A stretch of 64,000 nt of DNA from NCBI RefSeq assembly GCF_019598945.1, contig NZ_CP080598.1, positions 1,984,001-2,048,000 on the forward strand. Direction: 5' to 3'. Position numbers and translations under genes: made by a program. This DNA is from Sphaerospermopsis torques-reginae ITEP-024 (GTDB taxonomy: Bacteria > Cyanobacteriota > Cyanobacteriia > Cyanobacteriales > Nostocaceae). Shown one piece after another: positions 1 through 64,000 of the stretch; position 1 is the stretch's first letter, and each line of letters opens with the position of its first letter. A model generated the notes under the pieces. That model saw nothing but the letters and a program-made list of their open reading frames with translations, was not told where the DNA came from and made no database searches.

Positions 1-687
1 TTGTCCCACACCTTTTGCTCCTCCTGTGGTGGTTAAACCCCAACTGCAACCAATGATAGCGATTAAAACGCCAAAGCAGCCTGCTTTAATCATGGCGCTA
101 ACGATGTCCCAAATATCCAAGAAGTTACGGGCTGAGTCTAAAAATACTGTATCTGAGAGGTTGTAAATATTGATAGCAACTATTAGTCCTCCACCCATTC
201 CGGTAACTAAGGATAACAAGGTCAAGATAGGCAGCATTAATAAACAAGCCAGGATGCGGGGAATAACTAAATAATCAATGGGGTCTGTTTTTAACATTAA
301 CAGGGCATCTATTTGTTCTGTAACCCGCATTGTGCCAATTTCAGCGGCAAACGCAGAACCAACGCGCCCTGCTAAAATCACTGCTGTTAGCACTGGTGTC
401 AGTTCTCTGGTTAAGGCTACTGCTAATACTCCTCCAACTAAGTTTCCTGCACCAAAGTTGATAAACTCCCGTGCTACCTGGATTGTAAATACTGCACCCA
501 CAAAAACGGCTGTCAATAAGGCGATAAACAAGGAATCAGGACCGACGGCGGCTAGTTGTTCTAAGGTGTTACGGCGATGGATTTTGCCTTTCATCAGGTG
601 AACTATTACTTGTCCACCTAAAAAAATCGCTGCTAGTAATCGCTGGGTCCATGCACCTAAACCGGATTTGGATATAGTCTGGCTCAA
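1..687 (-). CDS. MlaE/YrbE-family lipid ABC transporter permease (3' end cut by window)
   Basis: Membrane permease of an MCE/Mla-type ABC system that moves phospholipids between membranes. The reverse-strand frame is open from a TTG at 687 through base 1, so the C-terminus lies outside the window. The visible 229 residues begin MSQTISKSGLGAW and carry the family hallmarks: a first hydrophobic helix followed by VAREFINFGAGN, the conserved stretch RELTPVLTAVILAGR, and the EIGTMRVTEQIDAL loop. An in-frame stop lies just upstream, so TTG is the only possible early start; the next ATG is about 30 codons in. Cyanobacterial homologues usually lie near an ATPase and an MCE protein, which would be to the left of this window. 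Family assignment is firm; the substrate is inferred. Confidence 0.88.
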   Translation of the reverse strand, partial: MSQTISKSGLGAWTQRLLAAIFLGGQVIVHLMKGKIHRRNTLEQLAAVGPDSLFIALLTAVFVGAVFTIQVAREFINFGAGNLVGGVLAVALTRELTPVLTAVILAGRVGSAFAAEIGTMRVTEQIDALLMLKTDPIDYLVIPRILACLLMLPILTLLSLVTGMGGGLIVAINIYNLSDTVFLDSARNFLDIWDIVSAMIKAGCFGVLIAIIGCSWGLTTTGGAKGVGQ

Positions 688-1126
688 TGTTTTCTATCTA
701 ACTCAGTGAATGCTTTAAGAATAGCGAAAGTTATTGGTTTTTTGTCATTGGTCATTGGTCATTAGTCATTAGTCATTAGTTATTAGTCATTAGTCATTAG
801 TCATTAGTTATTTTTCCCAATCCCCAATCCCCAGTCACCAAACATTAACTTAGTTTAAAGATTCTCTCAGAAAATTAAGCTGCTTATTTTGCTTGATTAA
901 ATATGTTACGACGTTATTAAACGCCAAAAATCTTGATATATCAGGTATTTTACCCTTTGGAAGCCATCAAAATAGCCTCATCACTTGAGGGTTATATTAA
1001 CTTTTCTTTTAATGAAAACTTAAGATTTTTGACAAATTAACTTTTCAGGAGCGATCGCACGTATTGTAGAAATTAACGTACTGCTTCTTGGCTATCATTC
1101 ACCTTACTCTTGGAGATTGCCTAATT
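688..1126. repeat. Spacer with GTCATTA-type tandem repeat
   Basis: This 439-bp spacer separates two divergent genes. Positions 743-810 hold about nine imperfect copies of a 7-bp unit (GTCATTA, with TCATTGG and TTATTAG variants), the short tandem repeat type common in heterocystous cyanobacteria. The rest is AT-rich with no gene that I can see. A HIP1-like GCGATCGCA occurs near 1052. Confidence 0.7.
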
Positions 1127-1423
1127 ATGAGTCTTTTTACCAACTTTCTCCGATCTTTCTTGCTTACTACTGTTTTCAGTTTCATCGCTCCTATGTTCCT
1201 AGTTGGTGGTATATTAATCTGCTTAGGAATTTTTGGATTTGTTCCTGGTTTACAAGGGCTAACTGAAAACATCCCCACTCAGATTTTGCATTTTCTGGCT
1301 ACTTTTGGTACTGGTAGTCCTATCAATGGCTTATTTGTTATCAGTCTTACTTTCGGTTTTGTAGGTGGGCTTTTTGATATCTATGCTTATTATCGGTATC
1401 AAATGCTGCGTATTGATTCATAA
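1127..1423 (+). CDS. Small hydrophobic membrane protein, unknown function
   Basis: A 98-residue protein with two hydrophobic segments, about residues 8-35 (LLTTVFSFIAPMFLVGG) and 62-82 (GLFVISLTFGFVGG), and a short basic and tyrosine-rich tail (YAYYRYQ). I place the start at the ATG at 1127 because GGAG at about 1111-1114 precedes it at a workable distance; the reading frame extends upstream but that stretch has no ribosome binding site. It is probably a two-span inner or thylakoid membrane protein. I do not recognise a named family. It stands alone, with long spacers on both sides. Confidence 0.6.
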   Translation: MSLFTNFLRSFLLTTVFSFIAPMFLVGGILICLGIFGFVPGLQGLTENIPTQILHFLATFGTGSPINGLFVISLTFGFVGGLFDIYAYYRYQMLRIDS

Positions 1424-2011
1424 TTAAGTCATAAACATTGATAACGCCTCTCTTTCATGTAATGACAATTTACGACTAAATTAACTTTCTTCTCAAGAAA
1501 TCTGCTGCTATCCCTGACTTTAACTATTTTTTGGCATAGCTCAATTATTGCTGTGATTTTTTGTAAGTAAGTCTGTGCTGGTCATTAGCTAACAGTTGAT
1601 TAATGACTCTGGTTTGTGCTGTTAAATTGTGCTGTAAAAAAATATGTGTATATTAGCGACTGTATAATTGGTGTACCTTTACCCACTTGGATTTTGTTTT
1701 GGAAATGGTGATTTTTGACAATCACTCAACAAACCAGTACAGAATGTGGTTGAGAATTGGACATTTAAAGAAATATTCCTTTATTAAGAAATATAGCAAA
1801 CAACACTATAAACCAAATCTAAAAATTTCCTTAAAATTTAAATAGCTTCATACTTGCTAGATGGAAGTTCTTGACATAGGAGTTAGTAGGAGGTAGTTAG
1901 CAGTCAGCTTTTGAAAACTCTTGTCTTGCAAAGATCCCAGAATTTAAGATTGTCCTAATTACCCTAACGACTGCTATATATTAAATTTATTAATAACTGA
2001 TTAGATTACTC
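1424..2011. other. 588-bp spacer, no gene seen
   Basis: AT-rich spacer upstream of sppA. I see no open frame with coding character, no tRNA and no strong repeat array; there is only a short GTTAGTAGGAGGTAGTTAG motif near 1880-1900. It probably holds the sppA promoter. Confidence 0.4.
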
Positions 2012-2833
2012 ATGATCTGGCCGTTTAAACCCAAGTTTCGTAAACAAATTGCTCGGATTGAAATAACTGGTGCGATCGCCAGTGCTACCCGCAAACGGGT
2101 ATTAGAAGCCCTAAAAACAGTAGAAGAGAAGAAATTTCCCGCTTTACTGTTACGTATTGACAGTCCTGGCGGTACTGTAGGAGATTCCCAAGAAATATAC
2201 AGCGCCCTGAAGCAATTGAGCAAAAAAACCAAAATTGTGGCTAGTTTTGGCAATATATCGGCTTCTGGAGGCGTTTATATTGGCATGGGAGCGGAACACA
2301 TTATGGCTAACCCAGGCACAATTACAGGTAGTATTGGCGTGATTTTGCGGGGAAATAACTTAGAACGTCTGTTAGAAAAAGTAGGTGTTTCCTTTAAGGT
2401 GATCAAGTCTGGACCTTATAAAGATATTTTATCTTTTGACAGGGAACTGACAGAACCAGAAGAAAACATCCTGCAAGAATTGATAGATGTCAGCTATCAC
2501 CAGTTTGTCAAAACAGTAGCTGAAGCTCGTTCCTTGGAGGTAGAAACAGTTAAAAATTTCGCTGATGGGCGCATTTTCACCGGAGAACAAGCCTTAGAAT
2601 TAGGGGTTGTAGACCGTTTGGGAACAGAAGAAGATGCACGACGGTGGACAGCGGAATTAGTCGGACTTGATCCAGAAAAAACTCCTTGTTATACGCTAGA
2701 AGAACGTAAACCATTATTGAGTCGAGTTCTACCAGGTAGTAGTCAGTCGAAATCACAAATTGCGGCTGGAATTGATTGGCTGGAATTTGAAATGTCTACA
2801 AGTGGTTTACCCTTGTGGTTATATAGACCGTAG
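2012..2833 (+). CDS. sppA: Signal peptide peptidase SppA (S49 family, short form)
   Basis: Serine-lysine protease that degrades cleaved signal peptides in the membrane. The 273-residue length fits the single-domain (36-kDa type) SppA rather than the double-length E. coli form. Visible motifs are LLLRIDSPGG at residues 46-55, the nucleophile region NISASGGVY with the likely catalytic Ser85, MANPGTITGSIGV at 98-110, and KSGPYKDI at 132-139, which should contain the general-base lysine (probably Lys137). There is no obvious N-terminal signal anchor: the protein starts MIWPFKPKFRK, so membrane attachment may be peripheral. It lies 94 bp upstream of aroH on the same strand, separated by GTCACTAG-type repeats. 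Confidence 0.9.
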   Translation: MIWPFKPKFRKQIARIEITGAIASATRKRVLEALKTVEEKKFPALLLRIDSPGGTVGDSQEIYSALKQLSKKTKIVASFGNISASGGVYIGMGAEHIMANPGTITGSIGVILRGNNLERLLEKVGVSFKVIKSGPYKDILSFDRELTEPEENILQELIDVSYHQFVKTVAEARSLEVETVKNFADGRIFTGEQALELGVVDRLGTEEDARRWTAELVGLDPEKTPCYTLEERKPLLSRVLPGSSQSKSQIAAGIDWLEFEMSTSGLPLWLYRP

Positions 2834-2912
2834 ATTAATTGTCAATAGTCACTAGTTACCAGTCTGTGTACTGATGACTAATGACTAGTGACTAATAACT
2901 CATGACTAATTC

Positions 2913-2918
2913 AGGAGG
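2913..2918 (+). promoter_or_regulatory. Ribosome binding site deciding the aroH start
   Basis: Consensus AGGAGG nine bases before the GTG at 2928. It favours GTG over the TTG six bases upstream. Confidence 0.8.
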
Positions 2919-2927
2919 ACTTTGGAA

Positions 2928-3341
2928 GTGGAATGGCAAATGCGGGCAATTCGTGGTGCAACAACCGTTGCCGAAAATAGCGTAGAAGCAATTACAGAAG
3001 CGGTGACAGAATTAATTAATGAACTGGAACGACGGAATAAACTAGAACCAACAGAGATTTTGAGTGTTACTTTTTCTGTCACCCGTGACTTAGATGCTAT
3101 TTTTCCAGCAGCGATCGCCCGCCGTCGTCCTTTATGGGATAGTGTAGCTATGTTGGATGTCCAACAAATGCACGTCGAAGGCAGTTTACAGCGTTGTATT
3201 CGCTTTTTAATTCATGCCTATTTGCCAACTTCCGCACCTGTCCACCATATTTATTTGCGTCAAGCGGCTAAGTTGCGCCCTGACTGGGGTTTACCGCAAA
3301 CTTTACAAACTTCTCAGCAATCGGTAGAAACTAAAGTTTAA
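2928..3341 (+). CDS. aroH: Chorismate mutase, AroH type
   Basis: Monofunctional AroH-fold (Bacillus type) chorismate mutase, which converts chorismate to prephenate on the way to phenylalanine and tyrosine. The protein is 137 residues, normal for the family, with MRAIRGATTVAENS at the N-terminus, SVTFSVTRDLDAIFPA in the middle and the RPLWDSVAMLDVQQM segment with catalytic-site arginine and tyrosine-rich surroundings. I chose the GTG at 2928: a perfect AGGAGG at 2913-2918 lies 9 bases upstream, whereas the in-frame TTG at 2922 would sit only 3 bases from it. It is downstream of sppA, possibly separately transcribed because repeats intervene. Confidence 0.93.
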   Translation: MEWQMRAIRGATTVAENSVEAITEAVTELINELERRNKLEPTEILSVTFSVTRDLDAIFPAAIARRRPLWDSVAMLDVQQMHVEGSLQRCIRFLIHAYLPTSAPVHHIYLRQAAKLRPDWGLPQTLQTSQQSVETKV

Positions 3342-3627
3342 AATATAGCAGAATTTAGGAGTCAGGAGTCAGAAGAATTTTAGATTTTAGATTTTAGATT
3401 TTAGATTGGAGGTAAGACTTCAGGAGTCAGAATAATTGTGTGTAGCAGGAATCCACAGAAGGAAGTTTTTTCATCAACAACCAATGACTCAAAAACCCTA
3501 ATTCGTTCTCAATCCTGTATTCTGTATCCTGAATCCTGACGATTGGAGATGACAAAACAATCCAAAATCCAAAATCCAAAATCCAAAATTCTCTCACCTG
3601 TCACCTGTTTCCTGTAACTTTCCATAT
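3342..3627. repeat. Spacer with inverted pair of heptamer repeat arrays
   Basis: Two tandem arrays of a 7-bp unit lie here in opposite sense: GATTTTA units at about 3377-3406 and CCAAAAT units at about 3561-3590. They can pair with each other as a long imperfect hairpin. Between them are AGGAGTCAGGAGTC and CCTGTATTCTG-type repeats. No gene is visible. Confidence 0.7.
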
Positions 3628-4152
3628 ATGAATAATTTAACAATCAAAATTGAGAAATTATTAGATACTGATTTTGAAGAACTGATCAAAGTTAGTCGAG
3701 AAATTTGGTGTAGTCACTATCCCGGTGTTATCAGTATTGAACAAATAGAGTATATGTTAGATAAAATGTATGCTCTTGAAATAATTGAAAAAGAAGTTTA
3801 TCAGTTAGGAATATTTTACGATAAAGTCGTTAAAGATAATCAAATAGTTGGTTATTTATCTTATTGTGCGGAAGTCAAGGATAATATTAATAATATTAAT
3901 TATTTTAAATTACATAAATGTTATTTATTACCTGCACTGCATGGGTTTGGTTATGGACAAATAATGTTATCTCATGTTTGTCAAAAAGCTAAAGAAATGA
4001 ATTTGCAGCAAATTATACTCAATGTTAATAAAAGGAATGAAAAAGGAATTAAAGCTTATACTCGATTTGGGTTTAAGATTATGGAGAGTAAGGTAATAGA
4101 TTTTGGCGGTGGGTTTGTGATGGATGATTATATTATGAGTTATGAAATTTAA
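3628..4152 (+). CDS. GNAT-family N-acetyltransferase
   Basis: Acyl-CoA-dependent acetyltransferase of unknown substrate, 174 residues. The GNAT acetyl-CoA loop is recognisable as LPALHGFGYGQIMLSHV at about residues 100-116 (Q/R-x-x-G-x-G/A variant HGFGYG), followed by the C-terminal LNVNKRNEKGIKAYTRFGFKI typical of the family (N-x-x-A/G-x-x-x-Y-x-x-x-G-F). The gene is clearly more AT-rich than its neighbours, which may reflect recent acquisition. It converges on the PIN toxin gene 22 bp downstream on the other strand. Confidence 0.85.
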   Translation: MNNLTIKIEKLLDTDFEELIKVSREIWCSHYPGVISIEQIEYMLDKMYALEIIEKEVYQLGIFYDKVVKDNQIVGYLSYCAEVKDNINNINYFKLHKCYLLPALHGFGYGQIMLSHVCQKAKEMNLQQIILNVNKRNEKGIKAYTRFGFKIMESKVIDFGGGFVMDDYIMSYEI

Positions 4153-4174
4153 AAGATAGGAAATAACCAAGAAT

Positions 4175-4588
4175 TTAGGTAGATATCAAATTGAGAAAAT
4201 CTGCTGCTGTAACAATAGCAATACCTTGATAATTACCTAAAGGTAACAAATGTTTTTTATCACCTGTAACAATATGAGTTGCATTCCCCAAAACAGCACA
4301 TTCTAAAACCATATTATCGTCAGGATCATTAGTGATGACATTTAAAGTATTGCTGATTCTTACCAGTTGCGAATATTTTAACACTTCTTGAATTTCATCT
4401 TGAGAACCTGCTAAAGAATAAGCAAATTTGTTCTGAAGTTTTTCTTCTAACTCATCAAGTATTTCTTGACAAGTCACGGAAATGATCTTAGCTTCTTTCG
4501 CAAGTTGAAGACAACGAGAAGGAGTACCTCGACGCGACAAAACAGTAGAGATGAGGATGTTAGTATCAAAAACAACTATTGGCAGCAT
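4175..4588 (-). CDS. PIN-domain toxin of a type II toxin-antitoxin pair
   Basis: Putative ribonuclease toxin, 137 residues. It has the PIN acidic residues: Asp8 in VVFDTNILIS near the N-terminus, Glu in CQEILDELEEKL, and Asp in NDPDDNMVLECA with a further Asp in THIVTGDKKHLL near the C-terminus. This arrangement matches the family often annotated as putative toxin component, PIN family. Its start overlaps the end of the upstream 84-residue gene by 13 bp, a typical translationally coupled antitoxin-toxin order. The target RNA is unknown. Confidence 0.85.
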   Translation of the reverse strand: MLPIVVFDTNILISTVLSRRGTPSRCLQLAKEAKIISVTCQEILDELEEKLQNKFAYSLAGSQDEIQEVLKYSQLVRISNTLNVITNDPDDNMVLECAVLGNATHIVTGDKKHLLPLGNYQGIAIVTAADFLNLIST

Positions 4589-4830
4589 AGTCTATCTTCA
4601 TGTACAATGTCGTCTATAAAATCGCTGCGTTCTTCTTCATCCATTCCATCCCAATTTTTACCCCTTTTCCATGCTGCAAGACGAAGATGATGTTCACCAT
4701 CCTTGGTAAACTTATCTAACCCACCCCACTTATTTAACAACAAATATTCACACAACTCCGCTTGCTTTTCTGATGGTAGTTGCTTGACTAATTCAATTAG
4801 TTGTTGATCGCTTAATGTCAGATTTGGCAT
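4576..4830 (-). CDS. Probable antitoxin partner of the PIN toxin
   Basis: An 84-residue acidic protein beginning MPNLTLSDQQLIELVKQLP. The N-terminal half resembles the DUF2281/addiction-module type helix (LIELVKQLPSEKQAEL); the C-terminal half is acidic (DGMDEEERSDFIDD) and could bind the basic toxin. I chose the second ATG at 4830 because AGGAGG lies 8 bases upstream, while the ATG at 4836 is only two bases from it. It is translated first and overlaps the toxin start by 13 bp. The antitoxin role is inferred from gene order and size. Confidence 0.75.
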   Translation of the reverse strand: MPNLTLSDQQLIELVKQLPSEKQAELCEYLLLNKWGGLDKFTKDGEHHLRLAAWKRGKNWDGMDEEERSDFIDDIVHEDRLCCQ

Positions 4831-4922
4831 AATCATTACCTCCTCTTATATTTTACAACAATAAAGACTTTAGTAGGGTTTATTAGGGATAGGGTAACGC
4901 ACTAAAAATAAATATTTTGCAA

Positions 4923-6356
4923 TTATGGAGATGGTTTTTTAATCACCATAGTACCAGCTAAGATATCATGTAAAGAACGATTATTTTTATTAAAGAGGAC
5001 AAAAATTAAATCTAGTAAACCAAAAGTAAATAAAGTCAACAAGAGTTTAACTATAAATCTCCAAGTAGCACGCCAAAAAGAAATCTGACTACCCTTTGTA
5101 TTAGTAACAACTATTTGAAATATTCTTTTTCCAAAAGTTGATTGTTTACCAGAGCTTTCAAATAATACAAAATAAAGCCAATTAAAGATGATAGAACCAC
5201 CCAAAAATATAGTTGCTGCAAGTTTTAAACAAATATCATAGTATCCACAGGTGTGACCTATAATATATGCTAATTGGTATAGAATAAAACCAATCAAAAT
5301 AGAAATTACTAAATCAATGACAGAAGATATAATGCGCCTCCAAAATGGATATGTATAAGAAGTTGCTACTTGATTAACTGCTCCAGATGTAGATGCTACT
5401 GTTTGAGCATTAGCAACAGAATTAGAAGATTGACTAGAAGAATTAGAGGTTTGAAATGTCGGTGAAGAAGTTTCAAACTCCGATAATTTATGCAAAATCT
5501 CCTGTGTATCTTTAGGGCGATTTCCCGGAAATGGAGATATTAAATCATCAATTAAATCTAACAACTTTTGGGAAATACCTGTAACATCATCTCGCCAATT
5601 TAACTTTCCATTTCGTGCATCTTCATTAAATTTATCAAGAGACTTACCTGTTAACAAATAAACAAAAGTTCGCCCCAAAGCAAAAAAATCTGATTGCGGA
5701 ACAGCTTTACCATTTACTTGTTCCGATGGTGTATAACCCGCAGAAATAATTCCTGTAACTTGCTGTCCTGCTACTTTTTGCATGAAAGTTTGTGTAACTT
5801 CCCGCGCTGTCCCAAAATCAATTAATACTAACTGCCCATCTGGGCGTAACATAATATTAGGTGGCTTAATATCTCGATGAAAATAATTTTGTTGATGGAC
5901 TTGTTGTAAAATTTCAACTATCTGTTTCAACCATCTTACAGCAGCACGTTCACCGATGGGTTGATGGTTACGTTGAATCATGTATTCTTCTAAGTTCATT
6001 CCCTCAATTTTTTCCATCACCAAACAATGCAGGGGTTCTTTACTATCTCTAGGAGAATAAATAAAGTAACCATCTGATTCAACTTTCGGAATACCGGGAT
6101 GGTTGAGTCGTTTTAAAACTTCTGCTTCTTGCTGAAATAGTTCCACTGCTTTAGGAACTGTATTAAACAGAACCTTGAGAACTTTCTTTGTACCAGAGTC
6201 TTCCACTTCATAGGTTTTACCGAAACCACCACCACCCAAAGGACGAATGACTCGATAACACCCCTCTAAAAGTAACTCAGAACCACAAGCGTGACAAAAT
6301 AAGGGTTGTTTGGGGTTTTGCGGTTTGGGACAGTTAGGATTGATACAGTAACTCAT
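4923..6356 (-). CDS. Serine/threonine protein kinase with zinc-ribbon and RDD membrane domain
   Basis: Hanks-type kinase of 477 residues in a three-part layout. Residues 1-25 form a zinc ribbon (Cys4, Cys9, Cys21, Cys24). Residues about 34-295 form a kinase domain with glycine loop GGGGFG (41-46), ATP lysine Lys61, catalytic HRDIKPPN (160-167) and DFGTA (180-184), all intact. A Ser/Thr/Asn-rich linker (about 295-330) precedes a C-terminal RDD domain (YPFWRRIISSVIDLVI and later SFWRATWRFIVKLLL) with several membrane spans. It is therefore a membrane-anchored kinase with the catalytic part in the cytoplasm. Kinase fusions to RDD domains occur in cyanobacteria; the signal and substrates are unknown. 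It is transcribed alone, away from the PIN pair. Confidence 0.9.
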   Translation of the reverse strand: MSYCINPNCPKPQNPKQPLFCHACGSELLLEGCYRVIRPLGGGGFGKTYEVEDSGTKKVLKVLFNTVPKAVELFQQEAEVLKRLNHPGIPKVESDGYFIYSPRDSKEPLHCLVMEKIEGMNLEEYMIQRNHQPIGERAAVRWLKQIVEILQQVHQQNYFHRDIKPPNIMLRPDGQLVLIDFGTAREVTQTFMQKVAGQQVTGIISAGYTPSEQVNGKAVPQSDFFALGRTFVYLLTGKSLDKFNEDARNGKLNWRDDVTGISQKLLDLIDDLISPFPGNRPKDTQEILHKLSEFETSSPTFQTSNSSSQSSNSVANAQTVASTSGAVNQVATSYTYPFWRRIISSVIDLVISILIGFILYQLAYIIGHTCGYYDICLKLAATIFLGGSIIFNWLYFVLFESSGKQSTFGKRIFQIVVTNTKGSQISFWRATWRFIVKLLLTLFTFGLLDLIFVLFNKNNRSLHDILAGTMVIKKPSP

Positions 6357-6391
6357 GCACTGCTACAGGATAGGTTTTTGATACTTACCAA

Positions 6392-6728
6392 TTATAAGCA
6401 TATAGCAATCCTATCTGATGTGTAAACTATGATTTCAATTCCTATAATATTTCCAACTTTGTCATAGTCTAAAATGATTCCTGGTTTTTCTTCATCACTT
6501 TCTTCAATTTCTGCATTACTGACATCTTGCACCAACAAAATTTGATGTAATTTTATTACACCGTATAATTCCAAAAACCTTGATTTACCGTTTAAAACCA
6601 ATAAAAATAAGGTAGTCTTATGGCGTATCTTTTTAAGTCATATAGGTTTGTACGGAGAGGTGCAAGATATGAGATTACTTAAAGATAATTCTTAAAACGT
6701 CAATTTCTGAGTCATAAGTAATTTTCAT
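6392..6728 (-). pseudogene. DUF2283 gene interrupted by a small inserted element
   Basis: The normal DUF2283 start (MKITYDSEIDVLRIIF) is encoded from the ATG at 6728 down to a stop at 6675. The rest of the family (SNAEIEESDEEKPGIILDYD, then GNIIGIEI) resumes at 6521 and runs to 6392 after an inserted 153-bp palindrome-ended element. Removing the element and one copy of the flanking ATTACT leaves one extra base relative to the expected frame (TTT AGT AAT), so a further indel has occurred. The last residues (IVYTSDRIAICL) also differ from the usual family ending. It should be non-functional unless the 3' fragment is translated from an internal start. Confidence 0.75.
6521..6673. mobile_element. 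MITE-like insertion inside the DUF2283 gene
   Basis: About 153 bp with imperfect terminal inverted repeats: GACATCTTGCACC at the left (6521-6533) and GGTGCAAGATATGAG at the right (6659-6673), matching over ATCTTGCACC without a break. A 6-bp direct repeat ATTACT flanks it (6515-6520 and 6674-6679), which looks like a target-site duplication. There is no coding capacity inside, so it would depend on a transposase elsewhere. Confidence 0.7.
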
Positions 6729-6941
6729 GATTCGCTCCAGTATTTATCAATTTTGCTAGTTCTGTAAAAAGCTTCTAAGCTATAATCTCTTTCGTAGCTA
6801 TTTTCTGTTATTGTCTGCTGATTGAGTTGGGCGGAAATAATTCATAAAAGTTTATTAATGCTCTCGATAAACATTGTAAATTTGGATTTTAATTTAAGAT
6901 TACTTTTTACCACCCATAAAAATAAATATACTGTAGCGACT

Positions 6942-7403
6942 ATGCCAAAACGCATACTTGTAGAAGTAAATAGTTGGTTTAAACGTGATAGAATTGTCCG
7001 TAATTTAGAACTTTTCCAAGACGTTATTGTTATTTCTCTTTGCGTAGGTTTATTTTGTGTGATGCTAATTCGATTAGGAGATATGTTCATCTCCTTTTTG
7101 CATCCATTAGATTTGCGGGAAGTAACATCTGATATTTTGTTTATCTTGATACTTGTGGAATTATTTAGGCTTTTGGTTGATTATTTGCAAGAACATAGTA
7201 TTTCTGTAGGTGCTGCGGTAGAAATTACTATTGTTTCTGCATTAAGGGAAATAATTTTACGTGGTGTTTTAGAAATTCCCCGTGACCAAATTTTTGGAAT
7301 TTCTGTATTTTTGTTGGTACTAGCGGGAATTTTCATTGCTAGTCCTTGGATAAATAAGTTATTGGGAAACGTCAAAATTAGTGAAAAAATGAGTGAAGAT
7401 TAA
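6942..7403 (+). CDS. PsiE-like membrane protein (phosphate-starvation-inducible family)
   Basis: A 153-residue protein with four predicted hydrophobic spans: about 26-46 (VIVISLCVGLFCVMLI), 62-80 (ILFILILVELFRLLV), 90-105 (VGAAVEITIVSALREII) and 121-138. The central LFILILVELFRLLVDYL and the EITIVSALREIILRG segment are typical of the PsiE/YjbA family (PF06146). The start at 6942 (MPKRILVE) is chosen because the upstream in-frame stretch from a TTG at 6822 is AT-rich and unlike the family; neither start has a strong ribosome binding site. The function in cyanobacteria is not established. Confidence 0.75.
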   Translation: MPKRILVEVNSWFKRDRIVRNLELFQDVIVISLCVGLFCVMLIRLGDMFISFLHPLDLREVTSDILFILILVELFRLLVDYLQEHSISVGAAVEITIVSALREIILRGVLEIPRDQIFGISVFLLVLAGIFIASPWINKLLGNVKISEKMSED

Positions 7404-7646
7404 AGATTTTATGTACTTCAAATAATTAGGGCGGGCAAGATGCCCACCCCACAGGATTTGATTGAGAAATACAGGAATTTAATTTCAGCGATAGGTAAGT
7501 ATTCATCCGTCAGTAATCAGCTATTATCTGGGATTTATAAGCATTTTCAGCGATGAACTATAAATTGATTTTTGGTATCAGTCTCCCCTCAGAATCCTGA
7601 AAAATTAGCCTGAAAAGGAGTTTTAGCTGAATGCTTACAAAGATAG

Positions 7647-8474
7647 TTAAGGCAGAATAAACCCATATTTTTTGAATACAGCTTTAGCTTTATCACTAGC
7701 TAAAAACTGAGAGAAATTTTTAGCTGCATCAATGTTTTTACTGCGTTTGAGTATGGCTAAGGGATAAATAATTGGAGAATGATATTTTTCGTCAGCCGCA
7801 ACTACAACTTTGACTTTATTAGATATTTTGGCATCGGTAGAATACACTAAACCCGCTTCCGCATTTCCACTTTCTACAGATGCTAAAACTTGACGCACGT
7901 TATTAGCAAAAACCAGTTTTGATTTTATCTGATCCCAAATTTTTAATTGTTGTAATACTTGTTGTGCATATTGCCCTGCGGGTACACTTCTCGGTTCACC
8001 AATAGCAATCTTTTTGACTCTTGCATCTTTGAGATTGTAAAAACTACTAATACCAGAAACATTACCTGGTACAACCAAAACCAAACGATTTTTAGCAATG
8101 ACGGTACGACTACCAGAAACTAAAAGATTTTTCTGTTCTAAAGCATCTACTTGTTTTTTGGCCGCAGATATAAAAACATCCACTGGCGCACCTTGTTCTA
8201 TTTGTCGTTGCAACGCACCAGAAGCACCAAAGTTATAAGTAATGCTAACGTTTGGCTGACTTTGTTGGTATAGAGGTTTAATTTCTGCCAATACATCTTT
8301 CATGCTTGCAGCCGCAGATACCAGTAAGTTGGTATTAGACTGTGCTACTACAGGGGCGGAAGTCAGGGTTGGTATACCAATTGCTATCAGCATTGTGGTT
8401 AATGCTGTAGTAATTAATATCATTAATTGTCTTCTTTTCACGGAAAAAAGTGTTTTTGAGAAATTTTCTTTCAT
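7647..8474 (-). CDS. modA: Molybdate ABC transporter substrate-binding protein ModA
   Basis: Periplasmic binding protein that captures molybdate for ABC import. It has 275 residues with a hydrophobic signal region (about 18-38, LMILITTALTTMLIAIG) ending near APVVAQS. The mature part shows ModA signatures: LLVSAAASMKDVLAEI, the binding-site serines in TYNFGASGALQRQIEQGAPVDVFISAA, and ESGNAEAGLVYSTDA. I chose the ATG at 8474; the longer frame to 8546 lacks family similarity and a GGAG lies upstream of 8474. No modB or modC is visible next to it, so the permease and ATPase must be elsewhere. Molybdenum is needed for nitrate reductase and nitrogenase. Confidence 0.92.
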   Translation of the reverse strand: MKENFSKTLFSVKRRQLMILITTALTTMLIAIGIPTLTSAPVVAQSNTNLLVSAAASMKDVLAEIKPLYQQSQPNVSITYNFGASGALQRQIEQGAPVDVFISAAKKQVDALEQKNLLVSGSRTVIAKNRLVLVVPGNVSGISSFYNLKDARVKKIAIGEPRSVPAGQYAQQVLQQLKIWDQIKSKLVFANNVRQVLASVESGNAEAGLVYSTDAKISNKVKVVVAADEKYHSPIIYPLAILKRSKNIDAAKNFSQFLASDKAKAVFKKYGFILP

Positions 8475-8873
8475 AATAATTGACACTCCGTGGAGTATTG
8501 GCAATGTTACCAAATTTTTACCATCTAAGTTGGTAAATCTTGACATATCTCCAGTGAGGAAAAATGTATGTTTAAATACAATTTGTATGGTTTTTGATTG
8601 CTGACTTAAATATTAATTATGAAATTTAGTAATTTTTATTACTGAAATAAACATAAATTACCCAGGAAAACATCAGGTGTTTATTCCCAAAACCCGATAT
8701 ACTAAACTAGAATTTGCTAGATTTGAGATTTTTGTTAATTGCGATACCATAAATTACTAATTTTTAGATAAATACGAGATAGTTTTTCAGATTTGGGAGT
8801 AGAAACTAAATCCAGTATCATCAAAAAATCCAAAATTCCGGTATGGTGTGAAAATCAACAGAGGAGTGAAATA
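8475..8873. other. Divergent promoter region between modA and the prenyl synthase gene
   Basis: A 399-bp AT-rich spacer between divergent genes. It should hold both promoters. I see no convincing named operator, no repeat array and no RNA gene. Confidence 0.4.
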
Positions 8874-9704
8874 ATGGATTTACGCCAAGATGCCTTGCAA
8901 ATCCTCAAAGAAACCAGTCGAACTTTTTATATACCCATCAGTATTTTACCGTCAGGGTTGCAAGAAGCTGTAGCATCAGCCTATCTGTGTATGCGTGCCA
9001 TTGATGAAATTGAAGATCATCCAGAATTAGATAATGCTACAAAAGCGCATCTGTTACGCAACATTAGTCAAACATTGCAAGCTGGGGTTGATGGTTTTGC
9101 GGTGGATGCTTTTGCTGTAGGATTGAAAGGTTACGAAAATTCTTTAGCAGAAGTGAGTCTACGGGTGAGAGAATGGTCAATACTAGCACCTGAGAGTATT
9201 GCCCCTCGCATTTGGGATGCAACAGCAGCAATGGCTGATAGGATGGCATATTGGGCAGAAAGAAATTGGAAAATAGAAACCGAATCTGATTTAGATCGTT
9301 ACACATTTGGGGTGGCAGGTGCGGTGGGCTTGTTACTCTCAGATTTATGGTCATGGTACGATGGCACAGAAACTAACCGCACTCAGGCGATCGCTTTTGG
9401 TAGAGGTTTACAAGCTGTAAATATTTTACGTAATAACGCTGAAGATTTAACCCGTGGTGTAGACTTTTTTCCCCAGGGTTGGCATCATGAGCATTTGCAA
9501 AAATACGCACGTCGTAATCTGGCTTTGGCTGATATTTATACTAACTCTCTACCGACAGGACCTGCTTTGCAATTCTGTCAAATTCCTTTGGCCTTAGCTC
9601 ACGGTACACTGGAGGCGTTAGCCAATGGTAAAGAAAAACTCAGCCGTAGTGATGTTTATGCTTTGATTGAAAATTTCCTGGATGTCAATGTCATAGCTGG
9701 TTAA
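8874..9704 (+). CDS. Squalene/phytoene synthase-family protein
   Basis: Trans-isoprenyl diphosphate synthase fold, 276 residues. The first acidic motif is present as DEIED (residues 44-48). The second motif reads RNNAEDLTRG (186-195), where the first aspartate of the usual D-x-x-E-D is replaced by Asn187 while Asp191 is kept. The closing DFFPQGW matches the family's R-G-x-x-x-P. The start at 8874 is preceded by GAGGAG at about 8861. It is shorter and more divergent than typical CrtB, so it may be a squalene synthase-like or HpnC-like enzyme, or a non-catalytic relative; the substrate is not determined. A 131-bp MITE-like element begins four bases after the stop codon. Confidence 0.8.
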   Translation: MDLRQDALQILKETSRTFYIPISILPSGLQEAVASAYLCMRAIDEIEDHPELDNATKAHLLRNISQTLQAGVDGFAVDAFAVGLKGYENSLAEVSLRVREWSILAPESIAPRIWDATAAMADRMAYWAERNWKIETESDLDRYTFGVAGAVGLLLSDLWSWYDGTETNRTQAIAFGRGLQAVNILRNNAEDLTRGVDFFPQGWHHEHLQKYARRNLALADIYTNSLPTGPALQFCQIPLALAHGTLEALANGKEKLSRSDVYALIENFLDVNVIAG

Positions 9705-9707
9705 ATT

Positions 9708-9838
9708 GGCAGCATCCCAATGCAAGAAAAAATAACCGCCGCTACACCAAAAACTCTCTCAAACCCTCTTACCTTTGTGTACTTTGTGTCCTTTGCGGTT
9801 CAATCAAAAAAATAAACTTACACATTTGGGATGCTCCC
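9708..9838. mobile_element. MITE-like element, family A copy 1
   Basis: A 131-bp element with terminal inverted repeats GGCAGCATCCCAA (9708-9720) and TTGGGATGCTCCC (9826-9838), one mismatch in 13. It shares its interior (TAACCGCCGCTACACC, AAAAACTCTC, AATAAACTTACACA) with a second copy at 29779-29911. There is no coding capacity. Confidence 0.75.
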
Positions 9839-9895
9839 GTTAAATTTAATCAACTTTTTATCAATTGATAATTGACAATTCTCAATTGTCAATTG

Positions 9896-10972
9896 TCAAT
9901 TATTAAACAACATTTCCCGCACCAAAGCAGCCAACTTATCAGCACTATCAGGAGTTGCGATCGCTTTTGCTTTCTCTCCCATCTTTGTTAAATCTGCTGG
10001 AGATTGCAACAAATCTAAAACCTGCTTTTGCAAAATTTCCGCTGTCAACTCAGACTGCTGAAAACTCAACGCCGCACCAACCTCAGTAAACACCGCTGCA
10101 TTAAAAGATTGATGATTTTCCGCTGCAAAAGGATAAGGAATTAAAATTGCTGGAGTACCACACACCGCCAACTCGGTTAAACTCCCCGCACCAGAACGAC
10201 TAATAGCTAAATTAGCCCGTCGTAACAAAGCCGCCATATTATCGTAAAATGGTAATGATATATACTGGGAATGTTGCAGACTATCCGCCGCTGGATCTCG
10301 ATCGCCTGTTAAATGTACAATATAAGCACCAGCTTCAAACCAAGCCGGAGCAGACTGGCGCACTAATTGATTCACCGCTACCGCACCTTGACTACCGCCA
10401 AAAACCACAATTAAAGGCGCACCATCAGGGATAGGTAAATCTAAACTTTCTGCAATTTCCTCAGCCAAAAATTGCGATCGCACAGGAGTACCCACACAGA
10501 CAGTTTTAGCACCAGGTAAATACTTAGCAGCCACATCAAAACCCACAGCCACAGCACTGCACCAAGGTCCAAAAAATCGTGTCACCTTACCAGGTAAAGC
10601 ATTAGATTCATGAAAAATCACAGGTAAACCCAAAGAACGAGCCGCAATCACCGCAGGACCAGCAATATAACCGCCAGTAGTAAATAATCCGTGGAAATTC
10701 CCTTGTTTAAGAATGCGTCTCACCTGTAAAATTCCACCAATGAGTTTAAACAAGATACCCACAGAGGCAAGACTTAAACCCCGTTGAAACCCTTCCACAG
10801 CGATGGTATGCAAAGGATATTGGCTAGGTACAAGCTGAGTTTCCAGTCTATTGGGGACACCAAGCCATTCAATTTCATATTCTTGTAATTTATCAGCTAA
10901 TGCGATCGCCGGAAACAAATGTCCACCAGTCCCACTAGCAGCTATGAGTAATTTTAACCGTGCGTTTGGCAT
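9896..10972 (-). CDS. murG: UDP-GlcNAc:lipid II N-acetylglucosaminyltransferase MurG
   Basis: Adds GlcNAc to lipid I to make lipid II, the last cytoplasmic step of peptidoglycan precursor synthesis, on the inner face of the membrane. The protein has 358 residues, normal for MurG. Motifs are GTGGHLFPAIALAD near the N-terminus (glycine-rich loop 1), HESNALPGKVTRF in the middle, VVFGGSQGAVAVN (glycine-rich loop) and SRSGAGSLTELAVCGTPAILIPYPFAAENHQ with the UDP-GlcNAc-binding residues. It starts at an ATG and stands alone, with no mur or fts genes nearby, as is common in cyanobacteria. Confidence 0.96.
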   Translation of the reverse strand: MPNARLKLLIAASGTGGHLFPAIALADKLQEYEIEWLGVPNRLETQLVPSQYPLHTIAVEGFQRGLSLASVGILFKLIGGILQVRRILKQGNFHGLFTTGGYIAGPAVIAARSLGLPVIFHESNALPGKVTRFFGPWCSAVAVGFDVAAKYLPGAKTVCVGTPVRSQFLAEEIAESLDLPIPDGAPLIVVFGGSQGAVAVNQLVRQSAPAWFEAGAYIVHLTGDRDPAADSLQHSQYISLPFYDNMAALLRRANLAISRSGAGSLTELAVCGTPAILIPYPFAAENHQSFNAAVFTEVGAALSFQQSELTAEILQKQVLDLLQSPADLTKMGEKAKAIATPDSADKLAALVREMLFNN

Positions 10973-11519
10973 TGAAACCTATATTTCCTAAAACCATCGA
11001 AATATATCATAGTTATGCAATTAATTTACCCGGAGTCATCCGAATTAACAAAACTGCAAAAACCTTGATTAGCATAGTGATAGCTGTCACCACTACTGAC
11101 AACCATTTAACAATGAAACCGCCTTACTTTTAACATATCCATTACAATCAAGGTAGCGCCAAACATTCTACTTCATGCGGTTGTTGATAAATACAGCAGA
11201 TTACATATCAATGAAGTACAGAATCTCATTTGCAACCTAGACATAAATAGAGTTTTACTCCTGACTCCTGACTCCTGACTCCTGTAAGGGCGTTCGCGAA
11301 GCGTGCTGGAAGCATCAGCATTCGGGCAACAAATTATCAATTTTAGGAAAAGGTTATCTTCCTGTAAGGGCGAAGCATTCGGGCAACAAATTATCAATTT
11401 TCTGACCAGGCTATTTTCCGAATGCTTCGCCCCTACTTCGCCCCTACTTCGCCCCTACGACTCCTGACTCCTGCTGTAAATTCCTGACCTTCTGTGAGTA
11501 AATCAGTAAACTATAATCA
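10973..11519. repeat. 547-bp spacer rich in repeats
   Basis: Positions 11256-11285 carry CTCCTGA units in tandem. A 73-bp palindromic element lies at 11364-11436, with a partial related piece at about 11286-11345 that shares GCATTCGGGCAACAAA. The end is made of three tandem TTCGCCCCTAC units (about 11425-11459) and another CTCCTGA pair. No gene is supported here. Confidence 0.65.
11364..11436. repeat. 73-bp palindromic repeat, family B copy 1
   Basis: Begins GTAAGGGCGAAGCATTCGG and ends CCGAATGCTTCGCCCCTAC, a near-perfect inverted repeat around a short core (ATTATCAATTTTC). Its reverse complement matches the element at 59587-59659 over the full 73 bp with few changes. Confidence 0.75.
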
Positions 11520-12332
11520 ATGACTAATATTATTGCTTTATTAATGAACCACAACAAAACATTAACTGGCAGTATTTCCCTGTTGTCCTGCCTACTGACA
11601 CTGAATTTAACCAGTAATGGGCAAATTGCTCAAGCTGCTCAACCGGAAAATGTACCCCCAGCACTAAAAAACCTCCTCACACAAATTGACACAGCCTCTA
11701 GTCGGGGTGATATTAAAGGCGTAATGCAATTTTACAGCCCCAAATTCACTCATGGCGATGGATTAAACCGCCAAACAATGGAACAAGCTTTAAAATCTTT
11801 CTGGCAGCGATATCCTCAACTACGATACAGTACAAGGCTACAATCTTGGAAAAAAGAAGGTAACACCATCATTGCAGAAACAGTCACCACAATCACAGGT
11901 TTACCATCTTCTAACAGTAATAATCTAGCTCTCAATGCTACCATTACATCCCGTCAGCGCATTGCAGGTACAAAAATTCTGCACCAAGAGATTTTATCCG
12001 AACGCACCCAGCTTACCTCCGGCAACAAACCACCCCAAGTAGAAATTAAATTACCACAACAGGTAAAAGTTGGTCAGAAATATAGCTTTGATGCTATTGT
12101 CCAAGAACCATTAGGTAATGATTTCCTATTGGGAAGTGCTATGGAAGAAACCATCCAACCCAGCAAATATCTCAACCCCACACCAGTAAATTTAGAGTTA
12201 CTCTCTGCTGGAGGACTATTTAAAACCGGAACTGCACCATCTACCCCTGGACAACAATGGATTTCTGCGGTCATTCTGCGTAATGATGGCATGACAATGA
12301 TTACTCAGCGTCTCAAAGTTGTGAAAAAATAG
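11520..12332 (+). CDS. Exported NTF2-like (SnoaL/DUF4440-type) protein, unknown function
   Basis: A 270-residue protein with a likely signal peptide (hydrophobic stretch about 17-32, ending near GQIAQAAQP). Residues about 45-145 look like an NTF2-like fold: two helices (LKNLLTQIDTASSRGD and the GVMQFYSPKFTHGDGLNRQ motif) followed by strands RYSTRLQSWKKEG and TIIAETVTTITG. The C-terminal half (about 150-270) is a beta-rich region with PPQVEIKLPQQVKVGQKYSFDAI that I cannot name. It should act in the periplasm or thylakoid lumen; the ligand is unknown. An alternative start ATG lies eight codons downstream. Confidence 0.7.
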   Translation: MTNIIALLMNHNKTLTGSISLLSCLLTLNLTSNGQIAQAAQPENVPPALKNLLTQIDTASSRGDIKGVMQFYSPKFTHGDGLNRQTMEQALKSFWQRYPQLRYSTRLQSWKKEGNTIIAETVTTITGLPSSNSNNLALNATITSRQRIAGTKILHQEILSERTQLTSGNKPPQVEIKLPQQVKVGQKYSFDAIVQEPLGNDFLLGSAMEETIQPSKYLNPTPVNLELLSAGGLFKTGTAPSTPGQQWISAVILRNDGMTMITQRLKVVKK

Positions 12333-12599
12333 GATTGGTGATTGGGGAAAAGGTGATTGGTGATTGGGGAGAATAAGATACTGCTTCTTGCCTTCTGCCT
12401 TCGTTAAGACAATTTTGCCCTTCACCTTTCTCCATTGACTTAAATCAGCAACAAGTTCAAAGTCCTATTTAAGATATTTTTCTGGTCAAAGTTTGTTTGA
12501 TTAAAATAGTTAAAAAAAACAAAATGCCAGGAGTAGAGACTAGAGAAAAATCAAAAAGATTACCGATTCGTTATTTAAGACATGACCAAGCTTAAACTA

Positions 12600-13211
12600 T
12601 TACCGTCCATCAGGATTCCATTTTTCCAAAGCTATGTATTCGTTCTCCACTAAATCCAAAGGTTCAATAACACCGCTAAAACTGGAAACTTTAAACCAAT
12701 AAACCGGACTGGTAGTTTTATCTGGATGATTTTCAAACACTCTCACTATATAAAAAGGTCTATCGGTAGTAGGAGAACTTTCAACAAGTGCGGACACACG
12801 AATACTGCCTTGAGAAAGACTTTCAATCTCTTTGGCTTTGCGTTGTACTTGTGGCAGATTCCAGACAGAATTGAAGGCTGTTTGTTTGTCTATTTTGATC
12901 ATGAAAGCAGGAACTTTGACAACGGCTGGTGTTTTTAGTTTTGCAGACTCTAAAGCTGGTGAATCAAGTAAACTTTGGTAATGATAATTGTGATCAAGAT
13001 TATTGATTGTCCATCCTCCTATCAAACCGGTTATAAATACAGCAATTAAATGGTAATAGGTGTATTTTTTTTCCGGGTAATAGCTGACTTTTTTTTGAGG
13101 GTAATAGGTGTATTTTTTTTCCGGGTAATAGCTAAATTTTTTCCTATGAAAATAGGCTAATTGACTTTGAGGAGAATAGGTTAATTGTTTTTTCGTGTTA
13201 CCTCTAAGCAT
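12600..13211 (-). CDS. Membrane-anchored protein with Tyr/Lys tandem repeats in its cytoplasmic tail
   Basis: A 203-residue protein of unknown function. The N-terminal 53 residues consist of near-repeats of the type K-K-x-S/T-Y-Y-P-E/Q-K-K (SYYPEKK, TYYPQKK, SYYPEKK, TYYH). The underlying DNA at about 13055-13165 is a tandem array with T-runs. A single membrane span follows (LIAVFITGLIGGWTI, about 55-70). The remaining 130 residues form a soluble domain with VYWFKVSSFSGVIEPLD at the end, reminiscent of small periplasmic PepSY-like folds, though I cannot confirm that. The basic aromatic tail would face the cytoplasm. No neighbour suggests a pathway. Confidence 0.6.
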   Translation of the reverse strand: MLRGNTKKQLTYSPQSQLAYFHRKKFSYYPEKKYTYYPQKKVSYYPEKKYTYYHLIAVFITGLIGGWTINNLDHNYHYQSLLDSPALESAKLKTPAVVKVPAFMIKIDKQTAFNSVWNLPQVQRKAKEIESLSQGSIRVSALVESSPTTDRPFYIVRVFENHPDKTTSPVYWFKVSSFSGVIEPLDLVENEYIALEKWNPDGR

Positions 13212-13583
13212 AGAGATGCACCTCCGTAATTGTGTAATTTTTATTCCTGTTTAACTATGATACCAGGGCTTGTACCCCCTATGTCTAGTTCTGACAAGAA
13301 TACAGATTTTGTTGTACTTAGACTGCTGGAATTTACGGCATAAAGTTTTAACCTTTTCTCTAGCTACAGGAGGATAAACCTTGGTGATCCCCACTCATAC
13401 CATCCTATAGCTAATCTGAAATTTGTGGGTGAAAGTCCTGATACAGACAGCAATGCTCCCCACTGATATCTTCTCCAGTTGCAGACTTCAAAGGCAAAAT
13501 TTTTTTTGTCTCATACCTCTGAATCTATTAAAATCTATGGTGAATTGGGTCTAAACTCTAAAAAACACCTATTACCTGTGACT
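13212..13583 (+). other. 372-bp spacer with possible structured leader
   Basis: Upstream of the HAD gene. Around 13390-13470 the sequence TGATCCCCACT is followed by GTGGGTGAAAGTCCTG and CTCCCCACTGAT, offering alternative pairings of GTGGG with CCCAC. This could be an RNA leader, but I recognise no known riboswitch and the evidence is weak. No gene is seen. Confidence 0.25.
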
Positions 13584-14381
13584 ATGACTAAACAAACCAA
13601 TATAATGATCGTTTTCGATATTGATGGTGTAATTCGTGATGTTAGCGGTTCTTATCGTCGCGCTTTAGCAGATACTGTAGAGCATTTTACTCATCAAGCT
13701 TATCGTCCCACAGATGTAGATATTGATCATCTCAAATCTGAGGGAATTTGGAATAATGATTGGGAAGGTTCTCAAGAATTAATTTACCGTTACTTTGTTA
13801 GTCAGGGAAAAAATAGAGAAGAATTAGCATTAAATTATGAAGATATAGTTGTCTATTTTCAATCTCGTTATCGCGGAACAGATCCGGTAAATTGGAATGG
13901 TTATATTTGTAATGAACCTTTATTATTACAAGCTAGTTATTTAGAAACACTAACACAAGTGGGTATTGGTTGGGGATTTTTTAGTGGTGCTACTCGCGGT
14001 TCTGCAAGTTATATTTTAGAACGACGTTTGGGTTTAAAATCTCCGGTTTTAATTGCGATGGAAGATGCACCAGGTAAACCAGATCCGACAGGATTATTTG
14101 CAACTATTGATTTATTAGAAAATGGTGGTGAGAAAAAACAAACTGTGATTTATGTGGGTGATACGGTTGCAGATATGCACACGGTAGAAAAAGCTAGAAG
14201 TTTAGATAATTATCGTACTTGGGTGGGTGTGGGAGTTTTACCACCTCATGTTCAAACTACTGGTGAACGTCGGGATGCTTATACTGAGACTTTGATTAAT
14301 GCAGGTGCAAAGGTAGTATTTAGTAATGTGCAGGAATTGACACCGGAGGAAATTTTGGGGTGGGAAATATTTGCAAAGTAG
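13584..14381 (+). CDS. HAD-superfamily IA hydrolase (TIGR01548-type)
   Basis: Predicted phosphatase, 265 residues. HAD motif I is VFDIDGVIRDVSGSYRRAL, with the nucleophile and acid aspartates in DIDGV. The motif II region is FFSGATRGSASYIL, the motif III lysine lies in EDAPGKPDPTGL, and motif IV is YVGDTVADMHTVEKAR. This matches the uncharacterised TIGR01548 group found in cyanobacteria and archaea. I chose the ATG at 13584; an upstream frame to 13479 lacks similarity, and MIVFDIDG at 13605 is also possible. Substrate unknown. It is convergent with the glycosyltransferase gene 66 bp downstream. Confidence 0.85.
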   Translation: MTKQTNIMIVFDIDGVIRDVSGSYRRALADTVEHFTHQAYRPTDVDIDHLKSEGIWNNDWEGSQELIYRYFVSQGKNREELALNYEDIVVYFQSRYRGTDPVNWNGYICNEPLLLQASYLETLTQVGIGWGFFSGATRGSASYILERRLGLKSPVLIAMEDAPGKPDPTGLFATIDLLENGGEKKQTVIYVGDTVADMHTVEKARSLDNYRTWVGVGVLPPHVQTTGERRDAYTETLINAGAKVVFSNVQELTPEEILGWEIFAK

Positions 14382-14447
14382 TTGTGAAATAGGGTTTTTA
14401 GGTGCGTTAGCATAGCTTATGCACACACTTTTTTTAGGCTAAATTTT

Positions 14448-15572
14448 TTAAGCTAAGATAAAATCTTCATGCCATTGTTTAGCGACTTTATCCCAACCAA
14501 AGGAATCTCTCAAAGATAACGCTTCTTGTCTGAGAGTTTCCTGTTTTTCGGGATTTTTTAATAAGTCTATGACTGCTGCCACAAAAGTATTATTAGTTTC
14601 CTCATCTCCCGCAGGTCCAGGTATTCTAATTCCTGATTTCACAGTTTCATTTAAACCAGCAAAAGTTGTCACTACAGGAACACAACCGGCAGCTTGCGCT
14701 TTCCAAGCACTTATACAAAAGGTTTCCGGTGTATGACAAGGATAAACCCAAATACCCGATTGAAATAATTCCTTGATTAGTTGTTTATGTCCAATTCTGC
14801 CATGTTCATAAACATTTTTTTTCTGGAAAAGTGACAATAATTTTTGCTTTTGTGCAGGTAAATTTGGAAGCTTATGAATTAATAGTGAATTAATTAAAGC
14901 ATCAACAACTTGCCAACCATAGAAAAGATGAAGTTCAGCATCAAGAACTTCTGTTAATACTAGATCCCATTGATTGAGTAAATGTTCAATACCCCTTGTA
15001 TAATCACTGATATAAATTAATCTTTTAGGATTTCTCTTAATTCCTGTTAAGTTAAAATCATCTAAATTAATACCATTGGTTGTTAAAAATATCTTATCTT
15101 CTGGTATCCAATCTGGTAACATCGCTTTATGGAAGTTGGATAGCATAAACAGCTTATCAAAACTTCTGAGAAATTCTGCACGTTGGGATTCTGCAATCTC
15201 TGGAAATAATTTCGGGTTATCGTGCATCCAAATTGCAGTTTTTTTAGCCTTGATTTTCATTTGCATCGGTTGAGTCCATGCACGATGACAAATGAAGACA
15301 TTAAAATTATCTTCTGGGTTGAATTTATCAACAGAATTATAAACTACTCCGTTATATTCTCCTTCCATGTCACCGCATCTGTTAAATACTGTGACTTGAT
15401 AGCCTAACTTTGTTAATTCTTGACTTAAATAAATTATCGCTTCTTCACTTCCTCCTATACCTTGATTAATTGAAATAGGAGACCAATCTTCTAGATGAAA
15501 GGGAAAATTGGAATAAATTACTATTGAGTTATTGTCCCAATCCATATTGTTTATCTGTTGCTCAAATGACAT
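14448..15572 (-). CDS. Group 1 (GT4-like) glycosyltransferase
   Basis: A 374-residue GT-B-fold glycosyltransferase that should transfer a sugar from a nucleotide donor. Visible features are the N-terminal acceptor-loop motif QGIGGSEEAIIYLSQEL, AIWMHDNPKLF, FLTTNGINLDDF, and the C-terminal donor-site segment PETFCISAWKAQAAGCVPVVTTFAGLNE (the E-x7-E region in degenerate form: PETF...A...GCVPV). It is the last gene of a three-gene cassette read leftwards: GT1-type transferase, condensation-type acyltransferase, then this gene, 94 bp after the acyltransferase. The product may be a glycosylated lipid or small molecule; donor and acceptor are unknown. Confidence 0.85.
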   Translation of the reverse strand: MSFEQQINNMDWDNNSIVIYSNFPFHLEDWSPISINQGIGGSEEAIIYLSQELTKLGYQVTVFNRCGDMEGEYNGVVYNSVDKFNPEDNFNVFICHRAWTQPMQMKIKAKKTAIWMHDNPKLFPEIAESQRAEFLRSFDKLFMLSNFHKAMLPDWIPEDKIFLTTNGINLDDFNLTGIKRNPKRLIYISDYTRGIEHLLNQWDLVLTEVLDAELHLFYGWQVVDALINSLLIHKLPNLPAQKQKLLSLFQKKNVYEHGRIGHKQLIKELFQSGIWVYPCHTPETFCISAWKAQAAGCVPVVTTFAGLNETVKSGIRIPGPAGDEETNNTFVAAVIDLLKNPEKQETLRQEALSLRDSFGWDKVAKQWHEDFILA

Positions 15573-15666
15573 TAATATGATTGTATATTAAAACCTAAAA
15601 TCTGATTTAGATTCTCGTACATTTAATTAATTAAAATTACTTATTTGAATTTTCAAAAGTTAAAAA

Positions 15667-16977
15667 TTATTTGGTGCATGAATTATGTAAGATATGAATA
15701 ACATAATCAGCAAATTTATTTGCTGTTTGATCACTTATGACAGGATCTACATAAACAAAGCTGAAAAATATCTGATCATTTAATGTAACAACTCCCAACC
15801 AAAAACAATCACCACCAAGATGTTGACCTGTAGCAAAATATAAGTCTTTGATTTTTATTTGCTCTTGTTTATATTCAAATTGGAATTTACCTCTATTGGA
15901 AATTGCAAAAGCATTGTTTCTTCCCATTTTGTCCTCTTTGCTAATTACAGATTTAGCCATCAACTCTCTATCAGGACTGCGAAATCTGTTCTGTTTTAGC
16001 AAATTTAATGGTATACCACTAATCAAAGAATTATGTATTTTTGATTTACATTTTCTGGCTAAATCCCAAAAAGATGTATTTTTACCAACTAGCTGATTAA
16101 AGCCAAGCACAGAGATAAAACAACCTAAATTTTGGGTATTAATCTCAGGTTGACAAGATTTTCTTAAATTTACAGGCAACCCGTAAGATAAATTGATCTG
16201 TTCTTTTGCATTGAGTAATTTTCTAAAAGCAAATAACATTGCTGCACAAATAGCACCATGAACAGTGGTTTCCTCTTGTTTACATTTGGTAATTAGCATC
16301 TTAGTCATATCTTGACTCAGGTTTCGTGGCAAGATTTTACTAAACCGTTCATTTGCAGATGCTTTACCTTCAATAATTAATTGTGGTTCGAGGTTAATTT
16401 GTTCATTAACTGAAGTTTTTGTAATTTCTGCTTCTGGGATAAGGTCATAATTAACTAGGTTTTCTATAGCTGGCATTAATTCCAGTGATTCTACCTGTGG
16501 TATATTTTCACCAGCTACAATTTTTTGACAATAAAGCAGTAAGTCATTAATAAACTGCATACAGGATATCCCATCAACAATACCATGATGGAATGTGATA
16601 ATCATTTGACAGGTAGTTTGATTTTCTGGGGAATACAACAGAGTTAGACGACAAAGAGGAATTTTACCTGGAGGAAATTTTGTATGTAGTTCTTTCTCTG
16701 CTATTTTCCATCCTTCGTTTTCATGTTTTTGATAAATCACTTGTAGGGGAATTTCTGTTATTCCCTCAGATTGAAAATACATCCCATCTTCAGTTTCCAC
16801 AATATAAACTTGCAGCATGGGATGACGTTTTTGAACTAATTTAAGTGCTTGTTGAACAATCTCAGGCTTTACATCTCCTTCTATTTCCGCAATATTTACA
16901 ATTAGTCCACTCCCTAACTCGTGGCCTAGTTCCATCCACTTTTCAACTAAACCCAGTTTTCTAGAGATTGATTTCAT
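15667..16977 (-). CDS. Stand-alone condensation-domain/acyltransferase-like protein (PapA-like)
   Basis: A 436-residue member of the CoA-dependent acyltransferase/condensation superfamily. The catalytic motif HHxxxDG is present as HHGIVDGISCMQFIN. The second typical segment is present as NLSYGLPVNLR with GCFISVLGF, and the DFGWG-like region is degenerate. As a free-standing protein, not part of a peptide synthetase, it resembles PapA5-like and alcohol-acetyltransferase-type enzymes that esterify hydroxyl groups. Lying between two glycosyltransferase genes (57 bp after one, 94 bp before the other), it probably acylates a sugar or lipid made by them. The acyl donor is unknown. More AT-rich than the GT1 gene. 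Confidence 0.8.
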   Translation of the reverse strand: MKSISRKLGLVEKWMELGHELGSGLIVNIAEIEGDVKPEIVQQALKLVQKRHPMLQVYIVETEDGMYFQSEGITEIPLQVIYQKHENEGWKIAEKELHTKFPPGKIPLCRLTLLYSPENQTTCQMIITFHHGIVDGISCMQFINDLLLYCQKIVAGENIPQVESLELMPAIENLVNYDLIPEAEITKTSVNEQINLEPQLIIEGKASANERFSKILPRNLSQDMTKMLITKCKQEETTVHGAICAAMLFAFRKLLNAKEQINLSYGLPVNLRKSCQPEINTQNLGCFISVLGFNQLVGKNTSFWDLARKCKSKIHNSLISGIPLNLLKQNRFRSPDRELMAKSVISKEDKMGRNNAFAISNRGKFQFEYKQEQIKIKDLYFATGQHLGGDCFWLGVVTLNDQIFFSFVYVDPVISDQTANKFADYVIHILHNSCTK

Positions 16978-17034
16978 AAATTATTTGACTTGATTTTTTT
17001 GTTGTTCAACAAGCACTATGATAAATTAAATTTT

Positions 17035-18306
17035 CTATTTCAAAACAGGCTTCCCTGTAGAAATAGCCTGTTCTATAATATCAACCGCTCGCTTTACTCC
17101 TCCCGCTTTTTGAATTGCAGCTTGCAACCTCAAAGCATTCTTTTTATATGATTCTTCCGTGAGGACTTTTGTAATTGCTTTCCGCAAATTATTCACATTC
17201 ACTTTCTTCACAGGAATAGCTTCCCCACATCCTGACCAAACTATCCGGGAAGCTACTCCTGGTTGATCATTAGCAATGGGAATTGCTACCATTGGCACAC
17301 CATTTGTTAAACATTCCAATGTAGTATTTAGTCCTGCATGGGTAATGGTGAGATTGGCTTTTTCTAATAGTTGTAACTGGGGTGCATAACGCACTACTAA
17401 AGGATTTCCTGGTAGTCCTTGGAGAACTTGAGGATCGGCTGAACCACCTAAAGAAATAACTAATTGTGCATCTAAATCCTTGCAAGCTTCGGCAATAGTT
17501 TGAAAAACTGGTAATAAACGATTTTGCAAAGTTCCCAATGAGGCATAAATTAATGGTTGTCCGGTTAATTTATCAAAGGGAAAATCAACAACTTCCCGAC
17601 CTGTAGAATTATGATATGGTCCTGTAAAATGAAACCACTGAGGTAACTCTTTTCTGGGAAATTCTAATTCAGCAGGTTGTTGACTAATTTGCGCTAATGG
17701 AGAATAACGATTATTAACTTGAGAATATGCAGGTAAATTGTTTTCTTGACGATAGCTATCTATTAATTCTGTAATCGGTTGAGTTGCTTTATTTAATAAT
17801 TTATAACCTAATTTATTACGAAGTATTCCCCACCAAGCTGGGTTATAATTCCAATTTGTCATAAATGGTGGAACACCGGGTTCTCGATTTAAAACTACTG
17901 CACTACAAATAGTAATAAAAGGCATCCCACAAATTTCAGCGATAGTACCACCTTCTGCAAAAGTCTGATCTATTAATAGTGCTTCTATACCTGCATCTTT
18001 GACAATTTTGGGGATGTCTCTGAGTTTGATGTTGATTTGTTCTGTAAAGAGTTTGATTGTGTATTTTAAGGCTTCCTGTCCACTTAATTCACCTAATTTA
18101 GCCAAATCTTCTGCTGTTGAACCTGGGGGACATTCTGTTTCACCCATGACTTGAAATTCTAAACCTGCTGCTTGTGCTTTGGGTTGTGCATCAGGAACAC
18201 CTATCAGGGTAACACGGTGGCCACGTTGTTGTAATTCTTTGCCTAATGGTAACATGGTGTTCCAATGACCAGTGGATGCCGGGCAAATTAAGCCGTAATG
18301 AGTCAT
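17035..18306 (-). CDS. UGT/MGT-type (GT1) glycosyltransferase, CrtX-like
   Basis: A 423-residue glycosyltransferase of the UDP-glucosyltransferase superfamily, similar in layout to zeaxanthin glucosyltransferase and macrolide glycosyltransferases. It has an N-terminal acceptor domain (STGHWNTMLPLGKELQQRGH), then YASLGTLQNRLLPVF and the C-terminal donor signature VVRYAPQLQLLEKANLTITHAG followed by NTTLECLTNGVPMVAIPIANDQP, where the closing D-Q binds the sugar. I start it at the ATG at 18306; the frame continues to 18357 but AAAGG lies upstream of 18306. It is first in the cassette with the acyltransferase and the GT4-like gene, and divergent from folA. The acceptor could be a carotenoid or other lipid; this is not shown. 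Confidence 0.87.
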   Translation of the reverse strand: MTHYGLICPASTGHWNTMLPLGKELQQRGHRVTLIGVPDAQPKAQAAGLEFQVMGETECPPGSTAEDLAKLGELSGQEALKYTIKLFTEQINIKLRDIPKIVKDAGIEALLIDQTFAEGGTIAEICGMPFITICSAVVLNREPGVPPFMTNWNYNPAWWGILRNKLGYKLLNKATQPITELIDSYRQENNLPAYSQVNNRYSPLAQISQQPAELEFPRKELPQWFHFTGPYHNSTGREVVDFPFDKLTGQPLIYASLGTLQNRLLPVFQTIAEACKDLDAQLVISLGGSADPQVLQGLPGNPLVVRYAPQLQLLEKANLTITHAGLNTTLECLTNGVPMVAIPIANDQPGVASRIVWSGCGEAIPVKKVNVNNLRKAITKVLTEESYKKNALRLQAAIQKAGGVKRAVDIIEQAISTGKPVLK

Positions 18307-18496
18307 GTTATAGCCTTTTGGTAAATTACAATGTTTTATACCAGAAAACAGCACCACAAGTCAAAAATATAGCTATTTTCTATAAAAAATCCTGTTACTA
18401 ATTTGAAAACTTTATAAAACTTATGTTTAATGAGCAAAAACATCACTATATTAAAAATAATTATTGCCTGTTCAAGAATAAGGATATTTATGAATT

Positions 18497-18997
18497 ATGG
18501 CTCTTATTAGTCTCATAGCTGCTATTTCCGAAGATCGTATTTTAGCTGATTCCAAAAAAGAACACATTCGCGGGGGTATTCCTTGGGATATTCCTAGTGA
18601 TATACGTTATTTTAAAGAAATTACTTGGCGACATCCTGTAATTATGGGTCGTAAAACCTATGCGACTTTTAATCACCCATTGCCAAATCGTACTAATATT
18701 ATTGTGACTAGAAATATTGATTATCAAGCTCCTGGATGTTTGGTTTTCCATTCTCTGTATCAGGCAATTCAATGGAGTAAGATGAGTGAAACAGAAGAGA
18801 TATTTATTGCTGGTGGAGAACAAATTTATACTCAGGCTATGGAATTTGCTAATAAGCTATATTTGACAATTGTGGAAGGTAGTTTTGAGGGTGATATATA
18901 TTTTCCTGAATTTAGCCACTTTGGCAAATTAACCAAAGAAGAAAAATTACAGGAAAATGGTTTTAGGTTTAAATTTGTGGAAATTGAAAGATGTTAA
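18497..18997 (+). CDS. folA: Dihydrofolate reductase
   Basis: Reduces dihydrofolate to tetrahydrofolate with NADPH, supporting thymidylate and purine synthesis. The protein has 166 residues, normal length. Motifs are LISLIAAISEDRIL, the GGIPWDIPSDIRYFKEIT segment with the catalytic acid aspartate in the P-x-D-x-x-x-F motif, VIMGRKTYATF (NADPH-binding G-R-K-T), and IFIAGGEQIYTQAM (I-x-G-G). A five-to-ten-residue addition lies before GGIPW (DSKKEHIR). Many cyanobacteria lack a recognisable folA and rely on ThyX, so its presence is worth noting. It is divergent from the glycosyltransferase cassette and convergent with the TPR gene. Confidence 0.9.
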   Translation: MALISLIAAISEDRILADSKKEHIRGGIPWDIPSDIRYFKEITWRHPVIMGRKTYATFNHPLPNRTNIIVTRNIDYQAPGCLVFHSLYQAIQWSKMSETEEIFIAGGEQIYTQAMEFANKLYLTIVEGSFEGDIYFPEFSHFGKLTKEEKLQENGFRFKFVEIERC

Positions 18998-19014
18998 TTT
19001 TAGGTAATTTTTGG

Positions 19015-19043
19015 GGCGATCGCTTTCATCTTCAGCTATCGCC
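19015..19043. terminator. Hairpin between convergent folA and TPR genes
   Basis: GGCGATCGCT pairs with AGCTATCGCC (one mismatch) around a nine-base loop. There is no long T-run, so it may be a shared hairpin terminator or just a HIP1-based palindrome. Confidence 0.4.
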
Positions 19044-19050
19044 ATGATGA

Positions 19051-19851
19051 TTACTGTAAGTGCAAAAACTTATCTAACGCTGCTATTAAACTAGGAGGCC
19101 AACGGCGAATATTTGTTACCCAATTAATATCTTTATACCGTGTATCTAGTCCATAAGCTGCTACCCAGTTGCTTTCTGCTTCTCCTTTGTTACCACCTAC
19201 CCAATAAGCAGCGGTTAAAGCAGCACGCATATCTGCAAATTTAGGATATTTACGGACTATATTCCGCATTTCTCGGATAGCTGTATTTATTTCACCTGTT
19301 TCATACAAAGCTAGGGCATAATTAGCACGAGCAAAAGCAAAATTGGGAGCTATTTCTGTGGCTTTTTGATAGTCAGCGATCGCCTCTTCCCATTTCCCTA
19401 AACCTGCTGTGGCATTACCACGGTTATTATAGGCCATTGCATCGTTTGGATCTAATTCTAAAACGTGATTATAGTCGGCGATCGCTTCTTCCCATCTACG
19501 CAAACCTTCTAATGCTGCACCGCGATTTAAATAAGGATCTGTGACATTAGGTGCTAATTCAATGGCTTTGTTATAATCTTCTAATGCAGCCTGTAATTTA
19601 TTCTGACTTACCCGCGAATTACCGCGATTACTCCATATTGCAGGATTAGTAGGGAATTTTTCCAGAATTTCTGTCCAATATTTTTCCGCTGTCGCAAAAT
19701 CACCTTGATTTGTAGCTGCAAAGGCTTTATTTGCTAACTCATCCCCTAATTGTAGCTCTTCTGCGGTAATAGTTTGGGTTTGTGCGATCGCTGGTGTACA
19801 AAAACCAAAGGTCAGTAATAAACTCAGAAAAATGCAGATTAATTTAATCAT
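19051..19851 (-). CDS. Exported tetratricopeptide-repeat protein
   Basis: A 266-residue protein with a clear signal peptide (MIKLICIFLSLLLTFGF, cleavage near AIAQT) and at least four TPR units: WTEILEKFPTNPAIWSNRGNS, YNKAIELAPNVTDPYLNRGA, YNHVLELDPNDAMAYNNRGN and YQKATEIAPNFAFARANYA. A fifth, weaker unit is IREMRNIVRKYPKFADM. It should act as a protein-binding scaffold in the periplasm or thylakoid lumen. Lumenal TPR proteins in cyanobacteria often help assemble photosystems, but nothing here shows that. It is transcribed alone. Confidence 0.85.
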   Translation of the reverse strand: MIKLICIFLSLLLTFGFCTPAIAQTQTITAEELQLGDELANKAFAATNQGDFATAEKYWTEILEKFPTNPAIWSNRGNSRVSQNKLQAALEDYNKAIELAPNVTDPYLNRGAALEGLRRWEEAIADYNHVLELDPNDAMAYNNRGNATAGLGKWEEAIADYQKATEIAPNFAFARANYALALYETGEINTAIREMRNIVRKYPKFADMRAALTAAYWVGGNKGEAESNWVAAYGLDTRYKDINWVTNIRRWPPSLIAALDKFLHLQ

Positions 19852-20307
19852 TTAACTCTCTGTTGTGTGCAACAAAATTAATGATATAGCAGATAACAAC
19901 TAATATCAATTCACAAAAATCCTGTTAAGGAAGGGCTTGATATGCTTGAACCGCAAAGGGCGCATTGGTGTAATCTCGCTATTGAGATTTGTGCTTTTCC
20001 GTAGATATTTGAACCTCTTTGTTTATGACTGTTCAAATATTACATTCTTGCTAATTTAGATTCATACTTTTGATAACTTTTTACTCGATTCAATATTTCT
20101 TCTGTGGATAATGTGGCTAGATGATTTATTCCTCAATCAACATTTGTTAGGGTTGATGAAAATATTAATTGATTCACCTTTACCACAGAAATTTGAGGTT
20201 TTAGACTGGTGTTTTAAGATTGTTTTAGTTTTTAATCAACTAAATTTTCACTTTTTGGCTTAAAGCAATCCAAAATCCAAAATCTAAAATCCAAAATCTA
20301 AAATTGA
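19852..20307. repeat. 456-bp spacer with heptamer repeats next to exbD
   Basis: Most of the spacer is unremarkable AT-rich DNA. At 20265-20304 there is an array of CCAAAAT/CTAAAAT heptamers ending just before the exbD stop codon. No gene is seen. Confidence 0.55.
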
Positions 20308-20706
20308 TTATTTGCGTGTCGCAATACCTAATTTCACACCTTCTACCTGTCGCACTTTATCCATTACCGCTACAACTTGTCCGTGATTCACAGCTTCATC
20401 TGCATTAAGTATTACCATCAAAGGTTGTGATGGTTCTGCTTTTGCTCTCACTTGGTTTGCTAACTGCTCTAAACTAACAGCTTCTTTATTCAAAAAAATC
20501 TCTCCAGTTTTATTGATTGTCACTGTCACCTGAGCAGGGCGATCATTCTTTGCTGTTGTTGCTTGTGGTAAATTTACTGGTAAACCTTCGGAGCGAGTAA
20601 GATACAAAGTTGACATGATAAAAAATGTCAAAATCGCAAATATCACATCAATCATTGGCACAATATTAATCTGTGCAGGGATATCTGGATCATCTTGTAG
20701 GCGCAT
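20308..20706 (-). CDS. exbD: ExbD/TolR-family biopolymer transport protein
   Basis: Proton-motive-force coupling subunit that with ExbB powers TonB- or Tol-dependent outer-membrane processes. It has 132 residues, usual size: a short cytoplasmic N-terminus, a single span (INIVPMIDVIFAILTFFIM, about 17-35) carrying the conserved functional aspartate (Asp24 in PMIDVIF), then a periplasmic domain with VTVTINKTGEIFLN and the PLMVILNADEAVNHGQVVAVMDKVRQ motif. Its start overlaps the exbB stop by 17 bp, showing translational coupling. No tonB is visible here, and cyanobacteria often have several such pairs. Confidence 0.93.
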   Translation of the reverse strand: MRLQDDPDIPAQINIVPMIDVIFAILTFFIMSTLYLTRSEGLPVNLPQATTAKNDRPAQVTVTINKTGEIFLNKEAVSLEQLANQVRAKAEPSQPLMVILNADEAVNHGQVVAVMDKVRQVEGVKLGIATRK

Positions 20707-21343
20707 AGGTTTTTTCTCCTCTTTCGTAGCGACGACGATATAACAGTTCTAACTCTCCACCATATTCTTGAATCAAAGCTATTTGCCGTTGATAAAGTCC
20801 CCGGAATGTGTTAGAAAACAAAAGTGTAAAAATTGCCACAATTAAACCTGTAGCAGTAGAAACCAATGCCTCACTAATACCACCAGTCACGTTTGTAGTT
20901 TGTGATCCTCCCACATTGCCGATATTCAAAGATGCAAAAGAAGTAATTAAACCCAGTACAGTTCCCAGTAATCCTAACAGGGGTGCAAGGGCAATAATAG
21001 TATCAAAAACCGTGTTAAATCTTTTCAGTAAAGGTATTTCTGCCTGAGCTTCACTTTCCAAAGCCAAACGAAACTCTTCTGGGTTTGCTTCTTCTAGTTC
21101 CAAAGCTGTCAAAAAGATCCGGGAAATCGGTAAATCTACATTCTTCCTCAATGTATCAATGGTACTAACCACATTGTTTTGACGATACAGACTCAATACT
21201 TCTCTGACTACTCGGTGCTGACGGTTGCTAATTTTGATCCAAAACCTGACTCTTTCAATAATTAGCCCTACAGCTACAACTGAAGAAAGTAGTAGTGGCC
21301 ACATCACCACACCACCTGCTATAAACAGATTTTTGATATCCAT
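20690..21343 (-). CDS. exbB: ExbB/TolQ/MotA-family proton channel protein
   Basis: Proton channel partner of ExbD in the inner membrane, 217 residues. Three spans are visible: about 7-28 (GVVMWPLLLSSVVAVGLII), 112-134 (TIIALAPLLGLLGTVLGLITSF) and 152-178 (ISEALVSTATGLIVAIFTLLF). The PLLGLLGTVLGLI motif and the GISEALVSTATGL motif define the MotA/TolQ/ExbB family. It is first in a two-gene operon with exbD, overlapping it by 17 bp. The substrate receptor it energises is not shown by the context; iron or cobalamin receptors are the usual clients. Confidence 0.93.
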   Translation of the reverse strand: MDIKNLFIAGGVVMWPLLLSSVVAVGLIIERVRFWIKISNRQHRVVREVLSLYRQNNVVSTIDTLRKNVDLPISRIFLTALELEEANPEEFRLALESEAQAEIPLLKRFNTVFDTIIALAPLLGLLGTVLGLITSFASLNIGNVGGSQTTNVTGGISEALVSTATGLIVAIFTLLFSNTFRGLYQRQIALIQEYGGELELLYRRRYERGEKTYAPTR

Positions 21344-21536
21344 GTCCGATTTTCAAGCCTTGGGGTGAAATTTACTGACTAGTTCAGCCAGTATACCTGA
21401 TCGATGTTCTCCCAGGGGAGTGCCGCAACTTAGACTTTACAACTAAGTTCGCTATCAATCTCCGCCTATAGAGGTAAGGGGGATTTCGCGGATCTTTTTT
21501 CCACCAAATCAGAATATGGTCAATCATTAACCGATT

Positions 21537-22655
21537 TCAAAGCAAAGATAACTGCTCATTATTAGGTGGTTTAAAGCCCATGTGTTGATATGCAGCTTTT
21601 GTGGCTACTCTACCGCGAGGAGTCCGGCTTAAATAACCAATTTGCATTAAATAGGGTTCATACACTTCTTCTATGGTTTGGGTGTCTTCTCCTGTCGCTG
21701 CGGCTAAAGTCTCTATCCCCACTGGACCACCATTAAAGTTTTCAATGATCACACTTAACATTTTTCTATCTGTCCAATCTAACCCACAAGGATCAACTTG
21801 GAATAGTTGTAATGCTTCTGCGGCAATCGGTTGGTCAATTTCTGTAAATGATTTTACTTCCGCGTAATCACGGACTCGTTTTAGTAATCTATTGGCAATT
21901 CTTGGTGTTCCCCGTGAACGTTTAGCGATTTCTGTAGCGCCTTCAGCGTTAACAGGAGTTTGTAATAATTCTGCACTGCGAAGGACAATTTTACTGAGTT
22001 CGTCAACTTCGTAAAATCGCAATTTTTGGATTAAACCAAAGCGATCGCGCAACGGTGAAGTTAACGCACCGACGCGGGTTGTCGCTCCCACCAAGGTAAA
22101 TTTAGATAAGGGTATACTTCTGATTCTGGCACTCGAACCTTTACCCACAGTAATATCTAAACGATAATCTTCCATTGCTGGATACAAAATTTCTTCCGTC
22201 ATCCGGGAAAGCCGATGGATTTCATCAATAAACAGCACATCACCCGGTTTGAGATTTACCAATATACCGACTATATCCCTTGGTCTTTCCAAAGCAGGGG
22301 CGCTAGTAATTTTATAATTTACCCCCATTTCCGCAGCTAAAATCATCGCCATTGTGGTTTTACCCAAACCGGGTGGACCATACAGCAACAGGTGATCCAT
22401 CACTTCACCCCTAGATTTAGCTGCTTTAATGGCAATATCTAATACATCCTTTAAATCTTTCTGCCCGATGTAATCTGCAAAACGTTGGGGGCGAATACTC
22501 TCTTCCTGTTTACCTTCTTCTTCAATCGTCGCTTCCGGTTGCAGTATATTTTCCTGGGGAGGCGCTTTTTGGGTAGAAGCTTTAGGCGACTCTCGGCGCT
22601 GTTGTGGCTGTCCGTTGGGTTCTGGAGGCTGTTTTTTTGAGGAGATTATGGCCAT
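21537..22655 (-). CDS. ruvB: Holliday junction branch migration ATPase RuvB
   Basis: Hexameric AAA+ motor that with RuvA migrates Holliday junctions during recombination repair. It has 372 residues; the N-terminal extension of about 50 residues (Pro/Gln/Glu-rich) is longer than in E. coli and typical of cyanobacteria. Motifs are [12 protein letters not shown], Walker [10 protein letters not shown], Walker [11 protein letters not shown], sensor 1 [20 protein letters not shown] (arginine finger region) and the C-terminal winged helix ending [17 protein letters not shown]. It is single and not next to ruvA or ruvC. Confidence 0.97.
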
Positions 22656-22673
22656 AATTCAGCTATCTTAACT

Positions 22674-22860
22674 TAGGGATTGGGGATTGGGGATTGGGGA
22701 CTGGGGAAGCAGGGGAAGCAGGGAAAGCAGGGGAAGCAGGGGAAGCAGGGGAAGCAGCGTCGGATGCGTAGGAGGGACAGATATTAACTTTTGCCTCTTG
22801 CCTCTTGCCTTTTGCCTTCTGTCACCTGTCACCTCTTCACTGTCACCTAATTCCCCAATT
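22674..22860. repeat. Tandem repeat spacer upstream of hisF
   Basis: GGGATTG units (about 22677-22700) run into GGGGAAGCA units (about 22705-22757), followed by inverted CTTGCCTCTTGCC and GTCACCTGTCACC units. These are short tandem repeats rather than a gene; the open frames over this stretch are low-complexity artefacts. Confidence 0.65.
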
Positions 22861-22909
22861 ACCTTTACAATTTAAATTCCGAACAATTACCAAAGATAGA
22901 GAAATCACT

Positions 22910-23683
22910 ATGTTATCTAAAAGAATTTTACCTTGTTTAGATGTCAAGGCGGGACGAGTTGTTAAAGGAGTTAACTTTGTAGACCTCAAGGACGCGGGTG
23001 ATCCAGTAGAACTAGCCAAAGTTTATAACGAAGCCGGTGCAGATGAGTTAGTGTTTCTGGATATTACAGCCACTCATGAAGACCGGGATACGATTATTGA
23101 TGTCGTTTACCGGACTGCTGAACAGGTCTTTATTCCGCTGACTGTGGGGGGAGGAATTCAAACCTTAGAAAATGTTAAAGGTTTGTTACGAGCCGGGGCT
23201 GATAAGGTTAGTATTAATTCTGCGGCCGTCCGCAACCCAAATTTGATCAATGAGGCGAGCGATCGCTTTGGTAATCAGTGCATAGTTGTGGCTATTGATG
23301 CTCGCAAAAGAGTAGCCCCCAATAACCCTGGTTGGGATGTTTACGTGCGTGGTGGTAGGGAAAATACTGGAATAGATGCCTTACTGTGGGCGCAGGAAGT
23401 GGAAAAAAGGGGGGCTGGTGAATTGTTGGTGACAAGTATGGATGCAGATGGCACTCAAGCCGGATATGACTTAGAGTTAACGCGAGCGATCGCCGAATCT
23501 GTGCAAATTCCCGTTATTGCCTCTGGTGGTGCAGGAAATTGTCAACATATCCATGACGCTTTAACAGCAGGTCAAGCAGAAGCCGCTTTATTAGCATCTC
23601 TTTTACATTATGGGCAATTAAGCGTAGCCCAAATTAAAAATTATTTGCAGGAACGATCTGTTCCAGTCCGCTTGCCTTGTTGA
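22910..23683 (+). CDS. hisF: Imidazole glycerol phosphate synthase subunit HisF
   Basis: Cyclase subunit of the heterodimer that makes IGP and AICAR in histidine biosynthesis, a cytoplasmic TIM barrel. The protein has 257 residues. The two catalytic aspartates are in [14 protein letters not shown] (Asp11) and [10 protein letters not shown] (about Asp130). Other landmarks are [12 protein letters not shown], the phosphate loop VIASGGAGN, and the C-terminal [12 protein letters not shown] chose the ATG at 22910, which gives the family N-terminus [11 protein letters not shown]; the 35 codons upstream are repeat-derived. It is followed by a small membrane protein gene. Confidence 0.97.
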
Positions 23684-23782
23684 TCCCAGCCCCAGCAACC
23701 AATTCCATCTCTCTCCGGCTAGACACAGTTACCGAAAACAATGTTAATATTAGTTTACTAGTATTAAGAAATATTAAGAAAT

Positions 23783-23974
23783 ATGTTGATTCCTATTTTA
23801 CTTTTTGATGTGGCGCTGGTTGCTTGGTCACTGCACCTGATGGAGAAAGCCTACGAAAACAAAGAATTTTCCCTCATGTTGGCGGGTACATTGGTTGCTG
23901 TAGCAGCGGCAGCGATGTTAGTAGTTTATTTCTTAATGGGACACTGTATGACCTATTTATTGAAAGTGTCGTAG
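23783..23974 (+). CDS. Small two-span membrane protein, unknown
   Basis: A 63-residue hydrophobic protein. Two helices are likely: about 1-18 (MLIPILLFDVALVAWSL) and 31-55 (LMLAGTLVAVAAAAMLVVYFLMG), with a charged connector (MEKAYENKEF). It resembles small conserved cyanobacterial membrane proteins of unknown function. No clear ribosome binding site, but the TAATATTAGTTTACTAGT region upstream could hold a promoter. It lies between hisF and dapB. Confidence 0.6.
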   Translation: MLIPILLFDVALVAWSLHLMEKAYENKEFSLMLAGTLVAVAAAAMLVVYFLMGHCMTYLLKVS

Positions 23975-24143
23975 TGGCAGGAGGCAGGAGTCAGGTGACA
24001 GGTGACAGGTGACAGTGAAGAAAGCAGGGAAGCAGGGGTAGAATATTAACTTTTGCCTCTTGCCCTCTGCCTTTTGCCTTCTGTTTCCTGTTCCCTGTTC
24101 CCTGCTCTATAGGTAAAATAACTAAAAACGTATTTCTAGAAAC

Positions 24144-24980
24144 ATGACCAATCAATCTACTATCCCAGTCATTGTCAACGGTGCTGCTGGCAAAATGGGA
24201 CGTGAAGTAATCAAAGCAGTAGCCCAAGCACCGGATATGATATTAATGGGTGCTTTGGATACCTCACCGGAACATCAGGGAAAAGACGCAGGAGAGTTGG
24301 CAGGTTTAAGCGAACCCTTAGAAGTGCCAATAACCAATCAATTAGAGCCAATGTTAGGCTATGTAGCAGGAGAAAGACAGCTACAACCAGGGGTGATGGT
24401 AGACTTTACCCATCCAGATGCAGTTTATGATAACGTTCGCAGTGCGATCGCCTATGGTATTCGTCCTGTAGTCGGTACAACTGGTTTAAGTCCCGAACAA
24501 CTGAAAGACTTAGCCGACTTTGCCGAAAAAGCCAGTACAGGTTGTTTAATTATTCCTAACTTTTCCATCGGTATGGTACTGTTGCAACAAGCCGCAGTTA
24601 CCGCATCCCAATACTTTGATCATGTAGAAATTATCGAACTGCATCACAACCAAAAAGCCGACGCACCAAGCGGTACAGCCATTCAAACAGCCCAGTTATT
24701 AGCAGAAATGGGTAAAGCTTTTAACCCTCCTCAAGTAGAGGAAACAGAAAAAATACCAGGAGCAAGAGGATCTTTAGTTGATGAAGGGATTAGAATTCAT
24801 AGTGTACGCCTACCTGGACTCATTGCCCATCAAGAAGTAATTTTCGGTGCAGCAGGGCAAATTTACACCCTCCGCCATGATACAAGCGATCGCTCCTGTT
24901 ATATGCCTGGAGTTTTATTAGCAATTCGCAAAATTAACCAGTTAAAATCATTAGTATATGGATTAGAAAAGATTCTGTAA
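24144..24980 (+). CDS. dapB: 4-hydroxy-tetrahydrodipicolinate reductase DapB
   Basis: NAD(P)H-dependent reductase in the lysine and diaminopimelate pathway, which also feeds peptidoglycan. It has 278 residues. Motifs are [16 protein letters not shown] (Rossmann loop G-x-x-G-x-M/K-G), [28 protein letters not shown], and the substrate/catalytic box [18 protein letters not shown] with the His-His-x-x-Lys signature. The start at 24144 follows a CCTATAGGTAAAATAACT region. The gene ends directly at a tandem AGGAGTC repeat array. Confidence 0.97.
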
Positions 24981-24983
24981 AAA

Positions 24984-25195
<212 letters not shown>

Positions 25196-25201
25196 ATTAA
25201 T

Positions 25202-25906
25202 ATGCTTGTTCCACTGACTCGCCAAAAATTTGAACAAATTATTCCTCTTATTGCCAGTGGTTCACAGTACAAATACTACTGGGGAAAATTCAACAACTTT
25301 TTACAACGGCTATTAATTTCTGTAGTTACAGTAGTTGTGATTTTCCTGGTGAGGATCTTTTTGAAACTAGATTTTGGTTTGATTTTTGTCTTTGGAGTAT
25401 TTGGGGCATTTTTTTGGTTATGGTATCCCGTATTTCAAGCCAGTATTCGCAATGCAAAATGCCGACGTTACAAGTATAGCGGCTTTTTCCGAGGGCGGGT
25501 AATAGATTGGTGGATTACAGAAAAATTAATTGGCAAACAAGAAACAGTCAATAATAAAGGTGAGTTAGTAATTATTGAAAACCGCGAAAAAAGAATAAAC
25601 TTAGAAGTGGGCGATGATACAGGATTTAGTATCGAATTTGATGCCCCATTACGTCCTGCACACAAAGCGATCGCTCGTGGTCAAATCGCAGAAATGGTAG
25701 TCATGTCAAATAGCCCAGATTTAAGCATAATCGAGGAATTTAGTAATATCTACATTCCCAGTCGTAATTTATGGGTGAGTGACTATCCCTACGTGCGAGA
25801 AGATTTTTTTAATGAAGTTAGTGTTCGCCTACGAGAAAACCAACAAGAAAAACCCCGTCGCCGTCGTCGTCCAGAACCACAAAGATATGGAGAGGATGAC
25901 TATTAA
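25202..25906 (+). CDS. Conserved membrane protein of unknown function
   Basis: A 234-residue protein with two adjacent membrane spans (about 42-60, LLISVVTVVVIFLVRIF, and 65-88, FGLIFVFGVFGAFFWLWYP), then a soluble cytoplasmic domain of about 140 residues ending in a basic tail (KPRRRRRPEPQ). Cyanobacterial homologues are sometimes labelled phosphate ABC transporter permease, but nothing in the sequence supports transport: it has two spans and no permease loop. I start it at the ATG at 25202 because the codons before it are CAATTGTCAATT repeat. A 169-bp dispersed repeat begins right after its stop. Confidence 0.7.
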   Translation: MLVPLTRQKFEQIIPLIASGSQYKYYWGKFNNFLQRLLISVVTVVVIFLVRIFLKLDFGLIFVFGVFGAFFWLWYPVFQASIRNAKCRRYKYSGFFRGRVIDWWITEKLIGKQETVNNKGELVIIENREKRINLEVGDDTGFSIEFDAPLRPAHKAIARGQIAEMVVMSNSPDLSIIEEFSNIYIPSRNLWVSDYPYVREDFFNEVSVRLRENQQEKPRRRRRPEPQRYGEDDY

Positions 25907-26075
25907 AAATTTCAATAATGGACAATTAACAATGAACAATTGACCATTACCTATACCTTGAAAGGAGAGGATTGAAAGATCAGAATTTTTTGATTTTTTC
26001 ACCTTCAAAGGGGAGGTATCAAACCGTGAATGAAACAATTGTCAATTGTCAATTGTCAATTATCAATTGATAAAT
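25907..26075. repeat. Dispersed repeat, family C copy 1
   Basis: A 169-bp element starting AAATTTCAATAATGGACAATT and ending ATTATCAATTGATAAAT. The same sequence occurs in reverse at 30905-31124, where it carries an extra 50 bp. It contains CTTGAAAGGAGAGG and CTTCAAAGGGGAGG as internal inverted motifs. Confidence 0.75.
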
Positions 26076-26078
26076 GAT

Positions 26079-26708
26079 TTAACTTACCCCACTTCTATCT
26101 TGACCATAAGCTTGCCAAGCTAAATCAACCAAACCATCAACAATAGCAGATGCTACCACCGCATTACCCTTACGACTGTCAATAGTAATATAAGGTACTA
26201 AAGAATCCTGTAAACGTTCTTTATCAGCAGTTACATTAATAAAACCAGCTGGAGTAGCAATAATCAAAGCCGGTCGAATTTCTTCCGCTTCAATTAAATC
26301 TACCAATGTAGTGAGGGCAGTTTGAGCTTGACCAACTACAAAAATTCCCTCTGGATAGCGTCTGGCCAGAGTTTCAATCCCCCAAGCAGAACGAGTTCTT
26401 TCTTTTTGGGGACGGGTTAAAGCCTCCATACTACAATACACAGGATTAGCAAAGGTGTTTTGAATATCGTAGGCAATACCCACCTGTACCATTGGCACAT
26501 CTACCACAATAGTAGTACGTGCTGCCAGTGCGGTTGCTCCTGATTGTAAAGCGTGTTCCGAAAAACGAATCAAAGACTTGTACTCAAAATCAGAGGTGGC
26601 GTATATTACTCGCCGGACTATTTCATACTCTGCTGGTGAAAAGACATGATCGCCAATTTCACTATCAATAATTGCCAAGCTTTGAGCATCAGTTACGTGC
26701 CATTCCAT
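26079..26708 (-). CDS. cobH: Precorrin-8X methylmutase
   Basis: Moves a methyl group from C11 to C12 to give hydrogenobyrinic or cobyrinic acid in cobalamin synthesis (CobH/CbiC). It has 209 residues. Landmarks are EIVRRVIYATSDFEY, RFSEHALQSGATAL with the catalytic histidine (His52), IVVDVPMVQVGI, and the C-terminal IATPAGFINVTADKERLQ and DSRKGNAVVASAIVDGL. I chose the ATG at 26708 (MEWHVTD); a GTG six codons upstream is possible. It is not next to other cob genes, as is usual in cyanobacteria, where the pathway is scattered. Confidence 0.95.
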   Translation of the reverse strand: MEWHVTDAQSLAIIDSEIGDHVFSPAEYEIVRRVIYATSDFEYKSLIRFSEHALQSGATALAARTTIVVDVPMVQVGIAYDIQNTFANPVYCSMEALTRPQKERTRSAWGIETLARRYPEGIFVVGQAQTALTTLVDLIEAEEIRPALIIATPAGFINVTADKERLQDSLVPYITIDSRKGNAVVASAIVDGLVDLAWQAYGQDRSGVS

Positions 26709-26765
26709 CGCCGTTAAGCTTCTCACAGATCAGCTTTCAGCTTATCATCACAAGGGAGGGAATTA

Positions 26766-26862
26766 GTAATTGGTAATTGGTAATTGGTAATTGGTAATTG
26801 GTAAAAATAAAATTGATTACCCAGTCACCAGTCACCAGTCACCAGTCACCAGTCACCAGTCA
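26766..26862. repeat. Two tandem repeat arrays upstream of cobH
   Basis: AATTGGT units (26766-26803) and CAGTCAC units (26820-26862, about six copies) lie between the TPM gene and cobH. Confidence 0.75.
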
Positions 26863-26863
26863 C

Positions 26864-27673
26864 TCAAGATTCAGCACTGGAAGAAGGACGACTGAAAACA
26901 GGAGAGAGATAGGCGACTAACAGACCTATTAAAAAAGCGGAAATATTACGAACTAGAGGAATCCAATCGCTGGTACGGGTAATAACTGGGGCAATACCGA
27001 AGGCAATAAACAAAATTCCCCACAAAGGTGAGAAAATTAACGCCCACTGCCAAGCAAAGACTTGTTTTTCATCGCGGGGTTGTGCCGCAAAGCCACAAAT
27101 CACACCACCAATAGCTGATGTAATCAGGGTGAGTATCCATTGTTCTCTTGGTAGTCCAGGAACGACGTTACAACCACCTTTGAGTAAACAACCTTTTACT
27201 GAATCTAAAGCCTGTAGAATTGCTTGATCTTCGCCGTTTTCCCTGACAAAGTACAAGTTACCAAACCGGGTTTGTAGTTCAATCCAAAATGTGCGGGGTA
27301 AAAGTTCATAAACCGCATCACCCACACTAAAACTGAGAATATTACCACCGCGAGCATCTGCAACTAAAAGAATGCTTTTGTCATCCAAACCCCAATATTT
27401 GATCACTGCCCTGCCTGGGGTGCGGTCATACTGGGTTAATACTCGCAATTTCCAGCCAGTATCCGTTTCAAATTGTTCTAAGTCTTTGACAAGTTTTTCT
27501 TCCTGGGGGTCTGGGAGAGTCTTTGCTAAATCGACAACTGGGGTAAATGTGTCCGGTAGTAAGTCAGGATTTTCATAAGCTAAGGCTGATGGTGAATGAA
27601 TCGCCCAAATTGACCCAGCAAAGCAAAATACTGCAATGGATACTAAGATTTTTCGCCAAAAACAACGCTGCAT
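26864..27673 (-). CDS. TPM-domain protein (TLP18.3/Psb32 type), exported with C-terminal membrane spans
   Basis: A 269-residue protein. The signal peptide is about 1-32 (ILVSIAVFCFAGSIWAI, cleavage near ALAYENP). The TPM domain is about 40-170, with VVDLAKTLPDPQEEKLVKDLEQF, TGWKLRVLTQYDRTPGRAV, DDKSILLVADARGGNILSF and the C-terminal helix. Three hydrophobic spans follow (WILTLITSAIGGVICGF, WALIFSPLWGILFIAFG, ISAFLIGLLVAYL). Plant and cyanobacterial relatives aid photosystem II repair on the lumenal side of thylakoids. The extra membrane anchor differs from soluble TLP18.3. I chose the ATG at 27673; an in-frame ATG 13 codons upstream lacks similarity. Confidence 0.83.
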   Translation of the reverse strand: MQRCFWRKILVSIAVFCFAGSIWAIHSPSALAYENPDLLPDTFTPVVDLAKTLPDPQEEKLVKDLEQFETDTGWKLRVLTQYDRTPGRAVIKYWGLDDKSILLVADARGGNILSFSVGDAVYELLPRTFWIELQTRFGNLYFVRENGEDQAILQALDSVKGCLLKGGCNVVPGLPREQWILTLITSAIGGVICGFAAQPRDEKQVFAWQWALIFSPLWGILFIAFGIAPVITRTSDWIPLVRNISAFLIGLLVAYLSPVFSRPSSSAES

Positions 27674-27784
27674 GGAATTTTTTATACAAATATTAAGGGC
27701 AAAGGTAAACAAGTGCTTTTTAAAGATTACGAGAAAAGTGATACTTCTTTACACTTGTTTACTTTACTCTAATTTAAGGTCAGT

Positions 27785-27912
27785 TGTCAGGAGGCAGGAG
27801 GCAGGAGGCAGGAGGCAGGAGGCAGGATTTTTTTATTTTGGATTTTGGATTTTGGATTTTGGAATGTTTTTGTCAACTCCAATCTAAAATCTAAAATCTA
27901 AAATCTAAAATT
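27785..27912. repeat. Tandem repeats able to form a hairpin
   Basis: GGCAGGA units (27788-27827) are followed by GGATTTT units (about 27838-27863) and, after 20 bp, AATCTAA heptamers (27882-27911). The last two arrays are in opposite sense and can pair. This lies between two leftward genes. Confidence 0.7.
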
Positions 27913-27937
27913 TTTCTCCCCAGTCACCAGTCATCAG

Positions 27938-28411
27938 TCACCTATCAACTATTCTTCTATTTTCCGAACTTAGCAATTCTCGATCTGGCAAGGTTAAATC
28001 TGGTTTGTTATTCATGGATAAGCGTTCGGGGTTGCGTCTGGCAGGTTGTTGGCGTGTGAAGGTTTTCCAGGCTGCTTTAACACCAACTACTAGGCTGCGT
28101 GTGCTGACTTGAATATTTTGAGCTTGTTTTTTGGCACTATTCAAACTTTGATCTACTTGTTTAACGACTTGACCGGCACTTTTGACACCTTCACTCACAT
28201 CATCGGTTAAGTCTGTGATTTCTAAACTGGTATTACGAATGGCTTTGAGGGTGGGGGGTAACTCTCTTGAGAGGGTATCAAAAAATTTTTCGGCACTACG
28301 GGCGGCGCGTGCTAATTCCTGCACAGCGGGTATGGCCGCTACTAAAACAGCGGTGAGACTAGCAGCGACTAAGAGTATAGACAGTCCCAGCCAAAAGAGA
28401 GGGTCAATCAC
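27938..28411 (-). CDS. DUF948-type membrane-anchored protein
   Basis: A 157-residue protein with one N-terminal span (IDPLFWLGLSILLVAASLTAVLVA) followed by a long amphipathic region (VQELARAARSAEKFFDTL, SLEITDLTDDVSEGVKSAGQVVKQVDQSLNSA), the pattern of the DUF948 family. The tail is hydrophilic and Pro/Arg/Asn-rich. It starts with GTG at 28411 and follows the YtxH-domain gene by 20 bp, forming an operon. The function of this pair is unknown; in other bacteria these families are linked to stress and the cell envelope. Confidence 0.8.
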   Translation of the reverse strand: MIDPLFWLGLSILLVAASLTAVLVAAIPAVQELARAARSAEKFFDTLSRELPPTLKAIRNTSLEITDLTDDVSEGVKSAGQVVKQVDQSLNSAKKQAQNIQVSTRSLVVGVKAAWKTFTRQQPARRNPERLSMNNKPDLTLPDRELLSSENRRIVDR

Positions 28412-28431
28412 GGTTATGCTATTTGTGAGCG

Positions 28432-28779
28432 TTATAGATTCTGGTTGAGAGAATCAGTGTTTTTAGGTTCAGCAGGGTTTGGCCTGTTTAGGGCTTGGCT
28501 TTCGCGTTGGGTGGCTTCTACTCCGGCTGCGATCGCTTCCCGCAGTCTCTCTAGGGTATCATCCCAGTTTTGCAATGCGGTGGCAGAAAGTCGATCAGCT
28601 TGAATCTGTACGCTGGTTGATATATCTTCTGCTAACTCTGGTAAGGCATCTGCTGATTTTTTCAAAAGTTTCCGCGTTTCTCTCCCTGGGCGGGGTGCAG
28701 CGAGTAAGCCGGCTACAGCACCAATGGTAGCTCCTAGCATCATACCGCCTATAAATATTCCCGAACGATTATTAGACAT
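28432..28779 (-). CDS. YtxH-domain protein
   Basis: A 115-residue small protein with the YtxH/GvpP-like motif GIFIGGMMLGATIGAVAGLLAAPRPGRETRKLLKK at its N-terminus (a glycine-rich span closed by the AP-x-x-G-x-x-T/x-R signature), followed by a helical region and a Pro/Asn-rich tail. First gene of the two-gene operon with the DUF948 protein, which also has a membrane anchor. This gene order is common in cyanobacteria. Function unknown, often stress-related in Gram-positives. Confidence 0.83.
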   Translation of the reverse strand: MSNNRSGIFIGGMMLGATIGAVAGLLAAPRPGRETRKLLKKSADALPELAEDISTSVQIQADRLSATALQNWDDTLERLREAIAAGVEATQRESQALNRPNPAEPKNTDSLNQNL

Positions 28780-28893
28780 TTTTATGGTTAATCTTTTATA
28801 TTCATTACACTCATTTTATGCTGGTTTGATGTTCTGGCAATAGGGAGTCATGGAGCAAGCGGTAGTTGAAGCTGTCGAAACTCACGGTGAAGT

Positions 28894-29205
28894 TTATAAT
28901 TTATACTTTTTATACTTCTGCCAAATGTTTTTCCCTAGTAATACGAGGTTAAGAATTTGTTGCACCTGTTGAATTTGCAATTTCAGGTTTTGGTGTTTTT
29001 GCCGTAATTCATAAATTTGCTGTTGTCCTGTATAAATATTTTCTGGTGCTGTATATAATACGGTATGGAGAGCGTGTTCATAGCTGTTTAACCTGTCTGC
29101 TATGATTCTCAACTTGTGTTTAAGTTGCCATACCAGCCCAGCTATGTAAAGCAGCATTATTGAGATCATGATATTAATCAGGACAACTATAATAACCATA
29201 ATCAC
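28894..29205 (-). CDS. Small membrane-anchored coiled-coil protein
   Basis: A protein of about 103 residues with a strong N-terminal span (IIVVLINIMISIMLLYIAGLVW) and a C-terminal helical, Gln-rich coiled coil (QQQIYELRQKHQNLKLQIQQVQQIL) with a basic end (KYKKYK). Several starts are possible: TTG at 29229, GTG at 29205 and ATG at 29199. I choose the GTG at 29205 because AAAGG lies nine bases upstream. I do not recognise a named family, and the function is unknown. Confidence 0.6.
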   Translation of the reverse strand: MIMVIIVVLINIMISIMLLYIAGLVWQLKHKLRIIADRLNSYEHALHTVLYTAPENIYTGQQQIYELRQKHQNLKLQIQQVQQILNLVLLGKNIWQKYKKYKL

Positions 29206-29341
29206 TATTTTTACCTTTGGCACGCTCAAATACTATTACTTTTACCTTTTTGCTCTCACTGTAGCCCTAACTTCAGTTGTTTGACATTCAGTTAAACTAC
29301 ACTTTAAAGGTGATACTAGAACATATTTGATTTGAAATCAG

Positions 29342-29743
29342 ATGGCAGATAAAAATTTAGAAGCTTTAGAAGCATTAATAGTTAAAATTGTGAAAAAGCT
29401 GCTCAAAAAAGAACTCAGGAAGCTCAATCAGCATAGTTTACCAATTGTGACAACTGAGGTAAATCAGCAATTAGACAATTTTTTGGAAACTTTTGCGACT
29501 CCAACAGAAACAAGCTTTTCAGCACAAATACTTAATGATGTAGATACCAGTAGTTTGATGAATTTATCTACTAAAGAAGATGTGGAACTTGAACGCAAGT
29601 TAAGGGAACTGAAATTTAAACAAGAACTGAGGAAAGATTGGATATTATTTATTCTCAAAGATGTCATAGTTTATGCTGCTACTATTATATTTATTTTTAT
29701 TTTATCTGGTTTTTATTTATTCACTCTTATTCAGAAATCATGA
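29342..29743 (+). CDS. Hypothetical protein with C-terminal membrane anchor
   Basis: A 133-residue protein with a basic N-terminal helix (LIVKIVKKLLKKELRKLNQ), an acidic middle and a charged helix (DVELERKLRELKFKQELRKD) leading into a single C-terminal span (VIVYAATIIFIFILSGFYLF). It looks like a tail-anchored protein with the bulk in the cytoplasm. No family recognised. It ends just before a family A MITE-like element. The next membrane gene (30058) lies on the same strand. Confidence 0.6.
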   Translation: MADKNLEALEALIVKIVKKLLKKELRKLNQHSLPIVTTEVNQQLDNFLETFATPTETSFSAQILNDVDTSSLMNLSTKEDVELERKLRELKFKQELRKDWILFILKDVIVYAATIIFIFILSGFYLFTLIQKS

Positions 29744-29778
29744 TTCGGCAAAATTCACAGGCCGCTATTTGTATTTTT

Positions 29779-29911
29779 GGGAGCATCCCAATTTTGAAAA
29801 AATAACCGCAGCAACACCAAAAACTCTCTTCTTCCTTCTTTCCTTCGTGGTTCGTTCATTTCACGTCTTTACCTCGCACAAAAAATAAACTTACACATTT
29901 GGGATGCTCCC
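29779..29911. mobile_element. MITE-like element, family A copy 2
   Basis: A 133-bp element with perfect 13-bp terminal inverted repeats GGGAGCATCCCAA (29779-29791) and TTGGGATGCTCCC (29899-29911). The interior matches copy 1 at 9708-9838 at both ends (AATAACCGC, ACACCAAAAACTCTC, AATAAACTTACACA); the middle varies. Confidence 0.8.
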
Positions 29912-30057
29912 TTTGTATTTTTTGTGAGTTTTGCTGATAGCTGATAGCTGACGGCTGAATGCTTATCCTGTTTCCTGCCATATCATGTCACTTACCATTT
30001 CGGAAATTTCATTGCTATATTAGAGTGAACTACTATTTTTGTGAGGTTTGGGAAACT

Positions 30058-30777
30058 GTGCGTGATGATTTAAGAGGTTTGGAAATTAGTCATCAAGAGT
30101 TGGAACAATTGACTAATTTACCTGTTCATAATGAGTTGTTTATCATTACTAATTATCTCAATCATTTGCGAAAAAGATTAATCGCAAAAATCAAAGGTTC
30201 TGAAGGAGCTACGGTAATTTTTATCGGTTGTTCAACTTTTGTTTTTTCATATCTGGTATTTGATGTTATTATTAAAATATTTGCCAGTTGGATTACTATT
30301 CCCTCTTGGATATTACTAATTTTAGTTAGTGTCTGGAGTGGGGGTTTAATCCAAACTATCTTATATTTTCTTTGGAGGAGTAAAAGCAAATTACTGAAAA
30401 AAAATATGACTAATTCTTTACAAAATTTACTCAATGATGTGGAAAGATATAATGCAGTGATTAAAGCTATATATATTAATGATCAAATAGAAGAAGCAGG
30501 TAATCCAGAGGTAGGTATCACGCACAGAGAACGAGTTATTCAAGCTTTGAACTTAACTAAATTAGATTTAGTACGTGCTTTGAAGACAGAAAGAATTTTG
30601 CGAGAAAATAAGAATTTCATCCTGAGTAATGCTGATTTATTTGCTAGTAATTTAGCTGCTTTAACTGCTATCCAAGTGACTGAACAAGCAACGGAACATG
30701 GACGATTATTAAATGAAGCATTGCAGATTGCTTTAGATGTGCAATATGAAATGCGAAGGTTACAGGAACATGGTTAA
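30058..30777 (+). CDS. Membrane protein with long C-terminal helical domain, unknown
   Basis: About 239 residues from the GTG at 30058 (VRDDLRGLEISHQELEQL). Two spans are visible (ATVIFIGCSTFVFSYLVFDVII and IPSWILLILVSVWSGGLIQTILYFL), flanked by basic residues, followed by a cytoplasmic helical region with ERYNAVIKAIYINDQIEEAG and a charged C-terminus. The frame is open up to an ATG at 29959, but that stretch overlaps GCTGATA repeats and looks non-coding, so I prefer 30058, which has a GAGG about 14 bases upstream. Conserved in cyanobacteria as far as I can judge; function unknown. Confidence 0.6.
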   Translation: MRDDLRGLEISHQELEQLTNLPVHNELFIITNYLNHLRKRLIAKIKGSEGATVIFIGCSTFVFSYLVFDVIIKIFASWITIPSWILLILVSVWSGGLIQTILYFLWRSKSKLLKKNMTNSLQNLLNDVERYNAVIKAIYINDQIEEAGNPEVGITHRERVIQALNLTKLDLVRALKTERILRENKNFILSNADLFASNLAALTAIQVTEQATEHGRLLNEALQIALDVQYEMRRLQEHG

Positions 30778-30904
30778 AAAACTTCCAAATCAAAAAATAA
30801 GTAGTTGGGCAAAATAAATTTTATAGTTAGAAGAGGGAACAGATCAGGAATACAGAGATTTTTGTTTTCAATCAATATGTTAAATTAATTTTGCCTGGGT
30901 ACTT

Positions 30905-31124
30905 ATTTATCAATTGATAATTGACAATTGACAATTGATAATTGTTTCATTCAAGGCTTCCGCCGTGAGCGTCAGCCGATAGCGTAGCGTGGCGTTAGCC
31001 ATACGGTTTAAAACCTCCCCTTTCAAGGGGAAAAAACCCAAAAAAATCCGCTTTTTCAATCCTCTCCCTTTAAGGGAGAGGTCATTGTCAATTTTGAATT
31101 GTTAATTGTCCATTATTGAAATTT
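30905..31124. repeat. Dispersed repeat, family C copy 2 (inverted, with nested insert)
   Basis: Reverse complement of the element at 25907-26075, with the same ends (ATTTATCAATTGATAA, CCATTATTGAAATTT). It carries about 50 extra bases at 30954-31003 (GGCTTCCGCCGTGAGCGTC through GGCGTTAGCCAT), a different short repeat nested within it. Confidence 0.75.
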
Positions 31125-31240
31125 CCAGCAGATTACTCCCTTGCAAAAATTTTGTTAATCTTCTCTGGCAGGAAAGGAGTAACATTAAATAATATAAGGC
31201 ACGCGGTAGCGTGGATTTAGCGTAGGTATTGCACATTGAT

Positions 31241-32008
31241 ATGGACTGGAAAGAAATTAGAGGCAACTGGGTAATTATTCCCCGTCATCCCATCGGGATC
31301 ATCCATTTTTTGGGGGGTGCATTTGTCGCTACCGCACCCCACCTAACTTACCGCTGGTTATTAGAACAGTTGGCGGCTAAAGGTTATGTGGTTATTGCTA
31401 CACCTTTTGTCAACACCTTAGATCATCAGGCGATCGCTGAATCTGTATTGCTGAACTTTGAACGCACTCTAGAACGCCTACACTATTCCGGTGAATTACG
31501 CAAGCTGTACCTACCAATTTATGGTATTGGACACAGTATGGGTTGCAAATTGCATTTACTGATTGGTAGCGTGTTTCCCGTAGAACGGGCGGGTAATATT
31601 CTTATCTCCTTTAACAATTATACTGCTAAAGATGCCATTCCCCTCGTAGAACAATTAAATTCTACTTTGGCGATTGAGTTTACTCCCACACCCTTAGAAA
31701 CTAACCAACTTGTAGAAGAACGTTATCAAATTCGTCGTAATTTTTTAATCAAATTTAGCAATGATAATCTTGATCAATCAGCAATTTTAACAAAAATATT
31801 ACAAAAACGTTTTCCAGAAATGGTGACAGTACAAACCTTACCTGGTAATCATACCACACCATTAGGTCAAGATATTAATTGGCAAGCTGGAAATTCTTTT
31901 ACTCCTCTTGATGCTTTAGGACAATGGTTTAAGCAAGAGGTATATCGTGATTTACACCAGCTTAAAAAAGTCATGCTTTTATGGCTTAATCCTCTTGCAT
32001 CTTCATAA
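31241..32008 (+). CDS. DUF1350-family alpha/beta-hydrolase-like protein
   Basis: A 255-residue protein of the DUF1350 family, found in cyanobacteria and plastids. Landmarks are GIIHFLGGAFVATAPHLTYRWLLE near the N-terminus, KGYVVIATPFVNTLDHQAIA, and the nucleophile-elbow-like YGIGHSMGCKLHLLIGS (G-x-S-x-G variant G-H-S-M-G), followed by NILISFNNY and LPGNHTTPLGQD near the end with a candidate catalytic histidine. It is probably an esterase-like enzyme, but no activity is established. I chose the ATG at 31241; a TTG four codons upstream is in frame. Confidence 0.85.
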   Translation: MDWKEIRGNWVIIPRHPIGIIHFLGGAFVATAPHLTYRWLLEQLAAKGYVVIATPFVNTLDHQAIAESVLLNFERTLERLHYSGELRKLYLPIYGIGHSMGCKLHLLIGSVFPVERAGNILISFNNYTAKDAIPLVEQLNSTLAIEFTPTPLETNQLVEERYQIRRNFLIKFSNDNLDQSAILTKILQKRFPEMVTVQTLPGNHTTPLGQDINWQAGNSFTPLDALGQWFKQEVYRDLHQLKKVMLLWLNPLASS

Positions 32009-32258
32009 TACCCCAGGAGTCAGGAATACACACTGATTAATACTTACTTTGATTTCAATTCTGTACTGCTATTAACTGAAATATGCTGTATGTGATGATA
32101 TCAAAATCTTAGTAAGTAAATGGATCATTAAAAATGATTTTTTAAAACCAAAGTTAGTAGTTTTGAGACATCATACTACTAACCATTTGTTCATAACTTT
32201 CATCTTGTATTTTAATTTGTATTCCTGGGTATAATATTGATTGTATAAACGATTTATT

Positions 32259-33395
32259 ATGTTTCAAATTTTAGTAATTGATGATGATTATTCCATACAC
32301 ATCCTGCTCAAAAGGATGTTGGAAAAACAAGGTTATCAAGTCATCACCTCTAGTAATGGCGAGGAAGGAATTTTACAGGCTCTGGCTTGTCCTCCAGCGA
32401 TGATTATTTGTGATTGGATCATGCCAGGTTTATCTGGTTTGGAAGTCTGCGATCGCATCAAGAAAGACCCTAAATTATCCTCCACATTTTTTATTTTATT
32501 AACATCTTTAGATTCAGTTGCAGATCGCGTCAAAGGACTAGATGCTGGTGCTGATGATTTTATTTCCAAACCTATCGAACAAAATGAACTGCAAGCCAGA
32601 GTCAGAGCAGGATTACGTCTACATCAGTTAAATCGGGATTTACAAACTCAAAAGCTATTATTAGAAACAGAACTAGCAGAAGCAGCAGAATATGTCAAAT
32701 CCCTTTTACCCTTACCCATGTCTACACCTCTGACTATTAGTTCTCGATTCATTCCCTCACGACAACTAGGAGGAGATTGCTTTGATTATTATTGGTTAGA
32801 TGCCGATCATTTGGCAATTTATTTATTAGATACTGCTGGACATGGACTCAGAGCAACTCTTCCCTCTGTTTCTGTACTTAATCTACTGCGCTCACGGGCG
32901 CTCAAAGAACTTAATTATTATCAGCCTAGTCAGGTGTTAAAAGCTTTAAATGATACTTTCCAAATCAATTATCAAAATGATAAATATTTTACTATTTGGT
33001 ATGGTGTATACAACCGCATAAATCGTCAGCTAATTTATGCAAGTGCTGGACATCCACCCGCAGTATTAGTATCTGGAAAATCTCCCAGTACCACAGAAAT
33101 AAAACTCCTAAAAACACCAGGAATGCCAGTTGGGATGTTTCCTGAAGCAAAATATGTGGATGAAACTTACCAAATTGAAAAATGCAGTAGTCTTTACATT
33201 TTTAGCGATGGCGCTTATGAAATTACTAAATCAGATGGTAATCTTTGGAGTCTGGATGGATTTGTTCAGTTGCTAGTTAGCTTACAACATTCTGTTGATT
33301 ACCAACTTGATTATATACTGAAATATTTAATCAATTTAAACTCCAAAGAATCCTTTGATGATGATTTATCTATTCTGCAAATTAAATTTGATTAA
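32259..33395 (+). CDS. Response regulator fused to PP2C-type (SpoIIE/RsbU) phosphatase
   Basis: A 378-residue two-domain signalling protein. The receiver domain is about 1-122 (ILVIDDDYSIHILLKRML, phosphoacceptor aspartate in MIICDWIMPGLSG, LLTSLD, and the lysine in FISKPIE). A short coiled linker (LLLETELAEAAEYVKSLLP) leads to a SpoIIE-type phosphatase domain (about 165-378) with GGDCFDYYWLD, LLDTAGHGLRATLPS, YASAGHPPAVL and FSDGAYEI, so the metal-binding aspartates are in place. It should dephosphorylate a STAS anti-sigma antagonist when phosphorylated. A STAS gene lies convergently next to it, overlapping by 4 bp, which is the likely substrate. Start ATG at 32259; a TTG six codons upstream is possible. 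Confidence 0.9.
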   Translation: MFQILVIDDDYSIHILLKRMLEKQGYQVITSSNGEEGILQALACPPAMIICDWIMPGLSGLEVCDRIKKDPKLSSTFFILLTSLDSVADRVKGLDAGADDFISKPIEQNELQARVRAGLRLHQLNRDLQTQKLLLETELAEAAEYVKSLLPLPMSTPLTISSRFIPSRQLGGDCFDYYWLDADHLAIYLLDTAGHGLRATLPSVSVLNLLRSRALKELNYYQPSQVLKALNDTFQINYQNDKYFTIWYGVYNRINRQLIYASAGHPPAVLVSGKSPSTTEIKLLKTPGMPVGMFPEAKYVDETYQIEKCSSLYIFSDGAYEITKSDGNLWSLDGFVQLLVSLQHSVDYQLDYILKYLINLNSKESFDDDLSILQIKFD

Positions 33396-33727
33396 CTTGT
33401 AGCTAGTAATATCTGATTAAAAGCATCTTGGCTAGGAAAAATTTCCAAGACTTTATTGATACTGGTTAATTCAAATATCATCCTCACTTGATCATTTACC
33501 GAACAGAGAACCATTTTAATGCCAGCATCTCGTAGGGTTTTAAATGCTAATACTAGAGAGCCTAAACCAGAACTATCCAGAAATGTAATATTTTGACAAT
33601 CAACTAAAACAATCTTTACACCCTTTACACCACTTGCTAGAATTTGGGCAATATCTTGCTGAAATTCTGATGCAGTTTCAGCATTTAAATTTTTTTTAAG
33701 TGTAAGAACTTTCACCTGCTGACTCAT
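33392..33727 (-). CDS. STAS-domain anti-sigma factor antagonist
   Basis: A 111-residue SpoIIAA/RsbV-like protein. The phosphorylation loop is VDCQNITFLDSSGLGSLVLAFK, with the serine doublet in LDSSGLG the predicted phosphosite. It starts MSQQVKVLTLKKNLNAET and ends in the regular alpha-beta STAS pattern. It converges with the PP2C response regulator and overlaps its stop by 4 bp. The pair fits a partner-switching module: kinase phosphorylates, PP2C dephosphorylates this protein. No anti-sigma kinase is visible in the window. Confidence 0.92.
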   Translation of the reverse strand: MSQQVKVLTLKKNLNAETASEFQQDIAQILASGVKGVKIVLVDCQNITFLDSSGLGSLVLAFKTLRDAGIKMVLCSVNDQVRMIFELTSINKVLEIFPSQDAFNQILLATS

Positions 33728-34045
33728 AATTAGGTTACTCTGATTGATATCAATGGTGTTCTCTTGTAGCTAGTATATACCAATATAGTCAATTTTCCTC
33801 AAATAATCATCAGAACACCAGAAATATTTACCTACTTTAAATAGCTTATTAAATATCAAATTCTTCATAAAAAAAATATAATTTTCTACTTAAAAATTAA
33901 TATAAAATGTTCAAATTTGAACTGATAGACATTGGATTTTAGCTAGAAATTTATTCCCGAAAAATCAATAGTTAACATAACATATTTTGCCATTTGATTA
34001 ATGAATGACACTGACTCAATTACTTTTGAGTAAAAGAATCAATCA
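33728..34045. other. 318-bp AT-rich spacer
   Basis: Lies between the STAS gene and the HTH-GrpE gene. Very AT-rich; a small CTCAATTACTTTTGAG palindrome at about 34014-34029 could be a terminator stem for the leftward gene. Nothing else seen. Confidence 0.35.
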
Positions 34046-34726
34046 TTACACAGGATTTACCTTAGCTCGATAAAGCAGCTTATCACCTTGACGGTATCCA
34101 ACATAACACACTTTGACTTTTTCGCCTAGTTGGGCTGTTCCCTGCAATAATTCATGCCATTGGGGATCATAAGGTATTTCGGCTCCCACAGAGGCGATCG
34201 CTTCCACACCCCAAGCTTGCAATAATTTTTCCAGAGGCTTTTGCACCACAGGTAGTATTTTAACCGCTTCTAGCTGGGGATTATCCTTAGCTTTCTGTGC
34301 TGCTGTAGGCCAAAACAACAATAAAGATTCCAAAATTTGTAAACTCGACTGCTGAAACTCCTGCTGTAACACCTCTCGTTGTTGTTCTAGCATCAGCACG
34401 ATTCGTTCATACTCTCTTTTGAGATCAGAATTTTCTTGTAACAATTGTTTATCCGTACTTAACTTGTGAGTTGTGACTGCAAAACCTACAACTTGGAAAT
34501 CAGAACTTGCAGTTGAAAACGCTGCTACTATTTCACCGAGTGATATCTGTAGGATTGTTGATAGCTTCAGCAGAACCTCTACCCGCATTTGCTCCAACCT
34601 TCCCCTTCTTAAACACAAGATTTGCCACTCGGAAACACCAGCAGCGTCACTCAAAGATTTAAAACTAGAGATACCTACACGCTGCATTAAATTTCGCAAC
34701 TTTGAGGTGAAATCTTGATCCGGCAT
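34046..34726 (-). CDS. HTH domain fused to coiled coil and GrpE-like domain
   Basis: A 226-residue protein of mixed layout. Residues about 5-70 are a Cro/C1-like helix-turn-helix (LRNLMQRVGISSFKSLSDAAGVSEWQI, LRRGRLEQMRVEVLLKLSTILQISLGEI). Residues about 90-125 are a coiled coil (LLQENSDLKREYERIVLMLEQQREVLQQEF). The C-terminal part has GrpE signatures: LLLFWPTAAQKAK, LLQAWGVEAIASVGAEIPYDPQWHELLQG and VKVCYVGYRQGDKLLYRAKV, matching the GrpE beta domain (F-D-P-x-x-H-E and G-Y-x-x-G-D-x-x-x-R-x-A-x-V). It may be a DnaK cofactor with a DNA-binding or dimerisation head; cyanobacterial homologues are annotated as GrpE-like. Function is inferred. Confidence 0.8.
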   Translation of the reverse strand: MPDQDFTSKLRNLMQRVGISSFKSLSDAAGVSEWQILCLRRGRLEQMRVEVLLKLSTILQISLGEIVAAFSTASSDFQVVGFAVTTHKLSTDKQLLQENSDLKREYERIVLMLEQQREVLQQEFQQSSLQILESLLLFWPTAAQKAKDNPQLEAVKILPVVQKPLEKLLQAWGVEAIASVGAEIPYDPQWHELLQGTAQLGEKVKVCYVGYRQGDKLLYRAKVNPV

Positions 34727-35089
34727 AAGGCATAGGATATAGGTTTTAGTTTCATATTATACTCCATTTCCTTAATCTTGATTCCACCAGTAAACTTCTC
34801 AACATCCAAGGTGTTTTTTCATGCACCCGCATTCTTGGATTTATTAAAAAATTGGCTCTCACATCCCGTCATACCAGGATGACTTTACGAAAGAATATAT
34901 AGTAGACTGTAAGTGTAGTTGCAGTCATTCCTATAGAAAAAGCCTACCATTACAGATTTTTAGGTATATTAAAAACGATTATCAACAATAACCTAAATCC
35001 TTAGCTTTAGTAATCACCGCACTTTGACAGTGGTGAAAATATCAAAAACAAAGTTTTCCACTATTGAATTAATTCCTTGTGAATATTTC
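34727..35089. other. Divergent promoter region, 363 bp
   Basis: Between the HTH-GrpE gene and the Crp-family gene. No tandem repeats or RNA genes stand out. A T/A-rich stretch around 34895-34905 (ATATATAGTAGAC) could be a promoter for the Crp gene. Confidence 0.35.
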
Positions 35090-35773
35090 ATGCAAATCGA
35101 GGCTTTTAGCGATCTTTTCCCCTTGTTGAGTACAGCCAATCCCCAAACTTTGGAATGGTTACTCAACATTGCCGTTGAACACGAATACCCCGCTGGCCGA
35201 GCAGTTTTGATGGAAGATGCTTGGGGTAATGCAGTCTATCTATTGGTTTCTGGTTGGGTGAAAGTCCGACGCACCAATGGCGATGATTCTGTAGCAATAG
35301 CAATTTTAGGGCGGGGTGACTTCTTTGGAGAAATGGCGGTTTTAGATGAATCTCCACGCTCAACCGATGTGATTGCCCTTTCACCTGTTAAATTGTTGTC
35401 TGTCTCTCAAGAACGCTTTATCCAAATCCTGTTTAAAGATCCACAGTTACATCACCGAATGCTGCAACTGATGGTGCGCCGAGTTCGTCAAATTAATATG
35501 CGTTTACAAATGAGAACTTCACCACCAGCAGTCAAACTGGCTCATACTTTAGTCAGTTTATGTGATAACTATGGTCAGAATTCAGCCCAAGGTAAGGAAA
35601 TTTTTTACATTCCCTTAAAAGATTTGGCGGAAGTGACAGAAATCACCATTGAAGAAACTACCAAAATTCTGGAAAAACTCCATGAAAAAGGATGGATCAA
35701 AATTGACGCTGCTAAAAACTCCATTTATTTTATTAACCTCAAACAGCTAGAGATTTTAGCTAATAAGTTTTAA
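35090..35773 (+). CDS. Crp/Fnr-family transcriptional regulator
   Basis: A 227-residue regulator with an N-terminal cyclic-nucleotide-binding fold (about 15-130) and a C-terminal winged helix. The nucleotide pocket reads GDFFGEMAVLDESPRSTDVIAL, keeping Glu, Arg and Ser/Thr residues that contact cAMP in Crp. The long dimer helix is RFIQILFKDPQLHHRMLQLMVRRVRQINMRL. The DNA-binding region has IPLKDLAEVTEITIEETTKILEKLHEKGWIKI, with a recognition helix less basic than in Crp. I chose the ATG at 35090 (MQIEAFSDLF); a TTG at 35024 is in frame. It is not NtcA, whose sequence is more conserved; targets unknown. Confidence 0.87.
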   Translation: MQIEAFSDLFPLLSTANPQTLEWLLNIAVEHEYPAGRAVLMEDAWGNAVYLLVSGWVKVRRTNGDDSVAIAILGRGDFFGEMAVLDESPRSTDVIALSPVKLLSVSQERFIQILFKDPQLHHRMLQLMVRRVRQINMRLQMRTSPPAVKLAHTLVSLCDNYGQNSAQGKEIFYIPLKDLAEVTEITIEETTKILEKLHEKGWIKIDAAKNSIYFINLKQLEILANKF

Positions 35774-36257
35774 TTATTACTGAATTAATGGTAAGTGTAA
35801 AAAAAATATAGATAGGGTTTGCTGAAAAAGTTATCTGTGAAGGACCAGTGACAGGTGCTACGCCACGGTGCTACGCCACGGTGACAGTTTCAAGAGTTGG
35901 ATAGGAACGATTTTTTCTTTAAGTAGGAATTAAGTGCAAGGTTTTTAAGTTTCCACCCCGTAAAAGCTTGCACTTTTTTAACTTCCAGCAGGCTAAGACC
36001 CTTTACCTGTAATCTTTTCATGTTTATTTAGCAAGTCCTAGTTATATTAGTATATAGATCAGATAAATTGTAAAGAATAGTTAGTGACAGTTCCTGAACT
36101 GTCCTAAGAAAAGAATTAGATCATTTATAATCTATTTGCAAGACAGTTTTCTTAACAGGATTTGCTACTTTAAGATGGTTAAATCAAGCTTAAAAGTAGA
36201 TTAATCAGGGCTTTTTTTTTTGTATTTAAGCAGTTACAAACTTTGTCAGGGTAGCAA
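35774..36257. other. 484-bp spacer with a strong hairpin
   Basis: Holds duplicated GGTGCTACGCCAC units (about 35855-35882), a strong hairpin followed by T's at 35932-35979, and AT-rich sequence up to the M61 peptidase start. No gene seen. Confidence 0.45.
35932..35979 (+). terminator. Intrinsic terminator-like hairpin
   Basis: AAGTGCAAG pairs perfectly with CTTGCACTT (35967-35975) around a 26-base loop and is followed by a T-run. It fits termination of the Crp-family transcript or of a small RNA. Confidence 0.55.
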
Positions 36258-38042
36258 ATGAATAATTCAAAAGAAATTCTTGGTAACAATCAATTAACCC
36301 ATACTAATGTATTAATTCACTATTGGGTAGCAATGCCCCAACCAGAAAATCATCTGTTTGAGGTGACATTACACCTTGTAAACTACCCATTGCCAATTCT
36401 TGATTTGAAAATGCCAGTATGGACACCAGGTTCATACTTAGTGCGAGAATACGCTAAGAATTTACAATATTTTGCTGCCTTTGCCGGCTCAGAACCCTTA
36501 TCCTGGCGAAAAATCAGTAAAAATCACTGGCAGATAGAAAAAGGTGATGCGGCTGAAGTCATCCTGCGTTATAGCGTTTTTGCAAATGAACTATCAGTAC
36601 GCACAAATCATTTAGATGCTAGTCATGCTTATTTTAACGGTGCGGCGCTGTTTTTGAGAATCCCCGGTTGGGAACAGCAACCAATTCATATAACCATTGT
36701 ACCAGCAAAACCCCAATGGCAAGTAACCACAGGTTTACCAGCAGTTACAGAAGAAGCCAATACCTTCCTAGCAGCAGATTTTGATACTCTTGTTGATACT
36801 CCATTTGAAATTGGTAATCATGATTTGTTTCACTTTCATGTATTAGGAAAACCTCATGAGTTAGCAATTTGGGGAAAAGGAAACTACAAACCGCAAAAAC
36901 TGCTAAAAGATTTCCATAAAGTCGTTGAATTGGAAGCAAAAATATTGGGGGATTTGCCATATCAAAAATATGTGTTTATACTGCATTTGTTTAACCAAGC
37001 TTATGGAGGTTTAGAGCATAAAAACTCTTGCTCATTAATTTATCATCGCTTTGGATTTCATATTCAAGATAAATATGAACGGTTTATCCAATTAGTAGCC
37101 CACGAATTTTTTCACCTGTGGAATGTGAAGCGCATTCGCCCCAAAGGATTAGAAGTATTTGATTACGATCAAGAAAACTATACCCCCTCTCTTTGGTTTT
37201 GTGAAGGTACTACAAGTTACTATGATTTAGTAATTCCTTTCCGGGCAGGAATTTATGATATTAAATCATACTTTCATCATGTCAATGAAGAAATTACCAA
37301 ATATCTGAAAACGCCAGGAAGGAAAGTACAACCACTTGCTGAATCTAGTTTTGATGCTTGGATTAAGCTATATCGGCAAGATGCTAATAGTGGTAATTCG
37401 CAAATTTCCTATTATTTAAAAGGGGAAATGGTATCACTATTGCTGGATTTGTTAATTCGCTCTCTTCATCATAATCAATTGTCTTTTGATGATGTGATGC
37501 GGAAAATGTGGCAGCAATTTGGTAAAGAAGAAATCGGTTATACTCCAGAACAATTAAAGGAGGTAATTGAAACTGTCGCCGGCACAGATTTAACGGATTT
37601 CTTTGATCGCTATATTCATGGATTGGATGAGTTACCATTCAATCAATATTTAGAACCTTTTGGTTTAAAATTGGTAGAAGAATTAGAGACAGAACCATAT
37701 TTAGGTGTGAGAATCAAAACTGAACATTGTCGAGAGATAATTAAATTTGTGGAGATGGGTTCTCCTGCATACACAGCAGGAATTAATGCAGGTGATGAAT
37801 TATTAGCAATTGATGGTATTAAGGTAGGAACAAATCAGTTAAGTGAACGGTTAAAAGATTACCAACCCAACGATACTATCAACATCACTGTTTTCCACCA
37901 AGACGAACTGCGTAACTATTCCATCACCTTAGCACCACAACATCCTCATAAATATCAATTACGTCCAGTGGACAATCCTGATACTACTCAGCAAGAGAAC
38001 TTTTTAGGTTGGTTGGGTGTGCCATTATCAACTATTAAGTAA
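36258..38042 (+). CDS. M61-family metallopeptidase with PDZ domain
   Basis: A 594-residue peptidase of the glycyl aminopeptidase (M61) family. The N-terminal beta domain includes LDLKMPVWTPGSYLVREYAKN, highly typical. The catalytic region has GGLEHKNSCSL and the zinc motif HEFFHLWNVKRIRP (H-E-x-x-H), followed by LWFCEGTTSYYDLVIPFRAG, which carries the third zinc ligand glutamate. A PDZ domain sits at about 475-560 (EPYLGVRIKT, VEMGSPAYTAGINAGDELLAIDG). No signal peptide, so it should be cytoplasmic. M61 enzymes remove N-terminal Gly or Ala; the physiological substrate is unknown. Confidence 0.93.
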   Translation: MNNSKEILGNNQLTHTNVLIHYWVAMPQPENHLFEVTLHLVNYPLPILDLKMPVWTPGSYLVREYAKNLQYFAAFAGSEPLSWRKISKNHWQIEKGDAAEVILRYSVFANELSVRTNHLDASHAYFNGAALFLRIPGWEQQPIHITIVPAKPQWQVTTGLPAVTEEANTFLAADFDTLVDTPFEIGNHDLFHFHVLGKPHELAIWGKGNYKPQKLLKDFHKVVELEAKILGDLPYQKYVFILHLFNQAYGGLEHKNSCSLIYHRFGFHIQDKYERFIQLVAHEFFHLWNVKRIRPKGLEVFDYDQENYTPSLWFCEGTTSYYDLVIPFRAGIYDIKSYFHHVNEEITKYLKTPGRKVQPLAESSFDAWIKLYRQDANSGNSQISYYLKGEMVSLLLDLLIRSLHHNQLSFDDVMRKMWQQFGKEEIGYTPEQLKEVIETVAGTDLTDFFDRYIHGLDELPFNQYLEPFGLKLVEELETEPYLGVRIKTEHCREIIKFVEMGSPAYTAGINAGDELLAIDGIKVGTNQLSERLKDYQPNDTINITVFHQDELRNYSITLAPQHPHKYQLRPVDNPDTTQQENFLGWLGVPLSTIK

Positions 38043-38056
38043 GGGAGATAGGGAGA

Positions 38057-38145
38057 TAAATTTTAGATTTTAGATTTTAGATTTTAGATTTTAGATTGGA
38101 GACTACAAAAACAATCCAAAATCCAAAATCCAAAATCCAAAATAC
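38057..38145. repeat. Facing heptamer arrays forming a hairpin between convergent genes
   Basis: GATTTTA units (38062-38096) and CCAAAAT units (38114-38142) are complementary and separated by about 18 bp. They lie between the convergent M61 and comB genes, where they could act as a two-way terminator. Confidence 0.7.
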
Positions 38146-38160
38146 ATAACTCCTGACTCC

Positions 38161-38901
38161 TTATTTATTCTGACTTTTTAAAACACCTGCTTCGTGTTGC
38201 ATTGGTAAAACATCTAAAATATCGGTTTGGGAGCAATATTTTAAATCTTCTAAACATTCCAGGCGTAATAATCGCTTACCGTGACTAGCTTGATGGAATA
38301 ATCCCAGTAAGTCATTTTGCCATTGTGAATAAAGAGCGATCGCACTGGTAACTTCATCATTCCCAGCTATTTCCTCCAGGGAAGAATCGGTTTGTTGCCA
38401 AATACTATGAGCGATCGCACCTGCACAAACAGTATCCTCTAAAGAAAAACTACCTTCCCAACCTGAACCAACGATCCAAATGGTTTCTGGTTGTTTTTCC
38501 AGGAGAAATTTCACCACCGCAGACCGATTAATTAAAGCTGCTGCCAGAACAATAGGAGCTTGTTGAATGCGTTGTAAGGCACGAGTACCATTAGTGGTAC
38601 TGATAAACAAGCGTCGCCCTTGTACTAATTCTGCGGTGCAATCTAGGGGAGAGTTACCCAACTCAAAGCCAGCCACTTTTGCGCCGCCTCTTTCTCCAGC
38701 CCGTAATCGTTTTTCGGCAGGCCATTGTTCACTCACTGCCATGAGTTGATCTAAATCACTAAAAACTTGTACTGCCTCGCCTCCAGCCGCTAACACTGTC
38801 GCCATTGTGCTAGTGGCTCGCAAGACATCAACAGCGATCGCGCATTCTGGCGTTTCCTCAGTTGGGGTTAATTCTGGAGTATGATATACAAATATCTTCA
38901 C
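38161..38901 (-). CDS. ComB-family 2-phosphosulfolactate phosphatase-like protein
   Basis: A 246-residue Mg-dependent phosphatase of the ComB family, first defined in methanogen coenzyme M synthesis but widespread in cyanobacteria, where the substrate is unclear. Landmarks are [41 protein letters not shown] and the STTNGTRAL box, all conserved in the family, plus [22 protein letters not shown]. It starts with GTG at 38901. Stand-alone gene; nothing nearby suggests coenzyme M synthesis. Confidence 0.88.
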
Positions 38902-39090
38902 GGGCTAGATATACCTGCTCTATACTACTGCGGTTATATTCTACCCACTTCATGTCACTCACTGGCTATTTTCAAATTTCGATCTTTATTAATACATAAC
39001 TACTAGGAAGGTCTATCAAGCCCATTTATCAAGGTTTTCAGCTTGAAGGCTGGGTATTACATCTTCTAATGTCAAAGATAGAAAAAACTA

Positions 39091-39384
39091 GAGCTTGTCC
39101 TAAGTTGACCATTTTATAGACAAAAATATACTTATGTTGACAAAAATGGACATAAGTTAGCTCAGAAAAATGCCAACTTGATATATAATCCTCAGATATC
39201 AAGTATTGAATCAGACTATTACCGACGCGAAAACCAAGCATTGATAGTGATAGTCTGTTTCCAAATCTTAACCTGAGAAAGTCGCGTTGGGCTACAGCGT
39301 GCAAGTCTACTGAGGGATAACCGCTCCCATGCTCCCGTTGAAGTAGAAAGTAAAGTCTAGCTTTGTCTAGGTTTTATATAGCAG
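39091..39384 (+). mobile_element. 294-bp non-autonomous IS607 derivative, copy 1 (ends plus guide-RNA scaffold)
   Basis: Starts with the same left end as the complete IS607 element (GAGCTTGTCCTAAGTTGAC) and ends with the same right end (GTCTAGGTTTTATATAGCAG). The recombinase and most of tnpB are missing; about 80 bp of the right end, where the TnpB guide-RNA scaffold is expected, is kept with three changes. A second copy at 49590-49883 has the same length and differs by about one base. It abuts the complete element with 11 bp between. A short open frame on the reverse strand is not thought to be a gene. Confidence 0.8.
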
Positions 39385-39452
39385 ATTGTATACATGAGCT
39401 TGTCCTAAGTTGACAATTTAATAGACAAACCTGTACACTCATAGACAAACCT

Positions 39453-40115
39453 ATGAGTGACTTTATGTTTAAACCTCATGAATTTGCTAAAAAAATCGGA
39501 GTTTCAGTCAAGACCTTGCAAAGATGGGATGTTGAAGGAAGACTTCCAGCCAAAAGAACATTGTCGGGGCATCGTTTTTATACTGAAGATGATTTACTGA
39601 TTACCCAGGGATTAAAACCTGTAGACTCAAAACGAAAAGTAGTTGTTTATTGTAGAGTTTCTTCGAGTAGCCAAAAACCCGAACTCAGAAACCAAGTATC
39701 CGCGATGGAAACATTTTGTTTGAGTCGTGGGTTAGCTGTTGATGATTGGGTTTCAGAGATTGGAAGCGGATTAAACTTTAAAAGAAAAAAGTTTTTATCA
39801 ATTATGTTATCAATGCTTAAAGGCGAAATATCGACAATTGTTGTGGCGCACAAAGACAGAATGTGTCGGTTTGCTTTTGACTTTATTATGGAATTAGCAA
39901 GTTCCGTGAGGTGTCAGATCATAGTTGCAAATCAGGAATCTTTATCACCTCAACAAGAATTAGTGGAAGACCTAATGGCAATTATCCACTGCTTTTCTTG
40001 TCGATTGTACGGATTGAGGAATTACTCCAAAGAAATCAAGGATCATCTCAAAAATGCTATTGACAACCCTGTACAAGATATGTCAGATTTAGACAGCAAA
40101 GAAATACAGTGTTGA
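39453..40115 (+). CDS. tnpA: IS607-family serine recombinase TnpA
   Basis: Site-specific serine recombinase that moves the transposon, 220 residues. It has the inverted IS607 layout: an N-terminal MerR-like helix-turn-helix (FKPHEFAKKIGVSVKTLQRWDVEG, residues 6-29) before the catalytic domain. The nucleophile is Ser70 in VVVYCRVSSSSQK, with the downstream FKRKKFLSIMLSML and VAHKDRMCRFAFDF (the conserved arginines) segments. It is complete and in frame, so it is probably functional. It is followed by tnpB after 9 bp. Confidence 0.93.
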   Translation: MSDFMFKPHEFAKKIGVSVKTLQRWDVEGRLPAKRTLSGHRFYTEDDLLITQGLKPVDSKRKVVVYCRVSSSSQKPELRNQVSAMETFCLSRGLAVDDWVSEIGSGLNFKRKKFLSIMLSMLKGEISTIVVAHKDRMCRFAFDFIMELASSVRCQIIVANQESLSPQQELVEDLMAIIHCFSCRLYGLRNYSKEIKDHLKNAIDNPVQDMSDLDSKEIQC

Positions 40116-40124
40116 GGTCGAGCA

Positions 40125-41204
40125 ATGCTTTTATCTATCAAAACAAAACTCAAGTTAAACAAAACCCAGGAAATATTCATGGCTAAACACGCTGGTATAG
40201 CAAGGTTTACCTATAATTGGGGTTTAGCTACTTGGCAGGATTTGTACAAAGATGGATTAAAGCCAAACAAATACATCCTCAAGAAATTCTTTAATAATCA
40301 TGTAAAACCTGAATTGGCATGGATTAAAGAAAAAGGTATTTGCCAGAAAATCACTCAATACGCCTTTGATAGTTTAGGTGAAGCTTTTCAAAGATTCTTT
40401 AAAGGACAGTCTCAATATCCTAACTTCAAAAAGAAAGGAAAAAATGATAGTTTTACAATTGATGCAGGTGGTAAACCAATTCCTGTAGGTGGTACATCAA
40501 TAAAACTACCGACAATTGGATGGGTAAAAACTTATGAAGGATTACCTCACACCACCTGTAAAAGTATTATTATTTCCAGGACTGCTGATAGTTGGTATAT
40601 AGCCTTTTCTTATGAACAAGAATGTCAACCAACTATCAAAAACCATGCTGTTGTTGGTGTTGATTTAGGAGTCAAGGAACTAGCTACACTAAGCACTGGT
40701 GTTATATTTCCTAATCCTAAACACTATAAACAGAATCTAGCTAAACTACAAAGATTATCCAAAGTCTATTGTAGAAAAGCTAAAGGTTCAAACAATAAGC
40801 ATAAAGCTAAAATTAAACTGGCTAGACATCATGCAAGAATAGCAAACCTGAGAAAAGATACTCTTCATAAACTTACTACTTACTTATGCAAAAACCACGC
40901 CAAGATAGTAGTAGAAGATTTGAATGTTTCAGGGATGTTATCAAACCATAAATTAGCCCAAGCAATAGCTGATTGTGGGTTTCATGAGTTTAAGCGTCAG
41001 CTAGAATATAAAGCTAAAAAGTTTGGTTGTGAAATTATAATTGCTGATAGATTTTATCCATCAAGTAAAACCTGTTCTCACTGTGGACATAGAAAAGATA
41101 GTCTTTCTTTATCTGAAAGAATTTATCACTGCGAGAACTGTAGTTTTGAGATGGATAGGGATCTGAATGCTGCAATTAATTTATCGCGTTTGGCTAAAGC
41201 GTGA
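40125..41204 (+). CDS. tnpB: RNA-guided nuclease TnpB (IS607-associated)
   Basis: Cas12-ancestor nuclease, 359 residues, which uses a guide RNA transcribed from its own 3' end to cut DNA matching the transposon flank, favouring retention of the element. All RuvC residues appear intact: Asp180 in VVGVDLGVKELATL, Glu264 in IVVEDLNVSG, and the final aspartate in FEMDRDLNAAINL. The zinc ribbon has Cys317, Cys320, Cys336 and Cys339. The N-terminal OrfB_IS605 helix-turn-helix (KHAGIARFTYNWGL) is also present. Length and motifs suggest an active enzyme. It is co-transcribed with tnpA. Confidence 0.94.
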   Translation: MLLSIKTKLKLNKTQEIFMAKHAGIARFTYNWGLATWQDLYKDGLKPNKYILKKFFNNHVKPELAWIKEKGICQKITQYAFDSLGEAFQRFFKGQSQYPNFKKKGKNDSFTIDAGGKPIPVGGTSIKLPTIGWVKTYEGLPHTTCKSIIISRTADSWYIAFSYEQECQPTIKNHAVVGVDLGVKELATLSTGVIFPNPKHYKQNLAKLQRLSKVYCRKAKGSNNKHKAKIKLARHHARIANLRKDTLHKLTTYLCKNHAKIVVEDLNVSGMLSNHKLAQAIADCGFHEFKRQLEYKAKKFGCEIIIADRFYPSSKTCSHCGHRKDSLSLSERIYHCENCSFEMDRDLNAAINLSRLAKA

Positions 41205-41286
41205 AAGTCTACCGAGGGATAACTGCTCCCATGCTCCCGTTGAAGTAGAAAGTAAAGTCTAGTTTTGTCTAGGTTTTATATAGCAG
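41205..41286 (+). ncRNA. Predicted TnpB guide-RNA (omega RNA) scaffold at the transposon right end
   Basis: In characterised TnpB elements the guide RNA overlaps the tnpB 3' end and the right end, with the guide taken from the flanking DNA. Here 41205-41286 contains GAGGGATAACTGCTCCC and AAAGTCTAG/CTAGGTTTT pieces conserved in both derivatives. The guide would be the bases from 41287, running across the stop codon of the first DUF29 gene. The RNA boundaries are inferred, and the 5' part probably extends into the tnpB coding sequence. Confidence 0.6.
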
Positions 41287-41298
41287 GATTTCCCATTT

Positions 41299-41751
41299 TT
41301 AATCTTCCCAAAAATCAACATTCAGCATCGCTTCAAGATCACGACTAAATGGCCATGTATCAGGAAACTCGCACTGCGGATAACCCCGACGCACAATTTT
41401 GAGAGTATCTTCGTAAACTTCATCAAAAACTTCGTTAAAATAGGGCTTTAAACTCGGTGCTTGTTTGAGTAATCGCTTCAGAGATACCCTTTGCTTGTCA
41501 ATGGATTCTACCCACCCACGATAACAATCAGGCATATTTACATAAGTCCGCTTGAGAAGATGTTCAAGAAGTTCTCCTAGCCGGTTTTCAAGTTCGTGTT
41601 TTTGCGATCGCCCCAAACTCTCTATCTCCTCAATCAGATTATCAAAATCTAACTCCTCAATATCCCTACTCCGTAACTTATTGACTGTATCTTCAATCCA
41701 CAGTAAATAATCTTGCTCATATAAAGATACTGCAACTTGTGTCTGTGTCAT
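41299..41751 (-). CDS. DUF29-family protein, tandem copy 3 (most downstream)
   Basis: A 150-residue DUF29 protein, a cyanobacterial family of unknown function. It begins MTQTQVAVSLYEQDYLLWIED with RDIEELDFDNLIEEIESLGRS, the DUF29 hallmark, and ends WPFSRDLEAMLNVDFWED. It is the most divergent of three tandem paralogues transcribed leftwards (start spacings about 498 bp each). The first 45 residues and the upstream spacer are almost identical to the other copies, whereas the C-terminal half differs clearly. The IS607 right end lies 13 bp beyond the stop. Confidence 0.85.
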   Translation of the reverse strand: MTQTQVAVSLYEQDYLLWIEDTVNKLRSRDIEELDFDNLIEEIESLGRSQKHELENRLGELLEHLLKRTYVNMPDCYRGWVESIDKQRVSLKRLLKQAPSLKPYFNEVFDEVYEDTLKIVRRGYPQCEFPDTWPFSRDLEAMLNVDFWED

Positions 41752-41799
41752 TGCTTGATATCCTCATTCAAGTGTAAATAAATATTTTTAACTATTTAA

Positions 41800-42249
41800 C
41801 TATTCCCAAAAATCCACATTCAGCATCGCCTCAATATCACGGCTAAAAAGCCATTTATCAGGAAACTCACACTGCGGATAACCATTGCGGACAATTTTCA
41901 GAGCTTCTGCGTAAGCTTCATCAAACACTTGGCTAAAATAAGGCTTGAGACTGGGTGAATTTTTGAGTAACTTTCTGAGTCCATTCCTTTGTTTAATGAT
42001 TGATTCTACCCACCCACGATAACAATCAGGCATATTTACGTATTTTCGCTTGAGGATATGCTCCAAAAGCTCTTCTAGCCGATTTTCTAGTTCTCGTTTG
42101 TCCGATCGCCCCAAACTCTCTATCTCCTCAATCAGATTATCAAAATCTAACCCCTCAATATCCCTACTCCGTAACTTATTGACTGTATCTTCAATCCACA
42201 GTAAATAATCTTGCTCATATAAAGATACTGCAACTTGTGTCTGTGTCAT
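41800..42249 (-). CDS. DUF29-family protein, tandem copy 2
   Basis: A 149-residue paralogue with the same N-terminus as its neighbours and one change in the DUF29 motif (RDIEGLDFDN in place of RDIEELDFDN). The middle, ENRLEELLEHILKRKYVNMPDCYRGWVESIIKQR, is close to copy 1, and the end is FSRDIEAMLNVDFWE. The 48-bp spacer before copy 3 (CATTGCTTGATATCCTC in plus-strand sense) is nearly identical to that after copy 1, showing that the unit was duplicated together with its upstream spacer. Function unknown. Confidence 0.85.
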   Translation of the reverse strand: MTQTQVAVSLYEQDYLLWIEDTVNKLRSRDIEGLDFDNLIEEIESLGRSDKRELENRLEELLEHILKRKYVNMPDCYRGWVESIIKQRNGLRKLLKNSPSLKPYFSQVFDEAYAEALKIVRNGYPQCEFPDKWLFSRDIEAMLNVDFWE

Positions 42250-42297
42250 TGCTTGATATCCTCATTCAAGTGTAAATAAATATTTTTAACTATTTAA

Positions 42298-42747
42298 CTA
42301 TTCCCAAAAATCCACATTCAACATCGCCTCAATATCACGGCTAAAAAGCCATGTATCAGGAAACTCACACTGCGGATAACTCTTGTAAACAACTTTGAGA
42401 GCATCTGCATAAGCTTCATCAAACACTTTTGCAAAATATGGTTTGAGGCTAGGTGAATCTTTTAATAAATCTCTAATGCCAATTCTTTGTTTAATGATTG
42501 ATTCTACCCACCCGCGATAACAATCTGGCATATTTACGTATTTTCGCTTGAGGATATGTTCCAAAAGCTCCCTGAGTCTACTTTCCAGTTCTCGTTTATC
42601 TGATCGCCCCAAACTCTCTATCTCCTCAATCAGATTATCAAAATCTAACTCCTCAATATCCCTACTCCGTAACTTATTGACTGTATCTTCAATCCACAGT
42701 AAATAGTCTTCCTCATATAAAGATACTGCAACTTGTGTCTGTGTCAT
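42298..42747 (-). CDS. DUF29-family protein, tandem copy 1 (first transcribed)
   Basis: A 149-residue DUF29 protein and the first of the tandem trio. Its own upstream spacer (TTTATTTACCTGACG on the plus strand) differs from the spacer shared by copies 2 and 3, so the array's promoter is probably here, between it and the divergent BlaI-like gene. Sequence: MTQTQVAVSLYEEDYLLWIED, ESRLRELLEHILKRKYVN, and the FSRDIEAMLNVDFWE end. DUF29 proteins are abundant in filamentous cyanobacteria and often lie near mobile DNA; no function is established. Confidence 0.85.
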   Translation of the reverse strand: MTQTQVAVSLYEEDYLLWIEDTVNKLRSRDIEELDFDNLIEEIESLGRSDKRELESRLRELLEHILKRKYVNMPDCYRGWVESIIKQRIGIRDLLKDSPSLKPYFAKVFDEAYADALKVVYKSYPQCEFPDTWLFSRDIEAMLNVDFWE

Positions 42748-42890
42748 TGCTTTATTTACCTGACGTGACCTAACTCAAGTTTAAGTTAAAGCCAGTTGAG
42801 AATGTTTAAGTTGATATTTTTAAGAGTGGCAAACCGACAATCAAACTGTAACCTGGAAATATAAACAACCTCATCGCTCAAACCATCAAC

Positions 42891-43310
42891 ATGGCTCCAT
42901 TACCAGATTACCGTCCTAAACAATTATCCGTTGGTCCTTTAGAAGCAGAAATTCTCAGCATTGTCTGGGAACTTGGTTCAGCTACAGTCAAAGATGTACA
43001 CGATCGCATTCTTTCCGATCCTAACCGCGAACTAGCTTATACATCTGTCACCACTGTTTTACGTCGTCTCACAGAAAAAGGTTGGTTAGCTTGCGATAAA
43101 CAGGGAAAAGCCTTTTATTGGCGGCCATTGCTCACCAAACAACAAGCAGAGATGATAAAAGCCCACGAACAACTACAGCGATTTTTAGCAGTAGGTAATC
43201 CTGATGTAGTTGCCGCCTTTGCTGATAGTTTAGATGAAACAGCTAGTGAACAAATAGAAGCGATCGCCAAACGCATTCAAGCTGCACGTCAAGCCAGGGG
43301 AGAAAAATAG
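42891..43310 (+). CDS. BlaI/MecI/CopY-family transcriptional regulator (PetR-like)
   Basis: A 139-residue repressor-type regulator with an N-terminal winged helix: LGPLEAEILSIVWELGSATVKDVHDRIL then AYTSVTTVLRRLTEKGWLACDKQGKAFYW, the standard BlaI pattern in which T-S-V-x-T-x-L-x-R-L forms the recognition helix. The C-terminal half is helical and dimerising. It is followed after 15 bp by an M56 membrane peptidase. In Synechocystis a BlaI/M56 pair, PetR and PetP, controls the copper-dependent switch between plastocyanin and cytochrome c6; this pair has the same layout, but orthology is my inference. It starts at ATG 42891. Confidence 0.87.
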   Translation: MAPLPDYRPKQLSVGPLEAEILSIVWELGSATVKDVHDRILSDPNRELAYTSVTTVLRRLTEKGWLACDKQGKAFYWRPLLTKQQAEMIKAHEQLQRFLAVGNPDVVAAFADSLDETASEQIEAIAKRIQAARQARGEK

Positions 43311-43325
43311 GAGACAAATCACATT

Positions 43326-44165
43326 ATGCACCTACTCATGATTTTTATTGCTGGGGCGATCGCCTACAGTTTACGACATTATGCCCACATCCCCGCAGGA
43401 AATTGGCATTTAAGATGGCGAAAAACTCTATTTTTATTCCTCTTTCCTCCCTTACTCATCTTCATGACTGTCACCGCTGTGTTTTGCATGGGTACACAGG
43501 GGAAAATGGGAGGAATGTCTACAGGTTCTTTTAGCTATCTCCTGTCCTTAATTTTTCTCGCTATTTTCAACATTTTAGGCATTAAACAGGCTTTTCAAGG
43601 TTGGAAATCTGTAAAATCTGCCCGTGAATGTCCACAAATCAATCTAGCAGGTAAATCAGTCAGACTCCTAGAAACCAAGGCTTTATTTGCCGGTCAAATG
43701 GGATTTTGGCAACCAGAATTAGTAGTCAGTCAAGGATTGGTAGAAAATCTCTCCCCAGAACACCTAGAAAGCGTTCTCGCACACGAACAAGGACATTACC
43801 AATATAGGGATACATTCTGGTTTTTTTGGCTCGGCTGGGTGCGTTCTTGTACCTCCTGGTTGCCAAATACAGAAGCACTTTGGCAAGAATTATTAATGTT
43901 GCGAGAATTAAGGGCTGATAGTTATGCAGCTTCCCAAGTAGATCCCCTAATTTTAGCGGAATCTTTATTGTTAGTGGTGAGTAACCAAACCCTAACATCA
44001 GAAGTTTGTTGTGCAGCTTTAGGTTCTTCTGCTGTTGATCGGTTGGAACAAAGAATAGACGCTTTATTAACACCAACAGAACCAACTTCAGAAATGCCAT
44101 TCCAATCTTGGCATATTTTTCTATTAGCATTTCTGCCTTTGGTAACGGTGATTTTCCATACCTGA
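43326..44165 (+). CDS. M56-family (BlaR1-like) membrane metallopeptidase (PetP-like)
   Basis: A 279-residue membrane protease expected to cleave the adjacent BlaI-like regulator. It has several hydrophobic spans (LMIFIAGAIAYSL, LFLFLFPPLLIFMTVTAVF, SYLLSLIFLAIFNIL, and a final LLAFLPLVTVIF). The zinc motif is VLAHEQGHYQYRD (H-E-x-x-H), followed by the MLRELRADSYAA segment with the third ligand. There is no C-terminal penicillin-binding sensor domain, unlike BlaR1. It is in an operon with the regulator, with a 15-bp gap. Confidence 0.87.
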   Translation: MHLLMIFIAGAIAYSLRHYAHIPAGNWHLRWRKTLFLFLFPPLLIFMTVTAVFCMGTQGKMGGMSTGSFSYLLSLIFLAIFNILGIKQAFQGWKSVKSARECPQINLAGKSVRLLETKALFAGQMGFWQPELVVSQGLVENLSPEHLESVLAHEQGHYQYRDTFWFFWLGWVRSCTSWLPNTEALWQELLMLRELRADSYAASQVDPLILAESLLLVVSNQTLTSEVCCAALGSSAVDRLEQRIDALLTPTEPTSEMPFQSWHIFLLAFLPLVTVIFHT

Positions 44166-44234
44166 TCAACATTAAAACTCTTGTGGGTTGGGCATCTTGC
44201 CCGCCTTAACTGTGCAAATTAAAGGTTTTTCAGT

Positions 44235-45440
44235 TTATTCCTCACTAGCAACTTGGGTTAAGACTTTACCCAAATACTCATAATGCTCAAGTTGATTATA
44301 AATCTGTGCCGAAATCCGGATCAACAAACGCGGATTTCCCTCCCAAGGTATCACAGGCACTTCAATTCCAAATCTATCCAATAACTGATCATGGAAAAAC
44401 ATAAAATCCCAATCTGCTAACTTTCTATAAATTGGTAAAACTGCCATTGAACCAATCATTTCTTCTGGACAAACCGGCGCAACTTCCAACACTTCACAAA
44501 GTAAGTTTCTCGCTGCTAAAACCATCTGGTGATTACGCTGCATTAATTCTATCCACCCACCAGGTAACAGGGAATCCATAAAATCAATTGCTTTTGGTAC
44601 GCACATATAAGCAGTCGGATCATCCGTACCCATCCAGTCAAATTCTAATTGAAAGCGACTTTTATCAGTTCGGGGAGAATTTGCACCATGACTAATTGTT
44701 AAAGGGCGGATTTTTGTTTGTTGATCCCTTTGCACATATAAAAAACCTGCACCCTTGGGCGCACATAACCATTTATGACAATTACCTACATAATAATTCG
44801 CGCCAATTTCCACTAAATTTAAAGGAATCATCCCCGGTGCATGAGAACCATCAACCAGGGTATCTACTCCCTGTGCTTGCAACTGCTTAACTAACTCTTG
44901 AATAGGGAAAATTAACGCCGTTTGGCTAGTAACATGATCTAACAGTGCTAACTTTGTTTTTGGTGAAACCTGTTCCATCACTGCTGTCACTACTTCCTGC
45001 GGTGAAGCAATAGGAAAAGGAATTTTAGCCACCACCACCCGCGCACCTGTGCGACTCGCAATAAAATCTAAGGCATTTCTGCAAGCGTTATATTCATGGT
45101 TAGTTGTGAGAATTTCGTCTGCTGGTGAAAAATTCAGCGATCGCAGTACAGCATTCACCCCTGTCGTCGCATTCGGCACAAATACCAAATCTTCAAAATC
45201 ACTACCAATAAACTTTGCTAATTTGCTTCTAGCATTATCTATCAATATTTCCCAATCTCGGCCAAAAAACCTCACAGGTTCAGCTTCTAGCTGTTGACGT
45301 AATCTTTGCTGAACCTCCAAAACCGCTTTTGGACAAGCACCAAAAGACCCATGATTGAGAAATATCACCTCTGGATCAAGTGACCAGAACTTCTCAAAAT
45401 CAAAAGCATGAAGTTTGAAATTTTCTGTTTCTTTCTTCAT
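44235..45440 (-). CDS. Class V aminotransferase-fold PLP enzyme (isopenicillin N epimerase-like)
   Basis: A 401-residue PLP-dependent enzyme. Landmarks are FLNHGSFGACPKAVLEVQQRLR at the N-terminus, VFVPNATTGVNAVLRSL, LLDHVTSQTALIFPI, VDGSHAPGMIPLNL and the PLP lysine in YVGNCHKWLCAPKGAGFLYV (H-K-W). The C-terminal part contains LLIRISAQIYNQLEHYEYL. This architecture is that of isopenicillin N epimerase-like and ergothioneine/cysteine-desulfurase-related enzymes; cyanobacterial members have unknown substrates. It is not next to sulfur-trafficking genes. The gene starts at ATG 45440, 23 bp before the tRNA gene on the same strand. Confidence 0.88.
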   Translation of the reverse strand: MKKETENFKLHAFDFEKFWSLDPEVIFLNHGSFGACPKAVLEVQQRLRQQLEAEPVRFFGRDWEILIDNARSKLAKFIGSDFEDLVFVPNATTGVNAVLRSLNFSPADEILTTNHEYNACRNALDFIASRTGARVVVAKIPFPIASPQEVVTAVMEQVSPKTKLALLDHVTSQTALIFPIQELVKQLQAQGVDTLVDGSHAPGMIPLNLVEIGANYYVGNCHKWLCAPKGAGFLYVQRDQQTKIRPLTISHGANSPRTDKSRFQLEFDWMGTDDPTAYMCVPKAIDFMDSLLPGGWIELMQRNHQMVLAARNLLCEVLEVAPVCPEEMIGSMAVLPIYRKLADWDFMFFHDQLLDRFGIEVPVIPWEGNPRLLIRISAQIYNQLEHYEYLGKVLTQVASEE

Positions 45441-45463
45441 GCTTTATCCTTTTATTTATTGAA

Positions 45464-45535
<72 letters not shown>

Positions 45536-45804
45536 ACGCTCGCAATGATTACTATATTAGACTGAAAAACAGATGATGTCAACTACTTTGGCAAAAATTT
45601 TTTTATTTATTTTTTGATTTAATTTTCGATATTGTTTTTATACTGCTGGTACATATAGCCGTACACAGAGTATTTAGGACATCAATAAATAGTGAAACTC
45701 TGATTACAAAAGGGTTTCACTCCTGACTCCTGCTATATAATATAATTGATTCCAGGCTAAAGCCACTCCCGGTAAGGAGTTCAGATATTTTTGCGAATCG
45801 TAAA

Positions 45805-46353
45805 TTAAAGTCCCATTCTTAATTGTGCTAACTTCTGTCTAGCCTGATCATCAATAGCATTAGCTAAAAATCTGCTTTTGGGTTGTTTCTTGGGTTGATA
45901 TCTATGACGCATCCGACAAACCGTAGCTTCCACTTCACCGCATAATTGATGTGCTGATAACCATTGGGCCCCATACCCCTGAACCATCAACTGCTGCGCT
46001 CGGTCTGATGTGGCAACAATGACGCGAGAAATTAAACACTGGGCGATTTGGTGACGTAAACCCGCACAAGCTTTTTCAATGTAAGTATCTGCGGTCTGTC
46101 CAAAGTCTGTGTAATGCACTGTGAGAAATTCTGTAATCATTTCTCGACTACCAGCAGCGTTTTGATATTGGGCATCAAAGATAATTTGAGTTTCATATCC
46201 TTGAAACGCGCTATAATTAGTTATAGCTTCCACTAATTCACCTCGTGCTGCCTCTAGTCCAGCATCATCACGAGTTTTTTTCAAGCAAGGCCAAGCGCCT
46301 ATAATGTTGTAGCCATCCACTAACAAAATGGATGGGATGATAGAACGGGGCAT
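45805..46353 (-). CDS. NYN-domain (YacP/Rae1-like) RNA endonuclease
   Basis: A 182-residue PIN/NYN-fold nuclease. Landmarks are ILLVDGYNIIGAWP (first catalytic aspartate), AQYQNAAGSREMI, VHYTDFGQTADTYIEKAC (acidic pair), VIVATSDRAQQLM (third acidic site) and the basic C-terminus HRYQPKKQPKSRFL. Bacillus Rae1 cleaves mRNA in the ribosome A site; homologues are universal in cyanobacteria and plastids, and their role there is unclear. It stands alone. Confidence 0.9.
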   Translation of the reverse strand: MPRSIIPSILLVDGYNIIGAWPCLKKTRDDAGLEAARGELVEAITNYSAFQGYETQIIFDAQYQNAAGSREMITEFLTVHYTDFGQTADTYIEKACAGLRHQIAQCLISRVIVATSDRAQQLMVQGYGAQWLSAHQLCGEVEATVCRMRHRYQPKKQPKSRFLANAIDDQARQKLAQLRMGL

Positions 46354-46677
46354 GGTTTTTAATCACAATTATCTAGAGTTAACAAAAATCATTCATAAGA
46401 CTTATAGTAATTGAAGTATAGCTTGTAACATCATGCTACAGAAAATAAAAAATGCCTCCCATAATGAAAATACACTCTCTGACAGAGGGCAATACTTGGG
46501 AAAAGCAACTAAAAATCCGAGTTATAAAAGTTTTTTATCTAAAAATAAATAATTCTTATATTTAAGGGAACAGGGAACAGGGAACAGAAGGCAAAAGACA
46601 AGAAATTTCTTCATATCTCTTGTCTATCAACTGTCACCTGTCACCTGTCACCTGTCACCTGTCACCTGTCACCTATT
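46354..46677. repeat. 324-bp spacer with two tandem repeat arrays
   Basis: GGGAACA units (46565-46587) and TGTCACC units (46629-46672, about seven copies). No gene. Confidence 0.7.
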
Positions 46678-47355
46678 TCACAAAGATTCCCCATCTATTG
46701 TCATTAGTCGCTGTTTGAGACGTTCAGCTTCACCCGCATCAACTAAAACACCTCTTTCTAATAAAAACGCGCCATCACAATAATTTAATTCATCCAAACG
46801 GTGTGTTACCCACAAAGCCGTAATACCGCGATTTTTTACCAAACGACGCACACTAGCTACTAAATCTAATTGACTATCTGGATCTAATAAAGCCGTGGGT
46901 TCATCTAATAATAAAACTTCACAGTGACGAGCGATCGCCCCAGCAATTGCCACACGCTGTTTTTGTCCACCAGAAAGTGCATAAATAGGCCTGCGTTGTA
47001 AAGATAGTAAATTGACTGCGCCTAAAGCCTCCTCTACCCTAGCTTTGACCATAGCAGGTGGCAACTTTTCCTCCACCAACCCAAAAGCCACATCAGCGCC
47101 AACAGTGGGCATAACTAATTGATGATCAGGATTTTGGAACACAAAACCCACAGGAGGAGAAATACCAATTTCCCCAGACTGCGGAGCTAATAAACCGGCG
47201 ATTAATCTTAAAAGAGTTGACTTCCCACTGCCATTAGTACCCAAAAGCATCCAAAATTCACCTTTAGGGACTTTGAGAGAGCAAGATTTAATTACTTGCT
47301 CCCCACTAGGCCAAAAGAAGTTCAAATTATTAACTTCAATGCCTACCGCTGTCAT
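46678..47355 (-). CDS. ECF/CbiO-type ABC transporter ATP-binding protein
   Basis: A 225-residue ATPase. Walker A is LGTNGSGKSTLLRL, the Q loop is VGFVFQNPDHQLVMPTVGADVAFGL (the long PDHQ form typical of energy-coupling-factor and CbiO ATPases), the signature is LSGGQKQRVAIAGA, Walker B is VLLLDEPTALLD, and the switch histidine is in WVTHRLDEL. It likely drives uptake of a metal or vitamin with a separate EcfT/CbiQ permease. No transmembrane partner is beside it; UPF0367 lies 14 bp upstream on the same strand. Confidence 0.93.
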   Translation of the reverse strand: MTAVGIEVNNLNFFWPSGEQVIKSCSLKVPKGEFWMLLGTNGSGKSTLLRLIAGLLAPQSGEIGISPPVGFVFQNPDHQLVMPTVGADVAFGLVEEKLPPAMVKARVEEALGAVNLLSLQRRPIYALSGGQKQRVAIAGAIARHCEVLLLDEPTALLDPDSQLDLVASVRRLVKNRGITALWVTHRLDELNYCDGAFLLERGVLVDAGEAERLKQRLMTIDGESL

Positions 47356-47369
47356 TTTTATACCTTGGT

Positions 47370-47645
47370 TTATTCAGCCATAGTGAAAGCAGCAAAGCCC
47401 GGAGGTTTACCACTGCTACTAGCTGCACCATCTTTCTGCGAAATTTGGACTCCCGAAATTTCACTAGCACGGACAGCAATTTTTTTCTCAGTTTTGCCTT
47501 CGCACTTGAGTTCAACAATATCGGGGTTGCCAGTACGCATTGCTGCTAAAATAAGCTGATAAACAGCTTCAGCATCTTCAGCAGACTTACGTTGTACTGA
47601 GATTGGGAAAGCAGTATTTCTGATGCTTAAGTCGATGGTAAACAT
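47370..47645 (-). CDS. UPF0367-family protein
   Basis: A 91-residue cyanobacterial conserved protein of unknown function, recognised by MFTIDLSIRNTAFPISVQRK and the ending SGKPPGFAAFTMAE, with IAVRASEISGVQISQKDGAA in the middle. No membrane span. It lies 14 bp upstream of the ECF ATPase on the same strand, so the two are probably co-transcribed. The link between the families has not been explained as far as I know. Confidence 0.85.
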   Translation of the reverse strand: MFTIDLSIRNTAFPISVQRKSAEDAEAVYQLILAAMRTGNPDIVELKCEGKTEKKIAVRASEISGVQISQKDGAASSSGKPPGFAAFTMAE

Positions 47646-47990
47646 TTACAAGTAATCACATTTCACTGACTGTAGGAATAATTCTAGCGTTATTAGTCAT
47701 TAGTTATTAGTTATTAGTTATTGGGCATTGGGCATTGGGCATTGGGCATTGGTTAACCCATTACCAATTACCAATTACCAATTACCCATTACCCATTACC
47801 CATTACCAAGATTAAAATTTATCTCCAAGAACACTGGAAAAATTAGAGAAAAGCACTTATTATGATTAGAGACAGTAAAAAATTGTAAACTAGATTAACA
47901 ATCTGGTTAAATATCTGCTTACAGGCGGTTGTATGATAACCAAATATAAGCAGGTAAAATCCGTACTTATAATATTCGGAGATTTTTCTC
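47646..47990 (+). repeat. psbD upstream region with tandem repeats
   Basis: 47695-47725 holds TTATTAG units, then GGCATTG units (47721-47753), then ACCAATT and ACCCATT units (about 47759-47810), the last two partly complementary to the GGCATTG array. The proximal 140 bp (47850-47990) include TTGTATGATAACC, a possible -10 region, and CGGAG about 10 bases before the psbD start. No gene otherwise. Confidence 0.6.
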
Positions 47991-49046
47991 ATGACCATTG
48001 CAGTTGGACGCGCCCCGTCAAGAGGGTGGTTTGACGTACTAGACGACTGGTTAAAGCGCGATCGCTTCGTATTCGTAGGTTGGTCAGGTGTTTTATTATT
48101 CCCCTGTGCCTTCCTCGCATTAGGCGGTTGGTTAACCGGTACAACCTTCGTTACCTCCTGGTACACCCACGGATTAGCATCCTCCTACTTAGAAGGTGCA
48201 AACTTCCTGACAGTAGCAGTATCCACACCCGCAGACAGCATGGGACATTCCCTGTTGTTCCTGTGGGGACCAGAAGCACAAGGTGATTTCACCCGTTGGT
48301 GTCAACTCGGTGGTTTATGGCCATTCGTAGCACTGCACGGAGCATTCGGTTTGATTGGCTTCATGTTACGCCAATTTGAAATTGCCAGACTTGTAGGCAT
48401 TCGTCCTTACAACGCTCTCGCATTTTCCGGTCCCATTGCCGTATTCGTCAGCGTATTCTTGATGTACCCCTTGGGACAATCTAGCTGGTTCTTTGCACCC
48501 AGCTTTGGAGTAGCAGCAATCTTCCGTTTCTTATTATTCCTGCAAGGTTTCCACAACTGGACACTCAACCCCTTCCACATGATGGGAGTAGCAGGTATTC
48601 TCGGTGGTGCATTACTGTGTGCGATCCACGGTGCAACCGTAGAAAACACCTTATTTGAAGACGGCGAAGGTTCAAACACATTCCCCGCATTCAATCCTAC
48701 CCAAGCAGAAGAAACCTATTCAATGGTGACAGCAAACCGTTTCTGGTCACAGATTTTCGGTATCGCTTTCTCCAACAAACGCTGGTTACACTTCTTCATG
48801 TTGTTTGTACCCGTAACCGGGTTGTGGATGAGTTCAGTAGGTATCGTTGGTTTAGCATTAAACCTGCGGGCTTATGACTTCGTTTCCCAAGAATTACGGG
48901 CAGCAGAAGACCCAGAATTTGAAACCTTCTATACCAAAAACATTTTGTTGAACGAGGGTATCCGCGCTTGGATGGCTCCTCAAGACCAACCCCACGAACA
49001 ATTTGTATTCCCTGAAGAAGTATTACCACGTGGTAACGCTCTCTAA
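47991..49046 (+). CDS. psbD: Photosystem II D2 protein (stand-alone psbD copy)
   Basis: D2 is one of the two reaction-centre subunits of photosystem II, in the thylakoid membrane, and binds P680 chlorophylls, pheophytin, the plastoquinone QA and the non-haem iron. The 351-residue sequence is complete, from [26 protein letters not shown] to the C-terminal LPRGNAL. Conserved features include [18 protein letters not shown] (P680 His environment), [33 protein letters not shown] with the iron and quinone histidines, and [27 protein letters not shown]. In cyanobacteria psbD normally overlaps psbC; here a terminator follows and no psbC is present, so this should be the second, monocistronic psbD. 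Confidence 0.98.
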
Positions 49047-49096
49047 TTTGATGATGAATTAATCAAATCCTTTAGTATTCATCCTTTTTAATTTAC

Positions 49097-49123
49097 CCCC
49101 AGGCTTATAGTCTGGGGTTTTTT
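49097..49123 (+). terminator. psbD intrinsic terminator
   Basis: CCCCAG/CTGGGG stem (49097-49102 with 49112-49117), nine-base loop, then six T's. It lies 50 bp after the psbD stop and confirms that no psbC is co-transcribed. Confidence 0.85.
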
Positions 49124-49208
49124 AATAGTCATTAGTCATTAGCCGTCATTATTGATTTTTACCCAATCACCAATCACCAATCACCAATCACCAATCACCT
49201 CCTGACTA
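49124..49208. repeat. Tandem CAATCAC repeat array
   Basis: GTCATTA units at 49129-49147 and five CAATCAC units at 49163-49197 separate the psbD terminator from the candidate RNA promoter. Confidence 0.65.
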
Positions 49209-49236
49209 TTGCCAAAATAATTTTTTGTGTTATGAT
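49209..49236 (+). promoter_or_regulatory. Candidate promoter of the structured RNA
   Basis: TTGCCA (49209-49214) and TATGAT (49231-49236) are spaced by 16 bp, close to consensus. Transcription would start near 49243, just before the first hairpin. Confidence 0.55.
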
Positions 49237-49316
49237 AATTTCAGGTTAAAAACCCAGAGTTTTGCGCTCTGCCTTTTTGAAACTAAGACCGATTAGGCAA
49301 CAAGGAGGTGATGCCC

Positions 49317-49388
49317 ATGATAGAAAGTAGTAAAAGCATGGGTCATCAGGTTGCAGTTAGCCGGCTGTGCGCCGGGGCTGTTCTCTAA
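49317..49388 (+). CDS. Possible 23-residue peptide inside the structured RNA
   Basis: ATG at 49317 lies eight bases after GGAGG and opens a frame for MIESSKSMGHQVAVSRLCAG and three more residues. The whole frame overlaps helices of the candidate RNA, so translation and folding would compete. It may be a leader peptide or chance. Confidence 0.3.
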   Translation: MIESSKSMGHQVAVSRLCAGAVL

Positions 49389-49491
49389 AAGTTAGCCTTA
49401 GTTATCCTGAGATACTAAGTTAGCTCAAGTAGCTAGGCTAAAAGTCGGAGTTCCTTCCGGCAGTCTGGTTGCAACCTGAAGACCCGCTAGA

Positions 49492-49534
49492 CCGCCCTAA
49501 GTTAGATCATCAGATTTAATTTAGGGCGGATAGT
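49492..49534 (+). terminator. Terminator-like hairpin of the candidate RNA
   Basis: CCGCCCTAA (49492-49500) pairs perfectly with TTAGGGCGG (49521-49529), followed by ATAGTCTTTTA. Confidence 0.6.
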
Positions 49535-49589
49535 CTTTTATGGGTGTATTATTTTTTAATGCTGCAATTATTCTATTTGTTTTTGAAAT

Positions 49590-49883
49590 CTGCTATATAA
49601 AACCTAGACAAAGCTAGACTTTACTTTCTACTTCAACGGGAGCATGGGAGCGGTTATCCCTCAGTAGACTTGCACGCTGTAGCCCAACGCGACTTTCTCA
49701 GGTTAAGATTTGGAAACAGACTATCACTATCAATGCTTGGTTTTCGCGTCGGTAATAGTCTGATTCAATACTTGATATCTGAGGATTATATATCAAGTTG
49801 GCATTTTTCTGAGCTAACTTATGTCAATTTTTGTCAACATAAGTATATTTTTGTCTATAAAATGGTCAACTTAGGACAAGCTC
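49590..49883 (-). mobile_element. 294-bp non-autonomous IS607 derivative, copy 2 (inverted)
   Basis: Reverse complement of the element at 39091-39384, equal in length and differing by about one base. It keeps the right end (CTGCTATATAAAACCTAGAC on the plus strand) with the guide-RNA scaffold and the left end (GTCAACTTAGGACAAGCTC). On the reverse strand, the would-be guide starts at 49589 and reads ATTTCAAAAACAAATAGAAT. It lies 55 bp after the candidate structured RNA. Confidence 0.82.
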
Positions 49884-50770
49884 TTCACTAACATATCTAT
49901 TATATTGTTCCCAAGTCAAACAACTGGCTATGGCTTATTTAAAAGAATTTAGCTGCGCTTCATGGAACATTCAGACTTAGCAGGACATCCTCAAAATAGA
50001 GAGAGGTTTTTGCTAATAGAGGAAATTGTCCAATTGCAACAGCAAAGAAATTTAATCTAACAGATGTGATTTTTTAAATCATTTACCAACAGTTAGTAAT
50101 TTTATGGACAAATGTCTTCAAACTACTTTGACCGGTGTTATCCGGAATGGGCAAACTGCAATACCCCATATCCCTCAGCTAAAAGCCGCTGGGACTACTT
50201 TTGCACTTCTCCTAATTGTTTTGATTGCCTCGTATCAACCGCGTTTTCTTGCTCTTGCACCTAGGCTTGACTCCTTTTTTAGCGATATACGCAGGAAGCT
50301 TGTAGTAGCTGGACTTTCACCCCTCGATTTGATAGTCATTAGCTCTTGGAGATTTATGTATATTTTACCATCTTTGATGATAAAAACTATGAATATTTAT
50401 AACACTTTTGGCAAAAGCTGCTTTTATGTTTTTGTCCTGTATATGTGTGGTGTGAGTGGAAAATAGTTAATTGCTTGGTTGTGATTGAGAATATGATACC
50501 AGCTTATTTGCGCGGTATTTAATTGATAAATTTTATCTTGATCATTAGGCTGAGATATTTTATAATATAAAACTATGATTTAGATGCTTTTACATAAGTT
50601 AATTGCATGATTTTTTAACGTTTCGTTAATCATTTTTTAACTTTGTAAAAACTAAAATCGTAGTGTTGGCAGCTATGCCTCATCCACAGGTCGCAGAAAG
50701 ATGTCGCATTTCGGATAAGTAGGTACTACAAAAACAGTCATCTATAAACGGTGTGAGGAGTAAAAGAAAG
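49884..50770. other. 887-bp region without a supported gene; porin leader at its end
   Basis: A 120-residue open frame at 50104-50466 has a hydrophobic stretch but no family, no good ribosome binding site and odd composition, so I do not call it. A 32-residue frame near 49961-50059 is likewise unsupported. The last 250 bp are AT-rich, with TTAACGTTTCGTTAA near 50618-50632, a palindrome that could be an operator for the porin gene. Confidence 0.4.
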
Positions 50771-52471
50771 ATGTCTAATCTCTTGTGGAAGTCTCTGGTG
50801 GTTAGCCCAGCGGTTTTAGGAGCAGCGTTATTAGTTTCAGGAACAGCTGTTGCCGCTGCAAATGCCACCACTGAAGTATCAACACTGGAAACTCAAGCCG
50901 CTACAGAAGTTTCCCAACAGCCTGAAGTTTTAGCTCCAGTCGCTTCAGAAACGCAGGTTTTAGCACAGGTTCAAAGCTACAGCCACGAAGGTCAAAATTT
51001 ACAGTCGCAAGTTACATCAGTATCTCAGTTTTCTGATGTTCAGCCTACCGATTGGGCGTTCCAAGCATTGCAATCTTTGGTAGAAAGATATGGCTGTATT
51101 GCGGGTTATCCCAATGGTACATATCGCGGCAACCGGGCATTAACCCGTTATGAATTTGCTGCTGGTTTAAATGCTTGTTTAGATCGTGTTAACGAATTGA
51201 TCGCCACAGCTACAGCTGATTTGGTGACAAAACAGGATTTAGCGACTTTACAGCGTCTGCAAGAAGAATTTTCTGCGGAACTGGCAACTTTACGGGGTCG
51301 TGTAGATACTTTGGAAGCCCGTACTGCCGAGTTAGAAGCGAATCAATTCTCTACTACCACCAAATTACAAGGTGAAGCAATTTTTGCTGTCACTGATTCT
51401 TTGGGCGCTACTCCTCCTGGACAAACTGTTTTGCAAAATAGAGTTCGTTTGAACCTGCAAAGCAGCTTCACAGGTAGAGATATGTTGAATACTCGTTTGA
51501 CTGCGGGTAATGCCCAAGGTTTTGGAACCACAGATGAAACTAACCAAACCTTTGAAGTTGGTAGCACTGGTAATAACAATGTTGAGATTGACAAACTGAC
51601 TTATGAAGCTCCTATTGGTCCGGCACAGGTCTACATAGCAGCTACTGGTGGTCAGCATAGCCATTATGCAGCAGTTAACAACCCTTACTTCTTCGATAAA
51701 ACAGATGGCGGTAATGGTGCTTTAAGTACCTTTAGTTCGGAAAATCCCATCTATAGAATAGGTGGTGGTTCAGGTATTGCTGTTAATGTACCCTTTGGAC
51801 AAGGCGGCGGTATTCTCAAACCAAGTTCATTAACTTTAGGTTACTTGGCTTCTGGAAACACAACTTCTGGGGCTGAAAACCCTGCTAATGGTGCAGGTTT
51901 GTTTGATGGTAACTATGCGGCTTTAGGTCAGTTAAACTTCAATGTTGGTAATCGCCTTGCTTTAGCTGCTACCTATGTTCATGGTTATCATGGTGCTGGT
52001 AGTACCTTGTTTGATGCAGGACGTGATGGAGGTGCTGTTGTCGGTACAACACTAGCTAATAATCTGAGTTCACCAAGCGGCTCTTCCAGTAACTCCTACG
52101 GTGTTTCCGCAGCGTTCAAACCCAGCCAAAGACTATCTATCAGTGGTTTCGTTTCTTACCACGATATTACAGGCTTTGCTGCAAATGATGATTATGAAGC
52201 TTGGAGTTATGGAGTTGGGGTAGCGTTACCTGACTTTGGTAAGAGAGGGAACGTATTAGGTATTTTCGGTGGCGTTCAACCCTATACCTTTAATAATACT
52301 GGTGGTCCTAACACTGGTGATATACCTTACCAAGTTGAAGGTTTCTACAAGTATCGCGTTTCTGATAACATCTCTGTCACCCCTGGTGTGATTTGGTTAC
52401 CTGCTGTTGGACAGAACAGCAATAGCCAGGATGCCTTTATTGGAACTCTCAGAACAACGTTTACTTTCTAG
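50771..52471 (+). CDS. Iron-uptake-type porin, OprB family with SLH domain
   Basis: Outer-membrane porin of 566 residues. It has a signal peptide (about 1-30, LVVSPAVLGAALLVSGTAVAAA), then an SLH domain (about 80-140: FSDVQPTDWAFQALQSLVERYGCIAGYPNGTYRGN and TRYEFAAGLNACLDRV) that binds peptidoglycan, then a coiled coil (LQRLQEEFSAELATLRGRVDTLEARTAELEAN), and a beta-barrel ending in the aromatic TFTF, which marks outer-membrane insertion. Such porins in cyanobacteria pass inorganic ions including iron. I chose the ATG at 50771; GAGGAG precedes it. A terminator follows. It is transcribed alone with a long leader. Confidence 0.92.
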   Translation: MSNLLWKSLVVSPAVLGAALLVSGTAVAAANATTEVSTLETQAATEVSQQPEVLAPVASETQVLAQVQSYSHEGQNLQSQVTSVSQFSDVQPTDWAFQALQSLVERYGCIAGYPNGTYRGNRALTRYEFAAGLNACLDRVNELIATATADLVTKQDLATLQRLQEEFSAELATLRGRVDTLEARTAELEANQFSTTTKLQGEAIFAVTDSLGATPPGQTVLQNRVRLNLQSSFTGRDMLNTRLTAGNAQGFGTTDETNQTFEVGSTGNNNVEIDKLTYEAPIGPAQVYIAATGGQHSHYAAVNNPYFFDKTDGGNGALSTFSSENPIYRIGGGSGIAVNVPFGQGGGILKPSSLTLGYLASGNTTSGAENPANGAGLFDGNYAALGQLNFNVGNRLALAATYVHGYHGAGSTLFDAGRDGGAVVGTTLANNLSSPSGSSSNSYGVSAAFKPSQRLSISGFVSYHDITGFAANDDYEAWSYGVGVALPDFGKRGNVLGIFGGVQPYTFNNTGGPNTGDIPYQVEGFYKYRVSDNISVTPGVIWLPAVGQNSNSQDAFIGTLRTTFTF

Positions 52472-52516
52472 ATGAAGAACGTTGGTAGTCTGCTAACAAT
52501 CTTTTAATCTTTTTTG

Positions 52517-52538
52517 CCCGCCATGAGGCGGGTTTTTT
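52517..52538 (+). terminator. Porin gene terminator
   Basis: CCCGCC/GGCGGG stem with ATGA loop and six T's, 45 bp after the stop codon. Confidence 0.85.
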
Positions 52539-52914
52539 GTTTTGGGCAGAAAAAACTTAGAACGGTCAGGAGTCAGTCGTAGGGGCAACCCCCTGTGGTT
52601 GCCCTCTTGAGTCAGGAGTCAGTACCTGGGCAAAATTAATTGAACATTTTTGGAACAAACAAAAATCTCTGTAAACCTTATCTGTTCCCTGTTTCCTGTT
52701 CCCTGTTCCCTGTTCCCTGCCCGCTACGCTGAGGGTAGGGACTTTCGCAGAATCATGTTAAAGGCTTTTAGCACTGTCACCTGCTATAGCTGATTGATGA
52801 TGGCTGATAGCTGAATACTCAAAAAAAGTACAAACCCCAGTGGAAAACCGGAGTATACTAGAAAAAGTTATGAATTATGAATAATTAATGATCCTTTATC
52901 CTTAACTGCTGCTT
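52539..52914. repeat. Spacer with palindromic and tandem repeats before the Rrf2 gene
   Basis: GTAGGGGCAACCCCCTGTGG and TTGCCCTCTTG (52578-52611) form a REP-like palindrome. TTCCCTG units lie at 52684-52719. The last 80 bp carry CCCCAGTGGAAAACCGGAGTATACT, whose CCAGT/ACCGG and AGTATACT symmetry may hold the Rrf2 promoter and operator. No gene is seen. Confidence 0.5.
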
Positions 52915-53352
52915 GTGGAACTATCCTGTAAATCTGAATACGCAATTCTGGCGTTATTAGAAATGGCAACTCATTACGAAAGCGGCGAACCGATGCAAAT
53001 TCGACAAATCGCCGCCCAACAAGATATACCAGATCGCTATTTAGAACAGCTACTTGCTACTTTGAGGCGTGGGGGTATAGTGAAAAGTCAACGCGGTTCA
53101 AAAGGTGGCTATCTGTTAGCGCGAGAACCTTGGAAAATTAGCGTTTTTGATATTTTGGAATGTTTAGAAGGGTTTGATATTAAGACTGGTGAAGACGATA
53201 CTAACCCCAAAAGTTTAGATAGTGCCATTGTAGAAGAAATTTGGCAAGAAGCGCGTCAAGCTGCAAATGCGGTCTTACAAAAATATTCGCTTCAGGATCT
53301 TTGTGAACAGCGAGATTCACGGAGGCAGTTAGATATCATGTACTACATCTAA
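52915..53352 (+). CDS. Rrf2-family transcriptional regulator (CymR-like)
   Basis: A 145-residue regulator. The N-terminal winged helix is [65 protein letters not shown], the Rrf2 signature. The C-terminal half lacks the three cysteines that bind Fe-S in IscR and NsrR, which fits CymR, the cysteine-metabolism repressor that works with cysteine synthase. The gene is 17 bp upstream of cysK on the same strand, which supports that role. It starts with GTG at 52915. Confidence 0.9.
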
Positions 53353-53369
53353 AGGAATCAAAAGTTATT

Positions 53370-54323
53370 ATGCGGGTTGCTCGGAATATTACAGAATTGG
53401 TTGGACGGACTCCCTTAGTGCAGTTAAACCGTATTCCCCAAGAGGAAGGTTGTGTAGCACGGATTTTGCTGAAACTGGAAAGCATGAACCCATCGGCATC
53501 GGTAAAAGACCGCATCGGTGTGAGTATGATTAATGATGCTGAACGGGAAGGTTTAATCACTCCTAGTAAGACGGTGTTGGTAGAACCAACATCGGGAAAT
53601 ACGGGTATTGCTTTGGCAATGACAGCGGCGGCTAAGGGGTATAAATTAATTTTGACTATGCCGGAAACCATGAGTGCTGAACGTCGGGCGATGCTGCGTG
53701 CCTATGGGGCAGAGTTGGAATTAACACCGGGTATTGAGGGGATGAGTGGGGCGATTCGCAGAGCGCAGGAAATTGTGGAGACTACACCACACTCGTATAT
53801 GTTGCAACAGTTCCGTAATCCTGCTAATCCTAAAATACATCGAGAAACTACAGCCTTGGAAATTTGGGAAGATACGGATGGCCAGGTTGACATGATTGTG
53901 GCGGGTGTGGGTACTGGTGGTACTATTACTGGTGTGGCGGAAGTTTTGAAGGCGAAGAAACCTAGTTTTCAGGCGATCGCTGTTGAACCTGCTAATAGTC
54001 CTGTGTTATCTGGTGGTAAACCAGGACCCCATAAAATTCAGGGTATTGGGGCGGGTTTTGTTCCCCAAGTTTTGAATGTAAAATTGATTGATGAAGTGAT
54101 TGGTGTCACTGATGAAGAGGCGATCGCTTTCAGTCGTAGATTAGCAAGAGAAGAAGGACTATTATCGGGGATTTCTAGTGGTGCTGCTTTATGTGCTGCT
54201 GTGCGTGTCGCCCAACGTTCAGAAAATGCAGGACGTTTAATAGTCATGATTCAACCTAGTTTTGGCGAAAGATATTTGAGTACACCTTTGTTTCAAGATT
54301 TAGAAGCTAAGACGGTCAACTAA
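53370..54323 (+). CDS. cysK: Cysteine synthase A (O-acetylserine sulfhydrylase)
   Basis: PLP enzyme that makes cysteine from O-acetylserine and sulfide. It has 317 residues, normal length. Landmarks are [14 protein letters not shown], the PLP lysine Lys46 in [12 protein letters not shown], the substrate loop [28 protein letters not shown] and the final GISSGAA. It is operonic with the Rrf2/CymR-like gene, 17 bp downstream. In Bacillus, CymR needs CysK to sense cysteine, so this pairing could be a local feedback circuit. Confidence 0.96.
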
Positions 54324-54327
54324 GCGT

Positions 54328-54440
54328 TTAGGTGACAGGTGACAGGTGACAGGTGACAGGTGACAGGTGACAGGTGACAGGTGACAGTCAGTAGGGGTTT
54401 AGCAATGCTAAACCCACATAGGAGTCAGGAGTCAGTGAAC
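54328..54440. repeat. GGTGACA tandem array and REP-like palindrome
   Basis: About eight GGTGACA copies (54330-54387) followed by GTAGGGGTTTAGCAATGC and TAAACCCACATAGG (54391-54422), a palindromic unit whose relative occurs near 62853. Confidence 0.75.
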
Positions 54441-54508
54441 AGTGAACAGATTAATAATAAAATTTATTGATAACTAATTACTGATGACTGATAACTGATA
54501 ATTGAATC

Positions 54509-55198
54509 ATGGAAGATTCTAACCATTACGAAACACTAAAAGTTAAAAATAATGCCAGCCAAGCGGAGATTAAACAAGCATATCGCCGCTTGGTAAAAAT
54601 GTTTCATCCTGACAGTAATCAGGAAACAGCTAATCATGAGGAAATTATTAGAATTAATGCTGCTTATGAAGTTTTGAGTGATGTTCAAAGTCGTCTGCAA
54701 TATGATGAACAAATCAGAAAAGATGCCCAAACATCAAATGTTCACCGTCAAGAAAGAACCGCATCTGCTCAAAAACGACATAAGGCTAAAAAACAATCTG
54801 GAAAAGATGCAGATGAAAAGGTAGAAGAGTGGTTGCGTCTAGTGTATCAACCGGTTAACCGTTTGCTTTGTCGGATTCTTAATTCTTTAGAATTACAGAT
54901 TGAAGAATTAGCTGCTGATCCTTTTGATGATGAGTTAATAGATAAATTTCAAGAATATTTAGATACTTGTCGGGAGGATTTTAAAAAGGCTCAAAATACT
55001 TTTCGTTCTTTACCAAATCCTCCTAGTTTAGCTAGGGCGGCGGCGCATCTTTATTATAGTTTAAATCAGGTGGGTGATGGTTTGGAAGAGTTGGGCTATT
55101 TTCCTTTAAATTATGATGATCGTTATTTACATACTGGTCAAGAAATGTTTAGAATAGCGACGCGGTTACATTGTGAAGCGCAAGAATCAGTGGGGTGA
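54509..55198 (+). CDS. J-domain (DnaJ-like) protein
   Basis: A 229-residue protein with an N-terminal J domain (about 4-66) including HYETLKVKNNASQAEIKQAYRRL and the HPD tripeptide in KMFHPDSN, then INAAYEVLSDVQSRLQYD. A basic linker (HKAKKQSGKDADEKVEEW) leads to a helical C-terminal domain with LCRILNSLELQIEELAADPFDDELIDKFQEYL that lacks the zinc-finger and substrate domains of DnaJ. It is a DnaK co-chaperone of the type III kind with a specific but unknown client. Confidence 0.88.
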   Translation: MEDSNHYETLKVKNNASQAEIKQAYRRLVKMFHPDSNQETANHEEIIRINAAYEVLSDVQSRLQYDEQIRKDAQTSNVHRQERTASAQKRHKAKKQSGKDADEKVEEWLRLVYQPVNRLLCRILNSLELQIEELAADPFDDELIDKFQEYLDTCREDFKKAQNTFRSLPNPPSLARAAAHLYYSLNQVGDGLEELGYFPLNYDDRYLHTGQEMFRIATRLHCEAQESVG

Positions 55199-55288
55199 AA
55201 AATGGTAAGGAGTCAGAAATTTTTATACATCAAATATTTAACGCATTGAGATTTATGTTATAATAAAATTTATATAGGTTGGAATATT

Positions 55289-55513
55289 ATGGAAAGAATT
55301 TCTGTTAACCCACAAATTCACTTTGGTAAACCATGTATATCAGGTACAAGAATTACAGTCCAAAGTATTCTTGAACTTGTGAAAGAAGGACTTTCCTTTG
55401 AGACAATTATTCAAGAGTATTATCCAGACTTGGAAGTTGAAGATATTCGTGCTTGTTTGCGATATGCGATCGCTTTGGTAGCTGCTGAGGACATTCATCT
55501 AATATCAGCTTAA
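55289..55513 (+). CDS. DUF433-family protein, probable antitoxin
   Basis: A 74-residue protein with the DUF433 signature: MERISVNPQIHFGKPCISGTRITVQSILELVKEGLSFETIIQEYYPDLEVEDIRACLRYA, a small winged-helix-like fold (G-x-P-x-I-x-G-T-R-I). It is followed after 2 bp by a DUF5615 PIN-like gene, the standard antitoxin-toxin-like arrangement. The AT-rich promoter TATAATAAAATTT lies just upstream. Antitoxin role inferred from families and pairing. Confidence 0.88.
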   Translation: MERISVNPQIHFGKPCISGTRITVQSILELVKEGLSFETIIQEYYPDLEVEDIRACLRYAIALVAAEDIHLISA

Positions 55514-55515
55514 CC

Positions 55516-55875
55516 ATGAAATTTTTACTGGATCAAGATGTATATGCAGTTACCGCTAGATTCCTTGCTGATGGTGGACATGATGTTGTGCTTGTAGCTG
55601 AAATTGGTCTTTCCCAAGCAAGAGATGAAGAAATACTGAAAACAGCACAGGAACAAAACAGAATTGTTGTGACAAGAGACAGAGACTATGGAAATCTTGT
55701 TTTTGTCAGATCACTTGGAACTGGAGTTATCTACCTGCGTATTTTACCTAGCAATGTCAATGCTGTTCACAGTGAATTTACTAGAGTTTTACAATCATAC
55801 TCTGAAGCAGAATTAGTAGGAGCATTTGTTGTTATAGAACCAGAAGGACATAGACTGAGAAAACCATTTTCTTAA
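55516..55875 (+). CDS. DUF5615 PIN-like protein, probable toxin
   Basis: A 119-residue PIN-like protein of the DUF5615 (Mut7-C-related) family: MKFLLDQDVYAVTARFLADGGHDVVLVAEIGLSQARDEEILKTAQEQNRIVVTRDRDYGNLVF, with the acidic residues Asp7, Glu/Asp in ARDEEIL and the Arg-Asp pair in TRDRDYGNLV. Such proteins pair with DUF433 antitoxins, as here (2-bp gap), and may be RNases. It ends 40 bp before the convergent GUN4 gene. Confidence 0.88.
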   Translation: MKFLLDQDVYAVTARFLADGGHDVVLVAEIGLSQARDEEILKTAQEQNRIVVTRDRDYGNLVFVRSLGTGVIYLRILPSNVNAVHSEFTRVLQSYSEAELVGAFVVIEPEGHRLRKPFS

Positions 55876-55914
55876 ACATTTTTTATTTTCCGTGTGAGGG
55901 GTTTTCTCCACAAA

Positions 55915-56790
55915 TTAATATCTTGAGTAAAAAATATTTAATCGGTGGGTAATTTCCTTACTATTTTTTAAACCTAACCCGACTATTCGCGGTGTTGAGG
56001 GAAGATGTCCTATATTTGCCTCTAAAGTAAAATTATAATCTTCGTATTTTACCCATTCATTCTTAGCAATATTTTCTATCCAACCGCATCCAATTATAAA
56101 CTGTTGATGATATTGAAAAATTTGTTTTTGAATACTAAACCCAAACCTACCATCACTATATTTAACCCAAAGTTGATTAATTATATGTAAATCATAGCGA
56201 GGAAATTTTTCAATTTCTCCATCATCTAACCAACCTTTATCTTCACGTTCAGATATTTTCAACATTAGAGAATAGGTTTCTTTATCAGCATCTTTCCACT
56301 TTTGTGCAGATAATAATTGCTGTAATTTTCTATAATCCATTCCCGAAGCATGAGATACTAAAGTTAATTCATCTGTTAATTGGGATAATTGTAATTGTAA
56401 ATGTGATAAAGCTTGTAAAATAGTTGGTTGTTCTGGTTGTTGAATGTGAGTTTGTAATTGTGATATTTGTGCTTTTATCTCTGCTAATTCTTGGATAATT
56501 TGGGTATTTGCTTGTGGTTCATTTAACATTGCTTTTAACTTCTCTATTTCTTCTGTAGCTTGACTTAAATTATTCTTGGTTTCTGTGGTTATTTGTTCAC
56601 TGGTTTCTAGGTTCTCTTGTGTTTCACGAAGTTGAGATTTTAATGTTTGTATTTCTGTTTGTAAAGTTTGAACAGTAACCAGTAAACTATTTTGAGTTTC
56701 TTTTAGTTCGGTTCTCGCGTTTCTCAATTCTTCTATTGCTTTTTCGTAAACTCCTAAAGGTGTTTTCCAGTTGTTATCAGATGTCATCAT
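55915..56790 (-). CDS. Coiled-coil protein with C-terminal GUN4 domain
   Basis: A 291-residue protein. About 20-130 is a long coiled coil (LRNARTELKETQNSLLVTVQTLQ, then TTETKNNLSQATEEIEKLKAM and a further heptad region). The GUN4 domain is about 150-235: YRKLQQLLSAQKWKDADKETYSLMLKI, WLDDGEIEKFPRYDLHIINQLWVKYSDGRFGFSIQKQIF. True Gun4 binds porphyrins and activates Mg-chelatase; this fused, coiled-coil form is one of many cyanobacterial GUN4 relatives probably linked to signalling. I chose the ATG at 56790, eight bases from GAGGG. It follows a 287-residue coiled-coil gene by 41 bp, as an operon. Confidence 0.85.
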   Translation of the reverse strand: MMTSDNNWKTPLGVYEKAIEELRNARTELKETQNSLLVTVQTLQTEIQTLKSQLRETQENLETSEQITTETKNNLSQATEEIEKLKAMLNEPQANTQIIQELAEIKAQISQLQTHIQQPEQPTILQALSHLQLQLSQLTDELTLVSHASGMDYRKLQQLLSAQKWKDADKETYSLMLKISEREDKGWLDDGEIEKFPRYDLHIINQLWVKYSDGRFGFSIQKQIFQYHQQFIIGCGWIENIAKNEWVKYEDYNFTLEANIGHLPSTPRIVGLGLKNSKEITHRLNIFYSRY

Positions 56791-56831
56791 AAAATTCACC
56801 CTCTTTTTACCTGATATTGATTAATTACCTT

Positions 56832-57695
56832 TTAATTACCTTTTAATATTTTTTGTGAATAACTACCCTGTAATTTCAATTGCTCTTGTTGACCATAATC
56901 AGCTATTGTACTACGCCAAAATTCACATAATAAACCATATTTCATCCAGTCTTCAATTGCTCTCCGTCTTAATTCTGGAGATTTTCTGACTAAAGCGGCC
57001 ATCATTGCTGCATTATGTTGTAATTGTCCATAGGTTTCTAACACTTGATCAATAGGTGTGTTTTCATTTAATTTACTCAATTCATAACATTGATTTAATT
57101 TATAAAGCTGCATATCGGAAATACTACCACCAAATTTCCAGCCAATTCCTAATTGTTGTCTACATTTATCTAAGGGGTTGGGTAAAGCATGGTGTAAATG
57201 TCTTTTTAATTCATTACGGATAAATTCTAATTTACCATCTATTGCTTCATCTATTTTATCTATCAGTTGACTTGCATCTGCGAATAATTGATTTTCTAAA
57301 TTTTCGACTCTTTGCAAACTACTATCTACACCTGCAATAGCTTCCATCACTGCTAATGAAAGTTGATTAATACGATTTTCTAAATAAAAGTTGGTTTGAC
57401 TAATTGTTTGTTGTGAGTCTTTGATTACTTGTTCTCTTAATTGATTAATTTCTTCTAAATTAGCCTTGACTTTATCGTTAGCATGATTCAGCAAGTTTTC
57501 AATATCTACTTTTGTTTGAGTTTCTAAATCTTCTATTTCTTGAAGACGTTGTTGTGATACATAGTCAAATTGATCAGCTAGAGGTTTGAGTTTATGATCA
57601 AATAAGTTGGATATTTCTTGACTACTTTCTTTAATCACGTCTTTTGCTGCACGTTCAAATTTTTTAACTACACCCCCAAACAACCATCCGATCAT
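56832..57695 (-). CDS. Coiled-coil protein paired with the GUN4 protein, unknown
   Basis: A 287-residue protein with a short hydrophobic N-terminus (MIGWLFGGVVKKFERAA), a long coiled coil of about 100 residues (KPLADQFDYVSQQRLQEIEDLETQ through INQLSLAVMEAIAGVDSSLQRVENLENQL) and a compact C-terminal part (LNQCYELSKLNENTPIDQVLETYGQLQHNAAMMAALVRKSPELRRRAIEDWMKYGLL). It is first in a two-gene operon with the GUN4-domain gene. I do not recognise a named family. Cyanobacterial GUN4 genes often have such a companion; a membrane-proximal scaffold is plausible. Confidence 0.7.
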   Translation of the reverse strand: MIGWLFGGVVKKFERAAKDVIKESSQEISNLFDHKLKPLADQFDYVSQQRLQEIEDLETQTKVDIENLLNHANDKVKANLEEINQLREQVIKDSQQTISQTNFYLENRINQLSLAVMEAIAGVDSSLQRVENLENQLFADASQLIDKIDEAIDGKLEFIRNELKRHLHHALPNPLDKCRQQLGIGWKFGGSISDMQLYKLNQCYELSKLNENTPIDQVLETYGQLQHNAAMMAALVRKSPELRRRAIEDWMKYGLLCEFWRSTIADYGQQEQLKLQGSYSQKILKGN

Positions 57696-58306
57696 TTTTT
57701 AACATCCTTTCAGCACAAATTTCAATATTATTTCAACATCATAAATATAACACTGAAATCAATAAGTATATAATGATGTTACAAAAAATTTACAAAAAAT
57801 ATTATATGAACATAAACATTAATTTAGTTGTTAATTTAGTTTTCTGTTATTTTTCATTGGGTAACAAAATTAATAATGATACAGCAGTTTCCTAAGTTAT
57901 GAAGTACAAGGTTAACAGGCAAGATGCCTGTTCCACAAGGGCTTGATGATGTGAGTTTGTATCTCACTAAGATGAAATATACTGTATTATACAACGTCTG
58001 ATCCGTAGGTAGCGATCGCATATCAATACTGTTAGGTTAAGAGTTTTTGTAGGTTGGGTTAAGCAATAGCGCAACCCAACAAAAGCTTATAAATGTTGGG
58101 TTTCGTTCCTCAACCCAACCTACTTAATTCTATTTTTTCAGCTTAACCGACAAGTATTGGATCGCATATCCCAGTACCTATTAAATAGTTACCAGTTAAA
58201 AAAACAACTGACCACTGACCACTGACAACTGACCACAGAAGCACAAATTGGTTTACACTGGAAACAGTGAAAGATTAAGAAATATTAAATTTTTACCAGT
58301 GCAGTC
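57696..58306. other. 611-bp spacer with a recent small insertion
   Basis: The left 220 bp are very AT-rich and probably contain the promoter of the coiled-coil/GUN4 operon. At 57915-57945 there is AGGCAAGATGCCTGTTCCACAAGG, a palindromic repeat related to copies near 7431 and 44184. A 135-bp element with a target duplication lies at 58025-58159. A tandem GACCACTGACCACTGACAACTG array is at 58209-58235. No gene is seen. Confidence 0.55.
58025..58159. mobile_element. 135-bp MITE-like element with 11-bp target duplication
   Basis: Terminal inverted repeats AATACTGTTAGGTTAAG and CTTAACCGACAAGTATT (few mismatches). Internal inverted repeat GTAGGTTGGGTT/AACCCAACCTAC. Flanked by identical 11-bp direct repeats GATCGCATATC (58014-58024 and 58160-58170), which include part of a HIP1 site. 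No coding capacity. Confidence 0.85.
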
Positions 58307-59581
58307 ATGGAATGTATCATAAATCGCCGCGCTCAGTTTTCAGCTACTCATCGGTATTGGTTGCCAGAATTGAGTGAAACCGAGAACCTAGAAAAGTTTG
58401 GTCCTTTCTCGAAATTCCCCGGTCAAGGTCATAACTATGTATTATTTATATCCATGTCTGGTGAACTGGATGAGTATGGAATGGTGTTAAACCTCTCTGA
58501 TGTGAAACACACCATCAAAAATGAAGCTACCGGTCAACTAGATTTTTCTTACCTGAATGATGTGTGGCCAGAATTTAAAGAAACTCTCCCCACCACAGAA
58601 AATATTGCTAAAGTCATCTGGGAACGGTTAGCACCTCATTTACCCATCGTTAAGGTGCAGTTGTTAGAACATCCGCAGATGTGGGCAGAATATCAAGGAG
58701 AAGGAAAAACAGCTTCTTTAACTGTCAGAAGTCACTTTAGCGCCGCCCATCGTTTAGCACCTAACCTGAGTGTAGAAAAATATGGTAAATGTACCCGCAC
58801 CCACGGACACAACTATCATTTAGAAGTGACTGTAGAAGGGGAAATGGACTCACGTACAGGAATGATCGTAGATGTTCGCGCTTTAAATAAAGTGATTGAA
58901 TATCATATTTTGGAATTATTTGATCACTCCTGCATTAATGAAGATATCCCTTATTTTGCTGAATCACAAATAGTTCCCACCACAGAAAATATCTCTCGTT
59001 ACATTAGTGATTTACTGCAATCTCCAATTCAAGAATTAGGAGTAAAATTATCCCAGGTGAAATTATTTGAAAGTGATCAACTGTGGGTAGAATACAAAGG
59101 TAATGGATCAGAAACATTTTTCAATGTAGCTACTGATTTTAGTGCAGCGCACAGATTAGCTCATCCTGATTTGAGTTTAGAGAAAAATAAACAAATTTAC
59201 GGTAAATGCGCTCGCATTAATGGACATGGACATAATTATCATTTAGAAGTCACCGTCAAAGGGGAAATTGATCCAATCACAGGAATGGGAGTTGATTTAG
59301 GTGGTTTAAATCAAATCATTAAAAATTCTGTAATTGAACCAATGGATCATGGTTTCTTAAATAAAGACGTTTCCTTTTTTGGTGAAGTTGTACCCACAGC
59401 AGAAAACATCGCATTTTATATTAGTGATATTTTGCGATCGCCCATTCAAAAACTAGGGGCAACACTGCACAAAATTAAACTCATTGAAAGTCCCAATAAC
59501 TCCTGTGAAATTTATGCTGCTGACTTAGATCAAACTTCTGTAGATGTAGGAATAAAACAACTAGAATTAGCAGCAGTTTAA
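58307..59581 (+). CDS. Triple-domain 6-carboxytetrahydropterin synthase (QueD)-like protein
   Basis: A 424-residue protein made of three tandem 6-PTPS/QueD folds. QueD makes 6-carboxytetrahydropterin, the first committed queuosine precursor, using a zinc bound by three histidines and a nucleophile cysteine. Domain 2 (about 135-265) has SAAHRL (His148), Cys162 and HGHNYH (His166, His168). Domain 3 (about 270-400) has SAAHRL (His282), Cys301 and HGHNYH (His307, His309), so both look complete. Domain 1 (about 1-130) has SATHRY (His15) but GQGHNY in place of HGHNY and no cysteine, so it has lost one zinc histidine and the nucleophile. Only one domain is present in ordinary QueD (about 120 residues). 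Confidence 0.9.
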   Translation: MECIINRRAQFSATHRYWLPELSETENLEKFGPFSKFPGQGHNYVLFISMSGELDEYGMVLNLSDVKHTIKNEATGQLDFSYLNDVWPEFKETLPTTENIAKVIWERLAPHLPIVKVQLLEHPQMWAEYQGEGKTASLTVRSHFSAAHRLAPNLSVEKYGKCTRTHGHNYHLEVTVEGEMDSRTGMIVDVRALNKVIEYHILELFDHSCINEDIPYFAESQIVPTTENISRYISDLLQSPIQELGVKLSQVKLFESDQLWVEYKGNGSETFFNVATDFSAAHRLAHPDLSLEKNKQIYGKCARINGHGHNYHLEVTVKGEIDPITGMGVDLGGLNQIIKNSVIEPMDHGFLNKDVSFFGEVVPTAENIAFYISDILRSPIQKLGATLHKIKLIESPNNSCEIYAADLDQTSVDVGIKQLELAAV

Positions 59582-59586
59582 GTTAA

Positions 59587-59659
59587 GTAGGGGCGAAGCA
59601 TTCGCAAAATAGCCTTGGACAAAAATTGATAATTAGTCACTCGAATGCTTCGCCCGTAA
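59587..59659. repeat. 73-bp palindromic repeat, family B copy 2
   Basis: GTAGGGGCGAAGCATTCG at the left and CGAATGCTTCGCCCGTAA at the right, reverse-complement match of the copy at 11364-11436. It begins 5 bp after the QueD-like stop codon and could act as a terminator. Confidence 0.75.
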
Positions 59660-59709
59660 AGGAGTCAGAATATTTATACTGCATCCTTTTCTTGACTTCT
59701 CACTTTTCA

Positions 59710-60684
59710 TCATTTAAAAAAATATCGACGATGGGCTAAATTTCGTAAATAACGATAAATTAACCAGGCCACAAAACCTAAACAAAAATTAATAAAAATT
59801 TCCCTAAATATCAACAATAAAATCTCAGTATCAAAAATTCGTATTATTGGTAAAGGACTAACTTTTCTCACCAAAATAAAAACGCCCAAAATAGCATTAC
59901 CACCGAAAATTAATATCAACAAAATTAAACATCTTTGCCAAAAACGCTGCTTAGAAGTATTACCAGAAATTAAAATCAAAGGACGTTTACCTTGCACTTT
60001 TCGCAGAAATTGTTCTAACCGCCAAAACAACCATAACAAAAAAGGAAATAAACAATAACCAAGCAAACTAATAGGACGGGGATAAACCCAACTTCTAGAT
60101 AAAATATTTACCAAAGCATGAAATAAAACTGAATTTAACCAAGCAGTAAAAATCAAACTTCTATCTTTATTTAAACGCCTTTCAGAAAAAATATATCTTC
60201 CTAACGCATACCCCCAAGGAGCAACAAACATAGAATGTACAGGAGTGCTAATAATTCGTTCTAAAATTGGTGCAGTACCATGAAACCAATAAACCCAATT
60301 TTCCTCAGCAGTAAACCCCAAAGCAGCAGCTATCGTAAACAGAAAAACCGTACTAGCGCGTAACCTATAACTGCGCTGTAAATAAAAAATAGGAAAAATT
60401 ACAGCAGCAAACTTACAACCTTCTTCAACTGGACCAATAACCACCAACTGCCGCAGGGAAAAACCTACAAAAGAACGTTGTATTTTTGCCCAGTTGATAA
60501 CAGAATTAGCAGCAATTTCTATTCCCCATTCTATTCCCAGTGCAACAAAACCAGATATTGCACCAACTACAAAAAAACATAATAGTTGTAGGGGAAAAGG
60601 AGGGGCAGAAATTCGCCGATAGTAAAACCATAAAAATAGTAATGGCGGAATTACTGCCCACATTAATAAAAATAAATTACTCAC
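59710..60684 (-). CDS. PrsW-family glutamic intramembrane protease
   Basis: A 324-residue polytopic membrane protein with about eight hydrophobic spans. The PrsW/CAAX-protease-like motifs are VIGPVEEGCKFAAVIFP (Glu-Glu), GFTAEENWVYWF (Glu-Glu-Asn) and STPVHSMFVAPWGYALG (histidine), in the order and spacing of the PrsW family (site-1 cleavage of anti-sigma factors in Bacillus). The C-terminal third holds more spans and lacks motifs. It starts with GTG at 60684 and overlaps the methyltransferase stop by 8 bp, indicating translational coupling. Confidence 0.88.
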   Translation of the reverse strand: MSNLFLLMWAVIPPLLFLWFYYRRISAPPFPLQLLCFFVVGAISGFVALGIEWGIEIAANSVINWAKIQRSFVGFSLRQLVVIGPVEEGCKFAAVIFPIFYLQRSYRLRASTVFLFTIAAALGFTAEENWVYWFHGTAPILERIISTPVHSMFVAPWGYALGRYIFSERRLNKDRSLIFTAWLNSVLFHALVNILSRSWVYPRPISLLGYCLFPFLLWLFWRLEQFLRKVQGKRPLILISGNTSKQRFWQRCLILLILIFGGNAILGVFILVRKVSPLPIIRIFDTEILLLIFREIFINFCLGFVAWLIYRYLRNLAHRRYFFK

Positions 60685-61597
60685 TTACCTGAGCAATTAC
60701 AGTGCGATGACGAGGACTATTGCTAGTGATACTGGGAGTTTTAAACCCAGCCTCAATTAATGCTTTCTCAATATCTAAAGTGAAATATTCATCTAAATAA
60801 GGTTCTGTACTTTTGAGCAATGTGAAAACATAAGTAGGCATTTTTTTGTAAATTTCTGATTTTGGGTTCATGTCCATAATTGTTAAATGTCCACCTGGAC
60901 GCAAAACCCGTCTCGCTTCTGCAAAAATCTTTTTAGTTGCTGACTGGGGCAATTCATGACACATTAAAAAAATAGAAACTAAATCAAAAGAATTATCTAC
61001 TAATCCTGTAGATTCAGCTTGAGCATGAACCCAGTTAATGTTTGTTTGACGTTGTTGAGAACGATAGTTAGCGACTGCTAAAAAATAGGGAGATAAATCT
61101 AAACCTGTGATTTTGGCTTGGGGGTAAATTTCTTGTAAAGCAAAGGTACTCATACCCACACTACAACCTAAATCTAAAATATCTTTTGGTGGTTGGGAAA
61201 TAGAACTTTTGAGGATGTTGTGATAACTTTCCCGTAGTTTAGCATCACCTTGAGCTTGGAAATCTTGCCAAATTTTAGCGTGTACCGCATAAGCAGCAGA
61301 TTCAACTTCAAAAGCAGCTTGCCAACTTAGATTTCCGGTTTCGTAAGCGTGGAATGAAGTAACGTAATAGTCTGGGTAGGTGAGTTGAGGATTTTGGACT
61401 TGAGTTAAATCATTTGCCCAATCTCGTGCTTGTAATTTTTCAACTTCTTGAAACCAATTTACACCTATTTTCTCAGCCCGTTTAATCATCATTTGTCTGG
61501 CTTGGTGTTTAGCCAGGTTAAATAAAGGCTTAACTGAAAGGATGCCATTGACTAAGCGGGAAGGTAGATCAGGAGTGGTTTTGATAGCAGTAGTCAT
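60677..61597 (-). CDS. Class I SAM-dependent methyltransferase
   Basis: A 306-residue methyltransferase. The SAM-binding motif I is ILDLGCSVGMSTFALQEIYP (D-x-G-C-x-x-G), followed by ITGLDLSPYFLAVA, WVHAQAESTGLVDNSFDLVSIF and VLRPGGHLTIMDMNP. The N-terminal 110 residues are helical and contain YYVTSFHAYETGNLSWQAAFEVES, often seen in cyanobacterial methyltransferases of this group. Substrate unknown. First gene of a coupled pair with PrsW (8-bp overlap), transcribed away from a spacer filled with MITE-like elements. Confidence 0.87.
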   Translation of the reverse strand: MTTAIKTTPDLPSRLVNGILSVKPLFNLAKHQARQMMIKRAEKIGVNWFQEVEKLQARDWANDLTQVQNPQLTYPDYYVTSFHAYETGNLSWQAAFEVESAAYAVHAKIWQDFQAQGDAKLRESYHNILKSSISQPPKDILDLGCSVGMSTFALQEIYPQAKITGLDLSPYFLAVANYRSQQRQTNINWVHAQAESTGLVDNSFDLVSIFLMCHELPQSATKKIFAEARRVLRPGGHLTIMDMNPKSEIYKKMPTYVFTLLKSTEPYLDEYFTLDIEKALIEAGFKTPSITSNSPRHRTVIAQVSE

Positions 61598-61659
61598 AAT
61601 GTTGGTAGCGTTGAACAGCTTTATTTTACAGCAGGTGACTGGGGACTGGGGACTGGGGA

Positions 61660-61854
61660 CCTCACAAGGGTAGGTATTTTACATTGTCGTGAGGGCAAGA
61701 CTTGGAGGACAAGGAAGGACAGTGGACAAGGGCGGAAATCCGTACAAATAATGTACAATTGGTAACAACAAGCGCCGCTCAACAGACCATTTTTTGTATA
61801 AAATCTTCCTTGTCCTGCCTTAACATATAATATTAAAAACCTACCCCTGTGAGG
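61660..61854. mobile_element. MITE-like element of 195 bp
   Basis: Left end CCTCACAAGGGTAGGTATTTT and right end reverse complement CCTCACAGGGGTAGGTTTTT, a 21-bp terminal inverted repeat with a few mismatches. A second internal inverted pair is GGACAAGGAAG / CTTCCTTGTCC. No coding capacity. Confidence 0.65.
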
Positions 61855-61906
61855 GACTGGTATAAATCTTTTTACCCCTGCCTCCTGCCTCCTGCCTCCT
61901 TATTTA

Positions 61907-62280
61907 CGGGAGCAATGGGATTTTGTGGGACTTTTTTCCCCTGTTCATCAACTACATATATTGTTAATAATTTTACTCATATCAATTCCCCAATCTGATA
62001 ATATTGTTTGTGCAGTTTCAAATGAACTAGCTATTGCGCCATATTTGGCAATATTTGACCGGGAATTTTAGATTTTAGATTTTAGATTAAAAACATTTGG
62101 TACAAGCCCTGACCACAATCGACCACCAGCTTATTTCTTGTCGGAGTCTTTTTCAGTAATATATCTATTTAGCTTGTATTAAATACTATATTTGTACTGA
62201 AGTTTTAATTAGCGTAGGCGTAGCCCGCCGTAGGCATCGCTCTCCCGGTAGGGTCATCCCACAAAATCCCATTGCTCCCG
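61907..62280. mobile_element. 374-bp element with perfect 24-bp inverted ends
   Basis: Both ends carry the same 24-bp perfect inverted repeat, beginning CGGGAGCAATGGG at 61907-61930 and mirrored at 62257-62280 (ending CCCATTGCTCCCG). The interior contains heptamer repeats and no intact gene, so it is probably a non-autonomous or decayed transposon. The first bases GGGAGCA resemble the family A ends. Confidence 0.8.
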
Positions 62281-62365
62281 ATTGTTTTTTCAGATCCAAT
62301 CTAAAATCTAAAATCTAAAATCTAAAATCTAAAATTTTCTCCCCTATTCCCTATTCCCTAAAATT

Positions 62366-62752
62366 ATGACTACTTCATCCATACCCAACGCCCTATCTAC
62401 AGTTGAACTCAAGCCAAGTTACAACATCCCTATTGTGTTAGTGCTTGGTTCTATTCCCCTACTGCTGTTGCAACCTTGGATTGGAGGAGCGATCGCTCTG
62501 CTAGGATTATTTTTAATGTTGCAAGCTGTAACCTTGCGGTTTCAATTTACTGCTACTGATTTTGATCTTTACCGGGGTGAAAAGTTAATTCGGCGTTTTC
62601 CTTACCGAGAATGGCAAAACTGGCGGATTTTCTGGGACAGAGTTCCCATTTTGTTTTACTTTAAAGAAATCAACAGCATTCACTTTTTACCGATTTTATT
62701 TGACCCCAAGACCTTAAAATCTTGCTTAGAAGAACGTTGTCCCAGAATATGA
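62366..62752 (+). CDS. DUF3119-family membrane protein
   Basis: A 128-residue cyanobacterial and plastid protein of unknown function. Two hydrophobic stretches (about 22-37, IPIVLVLGSIPLLLLQ, and 40-55, IGGAIALLGLFLMLQ) form a hairpin, followed by the DUF3119 core: FQFTATDFDLYRGEKLIRRFPYREWQNWRIFWDRVPILFYFKEINSIHFLPILFDPKTLKSCLEERCP. The soluble part faces the cytoplasm or stroma side. It precedes the DUF3086 gene by 465 bp on the same strand. Confidence 0.9.
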   Translation: MTTSSIPNALSTVELKPSYNIPIVLVLGSIPLLLLQPWIGGAIALLGLFLMLQAVTLRFQFTATDFDLYRGEKLIRRFPYREWQNWRIFWDRVPILFYFKEINSIHFLPILFDPKTLKSCLEERCPRI

Positions 62753-63217
<465 letters not shown>

Positions 63218-64000
63218 ATGAACCCAGAGGAATCCCAAACTCCAAAACCGATAGATGACTGGTGGGAAGAAACGCCGAATGAAATTTCCACAGATGAAAA
63301 ACAGGGGGAAATATCAGCAAATTTATCGGATGATTCACCATTAGAGACAGAAACATCAACTCCAGCACAACCATCAGCAGCGGAAGTTGATGTAGAGTCT
63401 ACAATGATGAACATAGAAACACAAACAGAAGAAATAGATAATAAATTCCTGGAATCAGAATCAGAAATTAACTCACTATATGCAGTAGCCGCGCAACGAG
63501 TAGCCGAGTTACAGGAAACTGAAGCAGCACTGAAAGCAGAAATATCTCAACTGCAAATTACTTACAAAACCCTTCAGGGACAAGTGAGCGAAACTCAAAC
63601 AGCACTCTCGAAAATGGTGCAAGAGTCCCTTTCTTTGTTAGAACAACGTAAACAGGCATTGCAAATTTCTGTAGAACAACTGGAGCGAAGACAAGAACGC
63701 ATTAGAAATGAAATGCGAACGACTTTTGCAGGTACGTCTCAAGATTTGGCTATTCGGGTACAGGGTTTTAAAGATTATCTCACAGGTAGTTTACAAGATT
63801 TGGCAGCCGCAGCAGAACAATTGCAACTTGTGTCGGCTGTGAGGGAAAAAGAAACAGAAAAACCAGCCGTAAAAGAAGCGAAAAAAGAAGCCAAACCTGT
63901 TGAAGAACAGTCTCAGACTTTGCAATTTGCCCAACAACAATTTCAAGATACAACAAAACAAATTCGCCGTTTAATTGACCAATATCGCAACCAGCCTGAT
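63218..64000 (+). CDS. DUF3086-family protein (3' end cut by window)
   Basis: The frame is open from the ATG at 63218 to the window end, 261 codons visible. It starts MNPEESQTPKPIDDWWEE, has an acidic Ser/Thr/Glu-rich N-terminal 80 residues, then a coiled coil (YAVAAQRVAELQETEAALKAEI, LLEQRKQALQISVEQLERRQERI) and the DUF3086 core: RNEMRTTFAGTSQDLAIRVQGFKDYLTGSLQDLAAAAEQLQLV. A second helical segment follows (LQFAQQQFQDTTKQIRRLIDQYRNQPD). Cyanobacterial conserved protein of unknown function; no membrane span is visible so far. Confidence 0.85.
   Translation, partial: MNPEESQTPKPIDDWWEETPNEISTDEKQGEISANLSDDSPLETETSTPAQPSAAEVDVESTMMNIETQTEEIDNKFLESESEINSLYAVAAQRVAELQETEAALKAEISQLQITYKTLQGQVSETQTALSKMVQESLSLLEQRKQALQISVEQLERRQERIRNEMRTTFAGTSQDLAIRVQGFKDYLTGSLQDLAAAAEQLQLVSAVREKETEKPAVKEAKKEAKPVEEQSQTLQFAQQQFQDTTKQIRRLIDQYRNQPD

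Follow-up and report, generated by a model that had tools for sequence, protein, structure and literature searches.

A CrtX-like glycosyltransferase, a stand-alone acyltransferase and a GT4-like glycosyltransferase in Sphaerospermopsis torques-reginae as a probable glycoside-decoration locus

RESULTS

The three genes and their surroundings

Three neighbouring genes of Sphaerospermopsis torques-reginae ITEP-024 are probably one arrangement of a glycoside-decoration locus of many cyanobacteria, in which a GT1 glycosyltransferase would glycosylate a hydrophobic alcohol, an acyltransferase (AT) would perform O-acylation and a GT4-like glycosyltransferase would add a sugar. The window, i.e. the whole stretch of DNA analysed, was 64,000 nt long (NZ_CP080598.1, positions 1,984,001–2,048,000). 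The following features were located in it:

17035..18306, minus strand: GT1, CrtX-like glycosyltransferase and first gene of the cassette; 423 aa when started at the ATG at 18306
15667..16977, minus strand: AT, stand-alone condensation-type (PapA/AATase-like) acyltransferase, 436 aa, with HHGIVDG
14448..15572, minus strand: GT4-like glycosyltransferase, 374 aa, with Pfam GT4/GT-B profiles
14480..16918 (approximate), minus strand: stretch absent from the sister MAG L068, from locus comparison

The original prediction of three leftward frames was borne out in coordinates, strand, spacing and families, with gaps of 57 bp between GT1 and AT (16978–17034) and 94 bp between AT and GT4 (15573–15666). 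The longest frame of GT1 started with GTG (17035–18357); however, the ATG at 18306 was regarded as the better start, because MTHYG or MTHFG opened 8 of 12 orthologue frames from cyanobacteria used for comparison. By profile scan, the flanking genes encoded a HAD hydrolase, a DHFR and a TPR protein. No P450 gene was found between the TPR and HAD genes of this locus. The host genome carried three P450s elsewhere; the best two shared 53–56% identity with two P450s from Nostocales loci and are at most candidate orthologues of them.

Comparison of two Sphaerospermopsis genomes gave dN/dS values of 0.096 for GT1, 0.241 for AT and 0.241 for GT4; three genes flanking the cassette gave 0.056, 0.196 and 0.197. 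All three cassette genes are thus under purifying selection, AT and GT4 least. A promoter and terminator scan bearing on a possible common transcript of the three genes gave no signal above shuffled sequence (18 promoter-like sites versus 19.0 in shuffles, and 3 terminator-like sites versus 2.7).

GT1 is related to CrtX

GT1 matched the UDPGT profile PF00201 with 82.0 bits (5.4e-23), above the curated cut-off. In the GT1 tree it formed one clade with CrtX of the Pantoea and Paracoccus crt clusters (support 98/97; the 17 rows of this branch included GT1 and CrtX, as well as Granulicella and a Paracoccus protein from outside crt clusters), with three macrolide-type glycosyltransferases outside. 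Profile and phylogeny therefore agreed with the proposed CrtX-like identity. Nevertheless, GT1 was placed as a sister to the crt-cluster CrtX proteins and not nested within them. Its length was similar to that of these zeaxanthin glucosyltransferases, but its identity was only 33–34% over 97% with Pantoea CrtX and 30% over 84% with Paracoccus CrtX. Of 386 genomes sampled from the phylum, 54 contained relatives of GT1 at E ≤ 1e-120. The slr1125 product of Synechocystis is presumably also related to GT1.

AT shares a clade with TolC

AT scored above the curated cut-offs of PF00668 (71.7 bits), PF16911 (61.2 bits) and PF07247 (53.6 bits), and its best match of solved structure was 8s6l (2.7e-19). 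H130, H131, D135 and G136 of the HHxxxDG motif were invariant in an alignment of five sequences (A1), and no other domain was found in the protein, in line with its prediction as a stand-alone condensation-type acyltransferase with HHGIVDG. It resembles PapA5 and other enzymes of this type in its PF00668 and PapA_C matches, motif and length of 436 aa, but it scored only 64.5 bits against the NCBIfam PapA5 model (cut-off 396), indicating that it is not PapA5 proper. An AlphaFold2 model of AT built from five sequences was set aside because of its mean pLDDT of 46.1 and pTM of 0.37.

AT and TolC of the tolyporphin cluster of strain HT-58-2, which are 42% identical, fell into one clade with SH-aLRT 100 (13 rows: 12 GT1-linked ATs and TolC), apart from 18 sampled distant paralogues. 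The common PapA-like paralogue of the same cyanobacterial family belongs to the same superfamily and is ∼27–37% identical to AT, but formed a separate clade (SH-aLRT 100). In the host genome this paralogue adjoins KS, KR/DH and PfaD-type genes, probably the heterocyst glycolipid island. In the phylum sample of 386 genomes, with up to four candidates scored in each, at least 2 carried AT relatives at E ≤ 1e-65.

The tolyporphin cluster offers the closest pigment comparison: its products are glycosylated and O-acetylated, and it also contains a P450 and a UDPGT-family glycosyltransferase. However, the scanned genes beside our three included no hem or tol gene, and TolD is a merely distant UDPGT relative of GT1. 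In the available portions of published papers (among PMC8401325, PMC10459692, PMC6002478, PMC12271159, PMC7345886, PMC11857680, PMC7014017 and PMC11782454), tolyporphins are described as differing by O-acetylation of the C-glycoside or a hydroxyl, and tolC is provisionally called an acyltransferase, with no activity given.

GT4 has a changed motif

The third gene product matched PF00534 (41.9 bits, 9.8e-11; cut-off 26.4), PF13439 (36.8 bits; cut-off 28.5) and PF13692 (28.3 bits, above cut-off), which confirmed it as a GT4-like transferase. The usual motif of the GT4 family is E-x7-E. E283 was present and the position of the second Glu was occupied by Lys291, both being invariant in an alignment of eight sequences (A2). 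At E ≤ 1e-30, GT4 was found in 11 of the 217 family genomes. Outside the genus it was 78–85% identical to the copy in the window, compared with 73–85% for the TPR neighbour and 62–79% for GT1. Recent spread of GT4 by transfer was considered but not adopted: these values exceed those of GT1 but are about those of the TPR neighbour, so that vertical inheritance with losses accounts for them equally well.

Conservation of the set and of its pairs

The full set was present in both Sphaerospermopsis genomes examined, and was not seen outside this genus among the 217 family genomes and the fetched loci, which also defined the scope of the GT4 search. The AT clade was found in at least 10 of the 217 genomes, one of them with a truncated AT; a truncated copy is carried by Dolichospermum. 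Among the matches listed, AT and GT4 occurred together in only 2 of the 217, both Sphaerospermopsis. Co-conservation in cyanobacteria thus held for the pairs with GT1, but for the set only within this genus. In each of the 13 genomes found with the AT clade, HT-58-2 apart, GT1 was encoded upstream of AT and on its strand; 12 of them had 0–201 bp between aligned ends, and the remaining one had a sulfotransferase gene in between. Likewise, GT1 lay upstream of GT4 on the same strand in all 10 assessable GT4 genomes. Both adjacencies recurred in distant genomes of several families. In the nine other GT4 genomes GT4 was not found joined to the AT clade, nor was any AT found joined to GT4 in the 11 other genomes with GT1-linked AT. 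In the sister MAG L068, the first ∼19 codons of AT directly preceded the last codons of GT4, so that both genes seem to have been lost in one deletion.

The place behind GT1 in other cyanobacteria

The genes found behind GT1 elsewhere encoded an FkbM methyltransferase, GT11, a sulfotransferase, PhyH and P450. A decorating gene was recognised within 5 kb of GT1 in 37 of 79 loci, and the density of such genes was ∼74-fold lower at 5–8 kb than at 0–1 kb downstream, a fall that is partly circular because the reference set was picked from the same loci. Of the 70 loci with room for one, 50 had no gene of the reference set immediately behind GT1 in its orientation. Sixteen first downstream genes lay outside the reference set, and those scanned were mostly unrelated to decoration (among them GAF, TPS, GDSL lipase, polymerase IV and auxin-conjugating-type GH3), except for a glycosidase of GH family 3 and an APS kinase; outside the filled loci the notion of a dedicated slot is weaker for this reason. 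Overall, GT1 appears to be the conserved part of the unit, followed by a position of exchangeable content.

DISCUSSION

The original prediction was that the three genes could make an acylated glycoside, for example a carotenoid glycoside ester or a glycolipid. An acylated glycoside is still the most economical product suggested by the enzyme families and the GT1 linkage, while the carotenoid acceptor depends on the distant kinship with CrtX (∼33% identity in Pantoea) and is a possible one. The reading as an acylated glycoside draws on the sister position of GT1 to CrtX together with dN/dS of 0.10–0.24, on the membership of TolC, from a cluster of O-acetylated glycoside pigments, in the AT clade, on the linkage of GT1 with AT (13/13) and GT4 (10/10), and on the other sugar- or alcohol-modifying genes behind GT1 elsewhere. 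The rarity of AT and GT4 in one genome, the missing second Glu of GT4 and the 50 of 70 loci with no reference gene directly behind GT1 count against it.

In the proposed mechanism, GT1 would use a nucleotide-bound sugar to glycosylate a hydroxyl of some small hydrophobic compound, be it a xanthophyll, another terpenoid or a lipid-like alcohol; in some relatives a P450 from a neighbouring gene may provide this hydroxyl. AT would then act through its HHxxxDG site, taking an acyl group from CoA or a carrier protein and placing it on an unoccupied hydroxyl of the sugar or, with lower likelihood, of the aglycone. On the resulting acylated glycoside, GT4 would lengthen the sugar or attach a second one. 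The order of steps, donors, acylation site and acceptor are inferred, and adjacency is no proof that the three enzymes share a substrate.

A possible alternative, to which we give somewhat less weight than to its contrary, is that the genes decorate a membrane or envelope glycolipid or a meroterpenoid, following a logic that may be analogous to that of mycobacterial phenolic glycolipids and glycopeptidolipids. The latter use GT1, methyltransferases, PapA-type acyltransferases and sulfotransferases, and near GT1 in other genomes we found FkbM methyltransferases, a sulfotransferase with APS kinase, GT11, a thioesterase, PMT-type mannosyltransferases, and Coq4 with an FAD monooxygenase. On a plasmid of Nostoc sp. 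C052, a GT1 of 61% identity accompanied genes for a desaturase, an aminotransferase, an acyl-CoA/ACP dehydrogenase and a DevBCA-type exporter. However, the scanned genes beside the trio included none for lipid or polyketide assembly.

It is rather unlikely that GT1 is a true CrtX acting on zeaxanthin or a related xanthophyll, with AT esterifying the sugar to give a carotenoid glycoside ester. Glycosyl ester carotenoids occur in other bacteria, and the GT1 relatives of known context include the crt-cluster CrtX proteins that group with it. But GT1 is not nested among these, and a Paracoccus relative with no crt neighbours groups with CrtX as well. Unlike the crt-cluster enzymes, GT1 had no crt gene among the eight window proteins scanned; the scanned neighbours of GT1 loci in other genomes likewise included no carotenoid gene, and neither did 19 further neighbour genes scanned with Pfam. 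Some GT1 relatives adjoin lipid-, quinone- or tetrapyrrole-type genes instead. A squalene-synthase-like gene was observed 7.3 kb past the far neighbours of GT1. Published papers annotate crtX in cyanobacteria, possibly the same genes as GT1. Chlorogloeopsis fritschii PCC 6912 carries GT1, AT and P450 in a row, with no GT4 at the locus (L076); for this strain, the available text of one study reports ordinary xanthophylls and myxol methylpentosides and does not mention the word ester, esters apparently not having been sought (PMC7029182). In the titles and abstracts that literature searches of open-licence papers in PMC brought up, neither the trio nor an acylated carotenoid glycoside from a cyanobacterium was described.

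That the three genes are functionally unrelated and merely neighbours is improbable. Their confinement as a set to one genus, the patchiness of GT4 and AT, and the chance-level counts of promoters and terminators fit such a view, but the constant linkage of either gene to GT1 in several families and the (partly circular) fall in decorating-gene density away from GT1 speak against it. A role of AT as a stand-alone condensation enzyme for an NRPS/PKS of the same genome is very improbable: AT does match PF00668, and the genome holds 22 condensation matches, 20 of them within open frames of 1081–4175 aa, but in 13 genomes members of the AT clade lie behind GT1 and no NRPS gene separates the two, and the host genome's own paralogue beside PKS/PfaD-type genes sits in another clade, so that clade placement and GT1 linkage disfavour it.

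O-antigen and mycobacterial glycolipid loci diversify one core in a fashion similar to what may be seen here. By this analogy we tentatively put forward, with rather more doubt than the acylated glycoside itself, that the GT1 loci constitute an unrecognised, phylum-wide locus of glycoside diversification, in which GT1 would form a hydrophobic core glycoside and the place behind it would repeatedly gain or lose enzymes that transfer acyl, glycosyl, methyl, sulfo or hydroxyl groups. Strains would thereby vary the decoration of one core molecule, with the Sphaerospermopsis trio as one chemotype and L068 as a deletion type.

If the glycoside-decoration reading is true, bloom-forming and other cyanobacteria would contain acylated glycosides that standard pigment or lipid work may miss, the CrtX-like genes of cyanobacteria would gain a testable role, and TolC-type acyltransferases would have a second context. 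The Sphaerospermopsis trio, the L068 deletion and the truncated AT of Dolichospermum provide natural genomes with and without these genes for comparative metabolomics.

Organization of the locus

In the single-contig, 5.25 Mb genome, three genes were found on the minus strand of the window (G000:C1:1984001-2048000), with gaps of 57 bp and 94 bp:

17035-18306 (-), GT1, CrtX-like glycosyltransferase, first gene of the trio
15667-16977 (-), AT, stand-alone condensation-type acyltransferase
14448-15572 (-), GT4, GT4-like glycosyltransferase

The leftward cassette of the original prediction was borne out by these ORF coordinates, and its three family calls by Pfam matches over the cut-offs: UDPGT for GT1, Condensation, PapA_C and AATase for AT, and GT4-type domains for GT4. 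A divergent dihydrofolate reductase gene lies upstream of GT1, and a convergent HAD hydrolase gene (TIGR01548 family) beyond GT4. GT1 shares 96-97% identity with its counterpart in Sphaerospermopsis kisseleviana NIES-73 (locus L069). Between two Sphaerospermopsis genomes, dN/dS was 0.096 for GT1, 0.241 for AT and 0.241 for GT4, and 0.056, 0.196 and 0.197 for three flanking genes. The trio is real, conserved in its parts and functionally coherent; its known kind is the glycoside tailoring locus, and no description of the GT1-AT-GT4 locus was found in the open-licence PMC literature.

Two separately conserved pairs

Relatives of AT were found in 129 of 217 family genomes (E<=1e-20), mostly at ~30% identity. 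In a tree of 31 rows made by a quick method (one row partial; neither the truncated copy from L072 nor the second TolC included), a branch with SH-aLRT 100 separated 12 GT1-linked ATs and TolC, the provisional acyltransferase of the tolyporphin cluster in strain HT-58-2, from all 18 sampled distant ATs. At least 14 genomes had a clade member with an identity of about 40% or higher.

Genomes with an AT of the clade
G000 (own genome), G382 (other Sphaerospermopsis), G166, G232, G229, G253, G384, G349: ~40% identity or more
G011: partial reading frame
G227 (L076): Chlorogloeopsis fritschii
L082: Crocosphaera MAG
L130: cyanobacterium SU3
G111 (L072): Dolichospermum, AT truncated to 126 aa
G264 (HT-58-2): two AT copies

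G264 apart, GT1 was located upstream of AT on the same strand in 13/13 AT-clade genomes found, counting G229, where the contig ends within GT1. In 12 of the 13, the aligned ends lie 0-201 bp apart; in the Crocosphaera MAG, a sulfotransferase gene sits between the two.

The own genome also encodes a second PapA-like acyltransferase (L152 7931-9265, ~302,931-304,265, minus strand) with 28% identity to AT. Its neighbours are PfaD-type, KS/AT, KR/DH and TubC_N genes, which probably form the heterocyst glycolipid island. The AT relatives in the family were mostly of this distant kind.

Of 217 family genomes, 11 had GT4, with 78-89% identity to the GT4 of the window; outside the family, the search covered the fetched loci. 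GT1 was upstream on the same strand in all 10 genomes whose contig extends far enough; the contig of the eleventh, G298, starts at GT4. GT1 directly precedes GT4 by 37-288 bp in six of the 10. The intervening genes were AT in two (both Sphaerospermopsis), a transposase gene in G242, and APS kinase and sulfotransferase genes in G381 (L099, Scytonematopsis contorta). G381 carries an acyltransferase gene after GT4, but this one belongs to the distant clade and points the other way. The complete trio is thus, in this sample, a Sphaerospermopsis feature (2/2), assembled from two separately conserved pairs. Outside the genus, co-conservation was seen for each pair but not for the full trio.

GT4 enzymes usually have an E-x7-E motif. 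In the alignment, E283 was kept and Lys291, invariant in eight sequences, occupied the position of the second Glu, so the donor or activity of GT4 may be unusual. This Lys was shared by all aligned orthologues, 78-89% identical to the window.

Genes behind GT1

Relatives of GT1 were detected in 54 of 386 genomes of the phylum sample (E<=1e-120) and in 34 of 142 genera, a widespread yet patchy distribution. Using Pfam labels, genes within 5 kb were surveyed at 80 named loci, 79 of them with a readable GT1 frame.

Genes within 5 kb of GT1 (79 loci)
P450: 16 loci
FkbM methyltransferase: 9 loci
Further GT1 copies: 7 loci
Second GT1 type: 2 loci
GT11: 7 loci
AT-like: 6 loci (one distant clade, one truncated)
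Sulfotransferases: 6 loci
PhyH: 3 loci
GT4: 2 loci

At least one such decorating gene was present at 37/79 loci. Downstream of GT1, 35 were counted in 74 kb (within 1 kb) versus 1 in 157 kb (5-8 kb), a ratio inflated because the reference set was picked from genes beside GT1; their recurrence in distant lineages is unaffected by that choice. Among 70 loci with at least 1 kb downstream, a reference gene on the strand of GT1 came directly after it in only 20, and in 34 the first 400 bp held no gene on that strand; the remaining 16 had another gene, mostly unrelated to decoration where scanned. These counts speak against a universal slot.

The APS kinase and sulfotransferase genes of G381 (L186 10028-11764) present sulfation as another slot filling, and PMT-type membrane mannosyltransferase genes recur beside GT1 in Pseudanabaena-type loci (L126, L135 and others). 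MAGs that carry the labels Chitinispirillum, Tatlockia and Bifidobacterium (L073, L121, L143) contain contigs with a cyanobacterial-type GT1, probably through binning contamination.

Acceptor of GT1

GT1 matched 294 plasmid records, 40 of which, spread down the ranking, were listed; the best non-cyanobacterial relatives among the matches listed were from Granulicella (41%) and Pantoea (33-34%). The CrtX-like assignment was upheld by a 23-row tree, in which cyanobacterial GT1 and CrtX shared a clade (98/97) that excluded macrolide-type glycosyltransferases, several outgroup branches being very long. A carotenoid acceptor would fit this kinship: the Pantoea ananatis relative lies between polyprenyl synthetase and crtY-crtI-crtB-crtZ-like genes, that of Paracoccus yeei (30%) likewise in a crt cluster, and crtX has been annotated in cyanobacteria in published papers. 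Other observations speak against a role confined to carotenoids. The clade also takes in Granulicella and, from Paracoccus, a protein that has no crt neighbours, and the GT1 neighbours scanned included no crt gene. In G253, the gene order is P450-GT1-AT-Coq4-FAD monooxygenase; on a Nostoc plasmid, GT1 lies in a lipid-type context of desaturase, aminotransferase, acyl-CoA/ACP dehydrogenase, formyltransferase and DevBCA-type genes. Chlorogloeopsis fritschii, a GT1-AT strain, has ordinary carotenoids in the account of PMC7029182.

The G253 genes (L156 5574-11751) all run in one direction, an order that may mean that the acceptor there is aromatic or of quinone type. The Nostoc sp. C052 plasmid pC052_E (L177; GT1 61%) cluster also holds nitric oxide synthase oxygenase and DevBCA-type exporter genes.

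Proposed activity and dispensability

The HH-x3-DG motif was invariant in five aligned AT sequences, with identity down to 42%. The first AT of HT-58-2 starts at the coordinate listed for tolC (2,592,203) in Table 10 of the tolyporphin review, and the second lies inside BGC-2. The kinship of AT with TolC matters because tolyporphins differ by O-acetylation at the C-glycoside or at a hydroxyl (PMC10459692) and tolC is provisionally an acyltransferase gene; in the co-expression experiments which that paper describes, the named product came with TolI, not TolC. The BGC-2 copy (L159 8248-9779) is split into two reading frames; the BGC-1 copy is not.

In the most likely mechanism, GT1 would O-glycosylate a hydrophobic alcohol, AT would esterify the glycoside with acetyl or a longer acyl group (a choice for which the structure model was too poor), and GT4 would extend it.

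Among the 80 loci, the nearest relative beyond the two genus genomes was MAG L068 (GT1 91%), in which the first ~19 AT codons abut the last codons of GT4. One deletion of about 2.4 kb would leave this arrangement; as L068 is a MAG contig, an assembly fault is a less likely source. With the AT of Dolichospermum L072 also reduced to 126 residues, the decoration of the glycoside seems dispensable.
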